From contig JAKOUW010000076.1 in assembly GCA_029782365.1 (NCBI GenBank), positions 62,001-126,000 of the forward strand: 64,000 bases of DNA, in the 5' to 3' direction. The stretch is from Chloroflexota bacterium (GTDB lineage Bacteria; Chloroflexota; Anaerolineae; Anaerolineales; UBA4823). Shown piece by piece: positions 1 through 64,000 of the stretch. The notes beneath the pieces were generated by a model. It was not told the DNA's origin and made no database searches. It saw only the letters and a list, made by a program, of their open reading frames with translations. Both the position numbers and the translations under genes were made by a program. The stretch's first letter is position 1, and each line of letters starts with the position of its first letter.

Positions 1-203
1 GATTGCCTGCCATGATGGTAATCGGCCGGGTGAAACTGCTCGACTACATACACCTCACCGTGAGCATTGGATTCAACCCGGCCTGGCATAATGTTTTCGA
101 TATTATATTGGTTAGATTTGGGACGCGGCGACTCTATCTCATTGGCGCCCAATTTTACGCCAAGACTGCGAAATTTTTCATAGATCGAAGAAGCAGGCGA
201 CAT
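1..203 (-). CDS. Partial RNase H-like (YprB-type) protein, N-terminus only
   Basis: An open frame runs off the left edge of the window. It starts at an ATG (203) or at a GTG two codons upstream (209) and gives about 67 residues. It contains LGVKLGANE, then a segment with MPGR and VYVVEQFHPADYHHG. This resembles the short region that precedes the RNase H-like exonuclease domain of YprB-type proteins, where a PGR motif is followed by an acidic stretch and a Y-x-H-G motif. The catalytic domain would lie outside the window, so the family call rests on memory of the N-terminal motif alone. It is divergent from fabF, with about 100 bp of shared promoter space. Confidence 0.45.
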   Translation of the reverse strand, partial: MSPASSIYEKFRSLGVKLGANEIESPRPKSNQYNIENIMPGRVESNAHGEVYVVEQFHPADYHHGRQ

Positions 204-299
204 ATACACCAAAACTACCCCTATTGTACCTTATCAGGAAGGGCAGGTGCTTCATTTCAGGGATTGGCCGTACAATCGGTTAGAATAAAGGTAATTGAC

Positions 300-1550
300 A
301 TGGCGCAATCTATGTATCCCAACCGTGTAGTTATCACAGGTTTCGGCACGATTTCTCCCTTGGGGACAAATTCGGCCACACTCTGGAAAAATCTCTTGGC
401 TGGAGTTTCCGGAATCGGCCCGATTCGATTGTTTGACGCATCCAAGATGGATGTGCAAATCGCCGGCGAAGTGCCAGATTTCGACCCGGTGCGCTTTATG
501 GCAGCTAAAGAGGCCCGCCGCACAGATCGCTTCGTTCAATTTGCATTGGCGGCGGTGGAGGAAGCACTAGAGCAGTCCAACCTGAAGTGCGAACGGCATG
601 ATCCCTACAGGATTGGCGCACTGCTTGGCTCTGGTATGGGAGGCATCAACACATATTCTCAAGAGTTGGATGTGCTGCGTGAACGAGGACCGCGCAAGGT
701 CAGCCCGTTTCTCATTCCATCGATTACCGTCGATGTTCCTGCTGTGCGCATTGCGCTGCGCACAGGGGCGCGCGGCCCTAATTTGGGGGTGGCCTCCGCC
801 TGCGCCACCAGCGCGGATGCCATTGGACGAGCTTTCGACACTATTCAACTCGGCTACGCTGATGCCATGTTCGCGGGAGGAAGTGAAGCCGCCATTCACC
901 CGGTTGGTATCGCGGCCTTTGATCAAATGCGCGCTCTTTCCCACCGCAACGCTGAACCCCGCACAAGCAGCCGGCCTTTTGATGCAAACCGCGATGGATT
1001 TGTGCTTGCCGAAGGGGGCGCAGTTTTGGTTTTGGAAGAATTGCAGTTTGCGCTGCGCCGAGGCGCCGAACCTCTGGCAGAATTGATTGGATATGCAGCC
1101 ACCTCAGACGCGATCCACATCGCCTCGCCAGAAAAAGAGGGGATTGGAGCTGGACAATGCATGAGCCTGGCTTTGCAAAGGGCAGGCCTGAACCCCGAGG
1201 ATATAACCTATATCAATGCCCATGCCACCAGCACTCCGGCTGGAGATGCTGCCGAAACACGCGCCATCCACCAGGCCTTTGGGGAGCGAGCAAGACAGGT
1301 GCCGGTCAGCTCGACAAAATCCATGACAGGCCATTTGCTGGGCGGCGCTGGAGCGCTGGAAGCTGTGATTGGTGTGCTGGCGCTGCGCACCGGATGGATT
1401 CCACCAACCATTAACCTGACCAACCCTGACCCGGACTGCGACCTGGACTTTGTCCCAAACCTGGCGCGCAAGGCTGAATTAGAAACTGTGCTGTCTAACT
1501 CGCTTGGATTTGGCGGGCACAACGTGACGTTGGTTTTACGAAAAATCTGA
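300..1550 (+). CDS. fabF: 3-oxoacyl-ACP synthase II (KAS II)
   Basis: Condensing enzyme of type II fatty acid synthesis. It adds malonyl-ACP to acyl-ACP in the elongation cycle in the cytoplasm. The 416-residue product has the family's usual length and the Cys-His-His triad: Cys168 in ASACATS, His308 in NAHATSTP and His345 in MTGHLLGGAG. The reading frame is open further upstream to position 3, but homology begins only at MYPNRVVITG. The ATG at 300 is therefore chosen, with the ATG at 312 as an alternative. There is no good Shine-Dalgarno sequence. A TAGAAT box at 281-286 would leave only a very short leader. No other fatty acid synthesis genes are adjacent, so this may be a stand-alone copy. 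The next gene is convergent. Confidence 0.93.
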   Translation: MAQSMYPNRVVITGFGTISPLGTNSATLWKNLLAGVSGIGPIRLFDASKMDVQIAGEVPDFDPVRFMAAKEARRTDRFVQFALAAVEEALEQSNLKCERHDPYRIGALLGSGMGGINTYSQELDVLRERGPRKVSPFLIPSITVDVPAVRIALRTGARGPNLGVASACATSADAIGRAFDTIQLGYADAMFAGGSEAAIHPVGIAAFDQMRALSHRNAEPRTSSRPFDANRDGFVLAEGGAVLVLEELQFALRRGAEPLAELIGYAATSDAIHIASPEKEGIGAGQCMSLALQRAGLNPEDITYINAHATSTPAGDAAETRAIHQAFGERARQVPVSSTKSMTGHLLGGAGALEAVIGVLALRTGWIPPTINLTNPDPDCDLDFVPNLARKAELETVLSNSLGFGGHNVTLVLRKI

Positions 1551-1574
1551 CCAGACCTTGCCGCCCAGGTTTCA

Positions 1575-2501
1575 TCAGGATGACGCGACCAGGTTGATGA
1601 TCCTGGGGGTGATTCCGCTCAAATCGTGCAGTCCCTGGCTGAAAGCTCTGCGAGCTGGCGTTGCACCGATCAATAAGCCTGGCACCGGGTTGGCTGTGTG
1701 GCGGCGGGTTGATAGGTCTTCCAGGTTGCCATGATCAGAGGTGATTAATATCAGTCCGCTGTCATCGTGCCAAGCATCGAAAAGTCCCCCTAGGGTTTGA
1801 TCAAAATTTTCCAATAACTGCACAGCCTGGGGCATATTTTGCTCGTGGCCGGCATAATCCGTCAGCCAATATTCAAAAAAAGCAAAATCATACGCCTGCC
1901 CCAGTTTCGCCAGCTGTTGTCCAGCCTCACGATGGCTGAGAATAGGTATCTGTGGGAAACCGGGTTGGGCGCTCCATCCCTCGCCAGTCAAGTCGGCGGG
2001 AAGCGCTCTACCGGCGCGAATATCTTCGCTTGTCATCAATTGCAGGCCAGCGCTGGTCGCCGCCAAAGGAACAGCAGAGTACATTCTGCGCCGAGATTCG
2101 ATCGCCTGGAAATAGCGCGGTGGATAACCGCTCAGCAAAGCACAGCGTTTGCCAAGCTCGCTCAACTGGTGAAACAAGTTTCCATTTGTCACGAAACGCG
2201 CGACTGCCTCGTTGGGTTTCGGTCCATAGTGGTAGCCAATTTCAGCCGGCACATTGATACCTGTCAGCAACACGGCTTGCCCGGTAGCTGACTGCGGCAG
2301 TCCTGAAATATTGAGACAAGCGTCCAGGCGCAGCAGGGTAGCGCGTTCGTTTTCCAGCGGCAAAGATGGGCTTTCGATCAATTTATGCCCGTTGAGCAAT
2401 GCCTGCAAATTGGGCATCTGAGCTGAGAAAAAGGGGTTCGTCTGAGGATCATCTGACCCCAGCCCTACACCATCCAGAAAGATAAACAGACAACGCATCA
2501 A
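1575..2501 (-). CDS. Alkaline phosphatase/phosphoglycerate mutase-superfamily metalloenzyme
   Basis: The 308-residue protein belongs to the superfamily that includes alkaline phosphatase and cofactor-independent phosphoglycerate mutase. The N-terminal FIFLDGVGLG supplies a metal-binding Asp. ATGQAVLLTG near residue 75 is where the nucleophile region lies. The C-terminal TSDHGNLEDLSTRRHT supplies the D-H and final His ligands. It is much shorter than true iPGM (about 510 residues) and lacks an obvious iPGM insertion domain, so its substrate is unknown. It starts 6 bp after the thioredoxin-like gene at 2508-2984, so the two are probably cotranscribed. The functional link between them is not evident. 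Confidence 0.7.
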   Translation of the reverse strand: MMRCLFIFLDGVGLGSDDPQTNPFFSAQMPNLQALLNGHKLIESPSLPLENERATLLRLDACLNISGLPQSATGQAVLLTGINVPAEIGYHYGPKPNEAVARFVTNGNLFHQLSELGKRCALLSGYPPRYFQAIESRRRMYSAVPLAATSAGLQLMTSEDIRAGRALPADLTGEGWSAQPGFPQIPILSHREAGQQLAKLGQAYDFAFFEYWLTDYAGHEQNMPQAVQLLENFDQTLGGLFDAWHDDSGLILITSDHGNLEDLSTRRHTANPVPGLLIGATPARRAFSQGLHDLSGITPRIINLVASS

Positions 2502-2507
2502 TAAATC

Positions 2508-2984
2508 TCAAGGCACTGAGGCACGAATTTTCGCCTCATCCAGAACGCCGATGCTGCGCAGTATCTCTTTTCCGCTGGCATCGAAGAATATAAAAGTAGG
2601 CGTTCCGAAAACGCTGTATTTGCGAGCGATAAATTGTCCTTGTGCATCCTGGACATTGACGCGAACCACGATTAATTTGCCTTTTAGATCAATTTCGAGC
2701 CTATCCACGATAGGTTTCGCAGCGATGCAGCCCGTTCAATATGGCGATTGCGCTTCAATAAGCACTGGCAAACCCTGGCCAATGGCTGCGTCAGGTGCAC
2801 TACCAGCCGGCAAAGTTGTTTCTACTGGCTTGACAAGCCACCACAAGCCGATTATCAGCACAGTCAGTGCACCCAGCGCCAGCCAACCGTTGCGACGCCG
2901 GCCTGTCAGGAGAACGACTCCCAGGCCGATGGCCAGGACAAATCCGGATAACAGGACAAATGAGTAAATGTTGAAAATGGACAT
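2508..2984 (-). CDS. Membrane-anchored thioredoxin-like protein with in-frame UGA (candidate selenoprotein)
   Basis: One continuous frame of 158 codons is interrupted only by a TGA at 2738-2736. Before it come two hydrophobic segments (about residues 6-28 and 35-52) and then LPVLIEAQSPY. After it come TGCIAAKPIVDRLE and a normal thioredoxin core with the cis-proline motif FGTPTF. The TGA falls exactly where the first Cys of the CxxC active site belongs, giving U-T-G-C. A perfect 6-bp hairpin with a GUG loop follows 21 nt after the UGA (2700-2714), which fits the spacing and loop rules recalled for bacterial SECIS elements. A selenocysteine thioredoxin is therefore the best reading. The alternatives are a Cys-to-stop mutation or a sequencing error. 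No sel genes lie in this window. It heads a two-gene unit with the metalloenzyme at 1575-2501. Confidence 0.65.
2700..2714 (-). promoter_or_regulatory. Candidate bacterial SECIS hairpin
   Basis: In the mRNA the sequence CCTATC-GTG-GATAGG forms a 6-bp perfect stem with a 3-nt loop that starts with G. It begins 21 nt after the UGA of the thioredoxin-like gene, and the loop is 27 nt downstream. Bacterial SECIS models recalled from the literature ask for a loop 16-37 nt after UGA with a G in the first two loop positions. The hairpin lies wholly inside the coding region, as bacterial SECIS elements must. Confidence 0.5.
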
Positions 2985-3068
2985 TTGATCTCTTCTTTGT
3001 TAGGTCTAGATGGTTATTTTACTCCAAACTCTCAAGCTGTCATACTCGAAATCAGGATAAAACACACT

Positions 3069-3097
3069 TTGACAAGCGGGGATTAATCACGTAAAAT
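3069..3097 (+). promoter_or_regulatory. Promoter of the EF-G paralogue
   Basis: TTGACA at 3069-3074, a 17-bp spacer and TAAAAT at 3092-3097 form a near-consensus sigma-70-type promoter. The predicted start is near 3104, about 38 nt upstream of the ATG. Confidence 0.75.
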
Positions 3098-3141
3098 CTA
3101 AAACTGCGCATACTGCAAATTTTTTAAGAAGGGTCCTCTAG

Positions 3142-5214
3142 ATGAAAGAATATACCTCTGAGTCCGTTCGTAACATTGCTTTGGCCTCCCACAGCAGCTC
3201 TGGCAAAACCATGCTGGTCGAGGCATTCTTGCACTTCACCGGTGCAACAACCCGCCTGGGGAAGATTGAAGATGGCACGACCGCATCGGATTTTGAAGAT
3301 GAGGAGATCCGCCGTGGCATCTCGCTTTCGACAACCGTGATTCCCATCGAATACAAAAACACCAAAATAAACCTGCTGGACACACCGGGCTACACAGATT
3401 TTATAGGCGAGGTCATATCCTCACTGCGCGTGGCTGATGGTGCAATGATCCTGGTTGACTCTGTAGCCGGTGCGGAGGTGGGTACCGAAATTGCGATGAA
3501 CTATTGTGATCGCTACAACCTGCCTCGTTTCTTGATCGTCAACAAAATGAACAGGGACAATGCTAATTTTCGCAAGGCGCTCGACTCTGTGAAGGAAATT
3601 TCATCAGCCAGTTTCATCCCTGTGCAACTGCCCCTGGGAGAAAAAGCTGAATTCAAGGGTGTGATCGACCTGCTAACGATGAAAGCATACCCGGGTGACG
3701 GAAAAACATCACAGCCGATCCCGGCGCAATTTGCTGACGAAGCCGAAGAGGCCCATACTGCTTTGGTGGAGGCTGCGGCTGAAGGGGAGGACGAGCTGCT
3801 GATGAAGTATCTGGATGGCGAAACCCTGTCTTCTGAAGAAGTGATGCGTGGCCTGCGTAAAGTAATCATGGCGGGAAATTATATTCCTGTCTTTGTCAGC
3901 GCAGGCTCCGCCGAAATAGGCATGGGACCCTTGCTTGACGCGATCGTGGCGTTGATGCCATCGCCTGCTGAGGCACCTGCTTTTAAAGCCATCGGCAAAG
4001 ATGGCGAGGAGACTCTATCTTGCTCGGATAATGGCCCATTGGCCGCATATGTCTGGAAAACAACCGCCGATCCATTTGTGGGAAAAATTACTTACCTTAA
4101 GGTGTATTCAGGCACCTTACATGCCGACACCCGCGTTTGGAACCAAAATAAGTCAGCGGAAGAGCGTCTGGGGGGTTTGAACGTGATGCGTGGCAAAGAG
4201 CAAATCGGCGTCAAAACCGCACATGCCGGTGATCTGGTGGCAGTAGCCAAACTTGGCACAACCGCCACCGGCGACACTTTCTGTGACAAGACCCATCCAT
4301 TGACCTTGCCGATGCCCGAATACCCGAATGCGTTGTTTAGTGTGGCGGTTTTCCCGAAATCTCAGGCAGACTCAGCGAAAATCAGCCCGACCCTCACCCG
4401 GTTGTGTGAAGAAGACCCGACGCTTACCTGGCGCCAGGAGCAAGCCACAGCACAGACAATTTTACAGGGCATGGGTGACCAGCATATTGATGTAGCCATT
4501 CGCAAAGCCGAATCAAAATTCCAAACCAACCTGACATTTGAACTGCCAAAGGTGCCTTACCAAGAAGCCATTACCAAGGAAGGCCAGGCGATGCACCGCC
4601 ATAAGAAACAAACCGGCGGCGCCGGCCAGTTCGCTGAGGTTTGGATGCGTGTGTATCCTCATGCTGACAACGATTACGAATTATCCTGGGATGTGTTTGG
4701 TGGGTCGATTTCCTCCAGCTTTATGCCTGCCATTGACAAAGGCGTGCGCAATGTCTTGAAAGAAGGCGTCATTGCAGGCTATCCGGTGCACAATGTCAAG
4801 GTGTCCATCTACGATGGCAAGGAACACCCAGTGGACTCGAAACCAATTGCGTTTGAAACGGCTGGGCGTGAAGCTTTCAAAGCGGCCTTCAAGGAAGCTA
4901 ATCCGGTGCTGCGCGAACCGATCATGAACGTGCGGATTATCGTCCCCGAATCAAACATGGGCGATATCTTAGGCGATTTAAACACTCGCAGAGCGCGAGT
5001 CCAGGGCATGGACACCGAAAAAGGGCGCTCGGTCGTCACAGCCACAGTGCCGTTGGCTGAAATGCAACGCTACACTACCGACCTGCGCTCTATGACCGGC
5101 GGCAGAGGCATATTTGCGATGGAATTTTCGCATTATGAAGTGGTTCCCTCACACATTGCGGCTGAAATCGTAGCCGCTCGCCAGAAGGAAATTCAACAAG
5201 CAAAAGAGGAATAA
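3142..5214 (+). CDS. Elongation factor G-like translational GTPase (EF-G paralogue)
   Basis: The 690-residue product has the five-domain EF-G architecture. The G1 motif is ASHSSSGKT (residues 15-23), with SSS where classical EF-G has IDA. G3 is DTPGYTDF and G4 is NKMNRD. Domain IV contains HKKQTGGAGQFAEV and the C-terminal domain ends with a MTGGRGIFAMEFSHYE segment. The SSSGKT form of the P-loop is typical of the second EF-G family rather than the str-operon fusA, and no rpsL/rpsG/tuf genes are adjacent. Roles of such paralogues in elongation or ribosome recycling vary, so its job is not assigned here. An AAGGG ribosome site precedes the ATG, and a bidirectional terminator follows. Confidence 0.9.
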   Translation: MKEYTSESVRNIALASHSSSGKTMLVEAFLHFTGATTRLGKIEDGTTASDFEDEEIRRGISLSTTVIPIEYKNTKINLLDTPGYTDFIGEVISSLRVADGAMILVDSVAGAEVGTEIAMNYCDRYNLPRFLIVNKMNRDNANFRKALDSVKEISSASFIPVQLPLGEKAEFKGVIDLLTMKAYPGDGKTSQPIPAQFADEAEEAHTALVEAAAEGEDELLMKYLDGETLSSEEVMRGLRKVIMAGNYIPVFVSAGSAEIGMGPLLDAIVALMPSPAEAPAFKAIGKDGEETLSCSDNGPLAAYVWKTTADPFVGKITYLKVYSGTLHADTRVWNQNKSAEERLGGLNVMRGKEQIGVKTAHAGDLVAVAKLGTTATGDTFCDKTHPLTLPMPEYPNALFSVAVFPKSQADSAKISPTLTRLCEEDPTLTWRQEQATAQTILQGMGDQHIDVAIRKAESKFQTNLTFELPKVPYQEAITKEGQAMHRHKKQTGGAGQFAEVWMRVYPHADNDYELSWDVFGGSISSSFMPAIDKGVRNVLKEGVIAGYPVHNVKVSIYDGKEHPVDSKPIAFETAGREAFKAAFKEANPVLREPIMNVRIIVPESNMGDILGDLNTRRARVQGMDTEKGRSVVTATVPLAEMQRYTTDLRSMTGGRGIFAMEFSHYEVVPSHIAAEIVAARQKEIQQAKEE

Positions 5215-5235
5215 TCCTCAACAATCTCTTTAATC

Positions 5236-5268
5236 AAAAAAACCAGCCGTTCTCGGGCTGGTTTTTTT
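5236..5268. terminator. Bidirectional intrinsic terminator
   Basis: AACCAGCC and its complement GGCTGGTT form a stem closed by a short loop. It is flanked by A7 on one side and T7 on the other, so it can stop transcription of the EF-G gene (+) and of the PAP2 gene (-), whose stop codon is 3 bp away. Confidence 0.9.
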
Positions 5269-5270
5269 GA

Positions 5271-6248
5271 TTACATTTTCACCACACGAAAAACGAGCGG
5301 AGCGCCAGCAGTGACCCAGGCTCCAATAATTCCATACCGCAGGTAACGGAATACATATGATACCAGGTCCTCACTGCGCGGCTGGAGTGCGCCAAGCCCG
5401 ACATATAAAATTAACAAGACAGCCATGCCCAACGCGAACCGGCCGAGTAAAACCGAACGATCCTTTGTTTGGGCAGTAAAGCCGCCATGATCGGCCAACC
5501 AGAGCGCTCCGGCAGACATTCCAAACAATGTCCCCATCACCGTAAAAACGCCTTCCAACGACAGCGGACTGATTAGAGGGATTGATCCAGAAGTGCGAAT
5601 GATATTTTCCTGCCAGGCAAGCGGATAATTCCAATTCCCTGCCGCCATGACAACCAACCAATTTGCTATGAGTACTGCAAAGGTTACGCCGAAGGCCGCC
5701 AGGATTTGCTGCCAGGTCGGTTTGCTTTGCAGCCATTTCCAGGCTGGTTTTTCAAGTTTACTGAGCAGCCACAAGATGATAATTCCAATCACCCATCCAG
5801 CCAGGACATCCGTTGGAAAATGAGCGCCGAGTTGAATGCGAGACAGGCCAACCATAAAGCTAATCAGTCCAGCGGCCCAATAGGCCCAGGTTTTTCGAAT
5901 TTCCCTTCCCAATGCCCCAAAAAAGGTGACCGAATTTTGGGCATGCCCGGAGGGCAACCCAAACGATGTTTCAGCCCAATAAGCCGACACCTGGGAGCTG
6001 TACCAATACGGCCGCGGCTGCAAAAAGGCAATCTTAATGAAATTGTTGATGCCACTGCTGAACATCAAATAAGCACCTGCTTTAAAGCCAGTCGGAGCAT
6101 CGAAACACCAATACAATGCAGGAGCAATGAGCAGATAAAATTCTTGCTGGCCTAAAAAACTCAGCCCTTTCATCGGCCAGACCAACCAGGTTCCCAGGCT
6201 TTGCAGGGCAATGATCATCTTGATGCCAAAATCCCAGATAGCTTCCAT
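5271..6248 (-). CDS. PAP2-family membrane phosphatase
   Basis: Integral membrane protein of about 325 residues with the PAP2/phosphatidic acid phosphatase signature. PSGHAQNS carries the acid-base His motif, and SRIQLGAHFPTDVLAGW carries the Arg and nucleophilic His of the third motif. A lysine-rich first motif is not clear. Several hydrophobic helices continue to the C-terminus, which is longer than in minimal PAP2 enzymes. Likely substrates are lipid phosphates or undecaprenyl pyrophosphate; the sequence does not decide. The ATG at 6248 has AGGAGG just upstream and is preferred over an ATG at 6263 that overlaps the stop of the MFS gene. It is the last gene of a unit with the MFS transporter and probably the M24 peptidase. 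Confidence 0.85.
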   Translation of the reverse strand: MEAIWDFGIKMIIALQSLGTWLVWPMKGLSFLGQQEFYLLIAPALYWCFDAPTGFKAGAYLMFSSGINNFIKIAFLQPRPYWYSSQVSAYWAETSFGLPSGHAQNSVTFFGALGREIRKTWAYWAAGLISFMVGLSRIQLGAHFPTDVLAGWVIGIIILWLLSKLEKPAWKWLQSKPTWQQILAAFGVTFAVLIANWLVVMAAGNWNYPLAWQENIIRTSGSIPLISPLSLEGVFTVMGTLFGMSAGALWLADHGGFTAQTKDRSVLLGRFALGMAVLLILYVGLGALQPRSEDLVSYVFRYLRYGIIGAWVTAGAPLVFRVVKM

Positions 6249-6259
6249 TTCTCCTCCTG

Positions 6260-7420
6260 TCATTCAGCCAGCTTCGGAGAGCTGGCGTTTGTCCGATCCG
6301 TCCCTGATTTGGGTAACCAAAGCCAACCCGCCAGCGTACTGATGGCGATCCCAATACCGCTGATTGGGAAAACAAGATCAGGCCGGATGGCATATAACGC
6401 TCCAGCCAAAGGCGGCGCTAAAACTGCGACGAGGGCCAGGGTAGTTTCGAGAGCACCATAAGCCAGGCCCATGTGCTCTGCGCCGACCAACCCTCGACCT
6501 TTGGCCATCAACATTAATCGTGCTGTTTGTGAACTGCCCAACATGGCATAACCCAATAGGTAGGCAGGCATATTGCTGCCGGTCCACATGAAGATTGAAA
6601 ATAAGATCATGGCCGCTTGAGAAACCACCAGGCCCAGGCCGGCATCCAAAGAGCCGATCAATAAGTTGAGCAGAACCACGCCGAAACCGCGTGCCGAAAG
6701 TAGGAAACCAATATTTGCCAGGCTTACGCCGCGCTCGTTTTGCAAGTAATTTTGAGCCAAAGGCTGAGGTAAGTAAATCAAGAAAAATATCCCAAATACC
6801 AGGAAAATGAAACGCACGAAAGTAAAATTGAATACTTTCTCGAAACTGGCGGAAGGGTTTTTATTATGCCCGCTTTCCACCGGTTGGGGGCGGATCATCA
6901 CAATGAGCGACGTGGAAACAATGAACATGATAAAAGCAAACCTGAAAGATGCACGTAAACCCAGGTGTTCTCCAATCCAACCACCCATCAGTGGTCCAAT
7001 CACTGCCCCCACACTGAAGGAGGCGGAAATCAAGGTAAGCGCCCGGCTAACCGACCATTGGCCACGCTCTGCAGTAATATAACTATTCAAGGGACCGCTG
7101 ACAAAAGCTGTAACGCCATACAGGGACATACCAAGGACAAAAAGAGGCAGGCTAGAAGCCACTGCCATCACGCCTGTGGCCAACAGTCCCCATACCCAGG
7201 CTGTGATGAGCAATGGACGGCGGCCAAAACGATCCGCCAGGTAGCCAGCAGGAAGATGGGCGATGCCCATTGCAACCCCAACAATCCCCAAGATGGCACC
7301 AATTTTTACCGGATCGGCGCCTAACTGTTGGAGATAAAGAGGTTGAAAAAAGTAAAACATACCTTCTCCAACACCCCAGGTGGACAAGGCTAATGCAATC
7401 AGCACCAGGTTTTTATTCAT
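6260..7420 (-). CDS. Major facilitator superfamily transporter
   Basis: About 386 residues with roughly 12 hydrophobic helices. The MFS loop 2-3 motif is GYLADRFGRRPLL near residue 60, and a related pattern in the second half marks the inverted repeat. The substrate is not identifiable. The frame is open to 7507, but the membrane protein proper starts at MNKNLVLIALALS (ATG 7420), after a weak GGGAAA ribosome site. The upstream extension has no family character. It ends 12 bp before the preferred start of the PAP2 gene, indicating cotranscription. Confidence 0.85.
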   Translation of the reverse strand: MNKNLVLIALALSTWGVGEGMFYFFQPLYLQQLGADPVKIGAILGIVGVAMGIAHLPAGYLADRFGRRPLLITAWVWGLLATGVMAVASSLPLFVLGMSLYGVTAFVSGPLNSYITAERGQWSVSRALTLISASFSVGAVIGPLMGGWIGEHLGLRASFRFAFIMFIVSTSLIVMIRPQPVESGHNKNPSASFEKVFNFTFVRFIFLVFGIFFLIYLPQPLAQNYLQNERGVSLANIGFLLSARGFGVVLLNLLIGSLDAGLGLVVSQAAMILFSIFMWTGSNMPAYLLGYAMLGSSQTARLMLMAKGRGLVGAEHMGLAYGALETTLALVAVLAPPLAGALYAIRPDLVFPISGIGIAISTLAGWLWLPKSGTDRTNASSPKLAE

Positions 7421-7511
7421 GGTAAATAGATTTCCCTGGTTTGTAGGGTAATCGATCTGTAAACCGAGAGACTCTAACCGAAAAATCCACGCAAAACCTT
7501 TCGGCAAGCTG

Positions 7512-8636
7512 TCATAAGGGTAAGGTTATCAACTCGCGCGGCAGATCTGTCAGGCTAAGGCTGCCATCTTGCGTGATGATCATGTCATCTTCAATGCGCG
7601 CCCCATTGCGACCGGTAAGGTAAATCCCAGGCTCAACGGTAAAGGCCATGCCAGTCTCCAGTATCTGGGTGTTGCCTGCTCGCATATAAGGCGCTTCGTG
7701 GCCTTCCAGGCCCAAACCATGCCCGGTGCGATGGGTGAAATAAACGCCAAAACCAGAGCTTTCAATCACTTTGCGAGCTGCATTATCAACATCCTGGCAG
7801 GCGGCGCCTGGCTTGCAAGCCATACGCCCAGCGGTGTTTGCCTGGTGAACAATATCGACAATTTTTCGTTCTTCTTCGCCAACTTTTCCGATGGCAAACG
7901 TGCGGGTGATATCGGAGAAATAGCCCTGGTAGGAGGCTCCCCAATCAATGACCAATAAGTCGCCTTCCCTAAGCCGACGTTCGGACGGATAAGCATGCGG
8001 ATTGGCCGAGTTAGGCCCGGTTGAGACGATAGGCGTGAAGGGAATTTCCGAACCAGAGCCGTGGCGCAAAATCTGCAGCGTCAATTCTGAAGCAATTTCA
8101 TGCTCTGTCATGCCCAATTGAATTTGAGGTAGAAGCGCTTTCAGCGCATCCTGAGCAATAAGAGCGGCCCGCTGCATGGATGCAATTTCGTCAGCATCTT
8201 TCTTAAGGCGCAATCCAGCAATAATCTCTTCCCCAGAGGTAAACGACGCCTGTGGCGCGGCAGATTCTAATAATCTCAACTCCAGCACCCGAAATTGACG
8301 CGGCTCTACTGCGGCGCTGCCGGATAGCAGCTCAGCCTTCTGCATACCCTGGCGGACAACCGCCTGCCAGGTTGCCGGGTCTTCGCCGTATGGAAAGGCC
8401 TGAACAGAATATCCCAGGTTTTCTAATTTTGCCAGCTCGAGCTGAGGCAAGATGATCACGGGCGGCTGGCCTGGCTGAAAAATGGCGATGACTGGTCGCT
8501 CAGAAAGATGAAAATGCAGACCGGTTAAATAAGTCAGGCTTGGCCCTGGGTTAAGGATCAAGGCAGGAATTCTAGATTTTTCCAGCGCTTCTGACAACCT
8601 TGTTTGGCGAGCGGCGAGAGCTTCAAATTGATTCAT
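7512..8636 (-). CDS. M24-family metallopeptidase, Xaa-Pro aminopeptidase type
   Basis: A 374-residue cytoplasmic peptidase of the pita-bread fold that removes N-terminal residues before proline. The N-terminal creatinase-like domain is followed by the catalytic domain with all five metal ligands in order: Asp in VIDWGAS, Asp in FSDITRTF, His in RTGHGLGLEGHE, Glu in TVEPGIY and Glu in ARIEDDM. The ATG at 8636 follows an AGGAG site; the longer frame to 8690 adds a hydrophobic stretch without support. It lies 91 bp upstream of the MFS gene on the same strand and is divergent from the LON-domain gene. Confidence 0.88.
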   Translation of the reverse strand: MNQFEALAARQTRLSEALEKSRIPALILNPGPSLTYLTGLHFHLSERPVIAIFQPGQPPVIILPQLELAKLENLGYSVQAFPYGEDPATWQAVVRQGMQKAELLSGSAAVEPRQFRVLELRLLESAAPQASFTSGEEIIAGLRLKKDADEIASMQRAALIAQDALKALLPQIQLGMTEHEIASELTLQILRHGSGSEIPFTPIVSTGPNSANPHAYPSERRLREGDLLVIDWGASYQGYFSDITRTFAIGKVGEEERKIVDIVHQANTAGRMACKPGAACQDVDNAARKVIESSGFGVYFTHRTGHGLGLEGHEAPYMRAGNTQILETGMAFTVEPGIYLTGRNGARIEDDMIITQDGSLSLTDLPRELITLPL

Positions 8637-8783
8637 GTGTAAACTCCTGGGAGGAAGAAAAAGGGGTAAAAAGGCAAACCAACAGAGCAAAGCTTACTTT
8701 CCGTCTGCAGTTGATTATACCAAGCCTTTCTCATGGTCACGAATTGGGATCAGAGGGTGAATAGTGGGTATGAAAACACACAA

Positions 8784-8812
8784 TTGTCGAAATTATTTAT
8801 CACAAGTAAAAT
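8784..8812 (+). promoter_or_regulatory. Promoter giving a leaderless or near-leaderless transcript
   Basis: TTGTCG at 8784-8789, a 17-bp spacer and TAAAAT at 8807-8812 lie only 8 bp before the ATG at 8821. Transcription would begin at or within a base or two of the start codon, in keeping with the absence of a ribosome binding site. Confidence 0.6.
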
Positions 8813-8820
8813 AGGTGTGC

Positions 8821-9474
8821 ATGTACGAGCTGCCAATTTTCCCGCTTCACATGGTTCTATTTCCCGGTATGCCCCTGCAACTGCATATCTTCGAAGAGCG
8901 CTATAAAATCATGCTCCAGGATTGCCGCAAGGAAAATAAACCCTTTGGAGTGGTTCTTATCAAACATGGTAAAGAAGTGGGCGACCAACCTGTTGTGCCA
9001 TACGAATTTGGCTGCTCTGCTCGTATATTGGAAATTGAGCCCCTGGAAGAAGGGCGTTTTAACCTTGAAGGAATCGGCGTGGAGCGGTTCCGCATTCAAA
9101 GGTTGAAATATGACCAACCATTCCTGGTAGGAATGGTGGATGATGTGCCTTTGGTGCCGGGCGACGAACAAAACTTGCCTGGTTTACAACATGCGCTGCG
9201 CCCCAGGCTGCAAAAATATATCCAATTAATTGCTCAAGGCAGAGATGTGAGTGACACGGTAGAGCGTATTCCCGACGATCCGGTAGTGATGGCTTACCTG
9301 GCGGCTATGGTACTACAGGTACCGCTGCACCAAAAACAGCATTTCCTGGAAATTGGAGACTGCGCTAATTTATTAACCTATTTAGATGAGTCATATCGTA
9401 GAGAAGTCAGTTTGATCAAACGCATTCTGGCCACGATGCCATCCGAGGGCGCGGGGCATTTTTCGCGCAATTAA
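8821..9474 (+). CDS. LON peptidase N-terminal-domain protein
   Basis: The 217-residue protein consists of a LON substrate-binding (PUA-like) domain without the AAA+ or protease parts of Lon. It opens with LPIFPLHMVLFPGMPLQLHIFEERY, broken here by family-typical residues such as PLHMVLFPG and FEERY, followed by FGVVLI. Stand-alone LON-domain proteins are common in bacteria and their function is not settled. The ATG at 8821 is chosen over a GTG at 8815 because the promoter at 8784-8812 would start transcription right at 8821. It is a single gene, followed by the tRNA promoter. Confidence 0.82.
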   Translation: MYELPIFPLHMVLFPGMPLQLHIFEERYKIMLQDCRKENKPFGVVLIKHGKEVGDQPVVPYEFGCSARILEIEPLEEGRFNLEGIGVERFRIQRLKYDQPFLVGMVDDVPLVPGDEQNLPGLQHALRPRLQKYIQLIAQGRDVSDTVERIPDDPVVMAYLAAMVLQVPLHQKQHFLEIGDCANLLTYLDESYRREVSLIKRILATMPSEGAGHFSRN

Positions 9475-9501
9475 TTTGTTCCGTAAGGTGCAATCCTATC
9501 C

Positions 9502-9530
9502 TTGACAATCGCCTAGCCTTGTTGTAGAAT
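9502..9530 (+). promoter_or_regulatory. Promoter of the tRNA-Ala pair
   Basis: TTGACA at 9502-9507, a 17-bp spacer and TAGAAT at 9525-9530 (preceded by TTG) form a strong promoter. Its start site, near 9537, is about 10 nt before the first tRNA. Confidence 0.8.
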
Positions 9531-9547
9531 TCCGCTACCCTAAATCA

Positions 9548-9620
9548 GGGCCTGTAGCGCAGTTGGGAGCGCGCTTCAATCGCACTGAAGAGGCCGAGGG
9601 TTCGACTCCCTCCAGGTCCA
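9548..9620 (+). tRNA. tRNA-Ala (CGC)
   Basis: A complete 73-nt cloverleaf: acceptor GGGCCTG/CAGGTCC, D-arm GCGC, anticodon stem CTTCA/TGAAG with loop ATCGCAC, and T-arm GAGGG/CCCTC. The anticodon is CGC. The G3-U70 pair, the main alanine identity element, and the A73 discriminator are both present. The 3' CCA is not encoded. Confidence 0.93.
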
Positions 9621-9664
9621 CTCGACCGGGGATAAGAACGAAACCGGTCCGAAAATTGAATATT

Positions 9665-9737
9665 GGGCCCATAGCGCAGTTGGGAGCGCGTCTCAATGGC
9701 ATTGAGAAGGCCGAGGGTTCGAATCCCTCTGGGTCCA
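9665..9737 (+). tRNA. tRNA-Ala (GGC)
   Basis: A complete 73-nt cloverleaf, nearly the same as the upstream tRNA in the D-arm and T-arm. The anticodon stem is TCTCA/TGAGA with loop ATGGCAT, giving anticodon GGC. The acceptor GGGCCCA/TGGGTCC again has G3-U70 and A73, confirming alanine. CCA is not encoded. It lies 44 bp after the first tRNA and is probably cotranscribed, suggesting a local duplication with anticodon divergence. Confidence 0.93.
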
Positions 9738-9779
9738 CACAATTAAATATAGACTGAACAGCCTTAACAGGAGTAGTAG

Positions 9780-10045
9780 GTTATCTGTCAGCGAATCGGG
9801 AGAGAGAGGTGAGAGCCCGGTAAGGTACCCACAGAGTACTTCCAGGCCCAGCCTGGTATAAGACCGAACTCGCCTGGGCCTACTTGGGCGGGCTTTGCCG
9901 GTGAAAGGATTTTTGTTAGCCGGGCATGGGTGCGCCCATTATAGCGGAACCAAAGCGGTCTGTTGAACCATTGAACAGGCAAGCAGGGTGGTACCACGGA
10001 GGTATTGTTTTCCTTCGCCCCTCATAGGCGAAGGATTTTTTGTTT
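9780..10045 (+). promoter_or_regulatory. T-box leader sensing tRNA-Leu
   Basis: The leader has the T-box order: a purine-rich stem I start (GGGAGAGAGAGG), a specifier region GAA-CTC at 9866-9871 (CTC, leucine), and the conserved antiterminator sequence AGGGTGGTACCACGG at 9985-9999. An intrinsic terminator follows, with stem TCCTTCGCC/GGCGAAGGA at 10011-10035 and a T-rich tail. Uncharged tRNA-Leu would pair with the specifier and the TGGT bulge, block the terminator and raise leuS1 expression. The 5' boundary is approximate. The promoter is not clear, and read-through from the tRNA-Ala operon is possible. Confidence 0.9.
10011..10045 (+). terminator. T-box terminator hairpin
   Basis: A 9-bp stem (10011-10019 with 10027-10035) is followed by TTTTTTGTTTT. 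It is the regulated terminator of the leucine T-box ahead of leuS1. Confidence 0.88.
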
Positions 10046-10077
10046 TCTGGGTCAAATCTCTTTGGAAGGAGGCTAAC

Positions 10078-12579
10078 ATGTCCAGAAAAATCGCAACAGA
10101 AGAGTTCTACCAACCACAGACTTTTGAGAAGACTTGGCAAAAACATTGGCAGGAGGCTGGGCTGTTCCTTGCCTCCGAGTCTGGAGATAAACCGAAATAT
10201 TACTGCCTGGATTTCTTCCCTTACCCATCCGGTGATGGGCTGCATGTTGGGCACTGCCGCAATTACATTCCGACCGATGTGCTGTCGCGCTTCAAACGCA
10301 TGCAAGGATACAATGTACTGCACCCAATGGGGTGGGATGCCTTTGGCGAGCCAGCAGAACAGTATGCAGTATCGCACGGCGTTCATCCACGCCAGACAAC
10401 TGATCGCAATACGGCCAACTTCCGCCGCCAATTCGACCTGATTGGGGCAAGTTATGATTGGAGCCGCGAGATTGATTCATCCGATCCGGCTTATTATCAC
10501 TGGACGCAGGCCTTTTTCCTGCTTTTATATGAGCGCGGGTTGGCTTATCGCGATACCAACTGGCAGTGGTGGTGTCCGGGCTGCCAGACCACTCTTTCCA
10601 GCCATGAAGTGAAAGATGGGGTATGCTGGCGTGGACACAGCGGCGTCACCCGCCGTAATATCCCGGCCTGGTATTTCCGGATTACCGCTTATGCCGATCG
10701 CTTGCTGGAAGGCCTGGAGCGCATCGATTGGCCGGAGCATATCAAAGCGATGCAGCGCAACTGGATTGGGCGTTCGCATGGCGCCCTGGTTCAATTTCCA
10801 ATCGCTGGTCAACAAAAGACCATCGAAGTATTCACCACGCGGCCAGATACATTGTTCGGAGTGACATTCCTGGTATTGGCGCCTGAACACACCCTGGTGG
10901 ATTTGTTGATCGAGAACAATCCGAATAGTGTTGAGCGGGCTGTTATTGAAGCATATCGAGACCAGGCAGCCCGGCAAAGTGAAGTGGACAGGATGAATGA
11001 AGCCAGGAAAATTACCGGTGTTTTCTCCGGTTGTTTTGCCGTGCATCCTCTGACGGGTGAAACACTACCGGTATGGATTGCAGATTATGTTCTGCCCGGT
11101 TATGGGACGGGCGCGGTGATGGGTGTACCTGCCCATGACCAGCGAGACCAGGCATTTGCCCATCATTTTGGCCTAGGCGTGAAAATAGTGATTGCCTCGG
11201 CAGAGGGATCGATTGATCCCCAGCCGGCGCCTTATTTGGAGGAGGGCATCCTGGTCAATTCAGGAGCATTTGATGGAATGATCAATGAAAAGGCAGCCAG
11301 CGAGATTACCAAGGAGCTCGGATGCCGAGCGTTGGGGCGCCCGGCAGTGCAGTACCGCATGCGCGACTGGTTGATCTCACGCCAGCGCTATTGGGGCGCG
11401 CCGATACCGATTGTTCACTGCCCGGAATGCGGCGAGATGCCTGTACCGGCCGATCAGCTCCCGGTGCTGCTGCCGCCAATGGAAAATTTCCAACCGGATG
11501 GCAGTGGAACCTCTCCGCTGGCGCGGGCAGCAGAGTTCGTCAATACCACTTGCCCGCGCTGTGGAGGTCCTGCCCGACGTGAGACGGATACCATGGGTGG
11601 ATTCGCTTGCTCTTCCTGGTATTTTTTGCGTTTCACCAGCCCGCATGAAGCCAACCTGCCATTTGACCCGGAGAAGATGAAGTATTGGATGCCTGTCGAT
11701 TTGTACGTGGGAGGGGCGGAACATGCTGTGCTGCATCTGCTTTACGCTCGTTTTTGGATTAAGGTAATGTATGATGCTGGATTGGTGCCGTTTGATGAGC
11801 CGTTTCAGAAGCTGCTCAACCAGGGCCAGTTAATGGCGCCGGACGGGAAGCGCATGTCCAAGAGTCGTGGCAATGTGATCACACCTGACGCAGTGGTGCA
11901 GGATTATGGGGCTGATGCCCTTCGTTTGTACTGCATGTTCATGGCGCCGTTTGACCAGGAATTACGTTGGAGCACTGAAGGCATCAATGGCGCAAGGCGC
12001 TTCTTGAACCGGGTGTGGATGCTGTATGCTAACCTCGAAGATCAAACAGGGTTGCAACCTGACCAGGCTGATGCTGAATTGGAACGCCGTTTGCACCGTT
12101 TGACTCGCCAGGTGACCGAGCGGCTGGAGACACTGCGGTTTAACACAATGATCTCCGCGCTGATGGAATTCACCAACTGGATGACAGAGCGCCAGCGAGC
12201 TGGCCAGACAAAAACCGCAGCTTACAGGCAAGCGTTACGTCAGTTGTTGGTGTTAATGGCGCCTGCCGTGCCTTTTATCTGTGAAGAATTGTGGCAAAAG
12301 ATCGAACCCGGCAGCAGTGTTTTGAACGAGGCCTGGCCCTCCTACGATCAGAGACTGGCAGAAGAGGATTTGGTGGAAATCCCCGTTCAGATCAACGGAA
12401 AGCTGAGAGTGGTGATCAAGTTGGCAGCGGATGCTTCCGAGGCTGAAGCAGTAGCCAAAGCGCTGCCGCTTTTGAAGGTTTACCTGGCAGGGAAGCAAAT
12501 ATTGCGCCAGGTGTACGCTCCTGGCCGAGCGTTGAGCCTGGTGGTGCGAGAAGCGTCTGCAGAGCAAGAACAGGCCTGA
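10078..12579 (+). CDS. leuS: Leucyl-tRNA synthetase, first of two tandem copies
   Basis: Class I synthetase of 833 residues that charges tRNA-Leu. HVGH (residues 56-59) and RMSKS (592-596) form the catalytic signatures. The CP1 editing domain is intact, with FTTRPDT and the editing Asp in VPAHDQRD. A zinc-knuckle-like CPGC sits near residue 169, and a second set of Cys pairs (CPEC, CPRC) lies near the leucine-specific insertion. The C-terminal tRNA-binding domain is present. The start at 10078 has AAGGAGG five bases upstream; the longer frame to 9988 lies inside the T-box terminator. It differs throughout from the second copy at 12632, so the two are not a recent duplication. Its expression is under the leucine T-box. 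Confidence 0.95.
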   Translation: MSRKIATEEFYQPQTFEKTWQKHWQEAGLFLASESGDKPKYYCLDFFPYPSGDGLHVGHCRNYIPTDVLSRFKRMQGYNVLHPMGWDAFGEPAEQYAVSHGVHPRQTTDRNTANFRRQFDLIGASYDWSREIDSSDPAYYHWTQAFFLLLYERGLAYRDTNWQWWCPGCQTTLSSHEVKDGVCWRGHSGVTRRNIPAWYFRITAYADRLLEGLERIDWPEHIKAMQRNWIGRSHGALVQFPIAGQQKTIEVFTTRPDTLFGVTFLVLAPEHTLVDLLIENNPNSVERAVIEAYRDQAARQSEVDRMNEARKITGVFSGCFAVHPLTGETLPVWIADYVLPGYGTGAVMGVPAHDQRDQAFAHHFGLGVKIVIASAEGSIDPQPAPYLEEGILVNSGAFDGMINEKAASEITKELGCRALGRPAVQYRMRDWLISRQRYWGAPIPIVHCPECGEMPVPADQLPVLLPPMENFQPDGSGTSPLARAAEFVNTTCPRCGGPARRETDTMGGFACSSWYFLRFTSPHEANLPFDPEKMKYWMPVDLYVGGAEHAVLHLLYARFWIKVMYDAGLVPFDEPFQKLLNQGQLMAPDGKRMSKSRGNVITPDAVVQDYGADALRLYCMFMAPFDQELRWSTEGINGARRFLNRVWMLYANLEDQTGLQPDQADAELERRLHRLTRQVTERLETLRFNTMISALMEFTNWMTERQRAGQTKTAAYRQALRQLLVLMAPAVPFICEELWQKIEPGSSVLNEAWPSYDQRLAEEDLVEIPVQINGKLRVVIKLAADASEAEAVAKALPLLKVYLAGKQILRQVYAPGRALSLVVREASAEQEQA

Positions 12580-12585
12580 CTGGTC

Positions 12586-12594
12586 TGATATAAT
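12586..12594 (+). promoter_or_regulatory. Extended -10 promoter for the second leuS
   Basis: TGATATAAT (TG-N-TATAAT) lies just after the leuS1 stop codon and about 37 nt before the leuS2 ATG. An extended -10 can act without a good -35 box. It would let leuS2 be transcribed independently of the T-box. Confidence 0.55.
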
Positions 12595-12631
12595 TCATCC
12601 GTTAATTTTCAGGATTGGAGAATGCATTATT

Positions 12632-15079
12632 ATGGAAACACCCACCTATACTCCTACACAAATCGAACCTAAATGGCAAGCCCGTTGGGAAGCTGATGGC
12701 TTATACCATTCCGATATTGACTCCAGCCGTCCCAAGCACTATGCCTTGACGATGCTCCCATATCCTTCAGGCGATTTGCACATCGGCCACTGGTATGCGA
12801 TGACCCCTTCGGATGCGCGCGCCCGCTTTATGCGCATGCGCGGCTTCAATGTGCTTTTTCCGATGGGCTTTGATGCATTTGGTTTGCCGGCTGAGAATGC
12901 GGCGATCAAGAACCGCATCCACCCAAAGAAATGGACGTTTGCAAATATCGATAAGATGCGCAAGCAGCTGCGCAGCATGGGTGCTATGTTTGATTGGCGG
13001 CGAGAAGCGATTTCGGCTGACCCGGAATTTTACCGTTGGACACAGTGGTTTTTCACCCAACTGCATAAAAACGGTTTAGCATACCACAAAATGTCCCCTG
13101 TCGATTGGTGCCCGAACTGCAATACTACCCTGGCGCGCGAACAGGTATGGGGCGATGACCGTCATTGTGAACGCTGCGGCACACCGGTCATCAAGCGCGA
13201 CCTGGATCAGTGGTTTTTCCGCACGACCCACTATGCAGATGAACTGCTGAGCTTTGCCACTATCGATTGGCCCGAGCGAGTGCGCACATTGCAGGAAAAT
13301 TGGATCGGCCGTTCAGAAGGCGCTCATGTGATCTTTACTACACAAGGCGGGGATGAAGTCGTCGTTTTTACTACCCGCCCAGATACGCTGTGGGGCGCTA
13401 CATTCATGGTGTTAGCGCCTGAGCATCCGTTGGTCAGCAAGCTTACGTCGCAAGACCAATCTCCGGATGTCCAGGCGTACATTGAACTAACAAAACGTCA
13501 ATCCGACATTCAGCGTGAAGCGGCTGATAAAGAAAAGACGGGCGTGTTTACCGGAGGGTATGCCATCAATCCGGTCACGGGAGAACGGATTCCCGTTTGG
13601 ATTGCCGATTATGTCTTAATGACGTACGGTACAGGCGCGATCATGGCTGTGCCAGCCCATGACCAGCGCGATTTTGAATTTGCTCGCAAATTCGGCCTGG
13701 AAATTCGTGTTGTGGTTCAACCGGAAGATGCTGAGCCCTTGTCTGCAAATGCGATGACCGAAGCAATTCCTGCCCATGGAAAAATGGTGAATTCAGGTGT
13801 TTTGACCGGCACTCCTGGTGACCAGGCTTTTAAGGCGGCGGTGGCGTTCCTGGAAAAGAACGGTAAAGGTAAGCATGCTGTCAATTACCGCCTGCGCGAT
13901 TGGCTGATATCTCGCCAGCGGTATTGGGGCGCGCCGATTCCAATCGTTTACTGCCCTCAACATGGGGCGCAAGACGTTCCGGATGATCAACTGCCAATCT
14001 TGCTGCCAGATGATGTGGAATGGCTGCCAACCGGAGAGAGTCCATTAAAGCTCCATCCAACATGGAAAAAAACCACCTGCCCGGTTTGCGGCGGACCTGC
14101 AGAGAGAGAGACTGACACGATGGATACTTTCATGTGTTCATCCTGGTATCACCTGCGCTATTTGTCTCCCCATTATGATCAAGGGCCGTTTGATCCACAT
14201 CAATATCAATATTGGATGCCGGTTGACACATATACCGGGGGCATCGAACATGCCACGATGCACTTAATCTACACACGCTTTTTCCATAAAGCGTGCCGCG
14301 ATATGGAGATCGTCAATGGGCCGGAACCGATGTTGCAGCTGCGCAACCAGGGCATGGTGTTGGGTGAAGATGGCGAAAAAATGTCCAAGAGTCGCGGCAA
14401 CGTGGTGTCACCAGATGAGCTGGTGGGTCGGTATGGAGCGGATACCGTGCGCGCATACCTGATGTTTTTTGCACGTTGGGATATGGGTGCACCCTGGAAT
14501 AGTTCGGGAATTGAAGGTGCGGCCCGATGGGTGCGCCGCACCTGGGCATTATTTACTGAACCAGCACAACCTGGAAACTCAGATGAGGACGCCGGCCGCA
14601 CCTTGCGCCGCAGGGTACATCAGACTTTACGGCGCGTGACTCACGATTTCGAAAACTTTGAATTCAACACCATCGTTTCAAGCCTGATGGAGCTGCTCAA
14701 TGCCTTGTACAAAGCGCGCGAAGCAGGTTTGAGCGGCACGGCTGAGTGGAATGAAGCGCTAGACTTGTATCTGCGCATGATGGCGCCCGTTGCACCTCAT
14801 ATCAGCGAGGAGTTGTGGTCTTACCTGGGAAAACCCTACTCAATTCACCAACAATCGTGGCCAACGGTGGACGAAGCTGCCGCGGCAGAGGAACAACTGA
14901 CCATCGTTGTCCAGGTGAATGGAAAGGTGCGCGACCGTATTACAGTCCCAGTCGGAACGCCCGATGAGTCAATCAAAAAGGCTGCTTTGGCCAGCGCCTC
15001 GATCCAAAAGTTCTTAGGAAGCAGCGCGCCGAAGAAAGTGATCGTTGTCGGCGGAAAATTGGTGAATATCGTTGCATGA
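12632..15079 (+). CDS. leuS: Leucyl-tRNA synthetase, second tandem copy
   Basis: A second complete bacterial-type LeuRS of 815 residues. HIGH is at residues 50-53 and KMSKS at 583-587. The editing domain carries FTTRPDT and VPAHDQRD. Zinc-type CPNC...CERC and CPVC motifs and a C-terminal domain ending in VVGGKLVNIV are present. A GGAG ribosome site precedes the ATG. All recognisable catalytic and editing residues are intact in both copies, so neither looks like a pseudogene. The intergenic gap of 52 bp holds an extended -10 box. Two strong terminators follow. This copy looks the more conventional of the two; that is an impression, not a measurement. Confidence 0.95.
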   Translation: METPTYTPTQIEPKWQARWEADGLYHSDIDSSRPKHYALTMLPYPSGDLHIGHWYAMTPSDARARFMRMRGFNVLFPMGFDAFGLPAENAAIKNRIHPKKWTFANIDKMRKQLRSMGAMFDWRREAISADPEFYRWTQWFFTQLHKNGLAYHKMSPVDWCPNCNTTLAREQVWGDDRHCERCGTPVIKRDLDQWFFRTTHYADELLSFATIDWPERVRTLQENWIGRSEGAHVIFTTQGGDEVVVFTTRPDTLWGATFMVLAPEHPLVSKLTSQDQSPDVQAYIELTKRQSDIQREAADKEKTGVFTGGYAINPVTGERIPVWIADYVLMTYGTGAIMAVPAHDQRDFEFARKFGLEIRVVVQPEDAEPLSANAMTEAIPAHGKMVNSGVLTGTPGDQAFKAAVAFLEKNGKGKHAVNYRLRDWLISRQRYWGAPIPIVYCPQHGAQDVPDDQLPILLPDDVEWLPTGESPLKLHPTWKKTTCPVCGGPAERETDTMDTFMCSSWYHLRYLSPHYDQGPFDPHQYQYWMPVDTYTGGIEHATMHLIYTRFFHKACRDMEIVNGPEPMLQLRNQGMVLGEDGEKMSKSRGNVVSPDELVGRYGADTVRAYLMFFARWDMGAPWNSSGIEGAARWVRRTWALFTEPAQPGNSDEDAGRTLRRRVHQTLRRVTHDFENFEFNTIVSSLMELLNALYKAREAGLSGTAEWNEALDLYLRMMAPVAPHISEELWSYLGKPYSIHQQSWPTVDEAAAAEEQLTIVVQVNGKVRDRITVPVGTPDESIKKAALASASIQKFLGSSAPKKVIVVGGKLVNIVA

Positions 15080-15098
15080 TAAAATGCGGTAATAAAGA

Positions 15099-15140
15099 GG
15101 AGTATGTTGTGCAGTTTTCGACACAACATACCCCTTTTTA
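15099..15140 (+). terminator. Terminator after leuS2
   Basis: GTATGTTGTG at 15102-15111 pairs perfectly with CACAACATAC at 15122-15131, followed by a CCC-T5 run. Confidence 0.85.
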
Positions 15141-15166
15141 TACCGAAAACTCATGACGCAGTGCGT

Positions 15167-15193
15167 AAAATCACCCGGATGGGTGATTTTTTT
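15167..15193 (+). terminator. Second terminator before the TetR operon
   Basis: AAATCACCC and GGGTGATTT form a stem with a GGAT loop and a T7 tail. It insulates the beta-oxidation operon from the leuS transcript and ends immediately before the next -35 box. Confidence 0.8.
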
Positions 15194-15196
15194 CTC

Positions 15197-15245
15197 TTGA
15201 CAGGTGGATAAGTTTTGGTATGCTTAAACTACCGAACGTTCGGTA
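15197..15245 (+). promoter_or_regulatory. Promoter and TetR operator of the beta-oxidation operon
   Basis: TTGACA (15197-15202), a 16-bp spacer and TATGCT (15219-15224) predict a start near 15231. A perfect 16-bp palindrome, TACCGAACGTTCGGTA, covers 15230-15245, exactly at the start site and just before the regulator gene. This placement fits an autoregulated TetR-family operator that blocks transcription of the whole operon. Confidence 0.8.
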
Positions 15246-15256
15246 GGGAGCTGCGT

Positions 15257-15850
15257 TTGACTCGGGATGATATTCTCCAGGCTTCGGCTCGAATTTTTAG
15301 TGAAAAAGGCTTTCATGCCGCCTCGATGCAAGACATTGCAGAGGCCGTATGTTTGCAAAAAGCTTCACTTTACCACCACTTTGCCTCCAAGCAAGAAATA
15401 TTACTTGCGATCCTTGACCATGCCTTGGATGTGATCACAAACAGGCTGGAAAATGTTGTCGTCCAACCACTGCCTCCTGAACAGAAGCTGCGTCAGGCTA
15501 TGATCACCTATTTGCAAGCTCTGGCAGAATACCAAGACCTGGGAGTGGTTTTGCTTCTGGAATACCGGTCTTTAGACGATGTGCTACGCTCGAAACATAT
15601 TCCGCGCAGAGATCGTTTCGAACGACTTTGGCGCGACCTGGTCCAGGAAGGTAAAGAGGCGGGTGTCTTTCACTGCGAGCAGCCCTCACTGGCTGGAAGG
15701 GCTCTATTGGGGGTGATGAACTGGATGGTGACCTGGTATCGCAAAGATGGCCCCCTGCCTGTTGAAATGATTGCCGACCAATTTACCCGCTTGTTTTTGC
15801 TCGGTCTGTTATCTCGCCCAGAACAATTCCGGGAGAATACAGGCTCATGA
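15257..15850 (+). CDS. TetR/AcrR-family transcriptional regulator
   Basis: A 197-residue repressor. The N-terminal helix-turn-helix includes ILQASARIFSEKGF, ASMQDIAEAV and KASLYHHFASKQEIL, and a ligand-binding C-terminal domain follows. A TTG start at 15257 is proposed because it has GGGAG six bases upstream and starts the family's usual first helix. The longer frame from 15215 would begin upstream of the predicted transcription start. As first gene of the beta-oxidation operon and with a palindrome over its own promoter, it most likely senses an acyl-CoA, as FadR-type TetR proteins do. The ligand is inferred. Confidence 0.88.
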   Translation: MTRDDILQASARIFSEKGFHAASMQDIAEAVCLQKASLYHHFASKQEILLAILDHALDVITNRLENVVVQPLPPEQKLRQAMITYLQALAEYQDLGVVLLLEYRSLDDVLRSKHIPRRDRFERLWRDLVQEGKEAGVFHCEQPSLAGRALLGVMNWMVTWYRKDGPLPVEMIADQFTRLFLLGLLSRPEQFRENTGS

Positions 15851-16908
15851 AAAACGTTCCAACCACTCCACGGCAAAAAATTGAATTATTCGTCACCGAT
15901 GGCGGCGCTCAGATCGCCCAGATTCCGATGCTGGAATTCCCAGGCTTGTGGGGTTATGCTTATTTTATATTGGTGGACGATGTTGAGCTCGGTGAAATGC
16001 GAGTGCTGATCGATGCTGGTTCTGGGATTGGGGATTCAAACAAACATCTGGAAACAGGTCTGCTGACGGCTGGCGCTCTGCTTGGCAGGCAAATTGGCTT
16101 TGCAAACCTCACACATATCCTTATCACCCACGGCCATATCGACCATTTTGGCGGATTGAATTACGTGCGCGCTCGCAGCCAGGCATTGCTTGGGATCCAC
16201 GAATTGGACCGCCGTGTATTGACAAATTACACCGAGCGGTTGTCCGTTATCGGACGCCGGCTGCATGAATACTTGATTGAAGCAGGTGTTCCGTCCGAAC
16301 GCTTGGAGCGCATCATGGAAATGTACCGCTCCACCAAGAATCTTTTTCAACCTGAGCCAGTTGATTTTACTTACGAAAGCGCTGGCATGCGCTGTGGACC
16401 TTTCGAGATACTGCACGTGCCAGGTCACTGCGCCGGCCATGTGGTCCTAAGGCTTCACAATATGTTGTTCAGCGGCGATCATGTGTTGAGCGATACCACT
16501 CCCCACCAGGCGCCGGAGCAATTGACACTTTCGACGGGTCTTGATCATTATCTTCATTCATTAGAGGCTCTTCGTTCTTGGGCGAACCAGCCTCAGCTCA
16601 CCTTTGGGGGTCATAAGAAGCCGATCGTCGATTTAAACGAACGCATCGATATTATCCGCGCCATGCATGATGAGCGCTTGCAAAAAGTTTTGAGTATTCT
16701 GAAGGAGCCTCGCACGATCAATGAGGTATCTCACATTTTATTTCCAGAAGTTCATGGTTACAACGTGCTCCTCGCCCTGGAGGAGGCCGGAGCGCACGTG
16801 GAATTTTTATACCAACGCGGTATGTTAGAAATCGCCAATCTGGCAGAACTTGAAGCCAGCCGGGGGCCTGTGCCATTAATCTATCGCTGCCTGGATTGTC
16901 GAATGTAA
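15847..16908 (+). CDS. Metallo-beta-lactamase-fold hydrolase
   Basis: A 353-residue MBL-fold protein. The zinc motif is THGHIDHFGG near residue 98, followed by HVPGHCAGH near 200 and LFSGDHVLSDT. A late His in FGGHKKP completes the usual set. The C-terminal part (INEVSHILFP...LLALEEAGAHV) resembles the winged-helix tail of the LACTB2-like group. It overlaps the TetR stop codon by ATGA, so it is translationally coupled. A thioesterase-like or other hydrolytic role in the acyl-CoA operon is plausible but not proven. Confidence 0.8.
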   Translation: MKNVPTTPRQKIELFVTDGGAQIAQIPMLEFPGLWGYAYFILVDDVELGEMRVLIDAGSGIGDSNKHLETGLLTAGALLGRQIGFANLTHILITHGHIDHFGGLNYVRARSQALLGIHELDRRVLTNYTERLSVIGRRLHEYLIEAGVPSERLERIMEMYRSTKNLFQPEPVDFTYESAGMRCGPFEILHVPGHCAGHVVLRLHNMLFSGDHVLSDTTPHQAPEQLTLSTGLDHYLHSLEALRSWANQPQLTFGGHKKPIVDLNERIDIIRAMHDERLQKVLSILKEPRTINEVSHILFPEVHGYNVLLALEEAGAHVEFLYQRGMLEIANLAELEASRGPVPLIYRCLDCRM

Positions 16909-16931
16909 ATTTTCAGTCTAAAGGAGGACCC

Positions 16932-18026
16932 ATGTATTCATTCGAACCGTCTGAAGAACAAAAAATGTTGGTGGAAACGGTGAGTCGCTATGCTCAAGGA
17001 GTTCTGCGCCCAGCCGCACATGACGCGGACGAGGCCTCAGATCTGCCAAAGGGAGTGATCAAAAAAGGCTGGGAGTTGGGTGTGCTCCAGGCCTCAATTC
17101 CGGAGCAGTACGGTGGATTCGGCGAATATTCTGCTGTTACCGGCGTCCTGGCGGCTGAAGAACTGGCTTGGGGAGATCTGGCCGGGGCGATGGCGGTGAT
17201 GACGCCAGGCTTGTTCGCGCTGCCGATACTCTTTGTAGGCAGCGAAGCCCAGAAAGAGGCATTTCTACCGCCCGTGGTGGAGGGAGACTGGCAGCCTTAC
17301 ACAGCCGCAATGATTGAACCGGGCATGCTGTTTGACCCGAATGACCTAAAAACCAGTGCAGTGCTCGAAGGCGAAAGTTATGTGTTGGATGGTAAAAAAG
17401 CGTATGTGCCGTTTGCAAAAGAAGCTAAAGGATACCTGGTTTATGCCAACCTGGGTGGTCAAACCCAAGGATTCATTGTGCCAGTTGGGACGCCCGGGCT
17501 GACGGTCGGAGAACGTCAGAAGTTATTAGGTATTCATGCATTACCTGTGTACACCCTAGGTCTCGAAAATGTCAGAGTTCCAGTGGAAAATCGCCTGGGA
17601 GGGCCAGGTGGGCATGCTGTTGCGCCCATCCTGACATCGAGCCGCCTGGCCGTCGCGGCGCTGGCGGTCGGCCTGTCGCGCGCTGCCCTGGAATATTCGA
17701 AAGATTATGCTAAAGACCGCGATGTTTTTGGCGTAAAAGTCGCTCAGAAACAGGCTATCGCATTCATGATCGCTGAAATGGCGACTGAGATCGAAGCTAT
17801 TCGACTATTGACTTGGGAGGCTGCCTGGATGGCGGATAAAGGTCTGCCGGAGGCAGAAAAGCAGGCGTACCTGGCGTTCACCGGTGCAGCTGATATGGCA
17901 ATGATGGTGTCTGACCGGGCTGTCCAGATCCTGGGCGGTCACGGTTACATACGCGAACATCCTGTAGAATTGTGGATGCGCAACGGACGAGGATTGGCAA
18001 CTTTCACTGGGCTGGCGGCAGCCTAA
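16932..18026 (+). CDS. Acyl-CoA dehydrogenase homologue, degenerate active site
   Basis: A 364-residue protein with the full acyl-CoA dehydrogenase fold: an N-terminal helical domain, a middle beta domain and a C-terminal four-helix domain with DRDVFGVKVAQKQAIAFMIAEM, split here by family-typical positions. Two key sites are poor. The flavin/substrate loop, normally TEPxAGSD, reads IEPGMLFDPND. The C-terminal motif that usually holds the catalytic Glu (YEGT) reads ATFTGLAAA at the very end. It sits 31 bp before a second, well-conserved acyl-CoA dehydrogenase. It may therefore be a non-catalytic partner in a heteromeric enzyme, as known for some actinobacterial steroid acyl-CoA dehydrogenases. 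A catalytic Glu on another helix, as in isovaleryl-CoA dehydrogenase, is not excluded. AAAGGAGG precedes the ATG. Confidence 0.8.
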   Translation: MYSFEPSEEQKMLVETVSRYAQGVLRPAAHDADEASDLPKGVIKKGWELGVLQASIPEQYGGFGEYSAVTGVLAAEELAWGDLAGAMAVMTPGLFALPILFVGSEAQKEAFLPPVVEGDWQPYTAAMIEPGMLFDPNDLKTSAVLEGESYVLDGKKAYVPFAKEAKGYLVYANLGGQTQGFIVPVGTPGLTVGERQKLLGIHALPVYTLGLENVRVPVENRLGGPGGHAVAPILTSSRLAVAALAVGLSRAALEYSKDYAKDRDVFGVKVAQKQAIAFMIAEMATEIEAIRLLTWEAAWMADKGLPEAEKQAYLAFTGAADMAMMVSDRAVQILGGHGYIREHPVELWMRNGRGLATFTGLAAA

Positions 18027-18057
18027 AAGATTTAACACCAAAGGCAAGGAGATTCTT

Positions 18058-19308
18058 ATGATCGAATTTGAAATGCCCAAGCCAATTTCAATGCAGAGCA
18101 ATATGTTGAAAACGGTAGCCATCAATATGATGAGGCCGTATTCGCGTGAATTTGATGAGAATGAACACAGCGTACCATGGAACTATATCGAATTTATGCA
18201 CACAGCCATGCGCGCAACCGGCGCGGGTTCGTTAGCCCCAACAGAAAGCAAGAAAACGGATGAGAGCGGCAAAGAACGTCCCCGCATTGGTTATCAATCC
18301 CTGGCATTTATGCTCGAAATGCTTTCCTGGGGTGATGTTGGCATGTACCTGGTCACGCCGGGCGGAGGATTAGGCGCGGCGGCGGTCGAAGCAACCGGCA
18401 CCCCGGAGCAAAAGGCAAAATTCCTGGCCCGTTTTCGGGAAGAGAAGCCCACTTTTGCAGCCATGGCGATGACTGAACCACAGGCAGGCTCAGATACGGC
18501 CTCCATTCGCACATCCGCCGTGTTGGACAAAGCCACCAACGAGTGGATACTAAATGGCGAGAAAATTTTTGTCACAGGCGGTCACAAATCGCTTGAACTG
18601 AGCAATGGATTTGTTGTAATCTGGGCAACAATTGACCCATCGGCGGGTCGAGCCGGTATGCGCCCCTTCGTTGTCGAAGCAAGAACCCCCGGCATCAAGG
18701 TGACCAAGCTGGAACACAAAATGGGCATTCGCGTAAGCGATACAGCTTCGATTGTGTTGCAAGACTGCCGAATTCCGTTCGAGAACATCCTGGGCAGCCC
18801 TGAAGTAATTACAGAAAAAACCACCACAGGCTTTAAAGGCGCGATGGCTACTTTCGATGCCACTCGCCCTCTGGTGGCAGCAACTGCGGTGGGCGTGGCG
18901 CGAGCGACATTGGAACTGCTGAAAGAAGAATTGGAACGCCAGGGTATTACCATCCGGTATGGCCTGCCGCGCCAGAAGCTGACCTCGATCGAGCGCGATG
19001 TGGTTGACATGGAAGTGATGCTGCGCTCTGCCTGGCTGCTGGTAGTCAAAGCGGTGTGGATGTTGGATAACAAACGGCCGAATAATCTTGAATCTTCGAT
19101 GGCGAAAGTGCGCGCCGGTGATATTGTCACCAAAATCACTCAAAAAGCTGTCGAGATTATGGGACCATTGGGTTACACTCGCGATACTTTATTGGAGAAA
19201 TGGTTCCGTGACGCCAAGATCAGCGATATCTATGAGGGCACCGGTCAAATTAACCGCCTGATTGTCGCTCGCAATGTCCTGGATTACAGCGGTAAGGAAC
19301 TGCGCTGA
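18058..19308 (+). CDS. Acyl-CoA dehydrogenase, catalytic
   Basis: FAD-dependent enzyme that oxidises acyl-CoA to trans-2-enoyl-CoA, the first step of beta-oxidation. The 416-residue product carries the conserved loop MTEPQAGSDTASI near residue 139, the middle-domain ILNGEKIFVTGG, and a C-terminal IYEGTGQINRL whose Glu is the usual general base. It is preceded by an AAGGAG site and lies between the degenerate paralogue and fadN in the TetR-controlled operon. Chain-length preference cannot be read from the sequence. Confidence 0.92.
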   Translation: MIEFEMPKPISMQSNMLKTVAINMMRPYSREFDENEHSVPWNYIEFMHTAMRATGAGSLAPTESKKTDESGKERPRIGYQSLAFMLEMLSWGDVGMYLVTPGGGLGAAAVEATGTPEQKAKFLARFREEKPTFAAMAMTEPQAGSDTASIRTSAVLDKATNEWILNGEKIFVTGGHKSLELSNGFVVIWATIDPSAGRAGMRPFVVEARTPGIKVTKLEHKMGIRVSDTASIVLQDCRIPFENILGSPEVITEKTTTGFKGAMATFDATRPLVAATAVGVARATLELLKEELERQGITIRYGLPRQKLTSIERDVVDMEVMLRSAWLLVVKAVWMLDNKRPNNLESSMAKVRAGDIVTKITQKAVEIMGPLGYTRDTLLEKWFRDAKISDIYEGTGQINRLIVARNVLDYSGKELR

Positions 19309-19330
19309 GCGCAGGCACATTGGAGGTATT

Positions 19331-21754
19331 ATGAAATATCACATATTCCGTGCAGTGGTGGTTGGTGCGGGCACGATGGGCGCGGCAATCGCTGCGCATT
19401 TGGCCAATGCAGGTGTCAGCACGACGCTTCTCGATATTGTCCCGAACAAACTCCTGTCTGAGGAAGAACAAAAAGGACTGACTCTGCAGTCACCTGTGGT
19501 CCGCAATCGGATTGTGCAGCAAGGGCTGGACAGAGCAGTGAAATCGAGGCCGGCTTCCTTCTTCAGCGAAGCTCAAACTCCATTGGTAAAGATTGGCAAC
19601 CTGGAAGATGATTTGAATGTTGTCACTCAAGCCGATTGGGTCATTGAAGTGATCGTCGAAAATCTTGACCTGAAGCGCAAATTGATGGAACGCATCGATG
19701 CTTTGCGCGGGGAGCATACGATTGTCAGCACGAACACTTCGGGAATTCCTGTATCATCCATCGCCGAAGGTCGTTCGGATAGTTTCCGCCAACATTTCCT
19801 GGGAACCCATTTCTTCAACCCACCGCGCTATCTTAAGTTGCTGGAAATTATCCCGACGCCCGAGACTTCGGCGGAAGTTGTCGATTTTATTTGCCATTTT
19901 GGCGAGTACCGCCTTGGCAAGGGCATTGTCATGTGCAAAGATACGCCCAACTTCATCGGCAACCGCCTGGCTTTTGGCAGCGGAGCGTTCGGCCTGGATT
20001 ATATCCTGGCGAATGGATACAGCGTTGATGAGGTGGATGCGGTGACCGGCCCAGCGATTGGCCGACCGAAGACGGCTACCTTCAGGCTGATTGACCTGGT
20101 GGGTGTGGATGTGTGGGAGCATGTCGGTCGTAACCTGGCCCCGTTAATTCCAAACGATGCGCTGGCCCAACCGTATCTCAATTCACAGCCTGTCAATTCT
20201 CTGATCCATACCATGGTTGAGCGCGGTTGGTTAGGTGGTAAAACCAAGGTTGGTTTTTATAAGGAAGTTCGCTCACCAGATGGCTCGAAAGATTTCTGGT
20301 CATTGAATTTGAAGACGCTCGAACATGAGGCGGCTCAAAAGGTACGATTTGAATCGATCGGCAAAGCACGCGATAAAGAAACCCTGGCGGAACAACTACA
20401 GACCATCCTGGCGGGAGATGATCGTGCGGCACAATTGGTGCGCGCGCTCACATTCCAGGGGCTGATGTACGCAGCCAGCCTGATCCCAGAAGTTGCTGAT
20501 ACCCCTAAACCGCTGGATGACGCCATGCGTTGGGGCTTTGGACACGAGGCCGGGCCCTTCGAAACCTGGGATATGCTTGGCGTGCCAGCAACGGCTGAAA
20601 AGATGCGGGCAGCAGGCTTTCCTCCGCCTGCCTGGGTCGATCAGATGCTGGCCCAAGGCGTCACTTCTTTTTACCAGTATGAAGGCAGTCGCAAAGCTGG
20701 AGTCTATAACCATGCAACCAGGTCTTACCAGTCCCTGGCGAGATCTGCCGATGTAATCATCTTGAAAGAAAAACGCCAGGAGAGCAAGGTGATTGCTGCC
20801 AACCCCGGCGCAAGCCTGATTGACCTGGGTGATGGCGTCGCCTGCGTCGAATTCCATACAAAGATGAATGCACTGGATGATGATATCTTCAATATGCTTT
20901 CCACCGGCCTGGATAAGGCGGAACGCGAATTTGAAGGGCTGGTGGTCGGCAATGATGGCGAGAATTTCTCAGCCGGAGCAAACTTAATGATGGTCGTCAT
21001 GGGGGCGAAAATGGGTATGTGGGACCAGCTCGAAGCAGCGGTCAAGAAAATGCAGTCCATCAACATGCGCATGCGCTACTTCGGTAAACCTGTGGTTGTA
21101 GCGCCAGCCGGCCTGGCCCTGGGCGGCGGGGCAGAGGTGACCATGTACGGAAGCCGGGTAGTCGCCGCCAGTGAGCTGTACAGCGGCCTGGTGGAGATGG
21201 GGGTGGGTGTGATACCGGCAGGCGGCGGCACGAAAGAGATGCTGAGACGTGTTCTGAACCCTGCCATGCGCACGCAAAACGCCGAGGCTCTGCCATTCTT
21301 ACAAAGGATCTTCGAGCAGATTGGGCTCGCCAAGGTATCTACCAGCGCCGAAGAAGCACGCGGTCTGGGCATTTTGGGTTCATCCGACCGCGTGGTATTC
21401 CACCGTGACCATTTACTGGCAGAGGCCAAGCGCGAAGTGCTGCACATGGCGGCTGCTGGTTACCAACCGCCAGTTCCGGAGAAAATTTATGCTGTTGGCC
21501 GCGATTATCTCGGCGCGCTGAATGTCGCCATCTACATGATGAAAGAAGGCAGGTATATTTCCGAGTATGATGCTGTGGTTGCCGGCAAGCTGGCCAATGT
21601 GATGACCGGCGGTGCCATCACCCGCCCGGCATGGGTAGACGAATGGTATATCCTTGATTTGGAGCGTGAGGCATTCCTTTCGCTGTGCGGGCAGGAAAAG
21701 ACCCAACTGCGCATGATGCACACGCTTCAAACCGGTAAACCGCTGCGCAATTAG
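19331..21754 (+). CDS. fadN: 3-hydroxyacyl-CoA dehydrogenase/enoyl-CoA hydratase fusion, FadN type
   Basis: A bifunctional beta-oxidation enzyme of 807 residues. The NAD-binding Rossmann domain is first (VVGAGTMGAAIAAHLANAG), then the dehydrogenase C-terminal domains (GTHFFNPPRYLKLLEIIPT). The hydratase (crotonase) domain is C-terminal, with the oxyanion loop NFSAGANL and the two acidic positions in GGGAEVTM and LVEMGVGVIP. This order is the reverse of proteobacterial FadB/FadJ and matches Bacillus FadN. The ATG at 19331 has TGGAGG upstream; the frame upstream of it overlaps the preceding gene. It hydrates enoyl-CoA and oxidises the product to 3-ketoacyl-CoA for the thiolase that follows. Confidence 0.92.
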   Translation: MKYHIFRAVVVGAGTMGAAIAAHLANAGVSTTLLDIVPNKLLSEEEQKGLTLQSPVVRNRIVQQGLDRAVKSRPASFFSEAQTPLVKIGNLEDDLNVVTQADWVIEVIVENLDLKRKLMERIDALRGEHTIVSTNTSGIPVSSIAEGRSDSFRQHFLGTHFFNPPRYLKLLEIIPTPETSAEVVDFICHFGEYRLGKGIVMCKDTPNFIGNRLAFGSGAFGLDYILANGYSVDEVDAVTGPAIGRPKTATFRLIDLVGVDVWEHVGRNLAPLIPNDALAQPYLNSQPVNSLIHTMVERGWLGGKTKVGFYKEVRSPDGSKDFWSLNLKTLEHEAAQKVRFESIGKARDKETLAEQLQTILAGDDRAAQLVRALTFQGLMYAASLIPEVADTPKPLDDAMRWGFGHEAGPFETWDMLGVPATAEKMRAAGFPPPAWVDQMLAQGVTSFYQYEGSRKAGVYNHATRSYQSLARSADVIILKEKRQESKVIAANPGASLIDLGDGVACVEFHTKMNALDDDIFNMLSTGLDKAEREFEGLVVGNDGENFSAGANLMMVVMGAKMGMWDQLEAAVKKMQSINMRMRYFGKPVVVAPAGLALGGGAEVTMYGSRVVAASELYSGLVEMGVGVIPAGGGTKEMLRRVLNPAMRTQNAEALPFLQRIFEQIGLAKVSTSAEEARGLGILGSSDRVVFHRDHLLAEAKREVLHMAAAGYQPPVPEKIYAVGRDYLGALNVAIYMMKEGRYISEYDAVVAGKLANVMTGGAITRPAWVDEWYILDLEREAFLSLCGQEKTQLRMMHTLQTGKPLRN

Positions 21755-21772
21755 TGGAAACGAGAGGTGCAT

Positions 21773-22969
21773 ATGTCTAATTTAGATCCTTCACGTGAAC
21801 CTGTAATTGTCGCTGCTGCTCGGACGCCGGTTGGCAAAGCCAAACGCGGCAGTCTGGCAGCGGTGCGCTCTGATGAGCTGATGGTGCTGGTGATCAAAGA
21901 TCTCCTGCGACGGGCGCCTGGACTGGATCCAGCGGAGATCGAAGATTTTGTGCTTGGCTGCGCCTTCCCTGAAGGCGAGCAGGGAATGAATATGGCTCGC
22001 ATGGTGGCGCTGCGCGCCGGCTTGCCCAACAGCGTGGCCGGTGAGACAATCAACCGCTTCTGCTCCTCGGGTCTGCAGAGCATCGCACATGCCGCCTTTG
22101 CGATTATGGCGGGCCAACTGCAAATCGCTATTGCCGGTGGAGCGGAATCAATGAGCATGGTGCCAATGACAGGCTTTAAGTTTTCCCCTCTTCCGAGCCT
22201 GGCGTTTGAAGCTCCCGAATCATTCACCAATATGGGGCTAACGGCGGAAAACGTTGCCGAAAAATTCGGCGTCAGCCGGGCAGATCAGGATGCTTTTTCG
22301 GTGACCAGCCACCAACGCGCCACAGCGGCTGTTTCTTCTGGTCGATTTGATCCTGAATTGATCCCCGTGGAAGTGAATATCGTTGAACCACATGACAGTA
22401 AGACGCGCACTCGCTCGTTCGTTTTCAGCCGAGATGAAGGACCGCGCGGCGACACCACTCTCGAGGGCCTGGCTAAACTTAAACCTGCCTTTAAAGAGAA
22501 TGGAACAGTGACAGCAGGCAATGCCTCACAGATGTCGGATGGAGCGGCAGGTGTTCTTATCATGTCGCGCGCTCGAGCTGAAGCGCTGGGATTAAAACCC
22601 ATGGCGCGATTCGTGTCTTTTGCTGTGGGTGGAGTGCCACCAGAACTAATGGGGATTGGCCCAATAGCGGCAATTCCCAAGGCACTCAAGCTGGCCGGAT
22701 TGGATTTGAATGAAATCGGCCTGATCGAGCTGAACGAGGCTTTTGCTGCCCAAGGCCTGGCTGTAATGCGCCAGGTCGGCTTAAACCCAGAAATTACCAA
22801 CGTGAATGGCGGGGCGATTGCCTTGGGGCACCCTCTTGGCTGCACCGGGGCAAAGCTGACCACCCAATTGGTTTATGAAATGAAACGGCGCGCTGTGCAA
22901 TTTGGTATGGTGACCATGTGCATCGGCGGAGGCATGGGCGCGGCTGGCATTTTCGAAAATCTCAATTAA
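21773..22969 (+). CDS. fadA: Acetyl-CoA C-acyltransferase (3-ketoacyl-CoA thiolase)
   Basis: A thiolase of 398 residues that releases acetyl-CoA in the last step of beta-oxidation. Catalytic residues are visible: the acylated Cys97 in NRFCSSGLQS, His in GGAIALGHPLGCTG and Cys in MCIGGGMGAA near the C-terminus. The ATG at 21773 is chosen over a GTG at 21767. It starts 18 bp after fadN, forming the usual fadN-fadA pair. Confidence 0.94.
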   Translation: MSNLDPSREPVIVAAARTPVGKAKRGSLAAVRSDELMVLVIKDLLRRAPGLDPAEIEDFVLGCAFPEGEQGMNMARMVALRAGLPNSVAGETINRFCSSGLQSIAHAAFAIMAGQLQIAIAGGAESMSMVPMTGFKFSPLPSLAFEAPESFTNMGLTAENVAEKFGVSRADQDAFSVTSHQRATAAVSSGRFDPELIPVEVNIVEPHDSKTRTRSFVFSRDEGPRGDTTLEGLAKLKPAFKENGTVTAGNASQMSDGAAGVLIMSRARAEALGLKPMARFVSFAVGGVPPELMGIGPIAAIPKALKLAGLDLNEIGLIELNEAFAAQGLAVMRQVGLNPEITNVNGGAIALGHPLGCTGAKLTTQLVYEMKRRAVQFGMVTMCIGGGMGAAGIFENLN

Positions 22970-22989
22970 AAATAGGAAAGGAAAAGAAA

Positions 22990-23322
22990 ATGACTGATTA
23001 CACTGTCGACCAATTGATTCGCAACCACGAGAAAGCTTTCCAACCGGATAAAGCCGCAGGCGTTGAAGCGATTATTCAATACCATTTAACAGGCGAAGAA
23101 GGCGGCGATTGGATAATCGATATCGCCAACGGAGCGTGTAAAGTGACCCCAGGTGTTGCGCCATCTCCCAAAATGACAATGACCGCGGATGCGCATGAGT
23201 TCGCTGATATTTTATTGGGACGCATGGATGGCATGATGGCTTTTATGCAAGGAAAGCTGCAGTTGGCGGGTGATTTGAACCTGGCAATGAAATTGACGAG
23301 TTTCTTCAAGATGAAGAGCTAG
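22990..23322 (+). CDS. SCP2 sterol-carrier domain protein
   Basis: A small protein of 110 residues made of a single SCP2 lipid-binding domain, with WIIDIANGACKV, ADAHEFADILLGRMDGMMAF and the terminal KLQLAGDLNLAMKL pattern, each within the family's usual order. Stand-alone SCP2 proteins bind fatty acyl-CoA or other lipids. As last gene of the beta-oxidation operon it probably presents or shuttles acyl substrates. GAAAGGAAAAG precedes the ATG at 22990. Confidence 0.85.
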   Translation: MTDYTVDQLIRNHEKAFQPDKAAGVEAIIQYHLTGEEGGDWIIDIANGACKVTPGVAPSPKMTMTADAHEFADILLGRMDGMMAFMQGKLQLAGDLNLAMKLTSFFKMKS

Positions 23323-23622
23323 CAGAATGAGCATGTGACAAATGAGATCATGCAAAAAAGGCTGCAGGTGAAGCGCGGCGACCAAATTGGCCAGATCGGC
23401 TTGAAGGCCAGTGCAACGAGCAACTGGCACCTGCTTCGCCATTTGAACAGCGATATTTTCTTTACCTACCCTGGTCATAGGCTGGATAGAAGATTATGGA
23501 AAGCGCTTGACCTTGCAGGACAACAGGGCAAGAAATAATGGAACAACGGGCTGTTTAAGATCAAGCAGCAGATGATACAGAATTATTCTGCCCAGTAACA
23601 TTTTATAAAAATCAACCATTAA
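23323..23622. other. Intergenic stretch with no supported gene
   Basis: The 300 bp after the SCP2 gene contain a 67-codon frame (23335-23538, +) and an antisense frame. Neither has a ribosome site or a recognisable motif. The stretch is treated as the 3' untranslated end of the beta-oxidation operon, closed by the terminator that follows. Confidence 0.5.
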
Positions 23623-23659
23623 AAACAAACCCTCGCCTAGAAAAAGCGAGGGTTTGTTT
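23623..23659. terminator. Strong bidirectional terminator
   Basis: AAACAAACCCTCGC pairs over 14 bp with GCGAGGGTTTGTTT around a 9-nt loop. A-rich and T-rich flanks let it serve the beta-oxidation operon (+) and the Flp pilin gene (-). Confidence 0.9.
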
Positions 23660-23678
23660 GTCCGGCAAGCTTGAAATA

Positions 23679-23831
23679 TTATCGGGTAAGGCCTGAAATA
23701 ATTTGCGAAAAAACAGTCGAAATTTGGCTGCCGACCAGAGCGAGAACAACGATCAAAACAACTGCCACCAAGACAATGATTAAGGCATATTCAACCATTC
23801 CCTGGCCTTTTTCTTTTGGCGCAAAAAACAT
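23679..23831 (-). CDS. Flp/Fap-type pilin
   Basis: A 50-residue prepilin: a short basic leader ending in KEKGQG, then MVEYALIIVLVAVVLIVVLA. The Gly-x4-Glu-Tyr cleavage motif of Flp pilins is present and is followed directly by the hydrophobic assembly helix. The ATG at 23831 follows a GAAAGGAAG site. No tad/cpa assembly genes or prepilin peptidase are nearby, so this is an orphan pilin served by machinery encoded elsewhere. The flanking DNA is AT-rich. Confidence 0.88.
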   Translation of the reverse strand: MFFAPKEKGQGMVEYALIIVLVAVVLIVVLALVGSQISTVFSQIISGLTR

Positions 23832-24010
23832 ACGATTTTCTTCCTTTCTATCGTGATGGGATTGGTACAATATTCATTAATCCCGTTTATTTATTGTATT
23901 TCACGAAAAGGAAAAATGCAATCAATTTTGCCACTTGATAAAAATTATTAATTTTATTGGCATTGATTAAATATATGAGCTTCGTTTAAACCCATTCTTG
24001 AAATTCCATT

Positions 24011-25798
24011 TTATTTTTGAGCGAGGTTTCTCAAAAGATCGATTTCTCTAGCAAGACGTTCAACCACCAAGCCAGCAGGAACGATTTCCCTGGCTTCGCT
24101 TGTGCGGTGCTTTAATTCGATGCCCCCTTGCTGAAGGCTGCGCTCCCCAACAGTAATGCGAAGCGGCAGGCCAATCAGGTCAGCGTCATTGAATTTAATC
24201 CCAGCGGATTCCATCCTATCATCATACAGCGGTTCGAGCCCGGCCGCGCATAAATTTGCATAAATTTCATCACCGGCCTGTTCAGCGGCTGTTTTTTCAT
24301 TTTCAGCGCCAGGCTTGGGTTTGCCAGCCAGGAGGACAATGTGAATAGGAAAGGGAGCCACGCTAACCGGCCAGCACAGCCCTTTATCATCGTGATGGCT
24401 TTCTGCAACGCAAGCCAGAAGGCGGCCAACCCCGATACCATACGAACCCATGATGACCGGCTTTTCTTGCCCATCTTTATCCAAGAAAGTGCATCCCAGA
24501 GCCGAAGAGTAAAAGGTGCCCAGTTTGAAGATATTGCCGACCTCGACACCGCGCACAGATTTCAGGGGAGCGTTACAATCCGGGCAACCATCGCCCTCAC
24601 GCGCCGCGCATATATCCTGCACGATATCAGCGGAGTAATCGCGCCCGTAGTTGGTGTGCACCAGGTGGTACCCTGGCTGATTAGCGCCTGCGACCAGGTT
24701 TGGCGAGAGAGGAATGAGGTCATCCACCACAATAATGCGGTTCAATGATCCCTGATTGTCACCCAACCCGACCGGAGAGGCGTAACCCGGCTCTGCTCCA
24801 ATTGACCTGATTTCCTCTTCAGTCGCTGGGCGTAAACTGCTGGCGGATAAGGCATTGGCAAGCTTCGTTTCATTAACTTCCATATCGCCGCGCACCACGG
24901 CAAAAATAAATTTGTTGGATACTGTGCCGTCCGAATTGTTGATCGCAGCGATCATGAAAACAGCCTTAGCAGTTTGGGCCTGCGAGACGCCCAGAAAATT
25001 TGCCAGAGATTCGATAGTTTTGCAATCTGGGGTTTCAACCATATTCAATGTCAATGGCTCTTCGACTGGCAAAGCTTTCTTTTGGAAAGTGGCAATTTGC
25101 CGGTTGGCGGCATATCCACATACCTGGCAAACCATCAGCGTGTCCTCTCCAATCGGGTTCAGGAACATAAATTCATGCGCCTGAATGCCGCCCATCATGC
25201 CGGTGTCCGAACCGACTGCCACCACCGGCAGGCCGCAGCGGTGGAAGATGCGCAAATAAGCTTGATAATGCGCCTGGTACTGCTTGTCCAGGCCTTGCCA
25301 ATCGACGTCCAGGCTGTATGAATCCTTCATGGTAAACTCGCGGGCGCGAATTAAACCGGCACGCGGCCGGGGATCATCACGCCACTTGGTTTGGATGTGA
25401 TAGATCATTTTTGGCAGGTGACGATACGAACGCACCTCTTTGCGCACCAAGTCTGCGACCACTTCTTCATGAGTCATGGCCAACACCATATCCCGCCCGG
25501 CGCGGTCTTTGAACCGGCCCATTTCGGCATCAATTTTCTGCCAGCGACCGGTTTGCTTCCACAATTCAGCCGGATGAACGACCGGCATGCTGATTTCCTG
25601 GCCGCCAATGGCGTTCATTTCCTCCCGTAATATATTTTCGATCTTGTTGAGCGAACGCCGGGCAAGAGGTAAATAGCTGAACACACCGGCTGACAATTGG
25701 CGGATAAAACCGGCTCGCAGCAGCAGCTGGTGGCTGGCAACTTCAGCCTCGGCTGGCGTTTCTCGTAACGTTTGAGAAAAAAGTTGGCTCATGCGCAT
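24011..25798 (-). CDS. proS: Prolyl-tRNA synthetase, bacterial type
   Basis: Class II synthetase of 595 residues that charges tRNA-Pro. Motif 2 region reads RPRAGLIRAREFTMKDSYS. An insertion of about 160 residues between motifs 2 and 3 matches the YbaK-like editing domain of bacterial ProRS and includes FAVVRGDMEVNETKL. Motif 3 is GSYGIGVGRLLA, and the C-terminal anticodon-binding domain follows. AGGAG lies 8 bases before the ATG at 25798. The gene is preceded by a structured leader with an intrinsic terminator, suggesting regulated transcription. It is divergent from pepD. Confidence 0.95.
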   Translation of the reverse strand: MRMSQLFSQTLRETPAEAEVASHQLLLRAGFIRQLSAGVFSYLPLARRSLNKIENILREEMNAIGGQEISMPVVHPAELWKQTGRWQKIDAEMGRFKDRAGRDMVLAMTHEEVVADLVRKEVRSYRHLPKMIYHIQTKWRDDPRPRAGLIRAREFTMKDSYSLDVDWQGLDKQYQAHYQAYLRIFHRCGLPVVAVGSDTGMMGGIQAHEFMFLNPIGEDTLMVCQVCGYAANRQIATFQKKALPVEEPLTLNMVETPDCKTIESLANFLGVSQAQTAKAVFMIAAINNSDGTVSNKFIFAVVRGDMEVNETKLANALSASSLRPATEEEIRSIGAEPGYASPVGLGDNQGSLNRIIVVDDLIPLSPNLVAGANQPGYHLVHTNYGRDYSADIVQDICAAREGDGCPDCNAPLKSVRGVEVGNIFKLGTFYSSALGCTFLDKDGQEKPVIMGSYGIGVGRLLACVAESHHDDKGLCWPVSVAPFPIHIVLLAGKPKPGAENEKTAAEQAGDEIYANLCAAGLEPLYDDRMESAGIKFNDADLIGLPLRITVGERSLQQGGIELKHRTSEAREIVPAGLVVERLAREIDLLRNLAQK

Positions 25799-25811
25799 GG
25801 CGTTTACTCCT

Positions 25812-25931
25812 AGAAAGAAAAAGCCCTCCGAGCATTCCGGAGGGCGCTGATATTTTCCAATATCCGTCTGCAGGCGTCCCTTAACGACCGAAAGCCCAGG
25901 AAGGAGTCCGGTTCAAAGGCGCAGGCAGCGG
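25812..25931 (-). promoter_or_regulatory. Structured leader of proS with attenuator-like terminator
   Basis: Reading toward proS, the RNA can form an imperfect long hairpin (25931-25864) whose arms CCGCTGC...GCGCCTTT pair with AAGGGACGC...GCAGACGG. It can then form a GATATT-GGAA-AATATC hairpin with a GNRA-like loop (25864-25849) and an 8-bp terminator GCCCTCCG/CGGAGGGC (25845-25823) with a T-rich tail. GGGACGC can alternatively pair with GCGCCC at the foot of the terminator. That would make an antiterminator. The T-box consensus AGGGTGGNACCGCG is absent, so the class and signal are unknown. A plain terminator for an upstream transcript is unlikely, because the upstream gene is divergent. Confidence 0.6.
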
Positions 25932-26049
25932 AAAAACCTTGTGCATAAAGAAAATTCTATCATAATTTCGGAAGTTATGCGAAATTCTCAGTTACAATGG
26001 GTGGGCTTGGTGAAGTTTCCACCTGATATTCTTATGACATTGGAGAATT

Positions 26050-27495
26050 ATGAATCCCACGCAAACAATCCTGTTGTTATTTGAAAAAATTTCCGCTGTT
26101 CCTCGCGGTTCCAAAAATGAGGCCGCAATTTCAGCCTGGATTCAGGGATGGGCCGAAGAACACCAATTCCGATCGCGCTCCGATGCAGTGGGCAACCTGG
26201 CGATTTATGTCCCGGCGAGCGAAGGATGTGAGGGGATTCCGCCTGTGATACTGCAAGGGCATATGGATATGGTTTGCCAGAAAACAGCACTCTCAAAGCA
26301 TGATTTCTTAAAAGATCCAATTCGTCTCGTTGTTGATGGCGATTGGATTCGCACAGATGAAACCACGCTGGGCGCAGATAATGGCATCGGATTAGCCATC
26401 GCTATGGCAATTGCGACATCGGCCGAATTAAGCCACCCACCTTTGGAATTATTGTTTACTGTTGAAGAAGAGGTTGGATTGGCTGGCGCTGACAAGATTG
26501 ACCCGGTTTTGCTGACTGGCAAAACTCTGGTAAACCTGGACTCGGAAACGGAAGGGAAATTTACGATCGGTTGCGCTGGCGGTCAGGTGGCGACATTGCT
26601 GCTCCCGGTGACCTGGCAAGAGATTCCCACGGGCCTGGACACTATTGAACTCAAAATAGGTGGTCTGAAAGGTGGCCATTCTGGCGAAGATATCCAAAAA
26701 CACCGCGCTAACGCGAATAAGATACTCACTCGGGCGCTGGATGAATATTCCCATCACGAACCTGTGTTTATATCCCATTGGCAGGGTGGGACTGCCCGCA
26801 ATGCGATACCGCGTGAGGCGGTCGCCCATTTAGCATGTTCTCCAGAGCAGATTCCTGTTTTGTATAATCATATGCAGGATTTGATGACAAGGTTACGAAC
26901 CGAATTTGGCCAGACCGATCCTGGTTTGCAGATTTCAGTCCTTCCTTGCAATGAATCATCGAACCGTATGGTTTTGGGCAGTGACAGTTTGCAGATAGTG
27001 CGTTTGATGGCGGCGTTGCCAAACGGCGTTTATGAAACATCGGTAATGATCGATGGCTTTGTTGAGACTTCGAACAACCTGGGGGTAGTGGAATTGAAAG
27101 AAGACGGCCTGCACATTGTATCCAATCAGCGCAGTTCTCTGGTTTCACAGTTGGATGAATTAATCGGCCGGGTGGAGGCGGTTGCCCAACTGGCTGGTGC
27201 CCGGATCAGTATTTCCAAACGCATGGAGCCATGGAAACCGAACATGCAGTCGCCTCTTTTAACCCGCAGTCAACTGGTGTATGAGCGCACATTTGGTGTA
27301 GCCCCGCAATTAGTACTCACCCATGGGGGGTTGGAATGCGGCCTGCTCAGCCGGCGCTGTGGTGGCCTGGATGCGCTTTCGTTAGGCCCGACTCTGCAAA
27401 ATTTACACTCCCCTGAAGAACGATTATTTGTTCCTTCAATCGAGCGCGTCTGGCTCTTTCTGAGGGCCCTGCTTGAATCTTATAAGGGAGATTAA
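26050..27495 (+). CDS. pepD: Aminoacyl-histidine dipeptidase (M20 family)
   Basis: Cytosolic Xaa-His dipeptidase/carnosinase-like enzyme of 481 residues. Dizinc site residues are in order: His and Asp in LQGHMDMVC, Asp in LGADNGIG, the Glu pair in TVEEEVGLAGA, Asp in NLDSETEG, and a late acidic/His region in THGGLECGL. The dimerisation (lid) domain sits in the middle, starting near KIGGLKGGHSG. A TTGGAG ribosome site precedes the ATG. The downstream EamA transporter starts 3 bp after its stop, so the two form an operon; a peptide or amino acid connection is possible. Confidence 0.92.
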   Translation: MNPTQTILLLFEKISAVPRGSKNEAAISAWIQGWAEEHQFRSRSDAVGNLAIYVPASEGCEGIPPVILQGHMDMVCQKTALSKHDFLKDPIRLVVDGDWIRTDETTLGADNGIGLAIAMAIATSAELSHPPLELLFTVEEEVGLAGADKIDPVLLTGKTLVNLDSETEGKFTIGCAGGQVATLLLPVTWQEIPTGLDTIELKIGGLKGGHSGEDIQKHRANANKILTRALDEYSHHEPVFISHWQGGTARNAIPREAVAHLACSPEQIPVLYNHMQDLMTRLRTEFGQTDPGLQISVLPCNESSNRMVLGSDSLQIVRLMAALPNGVYETSVMIDGFVETSNNLGVVELKEDGLHIVSNQRSSLVSQLDELIGRVEAVAQLAGARISISKRMEPWKPNMQSPLLTRSQLVYERTFGVAPQLVLTHGGLECGLLSRRCGGLDALSLGPTLQNLHSPEERLFVPSIERVWLFLRALLESYKGD

Positions 27496-27497
27496 AA

Positions 27498-28331
27498 ATG
27501 CTGGCTGTATTTTTAGGCCTGGCGTCAGCTTTTTCATGGGGAGCTGCAGATTTCATTGGCGGCCTCATCAGTCGGAGAATTTCTGCGGCACGCGCAGCAT
27601 TTTTATGTGAAATCGTTGGCCTTTTGCCGCTCTTAGCCATTGCCTTTGTTAGCCGCGAGAAGATCGATTGGAATACGATTGGATGGTGCGTGGCGGCTGG
27701 TTTTATTGGCTCATTAGGTTTGCTGATTCTATTTGTGTCTTTTGCTCGCGGTCAGATGTCCCTGGCGGCTCCAGCTTCGGCGTTGACGGCTGCCTGTTTG
27801 CCCGTGGTTGTTGGGATGGTTACGGATGGGTTTCAAAGTCCATCCGTACTAGGGGGATTTGGATTTGCTTTCCTGGCGATTTGGTTGATCTCCCATTTCG
27901 GAAAGACAGATCAGGCGACTATCCGGTGGCGAGACCTGGCCTTGCCATTGGTTTCTGGGATCGGTTTTGGCAGTTATTTTGTTTTTATGCATATTGGAAG
28001 CCAAAGCGCCCTGTATTGGCCGTTATGTGCAGCACGGCTCGGCGGCACAGTTGCTTTGTTCGGTGTAAATTTGGGAGTGCGCGAGCGAAAAATTCCTGAT
28101 CGCTCCGTTTGGCCTCTGGTTATTCTCAACACTGTTTTGGATATTGGAGGCAGTTTATTTTATATAATTGCCGGGCAAATCGGGCGTATGGATATATCTG
28201 CAGTGCTCGCTTCGCTTTATTCGGGTGCAACGGTGTTATTTGCCTGGCTCATCTTAAAAGAAAAGATCAACCGCCAACAGGCTGTTGGAATCGGTTTTGC
28301 TCTGTTGGCGGTAATCCTGATGACAATCTGA
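27498..28331 (+). CDS. EamA/DMT-family transporter
   Basis: A 277-residue integral membrane protein with about ten hydrophobic helices in two similar halves, the drug/metabolite transporter layout. It begins with a helix containing SAFSWGAADFIGG and ends with KEKINRQQAVGIGFALLAV, typical of EamA domains. The substrate is unknown. The ribosome site GGGAG overlaps the pepD stop, indicating coupling. Its stop codon abuts the stop of the convergent anti-sigma gene (TGATCA). Confidence 0.82.
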   Translation: MLAVFLGLASAFSWGAADFIGGLISRRISAARAAFLCEIVGLLPLLAIAFVSREKIDWNTIGWCVAAGFIGSLGLLILFVSFARGQMSLAAPASALTAACLPVVVGMVTDGFQSPSVLGGFGFAFLAIWLISHFGKTDQATIRWRDLALPLVSGIGFGSYFVFMHIGSQSALYWPLCAARLGGTVALFGVNLGVRERKIPDRSVWPLVILNTVLDIGGSLFYIIAGQIGRMDISAVLASLYSGATVLFAWLILKEKINRQQAVGIGFALLAVILMTI

Positions 28332-30758
28332 TCACTTGAGGAATTGAGATGCTGCTGCCTGCACCAGGATTTCCACCGGCGTGCCATCTGAGTACGTGCC
28401 GCTGAAGCGCCAGGCTGGCTGAATATACATTGGCACGCCGGAAGCCTCAATATTTTGGCCTACCCCGCGCAGATCTGGGGTATAGTAAACTAATTCGATA
28501 TCCTTGATCACCAGTTGTAGACCCGGAGGCGGCGTGGTTTCGGTGATGATCTCCGGCTGCGCCGCCGCGATCTTATAGTGGTTCAATTCTTCATTGCTGG
28601 TGACAACACTTGAACCAGCCTCGGTAATCAATGGATAGCCAGCAAATGTGTCTCCTGGATATGCCAAACCTTCGACCAGGATTAAGTCTCCAGGGCGGCC
28701 AACCGCGACTGCCGCGCCATACTGGAGAGAGGATTTCAGCACATACACCTGGTTGTCCTGGGTAACAAAGCGCAGCACGGTCTGGTTGTCGAGATTGACA
28801 ATTTCGTACTTTCCAACGAAGAGCTGATAATGAAGGCCGGGATATTCGGGTTCAAAGCGTTCTACAGATAAGCCGGGTTTTCCATTTTGTAGAAAGGTGA
28901 TTTGTCCCCATACCTTAACCGGCAATTTTAAATAATTTTCGATGCCCGCCAATCCTGATCCAGAAGCCAGGGTCAGTACGTGACCCAGCTCAGGTTGGGA
29001 GTTTGAATAATCAAGGGCGATATTGTATTCAACAACGTGCGTGCCGTTTTGAAATTGATGGATAATCATTGTTGGGTAACCGATCAAACCATCAACACGT
29101 TCGCCCTCTTTAGGAAAAGGTACAATCGTGGGCGTTGGCAAAACCGCCCCAGTTAAGTTAAGTTCATGAAAACCACCTCCGCCTCCTCCTCCGCCGCTGC
29201 TGGTAGCGCCAGTTTGTACATACATCCAATCCAGCTCTGGAGGATTTCCATCGATGACAACACCCCGAACAGAGACGTGCAGGCCAGTGGGAACATCGCC
29301 CGGTAAATCGGCCAGCAATAAGCGTTTGGCGGCAGTGTTCAGATAGGCTTTGGTTCCATCCCGTTCGATCGTCCCTTCCTGGTTATCATCACTAAAAGCA
29401 GAGGTTTGCCAACCGTTCATACGAAAAGACAGCTTTCCAGTCGCATCGGAATCCATTGTGCCCAGGATTTGTAAGAATTGGCCGACCGGATTCACTTGGA
29501 GAAGGTTAGATGTGTCGCCTGTAAGGGGATAATTATTGAATGTTATTTCTGGGGGTACACCTGCTTCGGCAGCAGGAAGAACGGATAGGTACCCGAACAT
29601 TTCGATTGGTTTTCCCAGGGGATATGTCCTTCCCCAGGTTTGAACATTGGAGGTGAAAACTCCACCGCGCGTGATCTCGACCGAATCGGGTCCATTATTG
29701 TTTAGCAGACTTGGACCATTTACGAGGTCATCCCAGGCTTGAGCTGCACTGCGAATTGGCAGTGGCCCAACTGCTTGTACAGGAACGCTGACAAACTCCA
29801 CTCGCTTCACTTTTGCGTGCTCATCAATTGACACCCGGATGCTCACCGGTCGATTTTGGCCATAACGCATCGGAAATCCATCCAGGATTCTCTCGAACTG
29901 CACCAGACCGGGTTGGCCAGGGTCGGTGGTGACTTTGTAGGGAAAATCAAGCAAATTGCGCGCCTTCAACCAGGTTTCTGCAGTGGCTGTTTGAACATCG
30001 ACCGCCGGCAGAGCGAGGGTGCCAGCCGCTGCCGTTATATAATTTGAGTCATAAAAGAATGTGTCCGCAGAACCCAAAAAGAGAATGCGCTGGAGGCCAT
30101 CACTGACAACGAATACAGGGCCGTTGCCTTCACCGTTGGCCTTGTAGACGTGCCCATCCACGCCAAGCTGGTGGGCTTTGGCAAGAATGTTATCGATTGT
30201 CAATTTCGGGCCACTCACCAGTTGATACACGGTTGGATTGAGGGGCACTTCAGGAAAATTCGATTGGAGGACCAGAGTATCGCCAGGAAAAAATGGGCTG
30301 GATAACCCGGCTGGTGTGGAAGAAGCTGGGGTGGATTTCGGCAGTTCTGGGGATGTTGTAGGGGATGTGGCCCCTTGGGTCGGGGTGGGATACGACTGAA
30401 CTGAGGTGGGGCCGATTGTAGATGGCACAGCCGCAGGTGCTGAGGCGACTGGTCGTAAATTCTGAATACTCCAGCCGAGGCCTAACATGAGCAACAGGAT
30501 TGCCAGCCCCCAGCCAATGGTGCGCGCGGTTGATCCAAAAAATCGACCTGCACGGCTGGTTTGAACAGGTTGGGGCAGCGCTGCGCGGGTTTGATGCAGC
30601 TCTTCCTCTAACTGGGCAGCAAAGCGAGCGTCTGGCTGAACCTCTTGTACGGACTGGCGCAGTGCATTCATTAACTCACGGTCTTCCTCGGGTAAATCAG
30701 GAAACTCATCGTGGGTAGAATCATCTGAGGGTAGCGGGTTTTCCACAGGCGTTTTCAT
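28332..30758 (-). CDS. Large single-pass membrane protein, probable anti-sigma factor
   Basis: An 808-residue protein encoded directly after an ECF sigma factor with a TGATG overlap and GGAGG before the ATG. The N-terminal 75 residues are charged and helical (DRELMNALRQSVQEV, RFAAQLEEELHQ) and would face the cytoplasm. One membrane helix lies at about 81-97. The remaining 700 residues would be outside the cell, starting with a Pro/Thr/Ser-rich spacer. An octaglycine run lies late in the protein. No zinc-binding HxxxCxxC anti-sigma motif is seen. The role as anti-sigma is inferred from gene order and topology. The very large outer part suggests a sensory or enzymatic module that was not recognised. 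Confidence 0.65.
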   Translation of the reverse strand: MKTPVENPLPSDDSTHDEFPDLPEEDRELMNALRQSVQEVQPDARFAAQLEEELHQTRAALPQPVQTSRAGRFFGSTARTIGWGLAILLLMLGLGWSIQNLRPVASAPAAVPSTIGPTSVQSYPTPTQGATSPTTSPELPKSTPASSTPAGLSSPFFPGDTLVLQSNFPEVPLNPTVYQLVSGPKLTIDNILAKAHQLGVDGHVYKANGEGNGPVFVVSDGLQRILFLGSADTFFYDSNYITAAAGTLALPAVDVQTATAETWLKARNLLDFPYKVTTDPGQPGLVQFERILDGFPMRYGQNRPVSIRVSIDEHAKVKRVEFVSVPVQAVGPLPIRSAAQAWDDLVNGPSLLNNNGPDSVEITRGGVFTSNVQTWGRTYPLGKPIEMFGYLSVLPAAEAGVPPEITFNNYPLTGDTSNLLQVNPVGQFLQILGTMDSDATGKLSFRMNGWQTSAFSDDNQEGTIERDGTKAYLNTAAKRLLLADLPGDVPTGLHVSVRGVVIDGNPPELDWMYVQTGATSSGGGGGGGGFHELNLTGAVLPTPTIVPFPKEGERVDGLIGYPTMIIHQFQNGTHVVEYNIALDYSNSQPELGHVLTLASGSGLAGIENYLKLPVKVWGQITFLQNGKPGLSVERFEPEYPGLHYQLFVGKYEIVNLDNQTVLRFVTQDNQVYVLKSSLQYGAAVAVGRPGDLILVEGLAYPGDTFAGYPLITEAGSSVVTSNEELNHYKIAAAQPEIITETTPPPGLQLVIKDIELVYYTPDLRGVGQNIEASGVPMYIQPAWRFSGTYSDGTPVEILVQAAASQFLK

Positions 30759-31357
30759 CAATCCTCCGATTGTTTCCACATAAGACGCTGCCGCAAATCG
30801 TTCAGGCCGCGTGAAACAGCCATTTTTATTGCTGCAGGAGTCTTGCCAAGTACAGCGCCGGCCTCGGCTGCGCTCAAATTCGCAAATATGACCAACAGTA
30901 CAGCTTCAGCGCGTTGTGTTGATAATGAGCCTAAGGCGGCATACACTCGCTGAAGTAGAATATTGCGGTTGGTTATCTGTTCCAGGTTAGCGCCTGGATC
31001 GGCGTGCTCCTCAGCATCATCTAGGCTGGCATGATTTCTCCGGCTGCGGTGGTGTAAGGCAGTTTTGCGGCGAGCAATTCCAAACAACCAGGCCGCAAAG
31101 CTGCCATCGCCTCGAAAGCGGTGAATATTTTCAAGGGCTGCCAGGAAAGTCTGGGCGCATAAATCTTCTGCATCGGCCGGGTTGCCGCAGCGAGCCAGTT
31201 GGTAGCGGTAAATGCGGGTCAAATAACGTTTATAAATGGCAGCAAATGCCGAACGGTCCAGAATGGCATGTTGCGCCAATGTCTCGTCATCCATATAACC
31301 GAACTCTATGTGCGGTAGGCTGTGCATCGAATTGGGTATCGATTGACTGTTGATCAT
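30758..31357 (-). CDS. ECF-type RNA polymerase sigma factor
   Basis: A sigma-70 family ECF factor of about 199 residues. Region 2 includes FAAIYKRYLTRIYRYQLARC and DAEDLCAQTFLAALENI, separated by the usual gap. Region 4 includes NLSAAEAGAVLGKTPAAIKM, the helix-turn-helix that reads the -35 box. The start is uncertain: ATGs at 31357, 31327 and 31294 and a TTG at 31399 are all possible, and none has a clear ribosome site. The overlapping downstream membrane protein probably holds it inactive until a signal arrives. Confidence 0.85.
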   Translation of the reverse strand: MINSQSIPNSMHSLPHIEFGYMDDETLAQHAILDRSAFAAIYKRYLTRIYRYQLARCGNPADAEDLCAQTFLAALENIHRFRGDGSFAAWLFGIARRKTALHHRSRRNHASLDDAEEHADPGANLEQITNRNILLQRVYAALGSLSTQRAEAVLLVIFANLSAAEAGAVLGKTPAAIKMAVSRGLNDLRQRLMWKQSED

Positions 31358-31476
31358 GATATTGTTATGTTGCAAAAGCGAGAAAATCGTAACAGGCAAT
31401 TTTGAACGGGTTCATCTCGCCAAAGATTCATGCCGCAGGGATCCAATGATGTGTTCGAATATGATTTCTCCAAAGC

Positions 31477-31953
31477 TCAGGTTTGAAGAAATTTTTGCAC
31501 CAAATTTTCAAGCATGATGGTTGCTTCAGGAAGTGCGCGTTGAACCTGTAAACTCAATCCTACACCGGGGGTGAACTCAGCAGCACAAACAGCGATCAAT
31601 GTAATATCCAGCGAATCCTCCAATACACCCATCCTGCGGCCCAACGCAAGTGTTTCGGCTACACCCCAGCCGTGTGCGAAAGCGCTGCCAGAATTGAAAC
31701 TGGCGAGATCTGATTCCTTCAACGTAAACAAAGTCCCCGAAGGTGCTGTGGTTTTCACGGCGTCCACTAAAATCGCATGATCGACACCCTCCAGCCAATT
31801 TAGTAAACCCAGGCCCGCCAGACCAGCATACTCCACACGGATGGAAGGCAATGCAGCACTGGAAGGGTACGCGCGCTGCCAGGCGCGCACTACTTCCAGG
31901 CCAGCACCGTCATCCCCGCGCAGCTCTTGACCGAGTGCAATAATTGCGATCAT
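31477..31953 (-). CDS. Hydrogenase maturation protease
   Basis: A 158-residue endopeptidase of the HyaD/HycI family that trims the C-terminus of a NiFe hydrogenase large subunit after nickel insertion. The nickel-sensing residues appear in GQELRGDDGAG (residues 8-18), in HAILVDAV and in FAHGWGVAETL. It lies downstream of hydA on the same strand but behind a terminator. Its own TATAAT box ends 7 bp before the ATG, so it seems separately transcribed, probably as a leaderless mRNA. Confidence 0.85.
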   Translation of the reverse strand: MIAIIALGQELRGDDGAGLEVVRAWQRAYPSSAALPSIRVEYAGLAGLGLLNWLEGVDHAILVDAVKTTAPSGTLFTLKESDLASFNSGSAFAHGWGVAETLALGRRMGVLEDSLDITLIAVCAAEFTPGVGLSLQVQRALPEATIMLENLVQKFLQT

Positions 31954-31960
31954 CCTGCGT

Positions 31961-31966
31961 ATTATA
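31961..31966 (-). promoter_or_regulatory. -10 box for the maturation protease gene
   Basis: TATAAT on the minus strand lies 7 bp before the ATG, so transcription should begin about at the start codon. The -35 position falls in the T-run of the hydA terminator and matches poorly. Confidence 0.5.
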
Positions 31967-31981
31967 CAATGGTGAAGGCGT

Positions 31982-32020
31982 AAAAAAAAATGCGCCAGGG
32001 GGTTTTCTGCCTCCTGGCGC
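31982..32020 (-). terminator. Terminator of the hydrogenase operon
   Basis: On the minus strand GCGCCAGGAGG pairs with CCCCCTGGCGC and is followed by ATTTTTTTTT. It lies 18 bp after the hydA stop codon. Confidence 0.9.
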
Positions 32021-32037
32021 TAAATCCACTTAGTTCG

Positions 32038-33327
32038 TTATTCCCGGTCTACTTTTAAGGTTAAGAAATGTGTTGCGCAGGAAATGCAGGGATCATAGGT
32101 GCGGATCAAATGTTCACACGCCAAAGTCGCTTCTTCGTGCTTAAGATCCAATACTTGCGGCGCAAACTGCCACAAATCAGCTTCCATTTGGGCAAAATTC
32201 TGGGCTGTCGGGGGTGTGATTTTTGCATATTGGATCAACCCCTGTTCATTGACAACGTACCTGTGATACAGCAAACCGCGCGGCGCCTCTGAGACACCGC
32301 AGCCTTCGCCAGCCTTGACTTTAAAAGGTACTTGGCTGGGGCCTTTCGGGTGGTAATTTTTCACAAGCTCTAATGCCAGGTCGCACACTTCTACCAATTC
32401 AATTGAACGCGCCAGCATACCCTTAAAGGGATTTTTTAAAGGCAGGGTCACACCAGCCTGTTCAGCGGCCTCCCTGGCAGCGGGGCGAAGCTGGTTGAAA
32501 TTCAGGTTCAGGCGAGCCAGTGGGCCGACAAAATAGGAAGTGCCAGCAGACGTGTGGCTGTGCAATGCATTGGAGTGCTTGACATGCATTTCGATGTAAT
32601 TCTTTTCGAAAGCCGTTTCATTGATGGGCTCGGGGTTCTTCGATGAAATCACTGCGCCGTCATAGATGGCATATTCCTCGGGCTGAGTTATTGCCACAAA
32701 TTCATAATCCATCTCAAAATCCGGATAAGATAACCCGGCAGCGAATTTCACGGTGTCTTTGGAAGCCTGGAGAGCCCATTCCAATTCGTCAATCAGGCCT
32801 TGGATGGCCTGCACCTCTGGCCAACGGTAAAAACCACCCACGCAGTTATTCACCGGATGGACAGAGCGGCCTCCGACTACCCGCAGTAAGCTGTTGCCAA
32901 TTTTCTTCAAACGCAAAGCCTGTTTGACAACCTCGGGATGCTCACTTGCCAGTGTGAGAGCACTTTCATGGCCGAGCATATCAGGACCTTGCAGCATGTA
33001 AACATGCAGAGCGTGGCTTTCGATGTACTCGGCGCAGTATAACAAACGGCGCAGGGCGCGGATTTCATCGGTAATTTGGACGCTCATTGCTTTTTCCAAT
33101 GCTTGCACGGAGCTCATTTGATAAGCGACCGGGCAGATTCCACAAATACGAGCGGTGATATCGGGCACTTCTTGGAAATAACGGTTTTGTAAAAAGCCCT
33201 CGAAAAAGCGCGGAGGCTCGTAAATATTGACTTCAACTTGAGCAATTTCGCCATTTTTCAGACGGATGTAGATGGCGCCCTCACCTTCCACACGCGCCAG
33301 GGCAGGAACTTCGATATTTTGTTTCAT
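32038..33327 (-). CDS. hydA: Group 3b NiFe hydrogenase, large (alpha) subunit
   Basis: Carries the NiFe catalytic centre of a cytoplasmic bidirectional NAD(P)-linked hydrogenase. The 429-residue product has both nickel-binding motifs: RICGICPVAYQ near residue 62 and DPCISCATH near the C-terminus. A nine-residue tail follows the last His and should be cut off by the maturation protease. The start overlaps the hydD stop by ATGA. Gene order beta-gamma-delta-alpha matches the Pyrococcus sulfhydrogenase operon, supporting group 3b over 3c or 3d. Confidence 0.93.
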   Translation of the reverse strand: MKQNIEVPALARVEGEGAIYIRLKNGEIAQVEVNIYEPPRFFEGFLQNRYFQEVPDITARICGICPVAYQMSSVQALEKAMSVQITDEIRALRRLLYCAEYIESHALHVYMLQGPDMLGHESALTLASEHPEVVKQALRLKKIGNSLLRVVGGRSVHPVNNCVGGFYRWPEVQAIQGLIDELEWALQASKDTVKFAAGLSYPDFEMDYEFVAITQPEEYAIYDGAVISSKNPEPINETAFEKNYIEMHVKHSNALHSHTSAGTSYFVGPLARLNLNFNQLRPAAREAAEQAGVTLPLKNPFKGMLARSIELVEVCDLALELVKNYHPKGPSQVPFKVKAGEGCGVSEAPRGLLYHRYVVNEQGLIQYAKITPPTAQNFAQMEADLWQFAPQVLDLKHEEATLACEHLIRTYDPCISCATHFLTLKVDRE

Positions 33328-34109
33328 TTCTTTACCTCCGCTTTTTGCAAGGCGTCTGCCAATTCACGGAACTGGGGGGCGTACCCGGCAAAGTTGCGCG
33401 CCAACCGCACTGCTTCACCCGGTACGTGCTGCATTTGAGATAGTGTCATTGCCATATTCTTAATTTCTGCATTGGGTGAAGGACCGAAACAGCCATAACA
33501 GCCCCGCCCATTCGATGGGCACAGCGCGCCACAACCTGTGCGGGTAACAGGGCCCATGCACAAAACGCCCATGGCATTCATGACACACACAGTTCCCTGG
33601 CGTTTACAGTCCAGGCAAACAGGATGAGCCGGGAGCTGGGGTTTGCGTTTTTGGAGCAGAGCCATGATGGCTTCCAAAACCTGGTATTTATTGACCGGAC
33701 AGCCCCATATTTCGAGATCGACTTTCACATGTTCCGAAATGGCAGTGGAAGTCTCTAATGTATGAAGATATTCTGGATGGGGATAGACGCTGATCGCCAG
33801 GTCCTCGACTTTACCAAAGTTGCGCAGCGCCTGAATACCTCCTGCAGTTGCGCAAGTGCCCAGAGAAATCAGAAAGCGACATTGGTTGCGAATCTCCTGG
33901 ATGCGTTCCACCTCATGGGGAGTGGTAATCGAACCTTCTACGATGCCGATATCGTAGGGACCAGGCAAGGTCCGGCGACGGGCTTCGAGGAAGAAGGCGA
34001 TTTCAACTGCTGCAGCGATATCCAGCAATTCGTCCTCCAGGTTGAGGATAGAAAGCTGGCAGCCGTCGCAGGAAGAGAATTTGTAAACAGCGACCGTGGG
34101 CTTGTTCAT
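33324..34109 (-). CDS. hydD: Group 3b hydrogenase, small (delta) subunit
   Basis: The electron-transferring small subunit, 261 residues. The proximal cluster starts with SSCDGCQLS near residue 13 and continues with GTCATAGG. A Cys-rich C-terminal region (CLDCKRQGTVC, TGCGALCPSNGRGCYGCFG) holds further iron-sulfur clusters. There is no Tat signal, consistent with a cytoplasmic enzyme. The ATG directly follows the hydG stop codon, with GGAGG upstream. Confidence 0.92.
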   Translation of the reverse strand: MNKPTVAVYKFSSCDGCQLSILNLEDELLDIAAAVEIAFFLEARRRTLPGPYDIGIVEGSITTPHEVERIQEIRNQCRFLISLGTCATAGGIQALRNFGKVEDLAISVYPHPEYLHTLETSTAISEHVKVDLEIWGCPVNKYQVLEAIMALLQKRKPQLPAHPVCLDCKRQGTVCVMNAMGVLCMGPVTRTGCGALCPSNGRGCYGCFGPSPNAEIKNMAMTLSQMQHVPGEAVRLARNFAGYAPQFRELADALQKAEVKK

Positions 34110-34979
34110 TTAGAGATCCTCCACGTTAAAGAAGGGTTCAAGCTGCGCATAGGTAAAGACAGGACCATCTTTACACACAAAATACGGTCCCATCTGGCAG
34201 TGACCACAAAAGCCCTGCCCACACTTCATGTTACGCTCCATGGACACGTAAATGCGATCAGGAGAGATGCGGCGAGCCAGCGCTTCGAAAATCACGAAGC
34301 GCAGCATAATCTCTGGGCCGCAAGAGAAAATGGTCGTCTTGCGAGGATCCATCCGCAAGCGGTAAAAGAGCAGAGGCACCACGCCAACCGGACCTTCCCA
34401 TTTGTCATCAGCCCGATCCACGGTGACCACAACTTCAATACCGGCCTTTTCCCATTCTTTATACTCCCGGGTGAACTGCAGATCCTGGGGTGTGCGAGCG
34501 CCGTACAAGACAACAACCCGTCCATAATCGGCACGGTGGTTGATCACGTGGTAAATCACAGTGCGCAGAGGCGGTAAGCCAATTCCACCGGCAGCAATGA
34601 CGATATCCTGGCCAACGTGCTGTTCTATCGGCCAGGCTGTTCCAAAAGGACCACGCACGCCCAATACATCGCCAACTTTCAAGCGGCTGATGGAATTGGT
34701 AACATTCCCAACGAAACGAATGGTATGGCCGATGCGCTGATTTTCTTCGGCGGAAGAACTAATGGAAATGGCTGATTCGCCAACGCCGGGCATCAAGAGC
34801 ATGTTAAACTGTCCGGGTTTGAAGCGGAACCCGGTCTGTAAGCCTGCATCAAGAAAACGCAGCCAATAAGTTGACACACTGGGCGCTTCAACCTGAATCT
34901 CTTCAATCACAGCCCAAAACGGCTGCATGGGTTTGTTTGGCGTTACTGCTGAACTAAGTTCCTTTGTGCGGGCGCTCAT
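34110..34979 (-). CDS. hydG: Group 3b hydrogenase, gamma (flavin/NAD(P)) subunit
   Basis: A ferredoxin-reductase-like subunit of 289 residues that passes electrons between NAD(P) and the hydrogenase. The FAD-binding part is followed by the nucleotide-binding GGIGLPPLRTVIYH. The C-terminal 2Fe-2S motif is KCGQGFCGHCQMGPYFVC, as in the electron-transfer subunit of dihydroorotate dehydrogenase. Its start overlaps the hydB stop (ATGA). This is not the radical SAM HydG of FeFe hydrogenases. Confidence 0.92.
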   Translation of the reverse strand: MSARTKELSSAVTPNKPMQPFWAVIEEIQVEAPSVSTYWLRFLDAGLQTGFRFKPGQFNMLLMPGVGESAISISSSAEENQRIGHTIRFVGNVTNSISRLKVGDVLGVRGPFGTAWPIEQHVGQDIVIAAGGIGLPPLRTVIYHVINHRADYGRVVVLYGARTPQDLQFTREYKEWEKAGIEVVVTVDRADDKWEGPVGVVPLLFYRLRMDPRKTTIFSCGPEIMLRFVIFEALARRISPDRIYVSMERNMKCGQGFCGHCQMGPYFVCKDGPVFTYAQLEPFFNVEDL

Positions 34980-36112
34980 GATTTCACCTCTTTACTCAGT
35001 TCTACCGCTTCAACTGCAAAGTCGATCGCAGCGGGGCACCAGGAAATGCACCGGCCGCAGCCTACGCAGCCTGACACGCCGTACTGTTTCCACCAGCTCG
35101 CCAGCTTGTGAGTGATCCACTGGCGATAGCGCGACCGTACCAGAGGGCGCGAGTTTCCTCCGAACACGTAGGAATACTCCATGTTGAAACAAGAGTCCCA
35201 AACACGTTCACGGCTGGCACGCTGTCCTGCCAGATCATTCACTTCACGCGTATCCCAACAGAAGCAGGTTGGGCAAACCTGCGTGCAGTTAGCACAACTC
35301 AGGCAGCGCTTGGCGATATGGTCATAGCGGGGATTTTCCATGTCGTTGAGTAAAATATCCGGCAGTTGGCGGTAATTGGGGATACTGCGGCCCATGGACT
35401 GCCGGGCGCGTTCCAGACCATTGCGAGCCTGGTTGAGCAAGAAAGCAGCCGCCGGGTGCCAATCCTGGTTGGCAAGCGCCATACGGCCGGCTTCCGAGCC
35501 AACCTTGACCAGGAAGTCATCATCCAATTCTGTCAGGCACAAATCATACCCAGATTCTGCTTCGGGACCTGTTTCCATCGATGTACAAAAACAGGTGCCG
35601 CAGGGATGCAGGCAGTTCACCGCGATGATGAATGCTCCCTGGCGCCGCGCACGGTAAAAGGGATCCTTCAAATCCTCGCGCAAGAATACTTTGTCCTGCA
35701 CCTGGATGGCGGCCAGCTCACACGGCCTAACGCCCACCAGCGCAAAGAGCGGGTATTTTGTTTTTGGCTCGTCAATTACCCAACGCCTGGAATTTTCCGG
35801 ATCTCGCTTGAAGGCAATCATCTCGGCCCGCGGTGGAAAAAAATACTGCTTCCAGGATTGAGCGCCCGGGGTGACATCAAAATAATTCGTATGCCCGGCA
35901 TATACCAGGCGGTATTTCCCGGCATCTTGATCGCTGGTATAGCCTTTCGGCAGGTCAGCCAACCCTTGAATTGGCTCATAAACGATGGCCTCGTCCTTAA
36001 CTTGAGGCCCGACCGTTTCATAGCCCAGGCCGCGCAAGCCTTCCAATAAGTTGTCAAATTCCGCTTTAGGCAATGCAACTGTCGCGCCAACAGAAAGAGA
36101 AATTTCAGGCAT
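34976..36112 (-). CDS. hydB: Group 3b hydrogenase, beta (4Fe-4S) subunit
   Basis: A 378-residue iron-sulfur subunit of the sulfhydrogenase HydB family. Two ferredoxin-type cluster motifs lie in the C-terminal half: CLSCANCTQVCPTCFCW and CVGCGRCISWCP. A further Cys group (CLHPCGTCFC) is central. It links the flavin subunit to the small subunit. Its ATG overlaps the last codons of the cyclic-nucleotide-binding gene by 8 bp, so the regulator gene and hydBGDA form one tightly packed operon. Confidence 0.9.
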   Translation of the reverse strand: MPEISLSVGATVALPKAEFDNLLEGLRGLGYETVGPQVKDEAIVYEPIQGLADLPKGYTSDQDAGKYRLVYAGHTNYFDVTPGAQSWKQYFFPPRAEMIAFKRDPENSRRWVIDEPKTKYPLFALVGVRPCELAAIQVQDKVFLREDLKDPFYRARRQGAFIIAVNCLHPCGTCFCTSMETGPEAESGYDLCLTELDDDFLVKVGSEAGRMALANQDWHPAAAFLLNQARNGLERARQSMGRSIPNYRQLPDILLNDMENPRYDHIAKRCLSCANCTQVCPTCFCWDTREVNDLAGQRASRERVWDSCFNMEYSYVFGGNSRPLVRSRYRQWITHKLASWWKQYGVSGCVGCGRCISWCPAAIDFAVEAVELSKEVKS

Positions 36113-36599
36113 TGCTCACCTCGTTTCCGCCAGGATGCGCAAACATGTCCAGCATTTGCAGCCGGGTGGTTAAGAGCCGACTGGCGACAACGTTGGTCAT
36201 GCGCTTCATCACAACATAGCCCAGGTCGTGATCCTCACTGCACATTTTGAGCAGTTTCAAGGCATCTATCTTCACCAGCATACTGGGCAAGACAGCCCTG
36301 GCAGAAGCTGTCCGCTGTCGGACTACGGGGGTCACGCTCGACCATCCGACAACATCCAGGGGCTCGGCTGTGTAAATACGCATGCGCCCTTTGCCCGGGA
36401 CATACATTTCGATGGCTACCCGTCCTTCTAAGACGATGTACAAATGGGCTTCGCGGTCACCTTCGCGGAATAATTCCTGCCCGGCTTCATAAGATACCAG
36501 CCCAGAAATGCTGGCCAGCTTATCAAACAAATCTGGCGTGAGTTCTTGAAACCAGGGGATTGTTTGCAGCGCGCTGATCAGTTCCTGTTGTTCATTCAT
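36105..36599 (-). CDS. Cyclic nucleotide-binding domain protein
   Basis: About 164 residues made of one CRP-type sensory domain, with GQELFREGDREAHLYIVLEG and the following beta-roll, then a helix (DALKLLKMCSEDHDLGYVVM) and a short tail. The DNA-binding helix-turn-helix of CRP/FNR is missing, so it is probably not a transcription factor by itself. It could sense a nucleotide or tune the hydrogenase. The second ATG (36599) is preferred because GGAGG lies six bases upstream; the first ATG at 36605 touches the ribosome site. It is the first gene of the hydBGDA operon. Confidence 0.8.
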   Translation of the reverse strand: MNEQQELISALQTIPWFQELTPDLFDKLASISGLVSYEAGQELFREGDREAHLYIVLEGRVAIEMYVPGKGRMRIYTAEPLDVVGWSSVTPVVRQRTASARAVLPSMLVKIDALKLLKMCSEDHDLGYVVMKRMTNVVASRLLTTRLQMLDMFAHPGGNEVSNA

Positions 36600-36658
36600 T
36601 GTCATCCTCCTTACGGAAAGTGAGAATTTGCAGAATCACATTGATTCAGTTTATTTGT

Positions 36659-36702
36659 ACTATAATTCACAAAAATTGTAATGTGCATTTGATCATGATT
36701 CA
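36659..36702 (-). promoter_or_regulatory. Hydrogenase operon promoter with CRP/FNR-like site
   Basis: Minus-strand TATAGT at 36664-36659 has a weak -35 TGCACA 17 bp upstream. A CRP/FNR-like dyad, TTGATCATGATTCA (36689-36702 as read on +), is centred about 43 bp before the predicted start. That is close to the class II activator position. The second half-site deviates from ATCAA. Confidence 0.35.
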
Positions 36703-36755
36703 CCCGGCAAATCGTCACATTTCTATGACAATTCGACACCAAAATCGATCAATGC

Positions 36756-36785
36756 TTGATTTATTCATAGAAAGCCCGCTATAAT
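36756..36785 (+). promoter_or_regulatory. Promoter of the DUF1906/BNR gene
   Basis: TTGATT at 36756-36761, an 18-bp spacer and TATAAT at 36780-36785; the ATG is 34 bp further on. Confidence 0.6.
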
Positions 36786-36819
36786 GACTATATAAACTAT
36801 CCGAATTTGGAAGGCTAGA

Positions 36820-39312
36820 ATGTTCTCAAAGGCTGTATGGCGTTGTTTCCTGATCATCGCTTTATTGGTTTATCCAGCAATTGGTTATTCCGTGGATGGG
36901 TCGCGGCTCTCTGCCCTGGCAGCGCCTACTGACCCGATAATTCTGCCTGTGCCAGCGTTAACCCCACCCACCATCGATCTGTGCAATTCGTATTGGTATA
37001 CGTTGGCCAATGCATATCAGACTTATCCGGCATACCTGACGCAAAATGCCGCCACGGTTACTCAGTCCAGCAACAGTGGAGAGTGGCGCCCCAATCTGGC
37101 AGCCAGCGCTTTCTATAAAGTAGAAGTGTACATCCCGGCGCATGCCCCAATCGTCTGGAACTGCACTTCCCAAAAGACGATCAACCAAGACACGAGCACG
37201 GCGCGCTACACCGTGCTCAGCAGCAGCCAACCGGTAACCATCACGGTCGATCAGGCAGCGAATGCTGGACTATGGGTAAATTTGGGCACGTATTATTTTA
37301 CGGCGGGGACAAGCGGCGCAGTCCAGCTCACCGATCTGACCAGCGGCCCCGCCTTTGTCAAAACTGTCTCCTTCAGCGCGGCGCGTTTCACGCCTGCTCC
37401 CACCGCCTCCCGCCTGATCCTGCCGGTTCTGGCGAGCAACTTCTATGAAAGCTCGGGCATTTCGCTGACCTCTCTGCAACTTGCGGGGCGGGGGAACCAG
37501 ATTCGCACCCGCTTCGACGCTTTTGAGCCGATTGTATATACATTAAATGGACACAATTCAAATTCAACGCCTGCCCAGGTCGATGTTTCCTGGTCGTTAG
37601 CTGGGCCGTGCGGGAGCGGCTCCCTTGGAAAATCCGCGGTGCAGTTGGGTTCTGGCAGTTGGACTCAGACCCTGACCACCACCATCCCAGCCTGCACAGG
37701 CGTGTACACCGTGACAGCCCAGGTCTTGGACAGAGGGGCGGTCAGCAGCACGCTGAATGCCAAAAGCCAAGTTTTCCAGGTGGATGCGGGAGGGAAGGTT
37801 CAAATTTTTGCCGATCATTTATTTGATATGTGCAATTTGCCCTCGATTGGCGACATGCAGCAGTGGTGGAAAAGCAGCCCGTATAAAGGCGTTGGTGTGT
37901 ACATCGGAGGTTCGGCGTTTGCCAGGGGATGTAATTTCGTCAGTTCCATCACCCGCACCTGGGTGAAAGAGGTGCAAAAAGCCGGTTGGACATTCTTGCC
38001 AATTTGGGTTGGCCCGCAAGCTCCGTGCTTCACGAGGGATATACCAAAAATGAGCGCGGATCCTGCAACAGCCAATTTACAAGGCCGCCAGGAAGCGCAG
38101 GCAGCCTTCACCAAGCTCTTCAATTTAGGGTTGACAGAAGCGATCACGCTAACCAGTATCATTTATTATGATGTGGAAGCATTTCCATCTTCTGACCTAA
38201 CTTGCTCCGCAACCGTGTCGAAATTTATCGATGGCTGGACCGAAGAACTTCACCTCTTGAAAATGAAAGCGGGAGCTTACTCAGTTCCTTCTACAGCCAA
38301 CTATGGCAATTGGGCCACGCTAACCAATGCGCCAGATGCTGTATGGATGGCGACCTATATCCAGGCCAGCTTCACTCCAACGATCACTGTTTCCGACATT
38401 CCCATTTTGAGCGGATCCTTATGGACGAACCACCAGCGCGTATTTCAATATGCCGGCGGGCATAATGAGACCTGGGGCGGCGTAAAACTTAATATTGACT
38501 CGAATGTCGCGGATGCGCCGCTGCTGGTTTCCTTGTGGCCGACTGCTACGAAAGATATCCTGCCTGGCGCAGGACAATCCGAAACCCCGGTAATCAGCTA
38601 CGGTCACATTTCCGAATTTCAGCAGGTTGACAGCCAGCAGGGTTGGGTGATGGTGGATGGAAGAATGATATGGACGGTCGATAATGGCCAAAGCTGGCAG
38701 GAGCGAGCTCTTCCGCCTGCTTTACGAGCCGGCCTGCAATTCGAGAAGGCTTTTTATCTCCCCAGCGGAGAAGGCTGGATTTTAGCCCGCAGCCAGACAG
38801 GCCTGGTTCTGTTACATACCAAAAATAATTTGGATTGGGAAATCACCACACTCCCAGACACTGATATTGCTTCACCCCAATTGCTCTCATTTGACCAGCA
38901 GGGAAATGGCCTGATCACTTTCCGGCAGGCAGGCCTGGTCAACCAGGCGCAAGAATTGGCGCTGTCAACCGGTAACCTGGGCGCAACCTGGCAAGAAAAC
39001 CTGCAGGCTGCCCCCACTTTGCAAGCCAGCGGCGCGCGTGGCCCGGCCTGGTTGTTGGATTTTGGCGGCGGGCAAACCTGGGAGGCATTCCTGGGAATCC
39101 CGATCCCGGCAAACCTGGTGAACCCAAAAGTGATGAATCTGCCGGACGGTGCAGTCTCGGTATCCTTGATTTCACGCAGCCAGGCCTGGGCCAGCACCTT
39201 TCAAGGACAGTGTTTTGGCACCAAAGGGCAGACTGGCTTTTATTGCACGGTGCAAACCGCGTTGTGGGCTACCACAGATGGCGGCCAGACATGGCGCTTA
39301 CTGGTTAAGTGA
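36820..39312 (+). CDS. Secreted DUF1906 glycoside-hydrolase-like protein with BNR repeats
   Basis: An 830-residue exported protein. A signal peptide spans about residues 1-25 (basic start, hydrophobic ALLVYPAIGYSV). A beta-rich N-terminal part of about 300 residues follows. From about 325 to 555 a DUF1906-like TIM-barrel domain includes YKGVGVYIGG, WTFLPIWVG and YYDVEAFP, the last carrying acidic residues in the place of a glycosidase site. The C-terminal 250 residues contain BNR/sialidase-type motifs (VDNGQSWQ, TDGGQTWR) and probably form a beta-propeller. The Rv2525c-like DUF1906 family is thought to act on peptidoglycan or surface glycans. The substrate is unknown. It has its own promoter and GGAAGG ribosome site. 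Confidence 0.75.
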   Translation: MFSKAVWRCFLIIALLVYPAIGYSVDGSRLSALAAPTDPIILPVPALTPPTIDLCNSYWYTLANAYQTYPAYLTQNAATVTQSSNSGEWRPNLAASAFYKVEVYIPAHAPIVWNCTSQKTINQDTSTARYTVLSSSQPVTITVDQAANAGLWVNLGTYYFTAGTSGAVQLTDLTSGPAFVKTVSFSAARFTPAPTASRLILPVLASNFYESSGISLTSLQLAGRGNQIRTRFDAFEPIVYTLNGHNSNSTPAQVDVSWSLAGPCGSGSLGKSAVQLGSGSWTQTLTTTIPACTGVYTVTAQVLDRGAVSSTLNAKSQVFQVDAGGKVQIFADHLFDMCNLPSIGDMQQWWKSSPYKGVGVYIGGSAFARGCNFVSSITRTWVKEVQKAGWTFLPIWVGPQAPCFTRDIPKMSADPATANLQGRQEAQAAFTKLFNLGLTEAITLTSIIYYDVEAFPSSDLTCSATVSKFIDGWTEELHLLKMKAGAYSVPSTANYGNWATLTNAPDAVWMATYIQASFTPTITVSDIPILSGSLWTNHQRVFQYAGGHNETWGGVKLNIDSNVADAPLLVSLWPTATKDILPGAGQSETPVISYGHISEFQQVDSQQGWVMVDGRMIWTVDNGQSWQERALPPALRAGLQFEKAFYLPSGEGWILARSQTGLVLLHTKNNLDWEITTLPDTDIASPQLLSFDQQGNGLITFRQAGLVNQAQELALSTGNLGATWQENLQAAPTLQASGARGPAWLLDFGGGQTWEAFLGIPIPANLVNPKVMNLPDGAVSVSLISRSQAWASTFQGQCFGTKGQTGFYCTVQTALWATTDGGQTWRLLVK

Positions 39313-39316
39313 TGAA

Positions 39317-40291
39317 TTAAGAATAAACCTGTGGGTTAACACAATGCGGTAAGCGCTCGCCAGCCAGGCCGGCCAACAGGTTAGCGCAGGCCAGTTCAGC
39401 CATCCGTCGGCGTGTGCGGCGGGTAGCTGAGCCGATGTGCGGCACAATTAAGCAGTTCGGCAGGTTGTATAAAACATGGCCTGCTGGTAACGGCTCTGGG
39501 TCAGTGACATCCAGGGCAGCGCCGCGGATTCTTCCCTCTTGCAAGGCTTCGGCCAAAGCATTGGTGTCAACCACCGAACCGCGGGAGGTGTTAATCAGAA
39601 TTGCGGATGGCTTCATCTGCCTCAGCGTCGCCTGGTTGATCAGGCCGCGCGTCTGCTGATCCAAGGGGACGTGCAGGCTGATAAAATCGCTCTTTGCCAA
39701 CAATTCGGTCAGATCAACGCGCTGCCAACCTGGTATTTGGACCTCATTCAGGCTGGTATAAATGATTTGCATTCCAAAAACCGAGGCTCGCTGGGCGACA
39801 GCCTGGCCTATCTTTCCCATACCGATAATGCCCAGGGTTGCTCCGTGCAAATCTTCACCAAGCCATCCGGTAGGCGACCAGGTCTTCCACAGCCCGGCGC
39901 GTGCATCCTGGTTGGCCTGGGTCAAATTGCGGGCCGCTGAAAGCAGCAATGCCAGCGTCAGATCGGCGGTAGCTTCTGTCAACACGCCAGGGGTATTTCC
40001 CACCGGGATACCTCGCCGGGTGCAGGCGGGTACATCGATATTGTCGTATCCAACGGCCATATTGCTTACCACTCGCAAGCGCGGCGCACGCTGCAGGAGC
40101 TCTTCGGTTACCTTGACGGTGAGCAAACAATAAAGACCCTCTGCTTCTATCAATAAATCCGATAGGATTGGCGCCAAAAAAGTGGCGTCTTCAGGTCCAC
40201 ATACCAGGTGGATTTTTCCATTCAAGGACATGGTCCATTCGGCGGGCAGTGTATGGGTCATCAAAACCAGAGGAAGCGAGGGTTGGCTCAT
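39317..40291 (-). CDS. D-isomer-specific 2-hydroxyacid dehydrogenase
   Basis: A 324-residue NAD(P)-dependent oxidoreductase. The nucleotide-binding loop is GIIGMGKIG near residue 155. Catalytic Arg is in NTSRGSVVD, Glu in DPEPLP and His in VPHIGSAT. The pattern is closest to glyoxylate/hydroxypyruvate reductases, but phosphoglycerate or other 2-oxoacid substrates are possible. It lies 55 bp downstream of nadB on the same strand and may be cotranscribed. It is convergent with the secreted DUF1906 gene, with only 4 bp between stops. Confidence 0.88.
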   Translation of the reverse strand: MSQPSLPLVLMTHTLPAEWTMSLNGKIHLVCGPEDATFLAPILSDLLIEAEGLYCLLTVKVTEELLQRAPRLRVVSNMAVGYDNIDVPACTRRGIPVGNTPGVLTEATADLTLALLLSAARNLTQANQDARAGLWKTWSPTGWLGEDLHGATLGIIGMGKIGQAVAQRASVFGMQIIYTSLNEVQIPGWQRVDLTELLAKSDFISLHVPLDQQTRGLINQATLRQMKPSAILINTSRGSVVDTNALAEALQEGRIRGAALDVTDPEPLPAGHVLYNLPNCLIVPHIGSATRRTRRRMAELACANLLAGLAGERLPHCVNPQVYS

Positions 40292-40346
40292 ATTATGTTC
40301 CTTAAAAAGCGGTTAAGGTTAGTTCCGTTGGTTTGTTCCAGTACCT

Positions 40347-41981
40347 TTATCCCAACCCTCCGCACAAGCGGACAGCCTCTTCGGTTGGAGGGCGTGCGGT
40401 GTCTTCAAAAAGCTGGCGGGCATCCTCACGGAAATGGCTGCCGCGGCTGGTGCGATTGCGCTGAGCGAACATAGCGATTGCCAGGGCGCACTGCGCTGCA
40501 TTGCGCAGGCCGAGCAAGCTGTCGCTCAAGCGAGTTTTTCGGTAGAAATCTTCGATATCCAGCCACAAGTGACGCAGCTCACGCACAGCCCGATTAAGGC
40601 GGTATTCGCTGCGCACCAAACCCACATAGTGCCACATCAAGTTGCGGATAGTTTCCAGATCCCCGGCGATCAGGGTAGGATCAGTTTCATAGACCAGACC
40701 ATGGTCATCCCAGGCCGGCACATCTTGTTCGGTCAAGACTGCTTGACCTGGCAGGCTGCGAATATCCTGGGCGGCGCGTGCACCCCATACCAATCCTTCG
40801 AGAAGCGAGGTGCTCGCCAGGCGATTCGCGCCATGGACGCCGGTGCATGACACCTCGCCGGCAGCATATAATCCGGGCATATTGGTGCGGCCCCACAGGT
40901 CTACCAACACACCTCCGCAGAAGTAATGAGCCGCCGGCACAACCGGAATGGGCTGTTGGGTGATGTCGATATTATATTTCATGCAGGTGGAGTAGATTTG
41001 TGGAAAGCGCTCGCGCAAGTAGACTGCCGGGCGCCGGCTGGCTATATCCAATAACACAAATGGATAATTGTGTTCGAGCATTTCCCAGTAAATGGAACGA
41101 GCCACAATATCGCGCGGGGCAAGGTCTTTCCATTCTGGAGCATAGCGCTGCATGAAGGGCTCGCCGCCCGGAGTGAGCAGTACGCCTCCTTCGCCGCGCA
41201 CAGCTTCGCTGATTAAAAATTTGGTCACTCCTGGGATGTTCAAAGCGGTAGGATGAAACTGTATATATTCCAGGTTGGCGACATGGGCGCCTGCCCGGTA
41301 GGCCATTGCCAACCCATCACCGCGCGCGCCATGTGGGTTGGTAGTGTTTAAAAAGATCTGGCCTAAACCACCGGTGGCAAGGATGGTTTGCTGCGCCAGG
41401 ATCGGCTCCACCTGGCGTGTTTCCTGGTCGAAAACATAAGCGCCGTGGCAGCTCGGAGCCTGGTAAATGGCAAGGGGATCTTTAGAATGATGCGGAAAAG
41501 TAATCAGGTCAACTACCGTTTTGCCGGTCAGGAGGTGGATGTTGGGTAGTTCTGCAATTTTCATCAAGAGAGACTGCATGATCGCCCGCCCGGTTGCATC
41601 GCCAACGTGCAAAATGCGCCGGCGAGAATGAGCGGCTTCTAAACCGAAGACAGGCTGACCTTTTTCTGAATGGTCAAATTCCAATCCGCAATCATCAATA
41701 ATCACTTCCTGGAGCAGGCGAGGACCTTCTTCAGCCAGGAGCCGGACGGCAGGCGGGTTCGAGAGGCCGGCACCAGCGGATATAATATCGTCAAAGAGTA
41801 TTGCGGGGTTATCATCGCTGCCGCGCCCGACGATCCCTCCCTGTGCATAACTCGAGTTTGATTCAACAGGCGCATCACTGCGGGTTAGCAGGATCACCTG
41901 CCGTTGTCGATCGCTTGCCAACCGAAGGGCGGCTGTCGCGCCAGCGATGCCGCAACCAATAATCAGCGTGTCTGTTTGCAT
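40347..41981 (-). CDS. nadB: L-aspartate oxidase
   Basis: Flavoenzyme of 544 residues that oxidises aspartate to iminoaspartate, the first step of de novo NAD synthesis. The FAD-binding motif GCGIAGATAALRL is at the N-terminus. The capping-domain signature HFCGGVLVDLWGRTNMPGLY, shared with succinate dehydrogenase flavoproteins, and EVSCTGVHGANRLASTSLLE are both present. A helical C-terminal domain follows. It lies 4 bp after nadA, with AGGATA before the ATG, so product channels straight from NadB to NadA. Confidence 0.94.
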   Translation of the reverse strand: MQTDTLIIGCGIAGATAALRLASDRQRQVILLTRSDAPVESNSSYAQGGIVGRGSDDNPAILFDDIISAGAGLSNPPAVRLLAEEGPRLLQEVIIDDCGLEFDHSEKGQPVFGLEAAHSRRRILHVGDATGRAIMQSLLMKIAELPNIHLLTGKTVVDLITFPHHSKDPLAIYQAPSCHGAYVFDQETRQVEPILAQQTILATGGLGQIFLNTTNPHGARGDGLAMAYRAGAHVANLEYIQFHPTALNIPGVTKFLISEAVRGEGGVLLTPGGEPFMQRYAPEWKDLAPRDIVARSIYWEMLEHNYPFVLLDIASRRPAVYLRERFPQIYSTCMKYNIDITQQPIPVVPAAHYFCGGVLVDLWGRTNMPGLYAAGEVSCTGVHGANRLASTSLLEGLVWGARAAQDIRSLPGQAVLTEQDVPAWDDHGLVYETDPTLIAGDLETIRNLMWHYVGLVRSEYRLNRAVRELRHLWLDIEDFYRKTRLSDSLLGLRNAAQCALAIAMFAQRNRTSRGSHFREDARQLFEDTARPPTEEAVRLCGGLG

Positions 41982-41985
41982 AGAA

Positions 41986-43026
41986 TTATCCTATAGCGAC
42001 CATTCGTTCAACCGACTGTGCCGCCCGTTGGATAATATCGTCTGGCAGATTGATTGCATAGCGGTTTAACTGCAAGGATTTAAGTGTATCTTCCAGTGTT
42101 ATCTGGTTCATATGCGGGCAGCGCACACTGCACAGGCGCAGCATTTCTTTCGCTGGCAGAGCGGCGGCGATATTATCTCCCATTGAGCACTCGGTGAGCA
42201 ATAAATATTGAGGCGCAGAACTCTTTTCGATAAATTTGATCATCTCAGAAGTGCTGCCAGACATATCCGATGCCATGGTGACTTCTGGGCTGCATTCAGG
42301 ATGAGCCAGGATCAGCACATCCGGGAATTGGGAGCGTATATTTTGGATATCTTTCACGGTGAATTTTTCATGCACTTCACAGCGTCCACGCCACCCGACC
42401 ATTTGGAAATCCAGCTCATCCGCTGCGGCCGGATTTGCCGGTCCGCTGATACTTGGGAAAATAATATGCTTTCCTGTCTCACGAGCCACATTGCGGGCCA
42501 GGTATTCATCTGGTAAGAAGATGACCGTCTGGCTGCCAAACGATTCGACAACCGCCACGGCATTGCCGGATGTGCAGCAGATATCAACTTCTGCCTTGAC
42601 ATCGGCATACGTATTGACGTAAGCGATAACAGGCACGCCCGGGTAGCGCTGTTTGAGCTGGCGGACGTCCTCCGCCGTAATGCTTTCAGCCAAAGAACAG
42701 CCTGCACGCATGGAAGGAATTAAAACTGTGCGGGAGGGATTGAGGATCTTGGCGGTTTCCGCCATGAATTTCACTCCGCAGAATACAATGATATCTTTGT
42801 CTGTTTTGGCAGCCATGCGGCTCAAATAAAGAGAATCCCCGGTGTAATCCGGGATGGTATGGTAAAGAGCCGGTTCCATGTAATTATGGCCAAGAATGAC
42901 GGCATTCTTCTCGATTTTCAAACGGTTAATTTCCTCAACCAGTTCGGCTTTTATTCGCAGCTCGACATCTGGGACGACTTTTGCGAGTTTATTCTTCATC
43001 GCCTGGTAGGTTGTTTCAATTGACAA
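41986..43026 (-). CDS. nadA: Quinolinate synthase
   Basis: Condenses iminoaspartate with dihydroxyacetone phosphate to quinolinate using a 4Fe-4S cluster. The 346-residue protein has the three cluster cysteines in AGCSLAES, DICCTSGNAV and CSVRCPHMNQ. A TTG start at 43026 is proposed: AAGGAGG lies six bases upstream and the next ATG (42999) has no ribosome site. The frame upstream runs through that ribosome site. First gene of the nadA-nadB unit; nadC is not in this window. Regulation is suggested by a palindrome at the promoter (43058-43070). Confidence 0.93.
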   Translation of the reverse strand: MSIETTYQAMKNKLAKVVPDVELRIKAELVEEINRLKIEKNAVILGHNYMEPALYHTIPDYTGDSLYLSRMAAKTDKDIIVFCGVKFMAETAKILNPSRTVLIPSMRAGCSLAESITAEDVRQLKQRYPGVPVIAYVNTYADVKAEVDICCTSGNAVAVVESFGSQTVIFLPDEYLARNVARETGKHIIFPSISGPANPAAADELDFQMVGWRGRCEVHEKFTVKDIQNIRSQFPDVLILAHPECSPEVTMASDMSGSTSEMIKFIEKSSAPQYLLLTECSMGDNIAAALPAKEMLRLCSVRCPHMNQITLEDTLKSLQLNRYAINLPDDIIQRAAQSVERMVAIG

Positions 43027-43057
43027 AAAGCACCTCCTTGAGGAGCTGAACACTTAT

Positions 43058-43103
43058 TGTAATAATTACACTAATTATACCGCGGTTAACGAGAATTGTC
43101 AAG
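43058..43103 (-). promoter_or_regulatory. nadA promoter with palindromic operator
   Basis: On the minus strand TTGACA (43103-43098), a 17-bp spacer and TATAAT (43079-43074) make a perfect consensus promoter. The predicted start near 43067 lies inside the 13-bp palindrome TGTAATAATTACA (43058-43070). A repressor bound there would block transcription, as expected for an NAD-responsive regulator. The regulator family is not identified. Confidence 0.75.
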
Positions 43104-43113
43104 CTACTATGGA

Positions 43114-43134
43114 ATTGAAACCGTAGGTTTCAAT
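43114..43134. repeat. Perfect inverted repeat in the nadA/kinase intergenic region
   Basis: ATTGAAACC-GTA-GGTTTCAAT is a 9-bp perfect inverted repeat lying 11 bp upstream of the nadA -35 box. It could be a second operator or a small hairpin. There is no T-tail and no further copies, so it is not a terminator or CRISPR unit. The rest of the 323-bp gap up to the kinase gene (a weak TATACT box near 43343) shows nothing clear. Confidence 0.6.
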
Positions 43135-43376
43135 CTCTGCTCAGATTTTAGATTAAGCCAATTGATAGGTTAAAGGCAGACAGTTTCCGCGGCGAGCAGG
43201 TCTTAGAAGGCAACTTTACTCACACGATTCGGTCTGGAACGAAAAAGGGTTTTTGCACTTCAGGTGAACTGCTGCAAATCAGCCAGTGGGAGTTAAAATA
43301 AATCTGAACAGCAAATTTAAACTTTCCGAACATTTTTCCGGTATACTGTGGAGTATCAACACCAGAGAAATGAACC

Positions 43377-46300
43377 ATGAAAATAGATCAAATCATTAGC
43401 GCTCAGAAGCGAAATTGGAGCGTTGTGCGGAAATTGGGGGAAGGGGATGCTGGGGAAGTGTATTGGATGACATCATTATTGGACAGCCATCCTGCAGTAC
43501 TCAAACGACCACGCCATGGCGGATTGTTCAGCGATATTCAACGCCAGGCCAGGCAGATCCGCACAGAAGGCAATGTTTTACAGGGATTAGGTCGGGTGAA
43601 TTTTCCGAATACCTGTGTGCATTTGCGCGTGCCAACCCTGCTGGATCAAAACCAAGGCGAGTCAATTTTAGGGGAGCAAACTTTTATCGTTCTCTCCCCA
43701 GCGGCAGGAATTGATTTACGAGCGCTATGGCAGCTGCTGAGGGCTGGTTCAGCGTATGAAGGCAACCTGCCAGGCGGGGCTGATTATGCCTTTTTTATTG
43801 ACCAATGGGTAACGCTGGGAGAATTTCCAGAGCCACTTTTGGTGAGAATTTTATTAGGCGTCCTTGAGATGCTTGAAACAATCCACAACCCGGCGGCGAA
43901 AAACGAGCAAACCAGGCAATTAGGAATTATCTGGAACGATGTCAAAGCTGAACATTTATTCTGGAATCCATTGGATGCCAGCCTGACCGTGATTGATTGG
44001 GGCAACAGCCAGTATCTGAAAGAAGATGGAGCGACCAAAGATCGCCAATTCACCTTTGTCGATGATTTTAGCCAATTCCTGGATGAGATGGGGCGTTTTA
44101 TCTCTGAAATAAGTCCTGAACTATTCAAACGCCTGAATTGGCCTGCTCCAAGAGCTGACGCAGAATGGGTTGTGCAGGAAATCAAACGCATCAAGGATGC
44201 GTTGACTGCTTCTTGGGAAACCCTGCAGACTGAGCTGCGCGCATTGAGGACCCAGGAGATCGATTTGACCGGAAACCCAAGCCCTGGTTTGGCTCAACTT
44301 GATGAAGTTGCCAATTTGTGGCCTAAACTGGCTTTGTATGGCGAACTGCCAGACCTGGCGGGCTTACAAATGATGTTTTCACGTATGGCTTTGCAAATGG
44401 CATCCATTAAGAATTTGCAAGATTTTCTTCAAGTTTGCCAGCGCGCAGCGGCGCTGCCAGAACCTGTAAACCAGCTAAGCGGAAGTGGAAAATGGCCGTT
44501 GCTGAGTATTATTGCCCGCATACCCACCGCTAATGACCAGGAAAGGGCCATTTTATCCAGCGCAGTTGCTTCAGGCGTAGCTGGCGACTGGCCTGGAATG
44601 ACGTGGGAATTGTTTCGCTGGATTGGTTATGAACCTCTGCCTGAGTGGTGGGGGCGAATCAGCCACCAAATACGCAGTGTGGCTTTGGGATTGAGCCCTG
44701 AAGCGTTGCCACCTTACGGTATCATCAGCCGGAGCTTGGATGAACTGCTGGCGGCGATTGTTTTGCAGCCCATCACTCAACCTTTTGGGTCTGAAGCCGC
44801 CACCTCAACTTCGCCGATCAATTTGCTCAAAGCCAGCCGCGAAGAAATTCTCACGAAATGGATTGATGTAACTCCCGCTCCCCCTAACTCGGGGGTTGCC
44901 TATTCGGAATTTGACCGAATTGCGAATGATTTGCGCAGCCTGGCACCAGACGCCTGGGAAAGAATAGAAAGAGGTTTGGCGCAGCCCAAGGCTCAGGCTG
45001 AGATTGTCTTAAGCGCCTGGGAGCGCAAGGAATTTGAGGCAGCCCAGAAGGGTTTGCGTTCCTTGTTACTCTGGGATCCAGACAGGCGAAGACTGCTCAG
45101 CGCTGACCGTGCAATCGGTTCTGCGCGCCAGTGGCTGGACCGAGTGCATCGAGGCGCAGCCAGAAATGAACCATTTTATGATTTTCTGACAACCGTGGAG
45201 TTGGAGGGGCGCGTTCTGCGCAACCAGGTCGGTGCGGCCAGCTGGTTAGACACGATCTTAGAAGCACTGAAACGCCTGCGCAAGGGAGCCCGTTCAGTAG
45301 ACTTAACCGTTGAGTTTCCTGACTTGCAAAATGAGCTGACCTGGCTGAATGAATACCGGTCCCGCGAAATCCTCAGCTTACCCCGCAGCCGGTCGTTAAC
45401 GCTGGAGCGGGACCTTAGTACGCGCTTGCCATCCAGGCCGCTGTCTGGCCTGGTTGAAGGCCGTTTTGGACCAGGCGAAGACCTGGTTTTGGGGGAGCCT
45501 TTGGATAACTGGCGGCCAGAAGCTCAGGGCTCTTCGGCGCGCGTGTTTGCAGGTATGCTGCGCACTCCCAGAGCGCGCCAGGCAGGTCGGTACGCTGTCA
45601 AGTTGATGCGTCCTGACCGGTTAGAGTATGCATTACCTTTGTTCAAGGAAGAAACCCGGCTACTGGCGATGTTGCGAGACGTGCCGGGGATATCGCCGTT
45701 AGTGGAATGTGGATACTTAAAGATAGAAAATATTAGCGAATTTCCCACGGATCACAGCACGTTGCCCGCAACCGCCCTGTGCGGCCCGGCAGTCCGGTAT
45801 GGTGCAGAAGAAGCCTTAAATTTCCTGGCAGCGATGGAGCGTTATACCTCCAGCGGCTGGCTACCATACCTGACACTGGTTGAACGTAATAATGAATATA
45901 ACCTGATGCGCTTTTGTGACTCGGCTTATAACCACGGCTGGTTTTTGCCGTTGAAAGAAAGCTTATTGTGTACGATACAAATCTGTACTATCCTGCAGAA
46001 TGCGCATGATCGCAACATCGTTTATCGAGACCACAAGATTTTGCATTATTATTGGGACCCAGAGGTGCACGGCGTGGAAATGATCGATTGGAATATCGCA
46101 CGCCACCATGCAAATGGATTGACCGATGCGGAAAAACAAGCTGATTTGGTGCAATTTGGCGCCCGCGCCATGCATCACATCCTGACCGGACGTCCTGCGG
46201 CTGGCTCGCTTCCTCTAGGTCCTAACCGCGCCGAAGAAATCGAACAGGCCGCGCAGCGTTACAACACCAATTGGACATATGACGATGAAAGGTTGCCAAA

Positions 46301-46397
46301 GAGACTGAAAGAGATTGTCGAACAGACTCTTAACCAGGGGTATACTCAAGTCCGGGATTTACGCCAGGATTTGGCGGATATATATGAACGCATTTGA
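43377..46397 (+). CDS. Protein with two Ser/Thr kinase-like domains
   Basis: A 1006-residue cytoplasmic protein with kinase-like domains at both ends. The first (about 14-260) has a glycine loop KLGEGDAGEVY, a lysine in AVLKRPR, a catalytic-loop relative IIWNDVKAEHLFWN and VIDWGNS in place of DFG. The second (about 720-1000) has YAVKLMRPD, VYRDHKILHYYWD and MIDWNIARHH. In both, Asp and Lys of the catalytic loop and the metal-binding Asp are kept, but the loop Asn is replaced by His and DFG by DWG or DWN. The 450-residue middle is helical and unrecognised. The next gene overlaps by 14 bp. Together they suggest a signalling pair; the targets are unknown, and weak or altered catalysis is possible. 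Confidence 0.75.
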   Translation: MKIDQIISAQKRNWSVVRKLGEGDAGEVYWMTSLLDSHPAVLKRPRHGGLFSDIQRQARQIRTEGNVLQGLGRVNFPNTCVHLRVPTLLDQNQGESILGEQTFIVLSPAAGIDLRALWQLLRAGSAYEGNLPGGADYAFFIDQWVTLGEFPEPLLVRILLGVLEMLETIHNPAAKNEQTRQLGIIWNDVKAEHLFWNPLDASLTVIDWGNSQYLKEDGATKDRQFTFVDDFSQFLDEMGRFISEISPELFKRLNWPAPRADAEWVVQEIKRIKDALTASWETLQTELRALRTQEIDLTGNPSPGLAQLDEVANLWPKLALYGELPDLAGLQMMFSRMALQMASIKNLQDFLQVCQRAAALPEPVNQLSGSGKWPLLSIIARIPTANDQERAILSSAVASGVAGDWPGMTWELFRWIGYEPLPEWWGRISHQIRSVALGLSPEALPPYGIISRSLDELLAAIVLQPITQPFGSEAATSTSPINLLKASREEILTKWIDVTPAPPNSGVAYSEFDRIANDLRSLAPDAWERIERGLAQPKAQAEIVLSAWERKEFEAAQKGLRSLLLWDPDRRRLLSADRAIGSARQWLDRVHRGAARNEPFYDFLTTVELEGRVLRNQVGAASWLDTILEALKRLRKGARSVDLTVEFPDLQNELTWLNEYRSREILSLPRSRSLTLERDLSTRLPSRPLSGLVEGRFGPGEDLVLGEPLDNWRPEAQGSSARVFAGMLRTPRARQAGRYAVKLMRPDRLEYALPLFKEETRLLAMLRDVPGISPLVECGYLKIENISEFPTDHSTLPATALCGPAVRYGAEEALNFLAAMERYTSSGWLPYLTLVERNNEYNLMRFCDSAYNHGWFLPLKESLLCTIQICTILQNAHDRNIVYRDHKILHYYWDPEVHGVEMIDWNIARHHANGLTDAEKQADLVQFGARAMHHILTGRPAAGSLPLGPNRAEEIEQAAQRYNTNWTYDDERLPKRLKEIVEQTLNQGYTQVRDLRQDLADIYERI

Positions 46398-48168
46398 CGA
46401 ACTTCAAAACCAATACTCGCAAACCTTGAATAATGAACCAGCAAAGTTGGCGGATTTACGCCATCTGCTACTCGATATCGAAGAAATCATCAATTCAGAT
46501 GGATATAACTTGCTCGATACGGAGCAGCATGAGTTCTTGCAGAATGCGCGCAAAGAACTAATGACGCGCATTCAAAAATCAGAAAACGCCGAAAAAATTG
46601 AAAACGCTCGGCCCGGCGTAGTTGAGCAAAAAACAGCCACCCAAGGATCAATCCAGGGAGAACTTGCCAGGCCAGAGCCAATCAGTGAACATAATCCAGA
46701 GGCCAGTTCCAAAATGGAGCTGGCAGAAAAACTGTTTTACAGCGGCCGATATGCGGAGGCGATCCAACTTTTTGACCGCGTTTTACAATTAGAACCAAAC
46801 TGGGAGCGCGCTCGCCAACACCGCTCTGAAGCCGAAAATTACCTGAGGACAGGTTACATCCCCGTAGTCGCATTGCCTGCCGAAGTTGCTTCTTCTTATG
46901 GGAAAGCTCAATCTGCAGCGCGCGTCGGCCGGTACTTGGATGCGCTGGCTCTCATGGAAAAAGCGCAGGGCTTATTGCGTGAGATGGGCATCCAGCGCTG
47001 GCAGGAAGGCCAGGAATTTGCGCTGAAATTACAGGAAAACATTGACGCTGAGCGCGTATTCGAGGAAGGGTTAGTTTTTTTCAGAGAAGGGCAAATTGAC
47101 CAGGCGATCGAGAAGGTTGAGGCGGCGGCAGGGGCCAGCGGGCTGCCGCGCTACACAGATCGCGCCCAGGCGCTTCGTCAGGTAAAAGATAGTCTGAAAG
47201 CAATCAATGAAGATCTCAACGATGCTGGCTTGGATCCACAAAAAGCATCGCAGTCCAAAGCCAGGCTTGATGCTCTGAAAACAGAGCACGGCGATAACCC
47301 GGCCTTCGAACGCCTCATAGAGAAGCTTAAAACGGTTGTGCCGCGCGTGGTGGAGCCTCTCAAAGAACAAACCAGGACTTTGAAAAACCAGGCGGAACGA
47401 GCCAGCACACTGGAAGAAGGTCTATACTTGACCAAACAAGCACGCCAGAACCTGATCCAGATACGAAACCTGGAAGGCGTCGATGAAAGCCTAGACCGTC
47501 TGCAAATAGAAATTGATCGGTTGCAAAAAACTTATCAAAAGTTCGATGATGATTTACAAACCGCACACCAGGCTTACGAAAATAATTCAAATTGGCCGGC
47601 TGAGGCCGCGCGGCGCGGCGCAGAAGTCAGCAAGCGCTTTCCCAATGATCCAAGCGTCCGCAACCTGCGCGATAAACTGCAGGGTTACCGCTGGAAACTG
47701 CTCGGAACACGTGCTGGTTTTGCACTGCTTGCTGTGATTATCCTGGGAGCAATCGGCTTGTTTGCAAGGAGCCGGGTGGAAGCGTATTACTTTTCATTGA
47801 CGCCTACCATAACACCGACCGCGACATTTACATCCACACCGACATTAACCCCTACTCTCACGCCAACGATAACGTCGACCCCAACCACAACTCCTACTCC
47901 ATCTATGACACCAACGCCTACAATCGCTTATGCGGCGCGCGATATTTTCGTTCGCAACGGATGTTATGAAGCCTTCACCGCGGTGGGCAGAGTAACTGCT
48001 GGAACTCAATTGAATTTTTTACCGGCTGAGCGGCGGTTTGGAGAATTCAACCGCGAGTGCGTTCTTGTGGAAGATAAAACCGCCCCAGGAGGAGGGTTGG
48101 TAGGCTGGGTGTTATTAATGGATCTCAGCCCGGCGCCAATCCTGCCATCTCAAACCCCCAAGCCATAA
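46384..48168 (+). CDS. Membrane-anchored TPR/coiled-coil protein with outer SH3-like domain
   Basis: A 594-residue protein translationally coupled to the kinase-like gene. The N-terminus is charged. A TPR-like unit follows (AEKLFYSGRYAEAIQLFDRV near 120, and AARVGRYLDALALMEKA), then long helical, probably coiled-coil, segments. A membrane helix lies at about 440-462 (GFALLAVIILGAIGLFA). After it comes a spacer of about 45 residues made almost only of Thr, Pro and Ser, and an outer domain of about 80 residues with two Cys and a VGWVLLMDL ending that resembles SH3-like cell-wall-binding domains. It may link an outside signal to the kinase-like protein inside the cell. Confidence 0.7.
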   Translation: MNAFDELQNQYSQTLNNEPAKLADLRHLLLDIEEIINSDGYNLLDTEQHEFLQNARKELMTRIQKSENAEKIENARPGVVEQKTATQGSIQGELARPEPISEHNPEASSKMELAEKLFYSGRYAEAIQLFDRVLQLEPNWERARQHRSEAENYLRTGYIPVVALPAEVASSYGKAQSAARVGRYLDALALMEKAQGLLREMGIQRWQEGQEFALKLQENIDAERVFEEGLVFFREGQIDQAIEKVEAAAGASGLPRYTDRAQALRQVKDSLKAINEDLNDAGLDPQKASQSKARLDALKTEHGDNPAFERLIEKLKTVVPRVVEPLKEQTRTLKNQAERASTLEEGLYLTKQARQNLIQIRNLEGVDESLDRLQIEIDRLQKTYQKFDDDLQTAHQAYENNSNWPAEAARRGAEVSKRFPNDPSVRNLRDKLQGYRWKLLGTRAGFALLAVIILGAIGLFARSRVEAYYFSLTPTITPTATFTSTPTLTPTLTPTITSTPTTTPTPSMTPTPTIAYAARDIFVRNGCYEAFTAVGRVTAGTQLNFLPAERRFGEFNRECVLVEDKTAPGGGLVGWVLLMDLSPAPILPSQTPKP

Positions 48169-48206
48169 ACCATTTCTGGCTGGATGGGATAAATTGCAAG
48201 ATTTAG

Positions 48207-48212
48207 TATAAT
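48207..48212 (+). promoter_or_regulatory. -10 box for the PucR-type regulator
   Basis: TATAAT ends 8 bp before the ATG at 48221, so the transcript should start at or within two bases of the start codon. No ribosome site and no clear -35 box are seen. Confidence 0.5.
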
Positions 48213-48220
48213 TTTCTATT

Positions 48221-49819
48221 ATGCCAGTCAAGAACCTCAGCTTGAAAGATTTATTTCGGTTTGCTTTCTCTGAACCGGTGATCTGGCTGGCAGGAGAGAA
48301 ACAGGCTCAAGCTGTTGTTGGTTGGGTTGCATCATCCATCGAAGAAGCTCAGGCTGGCGATTTACTTCTGTCGGAGAAGATTGATGTTGACCAGGCCTGG
48401 CTGGCCAAAGTTCAACACCAGGGTGTAGCGGCGGTTTTGTTTTTTGGATCCGGCAAGCTGCCCAAGGTGCAAGGCCAAACCGATCTGATGATTGCTGCCG
48501 CGCCTGAATTGCAGATGGACATTCGCCACCTTCACCAGTTGATGCTCTCTATTTTGATAAACCAGCGGGCGGCGTTGATCGAGCGCGGGGTCCGGATTCA
48601 CGCCCAACTGCTGCAGATGGCGGCTGAAGGCGAAGGCCTGGGGGCGCTGGCGCGTGCCATGGCAGAATTATCCAGCCGGGGAGTAATTATCCAGGATAAA
48701 CGAGGCCGCATCCTGGCGGAGTACCCTTCATCGACCCTTTTGACGATCTGGGGTGATGTGGTCTACCAATTAAATAGCCTGGAACCCCTGCCTGAATTAA
48801 TGAAAGACCGAAAAAAAGCTGCTGCTCAGATAAAAATTGAGACGCAAGAAATCCCTGGCGGATTGGAACGCCTGGTCACGCCGATTGTGGTCGGGCAAAT
48901 GGCGCGCGGCTACCTTTCTTTGGTTGGAATAAAGGGTGAATTGGATGACCTTGATTGGCTGGTCAGCGAGCAGGGGCGGTTCGTTTGCGCCATTGAAATG
49001 GCGCGTAAAAAGGCAGTGCGCGAAGCAGAGAAACGATTAAAAGGCGACTTGCTTTCCGCACTGCTGCAAGATACCTTATCGCCGCGCGATGCTCGCTTGT
49101 GGGTAGAACAAATGGGTCTGGATCTCAACCAGGCTCATGTGGCTCTGCGTTTTGCCTGGGACGCCAGCGGGTCACCGACAGCGCGGCGCTTAGAAACAAT
49201 GATTAACGGTGAAATTGCCCGGTTAAACTTGCGAGTGATCAGCTCGAACATGGGCAATGAGGTGATTTGCTTTTGCCAGGTGCCAGCGGATATAAAAAAA
49301 CCCGAACCCGCTCTAGCGCTTGCCAGTGCAGTGTACGCTCAATCTGGACAGGAATTTCCTGGTACACCACTGTATTGTGGGATTGGCACTATCGCCAAGT
49401 CGATTGATGATTGGCGGACAACCCTGCGGCGTTCTGGACAGGCTCTGGAGATGGCTCGCCGTCTGCAGGGGCGGTTGGGGGTATATAAACCTTTATATTA
49501 TGCAGATTTATCGGTTTACCGTTTGCTGCTTCAATTGGAACACAGCCCGGAATTGGTCGCCTATGAGCAAGAAATGCTTGGCAAACTCCTTGCATCAGAT
49601 AACTCGGCAGAATTGCTGCACACTCTTGAAACGTATTTTGAGCATAACGGCAACCTGGCACAGACGGCCGAGGCCTTGTTTGTCCATCGAAATACATTGA
49701 TTTACCGCATGGATCGCATTGCATCGATCACCGGGCTTGAACTGGATCAGCCGGAACCTCGCCTGGCGCTGCAGTTAGCCTTGCGAATTTATCGCATGTC
49801 AGGCAGTAAAACAGCCTGA
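48221..49819 (+). CDS. PucR-family transcriptional regulator
   Basis: A 532-residue regulator. The N-terminal domain (about 1-120) matches the purine-catabolism-regulator PucR input domain. A central GGDEF-like region follows, ending near YYADLSVYRLLLQL. The C-terminal PucR helix-turn-helix reads HNGNLAQTAEALFVHRNTLI followed by YRMDRI. Such proteins control purine, amino acid or other nitrogen pathways in response to small ligands. It stands alone between the kinase/TPR pair and the branched-chain amino acid operon; a role in regulating either is not shown by the sequence. Confidence 0.85.
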   Translation: MPVKNLSLKDLFRFAFSEPVIWLAGEKQAQAVVGWVASSIEEAQAGDLLLSEKIDVDQAWLAKVQHQGVAAVLFFGSGKLPKVQGQTDLMIAAAPELQMDIRHLHQLMLSILINQRAALIERGVRIHAQLLQMAAEGEGLGALARAMAELSSRGVIIQDKRGRILAEYPSSTLLTIWGDVVYQLNSLEPLPELMKDRKKAAAQIKIETQEIPGGLERLVTPIVVGQMARGYLSLVGIKGELDDLDWLVSEQGRFVCAIEMARKKAVREAEKRLKGDLLSALLQDTLSPRDARLWVEQMGLDLNQAHVALRFAWDASGSPTARRLETMINGEIARLNLRVISSNMGNEVICFCQVPADIKKPEPALALASAVYAQSGQEFPGTPLYCGIGTIAKSIDDWRTTLRRSGQALEMARRLQGRLGVYKPLYYADLSVYRLLLQLEHSPELVAYEQEMLGKLLASDNSAELLHTLETYFEHNGNLAQTAEALFVHRNTLIYRMDRIASITGLELDQPEPRLALQLALRIYRMSGSKTA

Positions 49820-49894
49820 TGCGGTTTGCCAAATTTTCTACATTATTCGTCAAAATACACAAAAAAGCGCCCTGGATTTTGTACGATTCATCCA

Positions 49895-49923
49895 TAGACA
49901 AAGTTAGTGGAATTCCGTAAACT
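49895..49923 (+). promoter_or_regulatory. Candidate promoter of the ilv-leu operon
   Basis: TAGACA at 49895-49900, a 17-bp spacer and TAAACT at 49918-49923 predict a start near 49930, about 37 nt before the leader-peptide ATG. Confidence 0.5.
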
Positions 49924-49966
49924 ATACCTACGGTTTCGGATGGTCTTCATTGGAAACGAAGGTAAT

Positions 49967-50104
49967 ATGGACATTTCTTCCCTGATCCTTATTTCGGTTA
50001 TTGTACTGGTCCTCATCCTTGGGATTGAGAGCCCGCGTAAGCTTGGAGCAGCCCCAGTACTGATTGACCGAAACAGGAAAAAGGCTACAAAAACTCGGAA
50101 ATAA
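49967..50104 (+). CDS. ilv operon leader peptide
   Basis: A 45-codon ORF with a GAAGG ribosome site four bases before its ATG. Residues 3-20 contain 14 Ile, Leu or Val (ISSLILISVIVLVLILGI), the density expected of a branched-chain leader peptide. The rest is basic. The ORF stop lies just before the terminator hairpin, and the Val13-Leu14-Val15 codons form one arm of a competing RNA helix. Ribosome stalling at these codons when charged tRNA is scarce would favour the antiterminator. Alternatively it could be a small one-helix membrane protein with a positive tail, though the RNA pairing argues for attenuation. Confidence 0.75.
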   Translation: MDISSLILISVIVLVLILGIESPRKLGAAPVLIDRNRKKATKTRK

Positions 50105-50140
50105 AACCGGGGCTGCTCCAAAAGCAGCCCCTTTTGTTTA
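50003..50140 (+). promoter_or_regulatory. Transcription attenuator of the ilv-leu operon
   Basis: Three mutually exclusive helices are visible. Segment 1 GTACTGG (50003-50009, within the Ile/Val/Leu codons) pairs with CCAGTAC (50054-50060). Segment 2 TTGGAGCAGCCCC (50043-50055) is a perfect 13-bp complement of segment 3 GGGGCTGCTCCAA (50109-50121), giving an antiterminator. Segment 3 also pairs with segment 4 AGCAGCCCC (50123-50131), giving a 9-bp terminator followed by TTTTGTTTATTTT. Stalling on the leader codons would free segment 2 to hold segment 3. Confidence 0.8.
50109..50140 (+). terminator. Attenuator terminator hairpin
   Basis: GGGGCTGCT and AGCAGCCCC form a 9-bp stem with a CCAAA loop and a T-rich tail, 28 bp before the ilvD ATG. 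Confidence 0.88.
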
Positions 50141-50167
50141 TTTTAATCGATAAATGGAGCAAAAAGC

Positions 50168-51832
50168 ATGCGTTCAGATAAAGTAAAAAAAGGATATGAA
50201 CGAGCACCTCACCGGGCCTTATTAAAGGCTACCGGCGTTAAAGATGAGGATTTTGAGAAGCCTTTTATTGCGATTGTGAATTCTTATGTGGATATCGTGC
50301 CCGGCCATGTCCATTTGCAATCCTTTGGTAAGATGATCAAAGAAGCGGTGCGGGCGGCTGGTGGAGTGCCGTTTGAATTCAATACGATTGGGGTGGATGA
50401 CGGCATTGCCATGGGGCATCCCGGCATGAAATTCAGCCTGCCCTCACGTGAACTGATTGCCGACAGCGTGGAAACGATGATCCAGGCGCACCAGTTCGAT
50501 GGCATGGTTTGTATTCCCAACTGCGACAAGATTGTCCCAGGAATGATCATGGGCGCACTGAGGGTGGATATTCCGACCATCTTTGTGTCTGGCGGACCAA
50601 TGGCAGCAGGCAAAAGCCCAGAGGGTGAAACCCTGGATTTGATCTCGGTGTTCGAAGGAGTGGGAGCTTTTAAAGCTGGAAAAATCGATGAACGGCGTTT
50701 AAAAATGCTGGAAGATTTTGCCTGTCCGTCCTGCGGTTCGTGTTCGGGTTTGTTCACTGCCAACTCGATGAATTGCATTTTGGAAGTTTTAGGCCTGGCG
50801 CTGCCGTACAACGGCAGCGCTTTAGCGCTCAGCCCGGAACGTGAGAGCATTGCCAGGCAAGCCGCTGAACGTATTTTGGCATTGGTGAAGAGTGGACTGA
50901 CACCCCGTCAGATGGTCACGGCAGAGGTGATTGATGATGTGTTCGCCCTGGATATGGCCATGGGAGGCAGCACGAACACTGTTTTGCACACGTTGGCTTT
51001 TGCCAGAGAAGCCGGGATTGATTATCCCCTCAGCCGGATCAATATGGTGGCCGACAAAGTTCCATATTTGAGCAAAGTCAGCCCTTCTGGTCCTTGGCAC
51101 ATGGAGGATGTTCACCGCGCGGGCGGTATTCCAGCTATTTTGAATGAGGTCTCCCGTGCGGGCGAAACTTTGCATCTTGACCGGCCCACCGTAGCTGGCG
51201 TCAGCTTGAGGGAATCAATTGCAGGCAAAACCGTGCGCGATTATGAAGTAATCCGCCCGATCGAAAATCCCCACCGGCCGGTGGGCGGACTCGCTATCTT
51301 GTTTGGAAACCTGGCGCCAGATGGTGCTGTAATCAAGACAGGCGGGGTGGCTGCGCATATCAACCGCCATGTTGGGCCTGCGGTGATCTATGAAACAGAA
51401 GAAGATGCCATGCAGGGCATCTTAAACCACGAGGTGAAAGCTGGGGATGTCGTCGTGATCAGGTACGAGGGTCCACGCGGCGGGCCTGGAATGCAGGAAA
51501 TGCTCTCACCCACTTCCGCGATCATGGGACTCGGGTTGGGGGAACAGGTGGCTTTGATTACCGACGGGCGTTTTTCCGGCGGCACCCACGGTGTGTGCAT
51601 CGGTCACATCAGTCCGGAAGCTGCTGCCCGCGGCCCAATCGCCGCCGTAAACGAAGGCGACATCATCGAAATTGATCTGCAGGCACGTACACTGAATGTG
51701 CGCTTAACGGAAGAAGAGATCCAGTCTCGGCTGGCAGCGCTGCCGCCGTTTGAGTCGCGTACGCAAAGTTCCTGGCTGCGTCGATATTCACGTATGGTGA
51801 CCAGCGCAAGCCAGGGCGCTGTTCTTATTTAG
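50168..51832 (+). CDS. ilvD: Dihydroxy-acid dehydratase
   Basis: Iron-sulfur enzyme of 554 residues that dehydrates dihydroxyisovalerate and dihydroxymethylvalerate, the third common step to Val and Ile. Cluster cysteines are visible in [12 protein letters not shown] and [18 protein letters not shown]. The C-terminal [19 protein letters not shown] is the family signature, with the catalytic Ser region. TGGAG precedes the ATG. It is the first structural gene after the attenuator. Confidence 0.95.
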
Positions 51833-51860
51833 CTTTTTCAGGATTGATAGGAGAGAAGAG

Positions 51861-53549
51861 ATGAAAAAAGCAGGTGCTGAAATACTTTGGGAGTGCATGT
51901 TGCGAGAGGGTGTTGAAGTGGTGTTCGGTTATCCGGGCGGCGCTAACATGCCAATCTATGACGCCATGCTCAATTACCCGGTGCATCATGTGTTGGTGCG
52001 CCACGAGCAAGGCGCGGCACATATGGCGGATGGATATGCGCGCGCATCTGGAAAAGTTGGTGTAGCGATGGCTACTTCTGGCCCAGGGGCGACAAATCTG
52101 GTAACTGGGATCGCGACTGCCATGATGGATTCATCGCCAATTGTGTGCATTACTGGGCAGGTAGCCGCGCACCTGATCGGTGGGGATGCGTTTCAAGAGA
52201 CTGATGTGACTGGCATTACTCTGCCGATCACGAAACATAATTATTTAATCACGCGTGCGGACGAAATTGCCGATGCGGTAAAAGAGGCCTTCTATATAGC
52301 CCGCAGTGGGCGGCCAGGACCGGTGTTAATCGATATTTGTAAAAATGCCCAGATCGAAAAGTGCGAATTCGAATACCCGGAAAAAATCAATTTGCTGGGT
52401 TACCGGCCGCCAGTGCACGCGCCAGAAATCGATTTGAAGAAAGCGGTTGAGTTAATTACCCAGGCACAAAGGCCTTTGATCCTGGCTGGACACGGCGTGC
52501 AAATATCTGGGGCAGCCCAGGAATTGGCGATGTTCGCCATCAAGACAAACACACCGGTAACCAGCACTCTGCTCGGGTTGGGCAGCTTCCTGCCGGGCCA
52601 CAAGCTGGACCTGGGTATGATGGGTATGCACGGCGAAGCGTATGCCAATATGGCTATTCAAAACGCCGATTTGCTCCTGGCTTTCGGTATGCGCTTTGAT
52701 GACCGGGTGACAGGCAATTTAAAAACCTACGCCCCTCATGCCAAGAAAATTCACATCGAAATTGATCCTTCGGAGGTCAATAAAAACGTCGCCGTCGATC
52801 TTTCTCTTGTGGGCGATTTAAGAGCCGTTCTTTCCGATTTGATCCCGATGGTTGACGAATGCGACCATGAATCCTGGATGGAACAGATCGAAGAGTGGAA
52901 AGGTGACACGCGCACGCGCGACATTCGTTATTGGGAAGGGGATGGCAAATTATATGTGCCGCATATTGTCAGCTCGTTATTCCAGGAAACCAAAGGCGAG
53001 GCAATCCTGACAACTGATGTTGGCCAACACCAGATGTGGACCGCGCAGTATTACCCCGTGCAGGAGCCACGGCAGTTAATCACCTCGGGCGGTTCGGGAA
53101 CGATGGGCTTTGGTTTGCCATCGGCGATTGGGGCATGGTTCGCTCACCCTGATAAAGAAATCTGGACGGTGGTGGGGGATGGCGGTTTCCAAATGACGCA
53201 AGCTGAGCTTTCGACTGCTGTGCAAGAAGGAGCAAATGTCAAAATTGCGATCATGAATAACAATTTCCTCGGCATGGTTCGCCAATGGCAAGAATTTTTC
53301 TTCGAAAAACGTTACTCAGCCGTAGAAATGCATAGCCCGGATTTTATCAAAATCGCTGAGGCGCACGGTATCCCAGCCAGGCGCGTGACGGAGACGGATG
53401 AAGTGGGGCCGGCCATTCAATTTGCCCACGAAACGCCTGGGCCGGTGTTGATTGAATTCAAAGTTGAGAAAGAAGAAGCAGTGTACCCCATGGTGCCCAG
53501 CGGCGCTGACCTGGATAAGATGATCCGCCGACCGCTTCGCCAGTCGTAA
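51861..53549 (+). CDS. ilvB: Acetolactate synthase, large (catalytic) subunit
   Basis: Thiamine-diphosphate enzyme of 562 residues that joins two pyruvates, or pyruvate and 2-oxobutyrate. The N-terminal active Glu is in VRHEQGAAHMADGYAR. The central FAD-binding-like domain follows. The cofactor motif GDGGFQMTQAELSTA ending in NNNFLGMVRQW is near the C-terminus. It lies 28 bp after ilvD and is followed by its regulatory subunit gene. Confidence 0.95.
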   Translation: MKKAGAEILWECMLREGVEVVFGYPGGANMPIYDAMLNYPVHHVLVRHEQGAAHMADGYARASGKVGVAMATSGPGATNLVTGIATAMMDSSPIVCITGQVAAHLIGGDAFQETDVTGITLPITKHNYLITRADEIADAVKEAFYIARSGRPGPVLIDICKNAQIEKCEFEYPEKINLLGYRPPVHAPEIDLKKAVELITQAQRPLILAGHGVQISGAAQELAMFAIKTNTPVTSTLLGLGSFLPGHKLDLGMMGMHGEAYANMAIQNADLLLAFGMRFDDRVTGNLKTYAPHAKKIHIEIDPSEVNKNVAVDLSLVGDLRAVLSDLIPMVDECDHESWMEQIEEWKGDTRTRDIRYWEGDGKLYVPHIVSSLFQETKGEAILTTDVGQHQMWTAQYYPVQEPRQLITSGGSGTMGFGLPSAIGAWFAHPDKEIWTVVGDGGFQMTQAELSTAVQEGANVKIAIMNNNFLGMVRQWQEFFFEKRYSAVEMHSPDFIKIAEAHGIPARRVTETDEVGPAIQFAHETPGPVLIEFKVEKEEAVYPMVPSGADLDKMIRRPLRQS

Positions 53550-53579
53550 TGCTGTTGATCTGGGAGAAGGAGAGAATAC

Positions 53580-54113
53580 ATGTCGCATACTATCATCGCT
53601 TTGGTTGAAAATAAACCCGGCGTGCTGAATCGGGTGGCATCTTTGTTCCGTCGCCGGAATTTTAATATTGAGTCATTGGCTGTTGGCACCACAGAAAACC
53701 CCAAGGTGTCACGAATGACCATTGTGGTTGACAGCCAGGAAGTCGATGCACGTAAACTGGAAGCCAACTTGTATAAACTGGTGAACGTGATCGATGTGCA
53801 AGATGTATCTGATATGCCATCGGTGGTCCGTGACCTGGCGCTCATTAAAGTAAAGGCATCGCCTGAACGGCGAGCGGAGATTGCCAGCCTGGCGGATATT
53901 TTCCGAGCCCGCATCATCGATGTGGCGCCTGAATCAGTGATCGTCGAAATCACCGGAACGGAAGATAAAATCGAGAGCCTGCTTGAGCTGCTCAAGCCGC
54001 ACGGCATCCTGGAAATGGTGCGCACCGGACAGGTAGCGATGACGCGTGGCGAGGCGCTCGGTGTGCGCCATACCCCTGGCGCGAATGGACACAAAGGAAT
54101 GGAAAGGAATTAA
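53580..54113 (+). CDS. ilvH: Acetolactate synthase, small (regulatory) subunit
   Basis: A 177-residue ACT-domain protein that binds IlvB and gives it sensitivity to valine. The N-terminal ACT domain reads HTIIALVENKPGVLNRVASL and NIESLAVG. A second ferredoxin-like domain follows, containing VIVEITGTEDKIESLLELL. GGAGAAGGAG precedes the ATG. Some annotators call the same protein IlvN. Confidence 0.94.
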   Translation: MSHTIIALVENKPGVLNRVASLFRRRNFNIESLAVGTTENPKVSRMTIVVDSQEVDARKLEANLYKLVNVIDVQDVSDMPSVVRDLALIKVKASPERRAEIASLADIFRARIIDVAPESVIVEITGTEDKIESLLELLKPHGILEMVRTGQVAMTRGEALGVRHTPGANGHKGMERN

Positions 54114-55130
<1,017 letters not shown>

Positions 55131-55132
55131 TA

Positions 55133-56764
55133 ATGGAGCCCTATGTACGCATCTTCGACACGACCCTGCGCGATGGCGAACAATCACCAGGAGCCAGCCT
55201 GACATCAGCCGAGAAACTGGAGATCGCTCGCAGTCTGGCGCGCCTCGGCGTGGACGTGATCGAAGCTGGTTTTCCCTCTGCCTCGCCCGATGACCTGGAA
55301 GGAGTCAAACGGATTGCGTTGGAAGTGGGCAACCCCCCTGCCAATGACCCGCAGGCTCATGTGCCGGTCATCTGCGGCCTGGCTAGAGCAACACGCGGTG
55401 ATATCGATGCTGCCTGGTCGGCGGTAAAATATGCGGCTCGCCCTCGCATCCATACCTTTCTGGCTACCTCACCGATCCATATGCAGTATAAGCTACGCAT
55501 GGATCCAGAGGAGGTGGTGGAGCGGGTCAAAGAAATGGTCACCTATGCTTCGTCTTTATGCGGTGATGTGGAATTTTCTCCTGAGGACGCCGGGCGCAGC
55601 GATCCTGAATTCTTATATCTGGTATTGGGTGAGGCGATCAAGGCAGGTGCGACTACCCTTAATATCCCTGACACGGTTGGTTACACAACGCCGGATGAAT
55701 TTGGAAAACTAATCGCCGGGATAATGAGTCATACGCCGGGAATAGAAAATGTCACTGTATCTGTCCACTGCCACGATGATTTAGGCCTGGCGACCGCCAA
55801 TACATTGGCAGGAATCAACGCAGGTGCTCGTCAAGCAGAAGTGACGATTAATGGCATCGGCGAACGGGCTGGGAATACTTCGCTGGAAGAAGTGGTGATG
55901 ACTCTGCACACACGCCGCGCGGTTTACGGTTTGGAGACCGGCATCGACACGACCCAGATTGCCAGGGTAAGCCGCATGGTCTCGAATTACACCGGCATCC
56001 CTGTTCAGCCCAACAAGGCGATCGTCGGGGCAAATGCCTTCGCTCACGAGGCGGGCATTCACCAGGATGGGATGTTGAAGAATCAGGGTACCTACGAAAT
56101 AATGCTGCCGGAAACGGTTGGCGTCAGCCGCTCTCGCCTGGTATTGGGAAAACACTCAGGTAGGCACGCATTGAAAGCTCGTCTCGAAGAGCTGGGTTAT
56201 GCTTTATCCCCGCAAGATATGGATAGAGCTTTTGAGCGGTACAAACAACTGGCAGACAAGAAGAAAGTCTTGACTGATGCAGATTTGGAAGCTCTGGTGG
56301 AAGACCAATCTTTCCAGGCCCAAGAATATTACCACCTTGAGGGTCTTCAGGTGGCTTGCGGCACGATGGGGCTGCCCACTGCCACGGTAAAGCTGCGCGC
56401 TCCCGGTGGCGGTGAGCTCGTCCATGCAGCCGTGGGCACCGGACCTGTGCATGCTACATTTCAGGCGATTGATGCTGTGGTGCAGGTGCCCAGCATTTTA
56501 TTGGAATTCAATGTACATGCGGTCACCGAAGGAATTGACGCTTTGGGTGAAGTGACAGTGCGCTTACAGACAGAGGATGGCCTCACTTTGCAGCGGACTT
56601 CACCTCAAAACGAACAGGCCCGTACACGCACTTTTGGTGGTTACGGCGCGGATACAGATATCATTGTGGCGAGCGCCAAGGCTTACCTGTCGGCATTAAA
56701 TAAAATCATTTTTGCGAAAGGCACCCCACGACCAGAGGAAGTCTCGCAGGTCGATAAGAAATAA
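55133..56764 (+). CDS. leuA: 2-isopropylmalate synthase
   Basis: Condenses 2-oxoisovalerate with acetyl-CoA, committing carbon to leucine. The 543-residue protein begins with the metal-binding [13 protein letters not shown] and has the [15 protein letters not shown] barrel motif, [14 protein letters not shown], and a C-terminal regulatory LeuA dimer domain (from about 400) that normally binds leucine for feedback inhibition. It starts 2 bp after ilvC, with AGGAG inside the end of that gene. Confidence 0.95.
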
Positions 56765-56803
56765 TCTTAATTCGTACCCATTGTGTTGTTTGAGGAGTTG
56801 AAG

Positions 56804-57109
56804 ATGAACACAAACACTAATCATGATGAAAATGAGCAAATTAACCAGGCTATGTTTGGCTGGTTGATGGACCCTGAAGCCGATTCCCTCACCATGCCCT
56901 CTGGCTGGGATTTGTCCGAGGTATTGGCTGAACAAGAACAACAATCCAGGGAGCAAGAGGAACTCCGTTTAAAGAAACCAGACAATCGCCGGCATGTCCC
57001 TTTGAACCCTGTGCGAGAGGGGGATGAGCATTTCGGTTTTTTCTCGAATTACCACCGAGAAGCCCTTTCAGGGCCGAATACTTATCCCAGCCTTTGGCAT
57101 CTTAGCTAG
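56804..57109 (+). CDS. Small acidic protein of unknown function in the leu operon
   Basis: A 101-codon ORF between leuA and leuC with a good AGGAG site six bases before its ATG. The product is polar and rich in Asn, Asp, Glu and Gln. It has [13 protein letters not shown] and a helical Gln/Glu stretch ([15 protein letters not shown]), and no membrane helix or known motif. It is not recognised. leuC starts 7 bp after its stop and has no ribosome site of its own, so translation of this ORF may be needed to start leuC. It could be a functional protein or mainly a coupling device. Confidence 0.6.
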
Positions 57110-57116
57110 AATTCAC

Positions 57117-58529
57117 ATGTCAGAACCCAAAACACTTTTCGAGAAAATCTGGGACAGGCATGTTGTTTTCCAGGAAGACGGCGCGCCAGCGATCATGTAC
57201 ATCGACCTGCACCTGGTACACGAAGTGACTTCTCCACAAGCTTTCGATGGCTTGAGAAAGAAAAGCTTAAAAGTGCGCCGCCCAGAACGAACCGTCGCCA
57301 CCATGGATCACTCTACGCCAACTCGGAGTCTGACATTGGAATTTGCGGACGGTATGGCTGTTCGACAACTGCGTCAGTTAGAAACGAACTGCACGGAATT
57401 TGGCCTGAGGTTGTATGATTTCACCAGCACCGAACGAGGCATCGTACATGTGATCGGTCCTGAATTGGGATTAACTCAGCCAGGTTCTACAATTGTATGC
57501 GGCGACAGCCACACTGCAACGCATGGAGCATTTGGCGCACTGGCTTTTGGGATCGGCACCAGCGAGGTTGAACATGTATTGGCGACGCAGTGCCTGCTGC
57601 AGTACCGCCCAAAAACCTGCCTGGTGAATTTCAGCGGTCGGCTGCTGAAGGGCGTTGGCGCCAAGGATATGATTTTGGCGCTGATTGCGGCGATTGGCGT
57701 TGGCGGTGGAACAGGTCATGTCTTCGAATATGCCGGCGAAGCCGTGCGCGCTTTGAGCATGGAAGAACGGATGACGTTGTGCAACATGTCGATAGAAGGA
57801 GGCGCTCGCGCTGGCCTGGTTGCTCCCGATGAAACCACTTTTACCTATCTGAAAGGCAGGCAGTTTGCCCCACAAGGCGCTAATTGGGAGGAGGCAGTTT
57901 CTTACTGGAAAACGCTGCCGTCCGACCCAGGCGCGGTCTATGATAAAACGATCACGATTGATGTGACGAACCTCGAGCCAATGATAACGTATGGTACGAA
58001 CCCGGGCATGGGCGTACAGATTAACCAGCCAATACCCGACCCGGCATTAGAATCTGACCCAAACCGCAAATCAGCCCTGGAAAAGGCTTTGCGGTATATG
58101 GATTTGCCAGCCGGTAAACCATTGATCGGACATCCTGTCAGTACGGTGTTCCTGGGGTCGTGTACGAATTCGCGCCTTTCCGATCTGCGACAGGCAGCCG
58201 CTATGATGAAAGGCCGCCGGGTAGCCGAAGGTGTGCGCATGTTGGTGGTGCCAGGATCGGAGAGTGTGCGTCGCCAGGCAGAAGCAGAGGGTTTGGATCA
58301 AATCTTCAAAGATGCTGGCGCAGAATGGCGTTTTGCTGGGTGTTCGATGTGCATTGCCATGAACGGCGACATGCTGGAGCCCGGCCAATATGCAGTCAGC
58401 ACCAGCAACCGGAATTTTGAAGGCCGTCAGGGTCCTGGAGGCAGAACTTTCTTAGCCAGCCCATTGACAGCCGCTGCCGCAGCGGTTGCTGGGTGTATTA
58501 TTGATCCACGCACTTTACTATCAAATTGA
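57117..58529 (+). CDS. leuC: 3-isopropylmalate dehydratase, large subunit
   Basis: Aconitase-family subunit of 470 residues that, with LeuD, isomerises 2- to 3-isopropylmalate; it also acts on citramalate. Cluster cysteines are visible in [10 protein letters not shown] and in [12 protein letters not shown]. The substrate motif [19 protein letters not shown] is present. The frame is open upstream to 57024, but family similarity begins at [13 protein letters not shown], so the ATG at 57117 is chosen. It lacks a ribosome site and may be read by re-initiation from the preceding small ORF. Confidence 0.95.
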
Positions 58530-58546
58530 AGCCTGGATAAACCAAT

Positions 58547-59131
58547 ATGCAATCATTTACGAAACTGACCTCAATCATGATTCCGCTGCCGATCAACGAT
58601 GTGGACACGGACCAAATCATACCGGCGCGTTATCTAAAGGTAACTGATAAGTCCGGGCTGGCCGACGCCTTGTTTTTTGCCTGGCGCTATCTGCCAGATG
58701 GTAATCCGAACCCCGGTTTTCCTCTTAACAAACCTGATTTCCAGGGAGGGCAAATATTATTGGCCGGGGATAATTTTGGCTGTGGATCATCCCGCGAGCA
58801 CGCTCCCTGGGCTTTGATGGGCTGGGGAATTCGGGCTGTCATCAGCACTTCATTTGCCGATATTTTTCAAAATAACGCCTTGAAAAACGGATTGCTGCCG
58901 GTGAAGGTAGATGAAGCCACACAGCGAAAACTGTTCGAAATGGCTGAGGAGATGCGCACAGTTGAACTGACCATTGACCTGGAAACCCAGCAAATCCGCC
59001 TGCCCGATGGCATGACGGTGGCTTTCCCGATCGACGGGTTTAATAAAGTGTGTTTGCTCCAGGGAGTTGATTCTCTGGGTTATTTACTTGGCCATGAGAA
59101 TGAAATCAATGCTTTTGAAGCGGCTCGTTGA
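58547..59131 (+). CDS. leuD: 3-isopropylmalate dehydratase, small subunit
   Basis: A 194-residue swivel-domain partner of LeuC. Typical features are NDVDTDQIIPARYLK near the N-terminus and the GDNFGCGSSREHAPWAL loop that completes the active site. It follows leuC by 17 bp. With LeuC it serves both the leucine branch and, through CimA, the isoleucine branch. Confidence 0.95.
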   Translation: MQSFTKLTSIMIPLPINDVDTDQIIPARYLKVTDKSGLADALFFAWRYLPDGNPNPGFPLNKPDFQGGQILLAGDNFGCGSSREHAPWALMGWGIRAVISTSFADIFQNNALKNGLLPVKVDEATQRKLFEMAEEMRTVELTIDLETQQIRLPDGMTVAFPIDGFNKVCLLQGVDSLGYLLGHENEINAFEAAR

Positions 59132-59164
59132 ATTATCTGATCAAAAAACAAAGAAGGTTATCTT

Positions 59165-60760
59165 ATGGTAGATGTTTATTTGTATGATACGACCTTGAGG
59201 GACGGCTCTCAGAGCGAAGGCATCTCATTTTCAGTAGAAGATAAATTAAAGATTGCCGCCCGTCTGGATGAATTTGGGATGCACTATATTGAGGGAGGTT
59301 GGCCAGGTTCAAATCCAAAGGATGTAGCCTTTTTTGAGCGGGCGAAGAAGATTCAGTTTAAGCGCGCCAAACTGGCTGCTTTTGGATCGACGATGAAAAA
59401 GGGCGGCAAGCCTGAAGATGACGCCAATTTGCAAGCTTTAGTTGACGCGGGCACTCCGGTGGTTACCCTGGTTGGGAAAAGTTGGGACCTACATGCGCTC
59501 AAAGTGTTAGAGACGACGCTCGAAGAAAACCTGGCGATGATTTCCAAGAGCGTTGCATATATGAAGGCGTGCGGAAAAGAAGTTGTTTATGATGCTGAGC
59601 ATTTCTTCGATGGATATAAAGCCAACCCTGAATACGCTGTAAAAACACTGCGTGCGGCTGCTGACGCTGGGGCAGATGTCCTGGTTTTGTGCGAAACAAA
59701 TGGCGGCGCCTTGCCATGGGAAGTGCAGGAAATTGTTGAAACGGTGAAAGAACAGTTTTCGACAGCGATTGGTATCCACACACATGATGATGCCGGCTGC
59801 GGCGTAGCGAACAGCCTGGCAGCGATCAGGGCCGGTGCGGTGCATGTCCAGGGCACTGTCAATGGAATTGGCGAGCGCGTCGGGAATGCCAACCTGTGCA
59901 CCATCATCCCGGATTTGCAGTTGAAAATGAAAAAAGTTTGCATTTCTGCTGACAACCTGTTCAGCCTGACCGATCTTTCTTATTTTGTCTCCGAGATCGC
60001 CAATTTGCCTCACAACCGTCAACTGCCCTACGTCGGGTCGAGTGCTTTCGCTCATAAAGGTGGCATCCATGTTGCGGCTGTGCTCAAGGTTGAATCTTCT
60101 TACCAGCATGTAGATCCCGCTCTGGTTGGTAACAACCGCCGCACGGTGATTTCTGAACTTTCAGGACGCGGCAATATCCTGGATAAGTCGCGTGAATATG
60201 GATTGGACGTGTCGAGTGACCAGGCACGCGATGTATTAAACCAAATAAAGGAGCTCGAATCGCAAGGATTTACTTTCGAAGGGGCGGAAGCATCTGTGAG
60301 CATGTTGATCCAACGGATGTCACCGAACTACAGACCACCGTTTGAGTTGATTGACTTTATGGTGGTGATCGAAAACCGGCAGGGTCGTGGTCTGTTTTCC
60401 GAAGCCATGGTGAAAATGCGAATTGGCGATAAGATCCTGCATACAGCCGCAGAGGGAAACGGACCGGTCAGTGCTTTGGATGCGGCGCTGCGCAAGGCGC
60501 TTCTCGATGTTTACCCGTACCTTGCAGATGTGCGATTGGATGACTATAAAGTGCGCATTCTGAACAGCGAAAAGGGTTCGGATGCAACGGTGCGGGTGTT
60601 GATCGATACCAAGAATACAACCCATTCGTGGTCCACGGTTGGGGCCAGCACCAATATCATTGAAGCCAGCTGGCTGGCATTAATAGACAGCCTGGAATAT
60701 GCACTCCTGCACGAGGCACGTAAACGCGCCGCAGAAAAGGAATTGGCAAAGGAAAATTGA
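59165..60760 (+). CDS. cimA: (R)-citramalate synthase
   Basis: A 531-residue LeuA-like enzyme that condenses pyruvate with acetyl-CoA to citramalate, so that 2-oxobutyrate for isoleucine is made without threonine deaminase. It starts with [20 protein letters not shown] and has [13 protein letters not shown], the form seen in the long bacterial CimA group, instead of the GFP motif of Leu[17 protein letters not shown] and the C-terminal regulatory domain follow. Its position between leuD and leuB supports this role. AAGAAGG precedes the ATG. Confidence 0.92.
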
Positions 60761-61854
60761 TGGAAGCAACGATCGTTTTATTACCCGGGGATGGCATTGG
60801 CCCTGAGGTTGTCGGCGCAGCCCGCGCTGTTCTCGAAATTGTCGCAGGTAGATTTGGTCATGTATTCCATATGAGCGAATACCCGCTTGGAGGATGTGCG
60901 ATCGACCTTACGGGAACCGCTTTGCCTGCGGATACGCTGGCGGCATGCCAATCGGCTGATGCCGTTTTATTGGGCGCCGTTGGAGGTCCGAAATGGGATG
61001 ATCCAACCGCACGGGTGCGCCCCGAACAGGGGTTGTTAGGACTGCGCAAGGCGTTGGATTTATTCGGCAATTTGCGGCCGGTTCAGCTCCATCCAGACCT
61101 GGTTGGCGCCTCCCCTTTGCGTCCGGAACGTCTGGTCGGGGTCGATCTCTTAGTAGTGAGAGAATTGACGAGCGATGTTTACTTCGGGGAACCACGCTTA
61201 CGCCGCAATGTGCCCAAGGCAGATGGTCAGGGTGAAGAGCAGCAAGCGATTGACACGATGTCTTACACTGAAGGTGAAATAGCCCGGGCAGCGCACCTGG
61301 CATTTCAACTGGCGCGCGGCCGGAAACACAAAGTGACTTCGGTTGACAAGGCCAATGTGTTGGAATCCTCTCGCTTATGGCGGCAGGTTGTGACCCGCGT
61401 GGCAAAAGATTACCCTGATATCATGCTTGAGCATATCCTGGTGGATGCGGCCGCGATGTATTTAATGTCTCGGCCAGCAACCTTTGATGTGATGGTCACC
61501 GGCAATTTATTTGGAGATATTCTGACGGATGAGGCTTCGGTCTTGTCGGGCTCAATGGGCAATTTGCCATCTGCTTCTTTGGGAGCAGAAAAGAACAGCC
61601 TGGGAAAGCTGCGCGGCTTGTACGAACCGATTCATGGATCTGCACCTGATATCGCTGGGAAGGGTATCGCGAACCCGATTGGAACAATCCTTTCTTCAGC
61701 CATGATGCTGCGTTATTCATTTGGCCTGGAGGCAGAGGCGAGCCAGGTGGAAAAAGCCGTCTTCAATGCACTCAGCAGCGGCGCCAGGACAGCAGACCTG
61801 GGTGGGAACCTGACAACCATAGCAATGACAGAGAAAATCTACGCCAATCTTTGA
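60760..61854 (+). CDS. leuB: 3-isopropylmalate dehydrogenase
   Basis: NAD-dependent oxidative decarboxylase of 364 residues for 3-isopropylmalate and, in the citramalate route, 3-methylmalate. It begins with [12 protein letters not shown]. Substrate arginines lie in [14 protein letters not shown] and [13 protein letters not shown], and the metal-binding region is [34 protein letters not shown] is the signature near the NAD site. The ATG overlaps the cimA stop (TGATG), so the two are translationally coupled. Confidence 0.95.
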
Positions 61855-61923
61855 TCTTGTTTTGCGTCGCAGGTGACCTTCGGTTTACTGCTTGATTAAT
61901 CATTGACAAAAGGAGAAATCGTA

Positions 61924-62847
61924 ATGGGAATGGAATCGAAATATATTTGGATGAACGGCGAACTCGTCGAATACGAGAAAGCAACCATCCACTTCTTAAC
62001 CCCCGCGTTGCATTATGGGTTGGGTGTTTTTGAAGGTATTCGCTGCTATGCCACCGACAAAGGACCGGCTGTTTTTCGCTTGAGGGAACATATCACCAGG
62101 CTGTTTAATTCTAGTAAGGTAGCCGGATTTCGCATCTTCCCATTTACCGTCCAGGAAATTATGGATGCTGTGCGCCAGACCGTCGCGGTGAATGGTTTTG
62201 ATGAATGCTATATCCGGCCATTGGTGTATCTCACGGATGGCGGTTGGAATCTGACTGTGGATGCGGGCCGCATGGGGCTTGGCATCGCTGTTTGGGAATG
62301 GAACAATTACCTGGGAAAAGAAAGTTTGGAGAACGGCATTCGGGCTAATATTTCAACCTATACCCGTCACCATCCCAATGTCTCGATGACCAAAGCCAAA
62401 ATTACTGGCAACTATGCCAACAGCATTCTGGCAAAAACGGAATCGGTTCGCCTGGGTTTTGAAGAAGCCATTATGCTTGATCCACAAGGTTATGTAGCGG
62501 AATGCACCGGTGAAAACCTGTTTGTCATACGCAATGGCGTTCTATATACGCCAATCACAGCGCCAGTCCTGGAAGGCATCACTCGCGATTCAATCGTGAC
62601 ACTGGCGCATGACCTGGGTTATGAAGTGCACGAGGCGCCAATCTCTCGTGATCAATTGTATATAGCCGACGAAGTGTTTGTATGCGGGACGGCTGCTGAA
62701 TGTATTGCTCTGCGAGAAATTGACTTTCGCACAATTGGCAGTGGGAAGATGGGTCCGATTACTCGCGCTATTCAAGAAACTTTCCAGTCGGCAATCCATG
62801 GACGCCATCCACGCTCGGCGGAGTGGCTGGCGTACGTTCAGCCGTAA
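61924..62847 (+). CDS. ilvE: Branched-chain amino acid aminotransferase
   Basis: Fold-type IV PLP enzyme of 307 residues that makes the last transamination to Ile, Val and Leu. Family features are ALHYGLGVFEGIRCY near the N-terminus, the PLP lysine in SMTKAKITGNYANS, and GYVAECTGENLFVI with VLEGITRDSIVTLA after it. AAAGGAG lies before the ATG at 61924. It is the last gene of the superoperon, 69 bp after leuB. Confidence 0.95.
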   Translation: MGMESKYIWMNGELVEYEKATIHFLTPALHYGLGVFEGIRCYATDKGPAVFRLREHITRLFNSSKVAGFRIFPFTVQEIMDAVRQTVAVNGFDECYIRPLVYLTDGGWNLTVDAGRMGLGIAVWEWNNYLGKESLENGIRANISTYTRHHPNVSMTKAKITGNYANSILAKTESVRLGFEEAIMLDPQGYVAECTGENLFVIRNGVLYTPITAPVLEGITRDSIVTLAHDLGYEVHEAPISRDQLYIADEVFVCGTAAECIALREIDFRTIGSGKMGPITRAIQETFQSAIHGRHPRSAEWLAYVQP

Positions 62848-62894
62848 TTACATTTACCTGCTTCTGGCTCTAAAAATAAATTTCGAACCTATAC

Positions 62895-62922
62895 GGGGCT
62901 GCTAAATCGGCGGCCTCGTTTT
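62895..62922 (+). terminator. Weak terminator after ilvE
   Basis: GGGGCTGC and GCGGCCTC form an 8-bp stem with two G-T pairs and a short loop, followed by GTTTTG. It lies about 50 bp after the ilvE stop. Confidence 0.5.
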
Positions 62923-62972
62923 GCATTAATCGAATACTCAGCTTGCTATATATTATGGTTTACCTATTTGGA

Positions 62973-62978
62973 TATAAT
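62973..62978 (+). promoter_or_regulatory. -10 box for the terminal secreted protein gene
   Basis: TATAAT lies 32 bp before the ATG at 63011 in a very AT-rich stretch. No convincing -35 box is seen. Confidence 0.4.
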
Positions 62979-63010
62979 ATATCTTGTTCATGTTTGAGGC
63001 AAAATAAATT

Positions 63011-64000
63011 ATGAAAAGATTTGCTGGTTTGCTTGCAAGCGTAATTGTTGTGATGATCCTCTTCTGGGGGAGAAACAGAGCTCTGGCCGGTGCGGAGACT
63101 AACCAGAATAATGCATGTTTATCAGGGGCGCTGAACACCAATACAATATGGAAATCTGCCAATAATCCTTACATGGTTTGCAGCAGCGGTTTAACTGTCC
63201 AATCTGGCGCGAAACTGACGATCCAGCCCGGCGTTGTTGTGCAGTTCCAGGCAGGAGGAACTCTATATGTACAGGGGGGGCTAGATGCAACCGGCAGCAT
63301 CACCCAAACAATTATTATGACAGGCCTCAATAGTGCGAAAGGTTACTGGGGGGGTGTTTATGTCAGCAGTAACACCGCCACGCCTGCGAATGCAAATTTT
63401 CAATATGTTAACTTAAATGGCGGCGGTATTCACGGAACCTATGGGGCTGAAATTTACGTTGAAAAAGGGAGCATCACCGTTTCTCATTCAGCCATCCGGA
63501 ACAGCGCTGGGAACGGTGTGCTTGTCATGTTCAATGGACAGGCTTATATAGACACAACTGATTTCGCAGGAAACGGCCAAAATGCAATTCAATTGAACCA
63601 ACCTACAACGGATTTGTTGAATCATGGACTTACTGCAGAAAATAACGGCGAAAATGCCATTCGTGTGGTTGGGGGGGCGATTGAGCGAGGACAAAAACGA
63701 TGGGTCAATCCCGGCATTCCTTATCTTGTCGATGGAGCCATCAGCAACCAATTCGGCGACCAGTTGAGGATAGACCAGGGCAGCAATTTGATTTTCACCC
63801 CCACTGGTTCGGTTTATATTGGCGGCATTTTGACAGCTATTGGCAGCCCTTCTCAACCGATCACATTTACAGGACAGACAAAATTACCCGGATTCTGGAG
63901 AGGCCTAGTGGTTTATGGAGGAACCACGGATGCAGTAGCACAGTTGGATTATGTGACAATAGAATACGCAGGTAATGACATCCAGGGTGGAAATATTGAA
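63011..64000 (+). CDS. Secreted right-handed beta-helix-like protein, partial
   Basis: The frame is open from the ATG at 63011 to the right edge (330 codons), so the 3' end is missing. A signal peptide is clear: MKRF, then a hydrophobic stretch, with a likely cleavage after RALAGA. The mature part has repeating Gly/Asn-rich, beta-prone units such as LTIQPGVVVQFQAGGTLYVQ and NLIFTPTGSVYIGGILTAIG, each followed by an ITxTG-type turn and a WxGxxV step. This is the pattern of parallel beta-helix surface proteins. Function is unknown; adhesion or polysaccharide binding are possible. The ribosome site is weak. Confidence 0.75.
   Translation, partial: MKRFAGLLASVIVVMILFWGRNRALAGAETNQNNACLSGALNTNTIWKSANNPYMVCSSGLTVQSGAKLTIQPGVVVQFQAGGTLYVQGGLDATGSITQTIIMTGLNSAKGYWGGVYVSSNTATPANANFQYVNLNGGGIHGTYGAEIYVEKGSITVSHSAIRNSAGNGVLVMFNGQAYIDTTDFAGNGQNAIQLNQPTTDLLNHGLTAENNGENAIRVVGGAIERGQKRWVNPGIPYLVDGAISNQFGDQLRIDQGSNLIFTPTGSVYIGGILTAIGSPSQPITFTGQTKLPGFWRGLVVYGGTTDAVAQLDYVTIEYAGNDIQGGNIE

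What the first reader, a model, noticed from the sequence alone, without database searches (positions are those of the whole stretch)
2508..2984. Candidate selenoprotein: membrane-anchored thioredoxin with a U-T-G-C active site
Seen directly: a TGA interrupts a thioredoxin-like frame exactly at the first Cys of the CxxC motif. The frame stays intact on both sides, with a TM anchor before and the cis-Pro GTPTF after. A perfect 6-bp hairpin with a G-starting loop lies 27 nt downstream. Known: bacterial selenocysteine often replaces catalytic Cys in thioredoxin-fold proteins and needs a SECIS hairpin just after UGA. Inference: this is a genuine selenoprotein that gene callers would split into two ORFs or call a pseudogene.
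Basis: partly seen in the sequence, partly recalled or inferred. Interest (0 to 1): 0.85.

Follow-up and report, generated by a model that had tools for sequence, protein, structure and literature searches.

The report
Membrane-tethered seleno-thioredoxin hidden by UGA
A bacterial gene that looks cut in two by a stop codon very likely makes a selenium-containing thioredoxin, predicted to be tethered in the membrane; related genomes carry the same stop codon at the same active-site position, and a protein database holds shortened versions that end just before it.

Summary
At 2984-2508 (-) a 158-codon frame has one internal UGA (2738-2736) at the first active-site position of a thioredoxin domain behind two predicted membrane helices. 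The assembly holds selA, selB, selD (itself with UGA) and tRNA-Sec. Of 65 family members in the same order, 56 have UGA and 9 have TGC in that column. A 6-bp hairpin at +22 to +36 forms at least 5 of 6 pairs in 55 of 56 UGA genes and 0 of 9 Cys genes, with compensatory changes and more pairing than synonymous codon choice gives. It recurred in 20 of 20 UxxC-type UGA genes fetched later. The tree needs six Sec/Cys changes. The profile matches 44 of 400 genomes of the phylum. A protein database holds 17 82-aa products among 69 hits. Sec insertion, the side of the membrane and the redox partner are inferred. Seleno-thioredoxins are a known kind; this anchored member reaches no NCBIfam cut-off.

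The parts
2508..2984 (-). Coding frame of 158 codons plus stop with one internal UGA; predicted two-helix-anchored seleno-thioredoxin
   Evidence: Pfam Thioredoxin; model
2907..2978 (-). First predicted membrane helix (residues 3-26)
   Evidence: helix in the model; hydropathy
2835..2897 (-). Second predicted membrane helix (residues 30-50), after the basic loop GRRRNG
   Evidence: helix in the model; hydropathy
2736..2738 (-). In-frame UGA at the nucleophile position (residue 83), predicted selenocysteine
   Evidence: TGA in 56 of 65 family members and TGC in 9
2727..2729 (-). Cys86, the likely resolving Cys of UxxC
   Evidence: invariant in the 30-row alignment; Ser in six UGA genes outside the order
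2700..2714 (-). Hairpin, 6 bp with GUG loop, candidate SECIS apical stem-loop
   Evidence: not the optimum of the isolated 49 nt
2598..2600 (-). cis-Pro codon (Pro129, GTPTF)
   Evidence: invariant
1575..2501 (-). Downstream neighbour: metalloenzyme-superfamily protein (phosphoglycerate-mutase-like), same strand, conserved neighbour in 37 of 65 loci
3142..5214 (+). Divergent upstream neighbour: elongation factor G, conserved neighbour in 33 of 65 loci

Best explanation
This gene very likely encodes a selenoprotein: a thioredoxin-fold protein predicted to be anchored by two membrane helices, in which a UGA codon at the nucleophile position of the active site is likely read as selenocysteine. 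Proposed mechanism: when the ribosome reaches UGA 2738-2736, the first nucleotides after it lie inside the ribosome, the 6-bp hairpin at 2714-2700 is left free, and SelB carrying Sec-tRNA(Sec) would bind the GU of its loop and insert Sec instead of letting translation end. The product would hold a U-T-G-C active site outside the cytoplasm (topology inferred from charge). There the selenolate would attack substrate disulfides and Cys86 would resolve the mixed selenenyl sulfide; electrons would come from the cytoplasm through a CcdA/DsbD-type carrier. Shown: the frame, the conserved UGA, the Cys homologues, the hairpin with covariation, and the machinery genes. Inferred: Sec insertion, topology, partner and substrates.
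For: UGA in the active-site column in 56 of 65 same-order family members, TGC in the other 9. Hairpin with at least 5 of 6 pairs in 55 of 56 UGA genes and 0 of 9 Cys genes, loop G and U at +28/+29 in 56 of 56. 42 cells changed on both sides, 0 of 500 shuffles as high. +25/+33 change together in 8-9 of 9 independent contrasts, p 0.004-0.008. 5.64 pairs observed against 3.87 expected with peptides fixed, maximum of 2000 runs 4.21. Recurrence in 20 of 20 later-fetched UxxC-type UGA genes. selB, tRNA-Sec, selD with UGA, selA in the assembly. selB or tRNA-Sec in 49 of 53 genomes with the UGA form. The own selD UGA is followed by a 7-bp hairpin with a GUA loop. Loop distance of 27 nt is inside the 16-37 nt range printed in PMC10778597 (passage), and a 5/6-bp hairpin with an invariant loop G is described in PMC4607533 (passages).
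Against: The isolated 49-nt stretch folds best otherwise and RNAalifold finds only 3 pairs at -0.31 kcal/mol. The window's genome is a draft with 8.67% contamination, and the selD and tRNA-Sec stretches differ from the window in composition. Four of 53 UGA genomes show neither selB nor tRNA-Sec; three of these have selA over cut-off and G039 only a 27-bit fragment. Presence of machinery does not set UGA genomes apart (p 0.11). The Sec-hairpin link on independent contrasts has only five contrasts (p 0.06) and +24/+34 is not supported. One UGA gene (L123) has 4 of 6 pairs. Charge rule for topology: 32 of 62 for, 15 ties, 15 against. No test of Sec, partner or substrate.
Confidence: 0.9

Rival explanations
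1. Pseudogene or sequencing error: a Cys codon was mutated to TGA or misread, and the gene is dead or the base is wrong.
For: A TGA differs from the Cys codons TGC/TGT by one base, and the assembly is a draft with 8.67% contamination.
Against: The same TGA stands in 56 of 65 same-order members and in 26 genes of the 28 loci fetched later, with open frames on both sides and a hairpin under selection.
Confidence: 0.02
2. The UGA is read by another residue: Cys or Trp through a suppressor tRNA or a changed genetic code, without selenium.
For: Homologues have Cys at this place, so Cys insertion would give a working enzyme.
Against: tRNA-Sec with anticodon tca, selB and selA are present; the gene itself ends with TGA; the conserved hairpin is unneeded for a reassigned codon and is missing from Cys genes. 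Trp at this place was never seen in the 65 rows. No search for suppressor tRNAs was made.
Confidence: 0.04
3. The UGA works as a real stop: the 82-residue two-helix protein is the main product, and reading through is occasional or regulated by selenium.
For: Protein databases hold 82-aa products; UGA decoding competes with termination in general (recalled).
Against: The part after UGA is conserved as a thioredoxin domain with invariant Cys86 and Pro129, and nine orthologues have a plain Cys with continuous frame and the same neighbours.
Confidence: 0.04
4. The protein is a selenoprotein, but works as an oxidase or isomerase partner of a VKOR-type enzyme, or faces the cytoplasm, and is not an outward-facing reductase.
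For: The assembly holds a VKOR homologue as well as one DsbD_TM homologue; the charge rule is not unanimous.
Against: The loop between the helices is more basic than the two flanks together in 32 of 62 members, RRR in this one, which places the domain outside. Sec in UxxC suits a reductant (general redox chemistry, recalled). Neither partner gene is next to this gene; the DsbD_TM gene lies about 47 kb away on the same contig.
Confidence: 0.3

Closest known systems
Bacterial Sec-containing thioredoxin (PF00085, UxxC; Table 1 of PMC13188914; Geobacter, Treponema, Carboxydothermus entries in tables of PMC1794560, passages)
   Same: Thioredoxin domain of PF00085 with UxxC, UGA read with a hairpin just downstream
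   Different: Two N-terminal membrane helices; below the curated cut-off of the thioredoxin model TIGR01068 (41.8 of 96.8 bits). I did not compare it with the cited Sec-thioredoxin sequences one by one.
Solved thioredoxins (1fb0 spinach thioredoxin m; 2cvk Thermus thermophilus thioredoxin)
   Same: Same fold over the domain, TM-score by target length 0.77 and 0.79
   Different: These chains of about 105 residues carry Cys and match the thioredoxin domain; the membrane helices are not covered
DsbD C-terminal domain and the selenoprotein TsoB (NF045694)
   Same: Weak match of the thioredoxin domain (19.7 bits; 20 of 30 members at E 0.01)
   Different: Far under the cut-off of 805 bits; no rhodanese or eight-helix DsbD part in a 158-residue protein

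Membership tests
Bacterial selenoprotein | In-frame UGA with conserved frame on both sides and Cys in homologues at that place | tested here: met
   56 UGA and 9 TGC of 65
Bacterial selenoprotein | SECIS-type hairpin just downstream with a G in the apical loop, 16-37 nt from UGA | tested here: met
   Hairpin at +22 to +36, loop from +28, G and U in 56 of 56, covariation; range from PMC10778597 (passage). Isolated fold differs
Bacterial selenoprotein | selA, selB, selD and tRNA-Sec in the genome | tested here: met
   composition leaves the binning of selD and tRNA-Sec open
Bacterial selenoprotein | Sec present in the product | not testable with these tools
   needs 75Se labelling or mass spectrometry
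Thioredoxin-fold protein (PF00085) | Match over the curated cut-off, UxxC/CxxC motif and cis-Pro | tested here: met
   35 bits, cut-off 23.5; Pro129 invariant; fold
Canonical thioredoxin (TIGR01068 equivalog) | Score over the curated cut-off of 96.8 bits | tested here: not met
   41.8 bits
TsoB selenoprotein (NF045694) | Score over the curated cut-off of 805 bits | tested here: not met
   19.7 bits
Extracytoplasmic membrane-anchored thioredoxin | Membrane helices before the domain | tested here: met
   Two hydrophobic 17-residue windows above 1.6 in 60 of 62 members; helices in the model. Prediction only
Extracytoplasmic membrane-anchored thioredoxin | Domain outside the cytoplasm | tested here: inconclusive
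   Charge rule 32 of 62 for, 15 ties, 15 against

The most novel reading that the evidence does not exclude
Chloroflexota carry an old, phylum-wide family of cell-surface seleno-thioredoxins, with Sec-only (UxxS) paralogues standing in tandem behind UxxC genes, that annotation has cut off at UGA. They run selenium-based thiol chemistry on the outside of the cell and are encoded beside an elongation factor G and often a TPMT-like methyltransferase.
Probability: 0.55. Interest if true: 0.65.

Novelty: new member of a known kind. Interest (0 to 1): 0.5.

Why it matters
It adds a membrane-anchored thioredoxin family to the predicted bacterial selenoproteome, in a phylum that the main text of a 2026 review of that field does not name ('chloroflex' found 0 times). 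Its repeated Sec/Cys exchanges, each with loss of the hairpin, are a natural test of what the SECIS needs. The 82-aa 'hypothetical proteins' in databases that end just before the UGA would need re-annotation.

Tried and rejected
The direct protein search found one relative at E 0.001 among 473 scored candidates; the likely reason is that UGA genes are stored truncated. The profile search then gave 69, of which 17 are 82 aa long (only the 7998 candidates sharing most words were scored). RNAalifold gave a poor consensus and the single-sequence fold does not show the hairpin as optimum, so I relied on comparative pairing. Co-occurrence of machinery with UGA is uninformative here because selB or tRNA-Sec is common in the order (p 0.11). 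Rfam at gathering thresholds found two tRNAs in the window and no SECIS family. The tree test of +24/+34 lacked contrasts. bSECISearch was not available.

Rows chosen and dropped: the 65 members are the 66 rows with E up to 2.3e-14, less G056 (L156, an ordinary thioredoxin). I also fetched G092 and G088 (L155, L157), which proved ordinary thioredoxins, and left out L052, which is the same contig place as L043. The list was cut short, and its weaker rows were not examined one by one. Some members are cut or align only in part (L124, L135, L145, L147, L153). One of 56 UGA rows was left out of A1 because its 48 nt equal another row's. The topology count covers 62 of 65. In one search, six UGA hits without a UxxC motif were handled apart, and one ordinary thioredoxin hit in L184 is not counted as a member.

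Literature: searches; in their listings I saw no title or abstract start that describes this family. Only open-licence PMC papers are held, so this does not show that it is unpublished. Marine members may sit among the 11 thioredoxin selenoproteins counted in PMC1088965 (table passage), and PMC1794560 counts three selenoproteins in Chloroflexi in 2006 (table passage); I compared neither. PMC12013277 has no hit for thioredoxin or Chloroflex in its text.

Full report
Observation. On the minus strand 2984-2508 there is one frame of 158 codons with a single internal TGA at 2738-2736 and a TGA stop at 2510-2508. A table-11 caller sees 82 aa and 66 aa. With the UGA read through, Pfam finds Thioredoxin (35 bits, cut-off 23.5) and Thioredoxin_2 (29.8, cut-off 27). 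The motif is Q-S-P-Y-U-T-G-C, and the cis-Pro motif GTPTF follows. The model has two N-terminal helices (3-26, 30-50) and a thioredoxin fold (mean pLDDT 86.3, pTM 0.73, 44 rows). It matches solved thioredoxins (1fb0, E 2.3e-8, TM 0.77 by target; 2cvk, TM 0.79; by sequence).

Machinery. The window's assembly (6.8 Mb, 261 contigs, listed as 100% complete and 8.67% contaminated) holds selB (293 bits for the best stretch, 320 with its neighbour, cut-off 242; 647-aa ORF), tRNA-Sec (71.5 bits, gathering score 47; ARAGORN agrees), selD (350 bits) with one in-frame TGA in CAGUASK and selA (543 bits). They lie on four contigs other than the window's. Tetranucleotide correlation with the window is 0.86 (selB), 0.90 (selA), 0.77 (selD) and 0.62 (tRNA-Sec), against a minimum of 0.88 and a median of 0.91 for 4-kb chunks of the window itself and 0.75 for another stretch of the window's own contig. 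Composition therefore does not exclude a binning error for selD and tRNA-Sec. The selD UGA is followed by a 7-bp hairpin with a GUA loop, close to the GUG loop here.

Family. One search covered 201 genomes (own plus 200 of the same family or order) with stops read through. I took 65 members (rule in Tried and rejected): 56 have TGA and 9 have TGC in the column of residue 83, and no other codon occurs among the 65. The order is inferred to be Anaerolineales: L052, titled Anaerolineales bacterium, has the match place of G168, and P0007 (Anaerolineales, contig of 76,075 bases) has the contig length of L154. Of 53 genomes with the UGA form, 44 show selB, 43 tRNA-Sec and 49 at least one; of 9 genomes with the Cys form, 6 show both and 3 neither; of the other 139 genomes, 117 show at least one. 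Of the four UGA genomes with neither, three have selA over cut-off and G039 only a 27-bit fragment.

Hairpin. Positions +22 to +27 pair with +31 to +36. At least 5 of 6 pairs form in 55 of 56 UGA genes (37 with six, 18 with five, one with four) and in 0 of 9 Cys genes (1-4 pairs); +28/+29 are G and T in 56 of 56. On 55 distinct rows 93.9% of cells pair (shuffles 86.1%), 42 cells are changed on both sides (0 of 500 shuffles as high), the covariation score is 0.319 against 0.152, and slid versions pair in 57% or less; the count of pairs with a change on both sides, 2, is not above shuffles (288 of 500 as high). The pair +25/+33 is telling: the first base of an Ile or Val codon tracks the silent third base of the Asp/Asn codon two codons on, AT 27, GC 28, GT 1 (one GCC Ala codon included), with 13 and 12 changes on the tree and 8-9 of 9 supported independent contrasts in step, none opposed. 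With peptides fixed and codons drawn at the genes' own usage the mean is 3.87 pairs (maximum of 2000 runs 4.21) against 5.64 observed; for the window's own peptide the chance of six pairs is 0.026. Against this: RNAalifold finds 3 pairs and -0.31 kcal/mol; the isolated 49 nt fold otherwise; +24/+34 has too few contrasts. When the first 6 or 9 nt after UGA are left out, as would be the case inside the ribosome (inference), the hairpin is in the best fold.

Later-fetched loci. A search of 400 genomes drawn from the phylum with the profile matched 44 at E 1e-25 or better, 26 of them outside the order; 39 of the 47 listed matches hold one TGA and 8 none. I fetched 28 further loci, 26 outside the order. 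They hold 20 UxxC-type UGA genes, 18 of them outside the order, each with at least 5 of 6 pairs at the same offset (12 with six), including pairs not seen before: +25/+33 T-A in L171 and +26/+32 C-G in L167 and L169. Five members are Cys: four with 1-3 pairs, and L161 with five pairs but a loop that begins with C. Six more UGA genes have Ser in place of the resolving Cys (UxxS): three in tandem behind a UxxC gene (L175, L176, L177; 4 of 6 pairs) and three in loci with one copy (L178, L183, L185; 6 of 6 pairs).

Evolution and context. A tree of the 65 proteins with residue 83 masked needs six Sec/Cys changes, at least five forced by well-supported branches. On five supported independent contrasts the hairpin goes with Sec in 4.8 on average, none opposed, p 0.06. 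A divergent elongation factor G lies upstream in 33 of 65 loci, the metalloenzyme-superfamily gene downstream in 37 of 65 and a methyltransferase in 28 of 65 (one representative scanned: Methyltransf_25, also TPMT at 39 bits); 9 of 9 Cys loci and 33 of 56 UGA loci keep at least one of the three. The Cys and Sec versions are therefore likely the same gene.

Annotation. The profile search returned 69 proteins, of which 17 are 82 aa long, one being the window's own; the five that I read end at QSEY or QSPY, the residue before UGA. P0052, named thioredoxin family protein by its source, lacks the active-site stretch. For P0001 and P0002 no NCBIfam model reaches its cut-off; for the other 28 rows of A2, one search lists match counts and best E-values only.

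Mechanism. Shown: frame, conserved UGA, Cys homologues, hairpin under selection, machinery genes. Inferred: Sec insertion; export of the domain (mean K/R 2.2 in the loop between the helices, 0.2 before and 1.6 after; loop more basic than both flanks together in 32 of 62, ties 15, less 15); reductase role; a CcdA-type partner (one DsbD_TM match, about 47 kb away on the same contig) rather than VKOR (one match). No call tested partner or substrate.

Comparison and novelty. Sec-thioredoxin (PF00085, UxxC) is an established selenoprotein (PMC13188914, section 7 parts 1 and 2 read; PMC1794560, passages). Sec use in Anaerolineales single cells has been noted for formate dehydrogenase (PMC4959059, passages). 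The present family differs by its predicted two-helix anchor and its lineage. I rate it a new member of a known kind.

Noticed in passing
L175, L176, L177, L178, L183, L185: Six UGA-containing relatives outside the order have UxxS in place of UxxC (Sec without the resolving Cys); in three loci they follow a UxxC copy in tandem.
   Followed up: partly
window 3142-5214 and the matching flanks of 33 of 65 loci: An elongation factor G gene stands divergently beside this selenoprotein gene in many relatives; whether this is more than a shared promoter region is unknown.
   Followed up: partly
downstream flank of 28 of 65 loci, e.g. L139: A methyltransferase gene (one representative also matches TPMT) lies downstream in 28 loci; it was not among the neighbours seen in the window.
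   Followed up: partly
L017 (G000:C30:150842-151777, minus strand): The genome's selD has its own in-frame TGA followed by a 7-bp hairpin with a GUA loop.
   Followed up: partly
P0052 (protein database, source ncbi): A 107-aa entry named thioredoxin family protein from an Anaerolineales genome lacks the stretch around the active site, so it may be a gene model drawn around the UGA.
   Followed up: no
window 9548-9738: Two tRNA-Ala genes in tandem, anticodons cgc and ggc as given by ARAGORN.
   Followed up: no
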